DNA from: Deltaproteobacteria bacterium RBG_13_61_14
GTDB taxonomy: Bacteria; RBG-13-61-14
Assembly (NCBI GenBank): GCA_001797815.1
Contig: MGQK01000096.1
Span: 9,717-25,797, forward strand
DNA: 16,081 bases
Direction of reading: 5' to 3'
The notes below the pieces were generated by a model, which was not told the DNA's origin, did no database searches, and was given only the letters and a program-made list of their open reading frames with translations. The first letter of the stretch is position 1. Each line of letters starts with the position of its first letter. Shown piece by piece: positions 1-16,081 of the stretch. The position numbers were made by a program, and so were the translations under genes.

Positions 1-914
1 CCGGCATGGAGCACGATGGCGTAGCTGAGCGCGGTTTCCTGAGGGCCGAGGCCGAGGAAGGCCAGACCCTGGGCGGTGAGGAAATGGAAGGTGCCCCAGA
101 AGCCGGGCGCGGCCGGGAGGGAGGCGGCGACCGCGCCGAGGAAGAGCAGGAGGAGAGAGCCGAAGAAGGAGAGGTGCCAGTGGAAGGCCAGGCCCACGAA
201 ATAGACCGGGAGCAGGTTGGCCAGCCAGATGACCGCGCTGAGCAGGAAAAGGTTAAGGAGTCTGGTCGGCCGGCCCAGGATGTGCAAGCCTTGGACAAAA
301 CTTTTCAGGATCTCCTGGAAGCGCGCCTGCCCGCGGTCGGGCAGGATGCGCAGCACTCGCGCGACCATCCGCTCGACCCAGCCGGAGCCGATGTAGAGTC
401 CGTAGAGGAAGAGGATGAGCGCGATGGTGGAGACGATGGCGAGCGCGCCGCCCTTTTTCAGGGCGCCAAGAACCACCTGGTACTGGGGAGGAAACTGGAG
501 GGTGAGGAAGAGCAAGCCGAGGAAGAGCAGCATGGTGAAGACGTCGGCCAGGCGCTCGACCACCACCGTGGCCAGGCCGGAGCTGACCGGGATCTGGTGC
601 CGGCGGTTGAGCACGACGACGCGCAGCACCTCGCCGGCCCGGAGCGGAAAAATATTATTTCCCATGTAACAGATCACCAGGGCGACGAAGGTGCTGGAGA
701 GCCGGGGCCGGGCCACGCTCCAGAGGATATATTGCCAGCGCAGGGTGCGGAGCGCGAAGACCAGGAAATAGCCGGCGATCATGAGGAGGACGAAGCGGAG
801 GTCCGCGGCCTGGAACGAGCGCAGGAAAGCGCCCCAGTCCTTGATCTGAAGAAGGGCGATGGTGATAAAGACCAGGCTGACCGCGACGCCCAGCCAGAAC
901 TTCCAGTTTCTCAT
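1..914 (-). CDS. Flippase-like / lysylphosphatidylglycerol synthase TM-region family membrane protein (3' end missing)
   Basis: Reading the minus strand from the ATG at 914 gives at least 304 codons of a very hydrophobic protein that runs off the left edge of the window. Residues about 5-23, 41-57 and 75-90 and several later stretches are predicted membrane segments. The motif FPLRAGEVLR (residues 89-98) followed by a basic stretch is typical of the UPF0104 / LPG_synthase_TM family, whose members translocate or modify lipids or isoprenoid-linked glycans in the inner membrane. A further conserved patch, ASLPAAPGFWGTFH, lies near the truncated end. The start codon overlaps the ribF stop in an ATGA arrangement, which argues for this start and for translational coupling. 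The substrate cannot be inferred, and no aminoacyl-transferase domain is visible in the part present. Confidence 0.85.
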   Translation of the reverse strand, partial: MRNWKFWLGVAVSLVFITIALLQIKDWGAFLRSFQAADLRFVLLMIAGYFLVFALRTLRWQYILWSVARPRLSSTFVALVICYMGNNIFPLRAGEVLRVVVLNRRHQIPVSSGLATVVVERLADVFTMLLFLGLLFLTLQFPPQYQVVLGALKKGGALAIVSTIALILFLYGLYIGSGWVERMVARVLRILPDRGQARFQEILKSFVQGLHILGRPTRLLNLFLLSAVIWLANLLPVYFVGLAFHWHLSFFGSLLLLFLGAVAASLPAAPGFWGTFHFLTAQGLAFLGLGPQETALSYAIVLHA

Positions 915-1855
915 GTAGGGGCGACTCGCGAGCCGTCCCTCCGCAGGCAGCGGCGGGCGCGGCGGATGTCCTGCTGGATCTGGCGGACAAGCGCTTTGGC
1001 GCTGGGAAAAGTCATTTCTCCTCGCAGGCGCTTGAGGAAAGCCACGCGCAGGCGCTGGCCGTAGAGCCGGCGGTGGAAGTCGAGGAGGTGGACCTCGAAG
1101 GCGAGCTTCTGGTCGTGGAAGGTGGGGTTGGTGCCGATGTTGGCCACCGCCGGGTACCAGGAGCCGCGCCACTCGGCGCGGGCGACGTAAACCCCGTCCG
1201 GCGGGATCAGCTCGGCCTGCCAATGCAGGTTGGCAGTGGAAAAGCCCAGGCGCTTGCCCCGGTGGTGGCCGTGGATGACCCGGCCTTCCACCAGGAAGGG
1301 CAGGCCCAGGAGCCGGCCGGCCCGCTCCATCTGACCCTGGCTGATCAGCTCGCGGATCCGAGATGAGCTGACCACCTCGCGGCCCACTTTGACCGGGTGC
1401 AGGGCGATCACCCGGAAGCCGCGCTCCCGGCCGTAGCGCCGGAGCCAGGCCTCGTCTCCCACGCGGCCCTTGCCGAAGCTGAAGTCGTGGCCCACCACCA
1501 TCACCCGGGGATGAAACTTGGCCACTACCTCGTCCATGAAGTTCCCCGGAGAGCGGCCGGCCAAGCGCCGGGTGAAGCGCTCCCAGACCAGGTAGTCCAC
1601 GCCGATCTCCTCGATCAGCCGGCAGCGTCCGGGAAAAGGCACGATGTCGGGCACGTGTTTCTGCTTGCCCAGCACTTCGCGGGGATGGGGATCAAAGGTG
1701 AGGGCCACGGTGGGCACCGAGAGCTTCCGGGCCTGGGCGAGCAAGCGCCGGAAAATGGCGCGGTGGCCCCGGTGCACGCCGTCAAAGGTGCCGATGGTCA
1801 GAGCGGAGGCGCGGAGGCGGTGAGGTTTGACTTGGTTGAGTTTAAGAATTTTCAT
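911..1855 (-). CDS. ribF: Bifunctional riboflavin kinase / FMN adenylyltransferase (FAD synthetase)
   Basis: The predicted 314-aa product has the usual RibF length and two-domain order. RibF converts riboflavin to FMN and then FMN to FAD in the cytoplasm. The N-terminal nucleotidyltransferase domain shows TIGTFDGVHRGH (residues 20-31) with the HxGH nucleotide-binding signature, then VGHDFSFGKGR and SSSRIRELI. The C-terminal flavokinase domain contains GFSTAN (204-209) and VANIGTNPTF. The usual flavokinase motif is GFPTAN, so a Pro-to-Ser change is present. An in-frame TTG seven codons upstream is possible, but the ATG gives the normal family N-terminus. No strong Shine-Dalgarno is visible for either start. 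The stop overlaps the start of the downstream membrane-protein gene by 4 nt. The gene begins 74 bp after the DUF2283 stop, so it may belong to the leuS transcription unit. Confidence 0.95.
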   Translation of the reverse strand: MKILKLNQVKPHRLRASALTIGTFDGVHRGHRAIFRRLLAQARKLSVPTVALTFDPHPREVLGKQKHVPDIVPFPGRCRLIEEIGVDYLVWERFTRRLAGRSPGNFMDEVVAKFHPRVMVVGHDFSFGKGRVGDEAWLRRYGRERGFRVIALHPVKVGREVVSSSRIRELISQGQMERAGRLLGLPFLVEGRVIHGHHRGKRLGFSTANLHWQAELIPPDGVYVARAEWRGSWYPAVANIGTNPTFHDQKLAFEVHLLDFHRRLYGQRLRVAFLKRLRGEMTFPSAKALVRQIQQDIRRARRCLRRDGSRVAPT

Positions 1856-1929
1856 TAAACCAATGCCAACCGACAAAAAGAGAAACCAAGATTGCTACTG
1901 ACGTTGGAGTTTGAGCGGGACGATGTTCT

Positions 1930-2133
1930 TCATGGCAGGGTCACATCCAGCGGCTTGGAAGTGAGACTGCTCACCCGGAGTAAGGAGAAGCCAAGGATGT
2001 TACCCTCCTGGTCCACTTTCTCCATCACCTGATCGTTCGCCGTTTGCCTGAAATAGCCTTCTCGATTCTCAAAGATTACTTCCAGGTAATCGCCCTCGGG
2101 ATCAAACCAGATTTTCACACGCTTCTCAGCCAT
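1930..2133 (-). CDS. DUF2283 family small protein
   Basis: This is a 67-aa acidic protein. Its pattern KIWFDPEGDYLEVIFE ... QEGNILGFSLLRVSSL matches the DUF2283 fold: a short beta-rich domain with an early Asp-Pro-Glu turn, a central Gly-x-hydrophobic-Gly-(Phe/Ile) strand and a final helix or strand. The biochemical function of DUF2283 is not established. Members often sit beside a DUF4258 or RelE-like partner and are suspected antitoxin-like proteins, but no such partner is seen next to this copy. The ATG follows the leuS stop by 15 nt, so it is probably co-transcribed with leuS. No clear Shine-Dalgarno is visible. The TGA stop overlaps an ATG that opens only a 12-codon frame. Confidence 0.75.
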   Translation of the reverse strand: MAEKRVKIWFDPEGDYLEVIFENREGYFRQTANDQVMEKVDQEGNILGFSLLRVSSLTSKPLDVTLP

Positions 2134-2148
2134 TGGACTGTTCTTTGA

Positions 2149-4884
2149 TTATACCACCACATTCACCAGCTTCCGAGGCACCACGATCACTTTCTTCACC
2201 GCCTTGCCTTCGGTATAGGCCCGCACCCGCTCGTGCGTGAGCGCGATCCGCCGGAGCTCGTCCTCCGGGGCGTCCACCGGCACCTGGGCCTTGCCTCGGA
2301 CCTTGCCGTTGACCTGCAACACCAGCTCGAACTCTTCCCGAAGGAGCGCCTTGGGATCGGGCGTAGGCCAGGCCAGGCGGAAGGTGCTCTCGCGGTGGCC
2401 AAGCTCGCGCCAGATCTCTTCGGCCAGGTGGGGAGTAAACGGGTTGATCAAGGTCACCAGGGTCTCCAGACCCAGGCGGAAGAGCGCCCGCCGGCGGGGC
2501 CGGTCCTCCCCCCGGTCCGGGTCAAAACCGGAAAGCGCGTTATAAAGCTCCATCAGGGCCGCGATTGCGGTGTTGAAAAGGAAACGGTCCAGCCGCTGGG
2601 TAACTTCGGCAATGGCCTGGTGAATCTGGCGGAAAAGGGCCACCTCGTCGGGTGCGCCGGCCAGGAAATCGTGCTTGACTAAAGTTCCGGCGGGTATGTC
2701 TTTGACCTTGCCCAGGTTCTGGGAGGCCAGGGTCCAGATCCGGTTGAGGAAGCGGAACGCGCCCTGGACCCCTTCGTCGTTCCAGTCAATTTCCTTGTCC
2801 GGCGGCGCCGCGAACAGCAAAAAGAGGCGGACCGTATCCGCGCCGAGCCGGTCCACCAGGTCGGCCGGGTCCACCACGTTCTTCTTGGACTTGCTCATCT
2901 TCTCCTTGCGGCCGGTCTGGAGGGGCAGTCCGCACTTCCGGCACTTGCCCGCTTTCACCTCTTCCGGGAAGAAGTAGCCGTGGCCCTTGCAGACCTTGAC
3001 CAAGGGCTTGCCCTCTTCGATCCGCTCCGCCACCGGCGCCCCGCACTGGGCGCAGGTATTGTCCGCCGCGATCTCTGCGGGCTTAAGCTCGCCGTGGCCG
3101 GGGCAGGCAAAACTCTCCTTGATCACCATGCCCTGGGTGAGGAGCCGGGTGAAGGGCTCGTCGAATTTCACGTAGCCCAGGTCGCGGAGCACCTTGGTCC
3201 AGAAGCGGGCATAGAGCAGGTGCAGGACCGCATGCTCCACCCCGCCGATGTATTGGTCCACCGGCATCCAGTAGCCCACTTCCTCGGGAGCGAAAGGCCC
3301 GGTGTCGCACCGGGGCGAGCAGAACCGCTCGAAATACCAGGACGACTCGACAAAGGTGTCCATGGTGTCGGTCTCGCGCCGGGCCTCGCCCCCGCATCGG
3401 GGACACCGGGTCTTCACCCAGGATTCCACCTGCTTTAGCGGGCTTCCCGCGGAGAAATTAATCTCCACGTCCTGGGGCAGCACCACCGGCAAGTCCTTTT
3501 CCGGCACGGCGACGGTCCCGCACTTCTCACAGTAGATGATCGGGATCGGCGCGCCCCAGTAGCGCTGCCGCGAAATCAGCCAGTCCCGCATCCGGTAATT
3601 GACCGCCGGCCCGCCCCGGCCCTCCTGCAGAAGCCGCTCCGTGATTTTCCGCCGGAACGCCTCGGAAAGAAGCCCGTTGTATTCCCCGGAGTTGATCATC
3701 AAGCCTTCGTCCTCATACGCCTCGGTCATTTCCCCGGCGCGAAGCTCCGGCCGCTCCGCCGGCTGCACCACCGGGATGATGGGCAGGTCATAAACCTTGG
3801 CGAAATCAAAGTCGCGCTGGTCGTGGGCCGGCACCGCCATGACCGCGCCGGTGCCGTAGTCCATGAGCACGAAGTTGGCCACGTAAACCGGCAGGCGCGC
3901 CCCGGTCATCGTGTTCCGGCAATACGCGCCCGTGAACACGCCCTCTTTCTGGTAATCCTCGGCCGAGCGCTTGATCTTGTCCTCCCGCCGCACCCGGTCG
4001 CAGAACTTCCGCACCGCCGGCTCCTGGCTTGTTCCTTTCGATAAAACTTCCGCCAGGGGATGCTCCGCGGCCAGGCTCATGAAGGTGGCGCCATAGACCG
4101 TGTCCTGCCGGGTGGTGTAAACGATGATTCGGTCAAGCGCCTGGCGGGTTTCCGGATCGGTCACTGCGCGCTCCAAGGGAAAGTGGATATACGCGCCCCG
4201 GCTCTTCCCGATCCAGTTCCGCTGCATCAGCAGCACTTTCTCCGGCCAGCCCGGCAGTTTCTCCGTCCACTCCAGGAGCTCCTCCGCATAGTCGGTGATC
4301 TTGAAAAACCATTGCTCGAGATCCTTCTGCCGCACCAGGGTGTCCGAATGGCGCCAGCAGTAGCCCTGCTCCACCTGCTCGTTGGCCAGCACCGTATTGC
4401 ACCGGTCGCACCAGTTGACAAAGCTCTTGGCCTTGTAGGCCAGGCCCTTCGCGAACATCTTCACGAAAATGAGCTGCTCCCACCGGTAATAGTCCGGGTC
4501 GCAGGTGGCGAACTCCCGCCGCCAGTCATAGGAATAGCCCATGCGCTTGAGCTGGTCGCGCATGTAGTCAATGTTGGAGGAGGTCCACTTGGCCGGGGGC
4601 ACCCGGTTTTCGATGGCCGCGTTCTCGGCCGGCAGCCCGAAGGCGTCCCAGCCCATGGGGTGGAGCACGTTCTTGCCCCGCATCACCAGGTAGCGGCTCA
4701 TCACGTCGCCGATCGAGTAGTTGCGCACGTGGCCCATGTGCAGCCGGCCCGAGGGATAAGGGAACATCTCCAGCAGGTAGAACTTCTCCTGCTTCGGGTC
4801 CACCTCCACCTCAAAGGTCCGGTGCTCCTCCCAGAACTTCTGCCACTTGGGCTCGATCTCGGCCGGCTTGTATTTCGCGTCCAC
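2149..4884 (-). CDS. leuS: Leucyl-tRNA synthetase
   Basis: This class I aminoacyl-tRNA synthetase charges tRNA-Leu with leucine in the cytoplasm. The HIGH-type motif appears as HMGH (residues 49-52, in FPYPSGRLHMGH) and the second signature as KMSKS (662-666). The editing (CP1) domain is present, with TTRQDTVYGATF and the downstream Asp-rich MAVPAHDQRDFDF segment, followed by the DWLISRQRYWGAPIP block. The start taken is GTG at 4884, which gives the canonical beginning VDAKYKPAEIEPKWQKFW. A GGGG stretch lies 7 nt upstream of it. An in-frame ATG at 5019 would add 45 residues with no family resemblance. The protein is 911 aa, longer than typical bacterial LeuRS (about 800-880). Much of the excess is an insertion of about 70 residues just before KMSKS containing two C-x-G-H-G ... 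C-x-x-C units (C594/H597/C611/C614 and C632/H635/C648/C651). Confidence 0.97.
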   Translation of the reverse strand: MDAKYKPAEIEPKWQKFWEEHRTFEVEVDPKQEKFYLLEMFPYPSGRLHMGHVRNYSIGDVMSRYLVMRGKNVLHPMGWDAFGLPAENAAIENRVPPAKWTSSNIDYMRDQLKRMGYSYDWRREFATCDPDYYRWEQLIFVKMFAKGLAYKAKSFVNWCDRCNTVLANEQVEQGYCWRHSDTLVRQKDLEQWFFKITDYAEELLEWTEKLPGWPEKVLLMQRNWIGKSRGAYIHFPLERAVTDPETRQALDRIIVYTTRQDTVYGATFMSLAAEHPLAEVLSKGTSQEPAVRKFCDRVRREDKIKRSAEDYQKEGVFTGAYCRNTMTGARLPVYVANFVLMDYGTGAVMAVPAHDQRDFDFAKVYDLPIIPVVQPAERPELRAGEMTEAYEDEGLMINSGEYNGLLSEAFRRKITERLLQEGRGGPAVNYRMRDWLISRQRYWGAPIPIIYCEKCGTVAVPEKDLPVVLPQDVEINFSAGSPLKQVESWVKTRCPRCGGEARRETDTMDTFVESSWYFERFCSPRCDTGPFAPEEVGYWMPVDQYIGGVEHAVLHLLYARFWTKVLRDLGYVKFDEPFTRLLTQGMVIKESFACPGHGELKPAEIAADNTCAQCGAPVAERIEEGKPLVKVCKGHGYFFPEEVKAGKCRKCGLPLQTGRKEKMSKSKKNVVDPADLVDRLGADTVRLFLLFAAPPDKEIDWNDEGVQGAFRFLNRIWTLASQNLGKVKDIPAGTLVKHDFLAGAPDEVALFRQIHQAIAEVTQRLDRFLFNTAIAALMELYNALSGFDPDRGEDRPRRRALFRLGLETLVTLINPFTPHLAEEIWRELGHRESTFRLAWPTPDPKALLREEFELVLQVNGKVRGKAQVPVDAPEDELRRIALTHERVRAYTEGKAVKKVIVVPRKLVNVVV

Positions 4885-4951
4885 CCTTAAACCCCGAAAA
4901 CCTAAATGAAAATGGCAAAAGGCATTTTCCGCGCCTCTGCCAGATTTCAAT

Positions 4952-4980
4952 AAATTATCACCCTTTCCCCGAGTTATCAA
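4952..4980 (-). promoter_or_regulatory. Candidate sigma70 promoter for leuS
   Basis: On the minus strand, TTGATA (4980-4975, 5/6 to the -35 consensus) lies before an AT-rich stretch. It can be read as TAATTT at a 17-bp spacing or as GATAAT (4959-4954) at a 15-bp spacing. It would start transcription about 60 nt upstream of the leuS GTG. Neither -10 reading is ideal, so this is a prediction only. Confidence 0.3.
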
Positions 4981-5147
4981 GGGCCGGGGCCGTCTTGCCC
5001 ACCCATTTTTTACCTGCACCGCGTATCTTCAGGCCGGTGTAGGGGCGCAATTCATTGCGCCCCGGCTTTCTCAGGGCGCGATAAATCGCGCCCCTACGAT
5101 TGATCCACAGAAAAAATGTGGGTGGGCAAGCCGGGGCCGTTCTGGGA
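4981..5147. repeat. Nested inverted repeat between leuS and the MFS gene
   Basis: The arm CTTGCCCACCCATTTTTT (4994-5011) reappears inverted at 5111-5130 as AAAAAAT, a 2-nt insertion, then GGGTGGGCAAG. GC-rich GGCCGGGGCC-like sequence lies just outside both arms. Between the arms is the 59-bp palindromic element described separately. The segment covers most of the 293-bp non-coding gap 4885-5177, in which no gene is visible. The outer arms may be the ends of a larger non-autonomous element or a bidirectional terminator between the MFS gene and leuS. This is inference. Confidence 0.6.
5039..5097. mobile_element. 59-bp MITE-like palindromic element
   Basis: The element begins GTAGGGGCGC and ends GCGCCCCTAC, a perfect 10-bp terminal inverted repeat. 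It contains two internal hairpins: GGGGCGCAA-TTCA-TTGCGCCCC (5042-5063) and GGGCGCGAT-AA-ATCGCGCCC (5074-5093). Similar short 'taggggcgc' palindromes are common as dispersed intergenic repeats in environmental bacterial genomes. Whether this is a true MITE, a REP or a terminator cannot be decided here. No obvious target-site duplication is seen. Confidence 0.55.
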
Positions 5148-5177
5148 AACGGCGGAGCGGCAAACGCGGAAGAGGAA

Positions 5178-6536
5178 TTAAATCGGACGCGAGGGCGGGA
5201 GAGGCCCTCCGGGCTGAGAAGATTCCGTGGCGGCCTGGATGCCCCGGGCCACCTCGGGAATAATGCCCTTTTGCACATAGATCGGCCGGATCAAGCGCCG
5301 CAGCGCCGGCAACTGGATCGCGAACCATCCTGACCCGGCCAGGCAAACGATGCCGCCCAGGAGCACGGTTGCCGGCGCGCCGATCCGGCCGGCCAAGGTC
5401 CCGGCCAAGAGGCTCCCGAACGGCACCATGCCCATGAAGCCCATGGCGTAAAAGCTCATCAGCCGGCCGCGCTTGTCTTCTTCCACGATGGTCTGCAGGA
5501 TGGTGTTGCTGGAAGCCAGGTGCACCATCATCCCGAAGCCGGAGAGGACCAGGAGCGGCAGGGCGAGCCAGAAGATCGGGATCAGGGAAAAGGCGACCAG
5601 GCTCAAGCCGAACAGGAGCGAGGCCCAGACGATCCAGCGGCCCAGGCCGAGCACGGTGGTGCGGGCGGCCAGGAAGAGCGCGCCGAAGAGAGCGCCCAGG
5701 CCGGTGGCGGCGACCATGAAGCCGAGGGTGTGGGCGTCGCCGTGGAACACGTCCTTGGCAAAGACCGGCATGAGCACGGCATAGGGCACGCCCATCAGGC
5801 TGAGCAGGGCCACAAGCAAGAGGATCGAGCGGAGGGGCGCGAAGCCGAAGACATATTGCGCGCCTTCGCGGAGATGGTGGTAGAAGGCGGCTTTGGTGTC
5901 CTTGGCAATGGCCGGCTGGATTTTCATGGCGAGCAGCGCGAGGAGCACGAAGAGGAAGCTCAGGCCATTGACCAGGAAGCACACCCCTTCTCCGGCCGCG
6001 GCCACCAGCACCCCGGCGATGGAAGGCCCCACCATCCGGGCGCCGTTGACGATGGAGGAGTTGAGAGCGATGGCGTTGCCCACGTCCTCCGGGTCTTCCA
6101 CCATGTCCACGATGAAGGACTGCCGCGCCGGGATGTCCAGGGAGTTGATCAGACCCAGGATCACGCTGAGCGCGACCAGGTGCCAGACCGCGACCCTGCC
6201 CGAGAGCACCAGGCCGGCCAGGACGAATGCCTGGACCATGGACAGGGTCTGGGTCCACACTATAATCCGATGCCGGTTCCAGCGGTCGGCGAGCACGCCC
6301 ATGGCCGGGGCGAGCAGGAAGACCGGGATCCGGGCGGCGAAGTGGATCAGGCCGAGCAGGAAGGCCGAGTCGGTCAGGCGATAGACCAGCCAGCTCATGG
6401 CCACTTGCTGCATCCAGGTGCCGATCAGGGAAAGGCCCTGGCCGCCGAAAAAAAGCCGGTAGTTCCGGTAGCGGAGCGTCCGGAGCAGCACCCGCAGGCC
6501 GGCGTTCCGGTTCGAGTTGGCGGGCTGGGAATTCAC
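5178..6536 (-). CDS. Major facilitator superfamily exporter, EntS/DHA3-like
   Basis: The product is about 452 aa with roughly 12 hydrophobic segments, the usual MFS size. After a short N-terminus comes RNYRLFFGGQGLSLIGTWMQ, the typical beginning of TM1 in the DHA3 / MFS_3 (enterobactin exporter EntS-like) group. The cytoplasmic loop motif A is present as GVLADRWNRHR (residues 80-90). Such proteins export small hydrophobic compounds, siderophores or drugs by proton antiport; the substrate is unknown here. The start is uncertain. GTG at 6536 places the RNYRLFF motif at about residue 24, as in relatives. A TTG at 6587 would add 17 residues, and neither has a strong ribosome-binding site. It lies downstream of the tandem radical SAM gene across about 190 bp, so a shared operon is possible but not shown. 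Confidence 0.9.
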   Translation of the reverse strand: MNSQPANSNRNAGLRVLLRTLRYRNYRLFFGGQGLSLIGTWMQQVAMSWLVYRLTDSAFLLGLIHFAARIPVFLLAPAMGVLADRWNRHRIIVWTQTLSMVQAFVLAGLVLSGRVAVWHLVALSVILGLINSLDIPARQSFIVDMVEDPEDVGNAIALNSSIVNGARMVGPSIAGVLVAAAGEGVCFLVNGLSFLFVLLALLAMKIQPAIAKDTKAAFYHHLREGAQYVFGFAPLRSILLLVALLSLMGVPYAVLMPVFAKDVFHGDAHTLGFMVAATGLGALFGALFLAARTTVLGLGRWIVWASLLFGLSLVAFSLIPIFWLALPLLVLSGFGMMVHLASSNTILQTIVEEDKRGRLMSFYAMGFMGMVPFGSLLAGTLAGRIGAPATVLLGGIVCLAGSGWFAIQLPALRRLIRPIYVQKGIIPEVARGIQAATESSQPGGPLPPSRPI

Positions 6537-6611
6537 GTCCGGGTAAAAGCATCGCCCGAAACCCGATGGCCTTTCGCGGCTGGTCAACGGGGATGCGGGC
6601 GGTTAGCCTTC

Positions 6612-6640
6612 AAGATAGACGCCTCCGGTGCAAAATGCAA
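6612..6640 (-). promoter_or_regulatory. Candidate sigma70 promoter for the MFS gene
   Basis: On the minus strand, TTGCAT (6640-6635) and TATCTT (6617-6612) are separated by exactly 17 bp. Each matches four of six consensus bases. The predicted transcription start is about 70 nt before the GTG at 6536. This is a weak pattern match. Confidence 0.25.
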
Positions 6641-6730
6641 ATTTCTGGATTACCCGATCGCGGCTTCTTTTCAGGGAGGAAAGGAAAGAATGAAAACATC
6701 CGGTTTGAAGATGAGGCCCAACGGTTCTAT

Positions 6731-8827
6731 CTACAGCACGCAGTTGCACCGGCCCGGCTGCACCTCACCAGACAGCTCTTTCCAGACCGGCGCCTCTTCC
6801 AGGCAAAGCGCCAGTTCCAACTCCGGCTGAACCGAGTGGATGAGCCGCAGGAGAGAAGAATAGATCTCAACCCGAAGGGAAACCGGGTAACGGAGCCGGC
6901 CGTCGGCCGAGCGCTTGGTTTCTCTTGCCATGAAATCGGAGATGGTGTTGTCAGCGCCGAGCTTGCGCTCCATCAGCGCTTTCGCGTTCCGAAAGCTGCA
7001 GATCCCGCCCAGGGTGAGACGTTGCAGCGGAACGGTCGCGAGCAGGGATTGAAAGAACCGCGCGTAGATTTCTTCCCAGTTCTCGACCGGAATGATCGGC
7101 ATCACCACCGCCCGCACCGGGTAGCCCGCCTCCGCGCAGCGCCGCATCGCCCGCACCCGCTCTTCCACCGCCGGCACGTTCTCTTCCAGGCGCGAGGCCA
7201 CCTCGGGCGGGTTGAGGCTCCACGACAAGACCGTATGGCCCTGGTGGTCCAGCTCAAGCAGCCGGTCCACCGCATCGCTCTTGGTCAGGATCACCTGCCG
7301 CGCCCATTCATGCCGGGCAAAGAAAGGCACCAGCACGGTGGAGTAGCCGGTGAGCGGGTCCAGGGCCAGCCCGTCCTGGAGCTTGCCCAGGTAAAAAGCC
7401 GTGGGCCGGGCCAGGCGCGTGGCGGCCCGATCCATGTCGCGCAGGATCTCGGCCAGGTTCAAGTGGATCCGCACCGCGGGCGAATGCCAGAAGCTCGGCG
7501 TCCCGGCCAGGTAGCAATAATGACAACCGTAAAAGCAAAAACTATAAGGCGAGAAATGCCAGTAGTTGGGGCAGGTGTTCCACGCTTCCTCGCTCGCCCG
7601 CACCGCGCTCCGGTGCTCGCCGAAAACCAGCGTGCGTTTGCCCCGGCGATGGCGGAGGAGCGCATCCGCCTCGCCTAAGTTGACCTGGTGGTGGGTCACA
7701 TCCTCGCTCTCGTCCACCCCGGCCTGCGGGTAAAGGGCGCAGATATTTTCCACGAAGCGCCGGCGCTCGGCGCTCGCCCGGCTCCCTTTGGCCAGCACGA
7801 TCCGCTCCACTTCGAACAATTCAGGCCGCACCGGACCGTAATCTCCGGGAAGCGGGTCAGAGGGTTGCTCCGGTTCTTCGAAGAGCGCCAGCGCGCGCGG
7901 TCGGGCCGGCAACCGGGACCAGTCCCCGGCAATGGAGCAGGTCCCGGTCGCCAGGTCCGGGTTCTTGCAGGCGCAGACCTTCACCTTGATCCCCTGCCCT
8001 TCCGCGATCCGCCGGATCCGGCCGTAGATCTTTTCCCGCTCCTCCAGACCCAGCGCCAGCACCATCGAGTTCTCGGCCTGGATCCGCATCTTCTCGGCCG
8101 GCTCGAATCCTTTGAGCAAGGCCCGTGACCATTCCCGGTTTTCCGCGGTCCGCTTCAGGGATCCCACAATCGCCGGCCGCAGGAAGAGCGCGCTCACCGC
8201 GATCTGCTTCACCCCCGCGTCGGCCAGCGCCGCGCACAGGGACTGCAAGCTCTCTTCATCGTCGGTGAGTCCCGGCAAAACCGGATCGAGCCGCACCCGG
8301 GTCTCGATCCCGGCTTGCGCAAGCCGCTTTGCTTGCTCCAGCCGGAGACCAGGCGGAGCGGCGAAAGGCTCAAAGGTTTTTTGGATTTCCGGATCGAGCG
8401 AGATCAGCCCGATCTGGCCGCGAACGCGAGAGGCGTGGGCGCCGAGCAGCTCGAAGTGGGGCTCCGGGATTCTGCCCTTGGTCAGGAAGGCGACCCCGAT
8501 CCCTTGCTCCAGCAGTAAGGCGAGCACGTCGTAGGCGAGGTCCAGCACCTGCGGCACCGGCTGGAACAGGTCGCTGGAAGAGCTGAAATAAACGGCTTCG
8601 GGTTTTTGCCGCTTGCGGGGAAGTTCTTTTTTAAGGCGGGAAAGGGTGTTGGCATAGAGAAGGATCTTGCCTTCGCCCGGATAACTGCTGTAGCCCCGGG
8701 TGTAGCAATAGCGGCAGGCGTGGGCGCAGCCGGCGGTGAGGTTGATGGTCGGAATCCTCTTCAGGCAGGCCAGCCGTGATTGCGAGAGCACCGGTCCCCG
8801 CCTCTCCATCGGCACTACTTCCACCAT
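6731..8827 (-). CDS. Tandem radical SAM protein: Rv2578c-type module fused to a spore-photoproduct-lyase-like module
   Basis: The 698-aa protein carries two complete radical SAM cores. The N-terminal half has GCAHACRYCYTRG with the CxxxCxxC cluster ligands at C34, C38 and C41, then FSSSSDLFQP, as in COG1533 / Rv2578c-like proteins. It ends with a CxCx9C motif (C285, C287, C297) that could hold another metal site. The C-terminal half (about 340-698) has an SPL-like lead-in (KRTLVFGE) and a second CxxxCxxC at C431, C435 and C438 (CFYGCHYCYLAG). Where true spore photoproduct lyases have the H-donor Cys in an E-A-S-C-T-S-D-like context, this protein has YLGKLQDGLALDPLTG, so the catalytic Cys appears absent. 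The start is ATG at 8827, with AGGA 8 nt upstream; farther upstream the frame runs into tRNA-like sequence. The substrate is unknown. Two radical SAM cores in one chain is unusual for this family. Confidence 0.85.
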   Translation of the reverse strand: MVEVVPMERRGPVLSQSRLACLKRIPTINLTAGCAHACRYCYTRGYSSYPGEGKILLYANTLSRLKKELPRKRQKPEAVYFSSSSDLFQPVPQVLDLAYDVLALLLEQGIGVAFLTKGRIPEPHFELLGAHASRVRGQIGLISLDPEIQKTFEPFAAPPGLRLEQAKRLAQAGIETRVRLDPVLPGLTDDEESLQSLCAALADAGVKQIAVSALFLRPAIVGSLKRTAENREWSRALLKGFEPAEKMRIQAENSMVLALGLEEREKIYGRIRRIAEGQGIKVKVCACKNPDLATGTCSIAGDWSRLPARPRALALFEEPEQPSDPLPGDYGPVRPELFEVERIVLAKGSRASAERRRFVENICALYPQAGVDESEDVTHHQVNLGEADALLRHRRGKRTLVFGEHRSAVRASEEAWNTCPNYWHFSPYSFCFYGCHYCYLAGTPSFWHSPAVRIHLNLAEILRDMDRAATRLARPTAFYLGKLQDGLALDPLTGYSTVLVPFFARHEWARQVILTKSDAVDRLLELDHQGHTVLSWSLNPPEVASRLEENVPAVEERVRAMRRCAEAGYPVRAVVMPIIPVENWEEIYARFFQSLLATVPLQRLTLGGICSFRNAKALMERKLGADNTISDFMARETKRSADGRLRYPVSLRVEIYSSLLRLIHSVQPELELALCLEEAPVWKELSGEVQPGRCNCVL

Positions 8828-8865
8828 GTGGCCTGTCCTGCCCCTGCCTACCGGGTGATTCAACA

Positions 8866-8892
8866 ACTGGTCGGAGCGACTGGATTTGAACC
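8866..8892. repeat. 27-bp direct repeat, copy 1 (tRNA 3' end)
   Basis: ACTGGTCGG(A)GCGA(CT)GGATTTGAACC matches 9641-9667 in 24 of 27 positions, in the same orientation. It is the 3' end of a tRNA in each case (CCA, acceptor and T arm). The two copies bracket the toxin-antitoxin module at a distance of 775 bp. tRNA 3' ends are common attachment sites for integrative elements, but no integrase is present between the copies. Confidence 0.5.
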
Positions 8893-8942
8893 CGCGACCC
8901 TCTCCTTCAAGCAGAGGCGCAACCAGACTGCTCTGCAACTAA
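8868..8942 (-). pseudogene. Degenerate tRNA-Pro-like sequence
   Basis: Read on the minus strand, the 3' half looks like a tRNA: GCGGGTTCAAATCC (T arm), then CGCTCCG-A-CCA (acceptor 3' strand, discriminator, encoded CCA). The D-arm segment AGTCTGGTTGCGC resembles that of the intact tRNA-Pro at 9643-9719. The T stem has a mismatch, the anticodon arm does not form a normal 5-bp stem with a 7-nt loop, and the 5' acceptor strand (TTAGTTG) does not pair with CGCTCCG. It therefore appears to be a decayed tRNA or an attachment-site remnant rather than a working gene. It lies between the toxin stop and the tandem radical SAM start. Confidence 0.5.
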
Positions 8943-8956
8943 GAGGGGCTGAGGGA

Positions 8957-9217
8957 CTACTTGTAAATATCTCCTCTTGGCCCGATGGCCTCGATCAAGA
9001 TTGCTTTCTTTTCGGGGTCAACCCGATAAACGATCCTGAGGTCTCCGACGGCGTATCGGTATTTCCCCTGGAGTTGGCCCCTCAATCTCTTGATATGCGG
9101 TCCCTCCACCGGGTTTCCGATCATTTTCTCGATCGCCTTATTTATTCTCTGCACTGACTTAACGTCCAAGTTTTTATAATAGTTGGCGGCCGTTTTGAAA
9201 AGGATAGGCTTATACAT
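8957..9217 (-). CDS. RelE/ParE-family toxin of a type II toxin-antitoxin system
   Basis: This is an 86-aa basic protein. The pattern IKRLRGQLQGKYRYAVGDLRIVYRVD (about 42-67) followed by IGPRGDIYK at the C-terminus is the classic RelE/ParE beta-sheet core, with basic residues of the kind that act in ribosome-dependent mRNA cleavage in RelE. Those functions are known for the family, not shown here. The ParE type, which targets gyrase, has the same fold and cannot be excluded by eye. The start ATG overlaps the end of the antitoxin gene by 8 nt, the usual coupled antitoxin-then-toxin arrangement. The module sits between a tRNA-like remnant and an intact tRNA-Pro. Confidence 0.88.
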   Translation of the reverse strand: MYKPILFKTAANYYKNLDVKSVQRINKAIEKMIGNPVEGPHIKRLRGQLQGKYRYAVGDLRIVYRVDPEKKAILIEAIGPRGDIYK

Positions 9218-9446
9218 TCCGCCTCACTCTTTCCCAGGGGATGAAATCTTCAGCTTTGCCCTTTTTAATCGCCGTCTCAGCCGCTTCGATTTGGGATCGA
9301 AGCTCATGGGAGGCGAGGATTTCGAGGGTGGCTTCCATTTCTTCTTTCTCTTTGAGATATTCCAGGAAATCCACGGCGACCTGGATTTTCTCTGCGGAAA
9401 GTTCCTCGATGGCTTTCTTCGCCTGTTTCTTTAAAGCGCTTCCCAT
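9210..9446 (-). CDS. Antitoxin of the RelE/ParE-type module
   Basis: The 78-aa product has a charged, helical N-terminus (KKQAKKAIEELSAEKIQVAVDFL) and a C-terminal segment ending in IPWERVRRNV. This is the layout of small antitoxins paired with RelE/ParE toxins, in which the C-terminal tail wraps the toxin. The DNA-binding family (Phd/YefM, RelB or DUF2281-like) cannot be assigned with certainty. The start is ATG at 9446 because a very strong Shine-Dalgarno, GGGGAGG, lies 6 nt upstream. An in-frame TTG at 9464 would place that Shine-Dalgarno inside the gene. The pair is expected to repress its own transcription, as in other type II systems, but no operator palindrome was recognised. Confidence 0.82.
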   Translation of the reverse strand: MGSALKKQAKKAIEELSAEKIQVAVDFLEYLKEKEEMEATLEILASHELRSQIEAAETAIKKGKAEDFIPWERVRRNV

Positions 9447-9516
9447 TGATAACCTCCCCGACAACCAGTTTCCCAGATTTGTTCTGGAAGCCCAGATCCA
9501 AAAGCTTCTTTTCTAT

Positions 9517-9624
9517 TTATAAGAAGGACCCCCAGAACTCCCCCAATAAGGGCGATAAGGCCACAACCAGGATCTTTTCCATGCTTGGTCTTTTTTCTTC
9601 AAAGCTGATTTGATCATCACTCAT
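9517..9624 (-). pseudogene. Possible frameshifted small membrane protein upstream of the antitoxin
   Basis: From the ATG at 9624 the minus strand reads 35 codons (beginning MSDDQISFEEKRPSMEKILVVAL) before TAA at 9517. After about codon 23 an adjacent frame continues as IALIGGVLGVLLINRK, a convincing single transmembrane segment with a basic stop-transfer end. Joining the two gives a soluble acidic head plus one membrane helix, which suggests loss of a single base in this copy or in the assembly. The second frame would run to a stop near 9431, overlapping the antitoxin start. No family is recognised. It could also be chance hydrophobicity. Confidence 0.3.
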
Positions 9625-9640
9625 GATAAGTTTTCTTTAT

Positions 9641-9667
9641 ACTGGTCGGGGCGAGCGGATTTGAACC
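9641..9667. repeat. 27-bp direct repeat, copy 2 (3' end of the tRNA-Pro gene)
   Basis: This matches copy 1 at 8866-8892 with three mismatches. It forms the 3' end of the intact tRNA-Pro, so here the sequence is constrained by tRNA function. Confidence 0.5.
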
Positions 9668-9719
9668 GCTGACAGCCAGCTCCCAAAGCTGGTGCGCTAC
9701 CAGGCTGCGCTACGCCCCG
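9643..9719 (-). tRNA. tRNA-Pro (anticodon UGG)
   Basis: A 77-nt sequence on the minus strand folds as a complete cloverleaf. The acceptor CGGGGCG pairs with CGCCCCG. The D stem is GCGC/GCGC with loop AGCCTGGTA. The anticodon stem CCAGC/GCTGG holds loop TTTGGGA (anticodon TGG), and the T arm is AGCGG-TTCAAAT-CCGCT. The discriminator A is followed by a gene-encoded CCA. It reads proline CCA codons and, by wobble, others of the CCN box. It lies between the glpK-side hairpin and the small ORF upstream of the antitoxin. Confidence 0.97.
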
Positions 9720-9785
9720 ACTAATTTAAGCATACCACGCGGCCGCGCCCGGCGCAAGGCAGATCAGACTAGGAAAAAAATCAAA

Positions 9786-9810
9786 CACAGAGCGCACAGA
9801 GGACTCAGAG
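9786..9810. repeat. Short 9-bp-period repeat
   Basis: CACAGAG (9786), CACAGAG (9795) and CTCAGAG (9804) recur at exact 9-bp spacing. Degenerate 'CACAGAG' stretches of this kind are common intergenic low-complexity sequence in some environmental genomes. No coding capacity is seen in this gap (9720-9914). Confidence 0.5.
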
Positions 9811-9815
9811 AGAGA

Positions 9816-9886
9816 CTTTAGGCTTCAGGCTTTAGACTTTACAAATATCCGGCGCTTGCCTAAAGCCTAAAGCCCAAAGCCTAAAG
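9816..9886. terminator. Long hairpin of heptamer repeats downstream of glpK
   Basis: The left arm 9816-9841 is three and a half copies of a CTTTAGG-like heptamer. The right arm 9861-9886 is its inverse (AAAGCCT-type heptamers). They pair over 26 bp with 3 mismatches around a 19-nt loop (9842-9860). It lies 28 nt beyond the glpK stop in the direction of glpK transcription. It may act as a terminator or as a 3'-end stabiliser, but there is no clean U-tract, so function is inference. The repeat structure itself is directly visible. Confidence 0.55.
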
Positions 9887-9914
9887 CCTTCTTGAGCTCG
9901 GTGTTCCCGGTGTT

Positions 9915-11444
9915 TCACTTCTTCCTCTTCGCGCCCTGGCGCCTTGGGGTGAGGACTTTTTCGACCGCTTGAAGCCAGCCCTGGTATAACTCTTCCCGCC
10001 GCGGCTTGGCCATGGCCGGTTGGAACACCCGGTCCACCTGCCGCAGCCGCTCAAAAGTCTTCGCGTCCTTCCACAAGCCCGCGCCCATCCCGGCCAGAAA
10101 CGCCGCGCCCATCGCCGTGGTCTCCACCATCCGCGGCCGGTTCACCGGAATGCCTAAAATGTCCGCCTGGAACTGCATCAGGAAATTATTCCGGCAGGCC
10201 CCGCCGTCCACCCGCAAGTCCTTGAGCGCGATCTTGGTCCTCGCCGCCTTCATGTCCTTCTCCATGGCCAGCAAGAGGTCGCGGGTCTGATAGGCGATTG
10301 CTTCAAGCGTGGCCCGCACCAGCTGCGCCGCGTTTGAGCCGCGCGTCAACCCCAGCACCGCGCCCCGGGCCGCCCCGTCCCAGTAAGGCGCGCCCAGGCC
10401 CACGAAAGCCGGCACCAGGTAAACCCCGCCGGTGTCCGGCACCGAGCTTGCCATCGCGTCGGTCTCGGCCGCGCTTTGGATCAGCTTAAGCTCGTCCCTG
10501 AGCCACTGGACGGCCGCGCCGGTGATGAAAATCGAGCCTTCCAGCGCATAAGCCGGCCCGCCCGCGGGCGAGCAGCAAAGCGTGGTGACCAGCCCGCTCT
10601 TCGAGCGCACGCTCTTGTTGCCCAGGTAAACTAGCGCAAAACTCCCGGTGCCGTAGGTGTTCTTGATCATGCCCGGCGCGATGCAGCCCTGGCCGAAGAG
10701 CGCGGCCTGCTGGTCGCCGGCCACCCCGGCGATGGGGATATCATCGGGCAAGACCGCGCAAGCGCTCCGGCCGAAGATCCCGGCGCTGGGCTTGACCTCC
10801 GGCAAGATCGCCCGGGGGATGCCGAGGATGTCCAGGAGCTCGGTGTCCCACTGCTTACGGTCAATGTTGAAAATCAGCGTCCGGCTGGCGTTGGTGTAGT
10901 CGGTCGCATGGGCGCGGCCGTTCGTGAGCTTCCAGATCAACCAGGTGTCAATGGTGCCGAAGGCGAGCTCGCCGGCTTTGGCCCGCTCCTTCGCGCCCGG
11001 CACGTAGTTTAAGATCCACTCGATCTTGGTGCCGGAGAAATAGGCGTCAATCACCAGCCCGGTCTTTTTGCGGAACTTCTCGGCCATACCCCGCTTGCGG
11101 CGAAGCTCCGCGCAGCGGGGCGCGGTCCGCCGGCACTGCCAGACAATGGCGTTCATCACCGGCGTCCCGGTCTTCCGGTCCCAGACCACGGTGGTCTCGC
11201 GCTGGTTGGTGATCCCGATGGCCGCCAGCTCCCGGGTTTGGATACCGGCCTTCTGCACCGCCTCCGCGATCACTTTCCCGGTTACCCGCCAGATCTCCTC
11301 CGGGTCGTGCTCCACCCAGCCCGGCTGCGGAAAAATCTGGGTGAACTCCGAATAGGCCCGGCCCCGCTCCCTGGCCTCCGCATCCAACACCATCGCCCGG
11401 CTGCCGGTGGTGCCCTGGTCAATGGTTAAAACATATTCCGCCAT
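9915..11444 (-). CDS. glpK: Glycerol kinase
   Basis: The 509-aa product is an FGGY-family kinase of normal GlpK length. It phosphorylates glycerol to sn-glycerol-3-phosphate with ATP in the cytoplasm. The N-terminal ATP-binding motif is LTIDQGTTGSRA (residues 6-17). NQRETT (80-85) supplies the Arg-Glu glycerol ligands equivalent to E. coli Arg83-Glu84. GVAGDQQAALFGQ carries the catalytic Asp, and LRVDGGACRNNFLMQFQADI is the C-terminal FGGY signature. The ATG at 11444 is preceded by GGGGTGA. The C-terminal tail RRQGAKRKK is strongly basic. No glpF, glpD or glpR is seen adjacent within the window, so uptake and oxidation of glycerol must be encoded elsewhere. The partial FAD oxidase at the right end is too far away to pair with it. 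Confidence 0.97.
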   Translation of the reverse strand: MAEYVLTIDQGTTGSRAMVLDAEARERGRAYSEFTQIFPQPGWVEHDPEEIWRVTGKVIAEAVQKAGIQTRELAAIGITNQRETTVVWDRKTGTPVMNAIVWQCRRTAPRCAELRRKRGMAEKFRKKTGLVIDAYFSGTKIEWILNYVPGAKERAKAGELAFGTIDTWLIWKLTNGRAHATDYTNASRTLIFNIDRKQWDTELLDILGIPRAILPEVKPSAGIFGRSACAVLPDDIPIAGVAGDQQAALFGQGCIAPGMIKNTYGTGSFALVYLGNKSVRSKSGLVTTLCCSPAGGPAYALEGSIFITGAAVQWLRDELKLIQSAAETDAMASSVPDTGGVYLVPAFVGLGAPYWDGAARGAVLGLTRGSNAAQLVRATLEAIAYQTRDLLLAMEKDMKAARTKIALKDLRVDGGACRNNFLMQFQADILGIPVNRPRMVETTAMGAAFLAGMGAGLWKDAKTFERLRQVDRVFQPAMAKPRREELYQGWLQAVEKVLTPRRQGAKRKK

Positions 11445-11463
11445 TGTTCACCCCGTTCCCAGG

Positions 11464-11568
11464 CCCCAGGGTTGGCACCCTGGGCTACAGAAGGTCGCAC
11501 CTTCGGTGCTAGGACCATCCGAGCCCCGTAGGGGCGGCCTTCATTAGCCCAGGGCGGGAGCCCTGGGA
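11464..11568. repeat. Head-to-head pair of REP-like elements (BIME-like)
   Basis: Element 1 (11464-11509, plus) has the hairpin CCCAGGG-n6-CCCTGGG, then GCTACAGAAGG, then GCACC-TTC-GGTGC. Element 2 (11523-11568) reads the same way on the minus strand: CCCAGGG-n6-CCCTGGG, then GCTAATGAAGG, then GCCCC-TAC-GGGGC. They face each other across a 13-bp spacer. Compensatory changes keep the inner stems paired. The pair lies in the 178-bp gap between glpK and the Y1 transposase gene, where REP-type elements mobilised by such transposases are expected. Confidence 0.75.
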
Positions 11569-11622
11569 CCGATGGTGCGGCCCCATCCGGACGCGATTCG
11601 CCGCCCCGACACGGTGACACAA

Positions 11623-12075
11623 TCAATCCCATAAATACCGTTCATCATATTCCAATTCATGTTTTTCCAAAAATTTCCGCAATTCATCCTGGAACGACGT
11701 TTTCCGATGGTGTGGTTTCTGATTGGCAATATATCTCCGCACCACCTCCACGGACGATTTGCTCGTCGAAAACGCGCCGTAGCCATTCTGCCATTGGAAG
11801 GCGTGGAAGGATGGCCCCTTGGATTTGATCCATTTCGAGGACACGGCCTTGAGCTCCCCCACGATCTTGCTCAACGGCATATTCTTGGAGAGCACGAACA
11901 AAATGTGGATGTGGTCCTCCACCGATCCGATCATGATCGAGGGGCAATCTCGCTCCCGCAGGACTCCGATTAAATAGGCGTGCAATTCCTCCCGGATCGC
12001 CTCGGAAATCAAGGGCGCTCGGTTCTTGGTGCTGAAAACCAGGTGCACGATCAATTGGGACAACGATTGGGGCAT
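11623..12075 (-). CDS. IS200/IS605-type Y1 transposase (REP-associated tyrosine transposase-like)
   Basis: The 150-aa product has the usual Y1_Tnp length and motifs. The HUH metal-binding pair appears as HIHILF (about 56-61), preceded by IGSVED. The catalytic tyrosine is in VVRRYIANQKPHHRK near residue 116. These enzymes cut and rejoin single-stranded DNA at hairpin ends without target duplication. No TnpB partner is adjacent. The gene is intact from ATG to stop. REP-like palindromes lie on both sides (11464-11568 and 12098-12127), consistent with either an IS200-type insertion or a domesticated RAYT. It separates the ankyrin gene from glpK. Confidence 0.92.
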   Translation of the reverse strand: MPQSLSQLIVHLVFSTKNRAPLISEAIREELHAYLIGVLRERDCPSIMIGSVEDHIHILFVLSKNMPLSKIVGELKAVSSKWIKSKGPSFHAFQWQNGYGAFSTSKSSVEVVRRYIANQKPHHRKTSFQDELRKFLEKHELEYDERYLWD

Positions 12076-12097
12076 GGCTAATCCTCGATTTTAAGCC

Positions 12098-12127
12098 GCC
12101 CTTTCAGGGCTTCCCCAGGGCTGAAAG
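12098..12127. repeat. Palindromic repeat upstream of the Y1 transposase
   Basis: GCCC-TTTCA-GGGC (12098-12110) and the outer pair CTTTCAG (12101-12107) / CTGAAAG (12121-12127) overlap in alternative hairpins. The sequence is short, GC-rich and placed directly before the transposase ATG and just after the ankyrin stop. It is a candidate IS end or REP element and could also act as a terminator for the ankyrin gene. Confidence 0.5.
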
Positions 12128-12142
12128 GTAATCCGCTATGCT

Positions 12143-14866
12143 TTACTTCTCCTGTGACTCGTTTTTCACACCTGACACTTGATCAGGTTTTTTCGCTTGT
12201 TCGCGGAAAAAGGACTCCGTCTCCGCGCAGGCTTTGGCATCGTTGCAGGTTTCTTTTCCTTCTTCCTCTCCCTCGCTCTTACAGGTGTCTTTCATCGGGT
12301 GCTCCTTGGCGCTTTTTGCGGCAAGCTCAGCAGGCGATTTCAATAAAATGTCCCGTGCCTTCGGCTTGGCCCCGTTTTCTAAAAGCACCTTGGCCACGTC
12401 AACCTCGCAGGCCAGGGCCGCAAGATGAAGAGGCGTCCGCCGATGCCGGCCTCGGGCGTTCACGTCCATTTTCCGCTCAATCCAAAATTTAACCGCCTCC
12501 GGGTCGCCGGCCAGCGCGGCGTAATGCAGGGGCGTATTTTTCGTGCCGTCGGAGAGTTTATTATTCAGAATGTAATCCGCCACCTGGGGAGATTTTTGAT
12601 TGGATAAATAAAAGAGATAAGTGAAGCCTTCGCTATCTTTGACGTCGGTTTTAGCCCCGGCCTTGAGCAGCAGATCAGCTATTTCCACCGACCCCGACAA
12701 GGCAGCCGCATGGAGGGGGGTTTGCCCATTTGTGTCCCTTACCTTGATGTCCGCTCCGTTCTCGAGCAAGAGCTTGACACAAGCCGGATTGCCCGACCCG
12801 GCGGCGGCAAGGAGAGGGGTCACAACGTCATGGTTCCGGACGTTGACCTCCGCCCCCTTTTCAATCAGGAACTTCACCACCGTGCGCCTTCCTTTTTGCG
12901 CGGCCAGAAGCAAAGGGGTGTCGCCGGTCGTATCCGCAGCTTGGATATCGGCACCATGAGCGACCAATAGTTCTACCGACTCAATAAAGCCCTCCTCGCT
13001 TGCCAAGTGGAGAGGGGTCTTCTTTTCTTTGACGCGGGTATCTACCGGAACGCCCTCAGCCAGGAGCATGGCAACGGTTTTTTTCCATCCCATACCGGAA
13101 GCCAGATGAAGCGGCGTCGAGGCAGCTCCCGGCTTGCCTCTGTGATCTGCCCCCTGTTGAAGCAAAAAACGAAAAGTTTCCTCAAGACCCAAAACGGTAG
13201 TATAAGCCAAAGGCGTCAAGCCATCCTCGTCTGCTCGGTCAATCTCAACCCCGTTTTCTATTAAGTACTGGATCATTTCCTGGCTGCCGGACAAGGCGGC
13301 GAGGTGCAAGGTCGAACTCCCATCGCTGGTCACTTCCTTGATGTCGCCCCCCTTCGAAACCAGCCACTTGACCGCATCCAAATGGCCCTGGCCCACGGCG
13401 TCGAAAAGAGGAGTTGAGCCTCCATCTTCTTTGGCCGTTACCTGAGCGCCGTGCTGCAACAGCAGCTTCATCATCTCCAAGTTGCCGTCATGAGCGGCCT
13501 TATGCAAAGGGGTTGAACCGGAATCATCCGGGGCATTCACATCTGCTCCGCGGGCGATCAGTAACCTGGCCGTGCCGACTTTTCCCGATCCTGCCGCAAC
13601 GTGCAAAGCGGTTTCCTCGGTGTGATCTCCAGCTTTTACATCCGCTCCCAAATCAAGCAACAGGGCAACGGCTTGGTCCTTTCCTTCCCGAGCCGCTTCG
13701 TGCAAAGGTTCCTCTTTAAGATCATTCTTGGCCGACACTCGGGCCCCTCGGGCAATGAGAAAGCGGACAATATCAGGATTACCTTTTGAGGCCGCCGCGT
13801 GGAGTGGAGTATTACCATTGGAATCTTTCGCGTTAACATTGGCCCCATGATCTACTAGGAGCTTCACGGTCTCAAGGCTGCCGCTTTCGGCTGCCCCATG
13901 CAAAGCAGTGGAACAACCCTTCTCCCTCGGGCTCACATTGGCGCCCTTTTCCAACAGGAGCTTGACTACCGCCACCTGGCCTTTTCGCGCGGTATCATAA
14001 AGAGGATCCTGTTGGCAATCCTTCCCTGCATAGATTTCCGCTCCGCTTTGCAACAAGAACAAGCTGACGTTGACCTGCCCTCGATCAATGGCCAGATCCA
14101 AAGGTCTTTGGCAGTAGTCACCTTGGCCGTTAATGTTTGCTCCCTTCTGAACAAGTAATTGGCAGGCTTCCAGCCGGCCGTTGCCGGCGCCGTAATGAAG
14201 CGGGGTATTTGCATCTTCGTCCTTGATGTTCGCCAGGGAGGGGTCTTGATCGAGCAGCCTTTGGAGCGGCCCGATTTTGCCCAGGCCGGCCAGGGTAAAG
14301 GCGTCGTCCTTAGCGCCATGCTTCATCAGAACTTCCGCCGCTCTAACGTGGCCGTTCCAGACAGCGAGATCAATGGGCCGAAGGCCGCCCGGCTTTGCCT
14401 GCGCATCCACCTGTGCTCCACGCGAGAACAGGAGCTCTATCATTTCCACTTGGCCGGCTTCAGCGGCATAATGCAGCGGAGAACGGCACTGGCACTGTCC
14501 GGGCGGGTTGGCTGGAGCTCCGTGGTCAAGCAGAAGTTTGGCAATCTCAAGATGCCCTTTTTCAGCGGCATAGTCCAAAGAGCTCTTATTATTCTCATCC
14601 GGAAGGTTTACATCCGCCCCCTTTTCAATCAGCCATTGGACAATTTCAACATGTCCGTTTTCAGCCGCCAGAGAAAGGGGGGTTTGGCCGTCGTGGTCCA
14701 GCTTATTGATATCGAGAGGCTCATTGGTATAAAAGGTCTGGACCCGCTCCAGGTTTCCCTCTGCTGCGGCGGTGAAAATGGATTCCTCTTGGTCGCAATC
14801 CCCTCCGACCAGGAGTCTGGCCAAGGCCAATAGGACGATTAACCCGAACATTTTCTTTTGTCTCAT
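12143..14866 (-). CDS. Large exported ankyrin-repeat protein
   Basis: The 907-aa product begins with a signal-peptide-like segment: basic MRQKK, a hydrophobic core to about residue 20, then VGGDC. The Cys at 24 is preceded by Asp, so a standard lipobox is not satisfied. From about residue 25 to 840 there are roughly 25 ankyrin repeats with a regular 33-residue period (G-TPLH-AA-G--E-V--LL--GA-V), each able to form a helix-turn-helix protein-binding unit. The 68-residue charged tail holds three cysteines. Cysteines also recur at the loops joining repeats 3-4, 7-8, 8-9 and 9-10, which could form disulfides if exported. ATG 14866 is chosen because AAGGAG lies 6 nt upstream; a GTG at 14884 is also in frame. 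It starts 42 bp after aroE, so the two are probably co-transcribed. The partner is unknown. Confidence 0.92.
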   Translation of the reverse strand: MRQKKMFGLIVLLALARLLVGGDCDQEESIFTAAAEGNLERVQTFYTNEPLDINKLDHDGQTPLSLAAENGHVEIVQWLIEKGADVNLPDENNKSSLDYAAEKGHLEIAKLLLDHGAPANPPGQCQCRSPLHYAAEAGQVEMIELLFSRGAQVDAQAKPGGLRPIDLAVWNGHVRAAEVLMKHGAKDDAFTLAGLGKIGPLQRLLDQDPSLANIKDEDANTPLHYGAGNGRLEACQLLVQKGANINGQGDYCQRPLDLAIDRGQVNVSLFLLQSGAEIYAGKDCQQDPLYDTARKGQVAVVKLLLEKGANVSPREKGCSTALHGAAESGSLETVKLLVDHGANVNAKDSNGNTPLHAAASKGNPDIVRFLIARGARVSAKNDLKEEPLHEAAREGKDQAVALLLDLGADVKAGDHTEETALHVAAGSGKVGTARLLIARGADVNAPDDSGSTPLHKAAHDGNLEMMKLLLQHGAQVTAKEDGGSTPLFDAVGQGHLDAVKWLVSKGGDIKEVTSDGSSTLHLAALSGSQEMIQYLIENGVEIDRADEDGLTPLAYTTVLGLEETFRFLLQQGADHRGKPGAASTPLHLASGMGWKKTVAMLLAEGVPVDTRVKEKKTPLHLASEEGFIESVELLVAHGADIQAADTTGDTPLLLAAQKGRRTVVKFLIEKGAEVNVRNHDVVTPLLAAAGSGNPACVKLLLENGADIKVRDTNGQTPLHAAALSGSVEIADLLLKAGAKTDVKDSEGFTYLFYLSNQKSPQVADYILNNKLSDGTKNTPLHYAALAGDPEAVKFWIERKMDVNARGRHRRTPLHLAALACEVDVAKVLLENGAKPKARDILLKSPAELAAKSAKEHPMKDTCKSEGEEEGKETCNDAKACAETESFFREQAKKPDQVSGVKNESQEK

Positions 14867-14908
14867 CTTGGACTCCTTCTCCACTCGTTCTAGGGTTGGT
14901 TTTGGTAT

Positions 14909-15751
14909 CTACAAGTTTTTTTCCAGGACTTGGCGCATAATCTCGGCCGGCGCAGGTTTTCCCGTCCATTTCTCGAACTGGAGCACGGCCTGGTTGAGGA
15001 ACATTTCCAGGCCGGGGATGGTTTGAGCGCCCTGAGCTTTGGCTTCGCGGAGGAGCCGGGTCTCGCGGGGGTTATAGACGATGTCCATGACGATGAGGTC
15101 TTTGCGGAGGAGCTTGGCAGGAACTGGAGTTTCATCCACTTTCGGGTGCATTCCGACCGGAGAGCATTGGATCAGAAGATCGGCTTTCCGGATCTCCTCG
15201 GCTAAAAATTCATCCTTCATCCTTCTGCCTTCAGCCTTGACCGGCGTCTTCTCCGCGATGTCGCCGGCCAGCTTCTTCAGTTCCGGCTCAATGATCCCGA
15301 GGATGGTGAGCGCGCCGAGCTTGGCCTTGGCCGCGAGGGTAAACCCGACCGCCCGGGCCGCGCCGCCCGAGCCGATCATGAGCACCCGCTTGCCCGGGAG
15401 CTTCACCCCGGCCTCCACCAGCGCTTTCATCGCGCCCTCGCCGTCGGTGTTCGAGCCGAGGAGCTTTCCGCCATCATTCACAATGGTATTAACCGAGCCG
15501 ATCCAGCTTGCGACCGGGTCCACTTCGTCGAGGTATGGGATGACCGCAAGCTTATGCGGGATGGTCACCGAGGCGCCGCGGATCCCGAGCGCCCGGATGC
15601 CCTTGACCGCGGCCTCCACGTCTTCCACCCGGTGCGCGGTGTAGGCAAAGTTCAGGCCCAGCGCCGAGAAGGCGGCATTGTGGATGGCCGGCGAGAGCGA
15701 GTGGGCGACTGGGTTGCCGATGATGATGCACAATTTCGTTTTGGCGTCCAT
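14909..15751 (-). CDS. aroE: Shikimate dehydrogenase
   Basis: The 280-aa product has normal AroE length. It reduces 3-dehydroshikimate to shikimate in the aromatic amino-acid (chorismate) pathway in the cytoplasm. Shikimate-binding residues are visible as HSLSP (S18, S20), VTIPHK with the catalytic K67, N88 in SVNTI, and the NTDG block with D103. The Rossmann motif is GSGGAARA (127-134). After the following strand, most AroE proteins have N-R-T/S, where the Arg binds the 2'-phosphate of NADPH. Here the segment reads LTILGIIEPELKK, so NADP preference is doubtful. Residues 172-181 are encoded by four degenerate heptamer repeats. No Shine-Dalgarno is seen; the start lies almost at the predicted transcription start. 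Confidence 0.96.
   Translation of the reverse strand: MDAKTKLCIIIGNPVAHSLSPAIHNAAFSALGLNFAYTAHRVEDVEAAVKGIRALGIRGASVTIPHKLAVIPYLDEVDPVASWIGSVNTIVNDGGKLLGSNTDGEGAMKALVEAGVKLPGKRVLMIGSGGAARAVGFTLAAKAKLGALTILGIIEPELKKLAGDIAEKTPVKAEGRRMKDEFLAEEIRKADLLIQCSPVGMHPKVDETPVPAKLLRKDLIVMDIVYNPRETRLLREAKAQGAQTIPGLEMFLNQAVLQFEKWTGKPAPAEIMRQVLEKNL
15211..15238. repeat. Four-copy heptamer repeat inside aroE
   Basis: On the plus strand the units are CATCCTT, CATCCTT, CTGCCTT and CAGCCTT, exactly adjacent (28 bp). In aroE they encode KAEGRRMKDE within the nucleotide-binding domain. The reading frame stays open across the repeat. Confidence 0.7.
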
Positions 15752-15759
15752 GATGGCCC

Positions 15760-15788
15760 ATTCTAGCCAGGGGACAGGGCGAGGTCAA
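15760..15788 (-). promoter_or_regulatory. Strong candidate sigma70 promoter for aroE
   Basis: On the minus strand TTGACC (15788-15783, 5/6) and TAGAAT (15765-15760, 5/6) are separated by exactly 17 bp. The predicted start of transcription is near 15753, only a few bases before the aroE ATG at 15751, implying a leaderless or nearly leaderless mRNA. Confidence 0.6.
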
Positions 15789-15800
15789 CTGTGGTATAAT
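15771..15800 (+). promoter_or_regulatory. Extended -10 promoter for the FAD oxidase gene
   Basis: A perfect TATAAT (15795-15800) is preceded by TG one base upstream (TGGTATAAT), an extended -10 element. A weak -35, GGGACA (15771-15776), lies 18 bp before it. It overlaps the aroE promoter on the other strand. The predicted start near 15807 puts the heptamer repeat at the very 5' end of the mRNA. Confidence 0.6.
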
Positions 15801-15808
15801 CCAAGCCA

Positions 15809-15843
15809 AGTGCACAGTGAACAGTGCACGGTGCACAGTGTTC
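15809..15843 (+). repeat. Five-copy heptamer repeat forming a 5'-UTR hairpin
   Basis: The units are AGTGCAC, AGTGAAC, AGTGCAC, GGTGCAC and AGTGTTC, without gaps. Within it, TGAACA-GTGC (15818-15827) can pair with GCAC-(AG)-TGTTCA (15833-15844) around a 5-nt loop. The hairpin would end one base before the ATG at 15845 or include the base next to it, in the place where a Shine-Dalgarno is normally found. Confidence 0.65.
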
Positions 15844-15844
15844 A

Positions 15845-16081
15845 ATGGCGAATTCTTTTGCCAAACTGAGCGAGGCGCCGTCAGCGACGGTGCTGGAAGC
15901 CTTTGCCGCGATCGTGGGCCGGGATCACGTCTCCTTCACGACCGGCGACCGCCTCGCCTACAGCCGCGACGTCTGGCCCCGGACCACCCTGCAGATGGAG
16001 GCGGGCGAGTTCGACTACCCGCCGCAGCTCGTGGTCTGGCCGGGGAGCGTGGAAGAGGTGCGGGCGGTGACGGTGGAGGCG
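15845..16081 (+). CDS. FAD-binding oxidase, GlcD-like (5' part only)
   Basis: Seventy-nine codons are present before the window ends, and this is the only plus-strand gene. The segment VLEAFAAIVGRDHVSF...RLAYSRDVWP, then YPPQLVVWPGSVEEVRAVTVEA, is the characteristic start of FAD_binding_4 (PCMH-type) oxidases such as GlcD, D-lactate dehydrogenase and alkyl-DHAP synthase: a helix, 'YSRD', then 'P..VV.P.S.EEV' leading into the FAD-binding domain. These oxidise 2-hydroxy acids or related substrates. Which one cannot be told from the N-terminus. The ATG has no Shine-Dalgarno; a hairpin sits directly before it. A downstream GTG at codon 16 is an alternative start. Confidence 0.82.
   Translation, partial: MANSFAKLSEAPSATVLEAFAAIVGRDHVSFTTGDRLAYSRDVWPRTTLQMEAGEFDYPPQLVVWPGSVEEVRAVTVEA

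Follow-up and report, generated by a model that had tools for sequence, protein, structure and literature searches.

The window, that is, the whole stretch of 16,081 nucleotides that was analysed, carries a single intact reading frame of 698 amino acids (positions 6731..8827, on the minus strand, as are all features of this gene given below) with an ATG start, a TAG end and no internal stop; it is present at 100% on contig C96 of the source genome, a draft MAG of 132 contigs. The frame joins two SPL-like radical SAM proteins, a first half designated H1 (residues 1-316; 7880..8827) and a second half designated H2 (residues 317-698; 6734..7879). Pfam matches Radical_SAM within residues 28-192 (two stretches in all) and SPL (PF20903) at residues 361-602 (E 3.1e-33); a radical SAM core with its CxxxCxxC motif is present in both halves (PF04055, PF20903), and the structural models of both match radical SAM structures. 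The initial annotation, made from the sequence alone, had proposed two complete radical SAM cores in one frame, and the intact ORF and the Pfam matches bear this out. The cysteines that it named (C34/C38/C41, C431/C435/C438 and C285/C287/C297) and the stretch YLGKLQDGLALD all lie where it placed them; it overlooked further invariant cysteines, namely C21 in the first half and C419, C610, C675, C694 and C696 in the second. These motif features are not due to chance, since they are kept across the homologues of the first half (n = 13) and of the second half (n = 62). The PADLOC models of anti-phage defence systems gave no match for the fused protein.

The immediate neighbours of the fused gene within the window are ordinary chromosomal genes (an MFS gene, leuS, a toxin-antitoxin pair and glpK), and not the module described below. 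The MFS exporter, which had been linked weakly to the same process, was rejected as a partner because it is not a recurrent neighbour; when 60 neighbour proteins were sorted by family, MFS was not one of the 25 commonest families, and the gene that follows the pair in the nearest relative encodes a phage terminase. Just upstream of the fused gene lies a degenerate tRNA-Pro-like 3' part with CCA (8862-8930, minus strand), which matches the tRNA-Pro(GGG) on contig C119 at 94% over 34 nt and was not called by ARAGORN or Rfam; it could be an integration scar. An intact tRNA-Pro(TGG) is found at 9643-9719, and a ParE-type toxin (PF05016) with a short upstream partner ORF (8957-9464, minus strand) is located between this tRNA and the remnant. 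The window also contains a 150-aa ORF that resembles, by eye, an IS200/IS605-type REP transposase (11623-12075, minus strand) and a 913-aa ankyrin-like repeat protein with a signal-like start, again judged by eye (12143-14884, minus strand).

The two halves and the spore photoproduct lyase fold

H1 and H2 are paralogous radical SAM enzymes of the structural superfamily of spore photoproduct lyase (SPL). The program hhalign recognises the two as homologues (98.8%), and its alignment pairs C285 with C675 and sets C21 close to C419; a joint full-length alignment put H1 rows onto H2 (identities of 14-20%), and the two were therefore modelled apart. Elsewhere, stand-alone H1 is a separate gene of about 330 aa. 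The H1 model (pLDDT 89.1) has SPL as its best PDB match (4fhg, E 1.9e-11), and the best family matches of H1 are Rv2578c (E 2e-35) and PA0069 (E 2e-34; NF038135 and NF033668); these families are single chains, and although they are the closest matches, H1 remains far below their curated cut-offs, with 122 bits vs. 430 for Rv2578c and 119 vs. 360 for PA0069. The radical SAM mobile pair protein B (TIGR04470) likewise stands for a tandem of SPL-like radical SAM genes carried by mobile DNA; H1 matches this model weakly (E 6e-15, 55 bits vs. a cut-off of 410), and no paper on radical SAM mobile pairs was found. The first CxxxCxxC [4Fe-4S]/SAM motif, C34/C38/C41 (8705..8728), is kept in 13/13 homologues, and so are four extra cysteines: C21 upstream of this first cluster motif (8765..8767), also invariant in all 19 rows of a second alignment, and C285/C287/C297 in a CxCx9C motif (7937..7975).

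H2, which elsewhere is a separate gene of about 390 aa, was modelled with a pLDDT of 93.9 and has 62 homologues. The model lies on SPL 4fhc with a VIA Z of 35.8 over 329/340 residues and in both domains, the next family reaching Z 14.9, and this structural match stops at model residue 359 of 381; the H2 profile matches SPL with E 4.6e-38. H2 shares with SplB (PF20903, TIGR04070; 4fhc) the whole fold, the HN and GKxTLV N-terminal motifs, the CxxxCxxC motif (C431/C435/C438, 7514..7537; C431 and C435 in 62/62 and C438 in 61/62 homologues) and the tyrosines Y437 and Y439, which correspond to the SPL relay tyrosines Y96/Y98 (Gt) or Y97/Y99 (Bs) and form a YCY motif that is also frequent in other radical SAM proteins. 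The conserved cysteines of SPL number just four, and the enzyme needs the fourth (C141 in Bs, C140 in Gt) for the return of the hydrogen atom (PMC3742179). In H2, the position of this H-donor cysteine is occupied by K482 (7382..7384), as placed via alignment to the Geobacillus SPL crystal mutants C140S/C140A; the lysine is found in 62/62 homologues, within the motif FYxGKLQD, of which GKLQD is likewise kept in 62/62. H2 also differs from SPL in its additional cysteines, that is, C419, which is absent from SPL (7571..7573; 62/62), the near-invariant C610 (6998..7000; 61/62), and C675 with the C-terminal C694-N-C696 tail past the end of the SPL fold (6740..6805; 61/62); moreover, it does not occur in spore formers, and it is found in tandem or fused with H1. 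Against the SPL equivalog TIGR04070, H2 scores 130.5 bits vs. a cut-off of 400. Since SPL requires Cys140 for hydrogen return and H2 has K482 in its place, it is very improbable that H2 works as a spore photoproduct lyase; the lysine and the low score were the grounds for rejecting it as a true SPL.

The initial annotation had correctly noted that the second half lacks a cysteine at the donor site, and had singled this out as a feature of the fused gene; a reading of the absence as a special trait has to be corrected. The donor cysteine is missing from 12/12 other SPL-like relatives in this and other genomes, including paralogues in the source genome; most of them have glutamate at the K482 site, with the site motif G-E-x-x-D, so that absence of the donor cysteine is ordinary outside true SPL and the norm among SPL-like relatives. 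Judged by the aligned homologues, it is the lysine at position 482 that is the clade signature of H2. The G-E-x-x-D relatives resemble H2 in their core, in the lack of the donor cysteine and in a mostly kept C675 position, but they have glutamate at the site and are only about 30-35% identical; a long, well supported branch splits them from the H2 clade in a tree in which two such relatives were tested. Two paralogues (L002 and L010) also have C419, C675 and the CNC tail. The extra invariant cysteines of both halves may represent a putative auxiliary Fe-S cluster site, and a four-cysteine auxiliary site in each half would be a reasonable supposition.

The whole SPL fold, the strong profile match and the kept relay tyrosines would also suit a lesion-repair pair, in which a DNA photoproduct is reversed by H2, perhaps also by H1, with another residue in place of the donor cysteine; RudS-type genes with a TudS domain, a neighbour family of the pair, are reported to occur in light-responsive operons with DNA photolyases (PMC11417400). 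This reading seems unlikely: the cysteine at position 141/140 is needed by SPL (PMC3742179), a lysine that is invariant in the H2 clade cannot return a hydrogen atom, the score falls short of the SPL equivalog, and the ParB, methylase and terminase neighbours do not make a repair set.

Pairing and gene neighbourhoods

A single scan of GTDB contigs for homologues yielded 80 loci. H1 and H2 are adjacent in seven of these, in both orders and in some cases with broken frames; the order H1-H2 is found at L024 and L085, and the order H2-H1 at L028, L042, L044, L046 and L058. At a further locus (L100, 6004-7032), the N-terminal part of H2 is joined to the C-terminal part of H1 in another frame, as if a segment of an H2-H1 tandem had been deleted. 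The pairing of H1 and H2 is real and above background: H1 is present in 15/32 H2 genomes vs. 1/38 distant background genomes (Fisher 9e-6, phylogeny ignored) and, among 392 Planctomycetota, in 5/9 H2 genomes vs. 25/383 others (Fisher 2e-4, phylogeny ignored), or in 4/8 when the centre genome is removed (p 0.0014, phylogeny ignored). On the H2 tree, the tandem state requires at least four changes. The functional link between the halves that had been suggested from the fused gene gains support from the tandem arrangement in seven loci and in both orders, and from co-occurrence above expectation. The two steps would not be obligately coupled, since H2 genes do not adjoin H1 at 62/78 loci and about half of the H2 genomes are without a detected H1. 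Cultured carriers of these genes include Desulfatibacillum alkenivorans and Planctomycetes bacterium syqfu.

At least one of the listed neighbour types occurs within 3 kb at 34/78 loci, and none at 44/78. A ParB_N protein, either alone or fused to an N6_N4 methylase, is found within 3 kb at 19/78 loci, a type II DNA methylase stands directly beside H2 at 8/78, and TudS lies within 3 kb at 7/78, including four of the seven tandem loci. Two protein types without Pfam or PHROG matches also recur: one of about 135 aa within 3 kb at 11 loci, usually straight after H2 or ParB (examples are L091, 7179-7595, and L103, 7629-8033), and one of 500-600 aa, methyltransferase-like by eye only, that precedes H1 at five loci. 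At L090 (5293-8061), an AEP-TOTE primase/helicase protein (PF22548) is located two genes from H1 and adjoins the protein of about 135 aa, possibly a conflict-system context.

A phage terminase is a neighbour at several loci. Phage genes accompany the pair in its nearest relative, the genome G002, where the gene order is ParB, ParB, a PAPS-reductase-like protein (phrog_424), TudS, H1, H2 and the large subunit of a phage terminase (phrog_38, E 5.5e-36). On the viral contig L105, H1 lies beside TudS among phage genes, in a list that comprises ParB-like, TerS (phrog_4102), terminase-like, portal-like, H1, TudS and capsid-region genes (all but TerS assigned by eye). The source genome has ParB, the PAPS-reductase-like protein and TudS in a row without H1-H2 on another contig (C81; L121, 6887-9121), and the TudS encoded there is 80% identical to that of G002. 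A paralogue of the G-E-x-x-D type in the source genome, the SPL-like protein P0003 on contig C80 (L122, 3888-7688), is encoded less than 1 kb from ParB and terminase large subunit genes; P0003 ends in a CNC tail and carries additional N-terminal sequence that resembles, by eye, a helix-turn-helix; part of L122 is masked as N. Few members were found in IMG/VR (one H2 contig and two H1 contigs), and the isolated phages gave matches of 22-32% identity only; the one examined, in Rhizobium phage RHph_I72, covers part of H1 at 27% identity and was set aside because it belongs to another family. Phage DNA hypermodification pathways employ radical SAM enzymes that act on DNA bases, and H1/H2 are similar to these in being phage-linked radical SAM proteins; unlike those pathways, H1/H2 are accompanied by no hydroxymethyl-dUMP synthase, base kinase or transferase that could be found alongside them.

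The neighbour families are not all DNA-specific: thio-uracil compounds are the substrates of TudS, and the RudS relatives of TudS act on tRNA (PMC10611767, PMC11417400). The pair could be imagined to modify or de-thiolate bases of RNA (tRNA), with TudS and the PP-loop PAPS-reductase-like protein as its partners; a phage that alters host tRNA would be one example. The position of TudS beside the pair in more than half of the tandem loci, the action of TudS/RudS on 4-thiouridine compounds and tRNA (PMC10611767, PMC11417400), and the PP-loop protein in the same operon in G002 are all consistent with such a role; yet the commonest neighbours are ParB and DNA methylase, and SPL, the nearest fold, acts on DNA, which makes an RNA-directed pair rather unlikely.

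The junction between the halves

In G002 (L005/L024), H1 and H2 are separate tandem genes 14 bp apart, the first ending in ...APAQPNLF-stop and the second beginning in another frame; the two proteins align end to end with the fused halves and are 54-58% identical to them. The junction of the fused gene (codons 304-325, 7853..7918) contains no stop and no ATG, and the possible internal starts near it are TTG306 only, plus GTG333 downstream. After the usual end of H1, the junction retains the N-terminal layout of stand-alone H2 (LF...LPxDYxPxRPxxF); because this layout follows directly on the H1 end and no ATG intervenes, the fusion would have arisen when two tandem genes, standing in the same order as in G002, lost the stop that separated them. 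The view that two normally separate chains are fused here agrees with the separate tandem genes in the nearest relative and at other loci. The same two-core architecture, which had been expected to be worth seeking in other genomes, was not recovered: no second fusion was found among the 80 GTDB loci or in about 790 further genomes (392 sampled from Planctomycetota and 400 from Chloroflexota), and the phylum of the source genome is represented by three genomes in the comparison set. The fusion is a local, one-genome variant of the tandem pair.

The initial annotation had treated separate genes in close relatives, with a stop or start between them, as a sign of an assembly error; a stop and a start do separate the genes there, but this is no proof of such an error. 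A sequencing indel could hide only in codons 304-325, since conservation fixes the frame up to W303 and from L326 onwards. A one-base indel within these codons, in a gene pair that truly consists of two overlapping genes, would account for the lack of any other fusion; the junction is GC-rich, with a +1 shift H1 would terminate some 20 codons past W303, and the draft state of the genome, with its many contigs, leaves room for such an error. On the other hand, the frame is clean and the junction shows a normal base composition at each codon position, a separate H2 would have no ATG there and would have to start at TTG306 or GTG333, and nothing positive points to an error, so that we consider a sequence or assembly artefact to be rather unlikely.

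A candidate role in nucleic-acid modification

We favour, with a probability of just under one half, the reading that this gene is a natural fusion of a radical SAM pair derived from a phage or mobile element, and that its two halves carry out sequential or cooperating steps on a nucleic-acid base. Formation of a 5'-deoxyadenosyl radical with a [4Fe-4S] cluster and SAM is established for the radical SAM superfamily; by their motifs, each half is predicted to bind its own [4Fe-4S] cluster and SAM and to generate this radical. The separate genes are often neighbours and stand beside DNA-handling genes, and for this reason the two enzymes probably cooperate on a DNA or RNA substrate. As to the substrate and the order of steps, we infer that the halves perform two radical steps, one after the other or in cooperation, on a base that most likely belongs to DNA; they would form part of a module for the modification or demodification of bases, together with ParB-domain proteins, DNA methylases and the TudS desulfidase. 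K482 and the putative extra clusters may set a product fate other than that of SPL, and the fusion would hold both active sites in a single chain.

The initial annotation had suggested coupled radical reactions on either a nucleic acid or a peptide; the SPL fold and the ParB, methylase, TudS and phage neighbours speak for the former. Peptide-modifying systems often contain tandem radical SAM enzymes and auxiliary clusters, and an MFS gene follows the fused gene on the same strand, but it is very improbable that a peptide or small molecule is the substrate of both cores, or that one half serves only to reduce or supply the other, as neither a precursor peptide nor a recognition domain was found, MFS does not recur as a neighbour, both cores are intact, and H1 and H2 each occur alone in many genomes, so that neither would be a mere donor of electrons or of a cluster for the other.

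The favoured reading, a phage- or mobile-element-derived pair acting on a nucleic-acid base, can be extended with considerable hesitation: H1, H2, ParB, the PP-loop PAPS-reductase-like protein and TudS might constitute an undescribed phage or mobile-element pathway in which a modified, possibly sulfur-related, DNA base is made or removed near packaging, a proposal that we regard as conceivable but doubtful. Hardly any of the many SPL-like radical SAM proteins have been characterised; through the repeated association of H1 with H2, and through their ParB, DNA methylase, TudS and phage neighbours, this one group becomes a concrete genetic module with a testable substrate class. The interest of the locus lies in this uncharacterised module rather than in the fusion itself.
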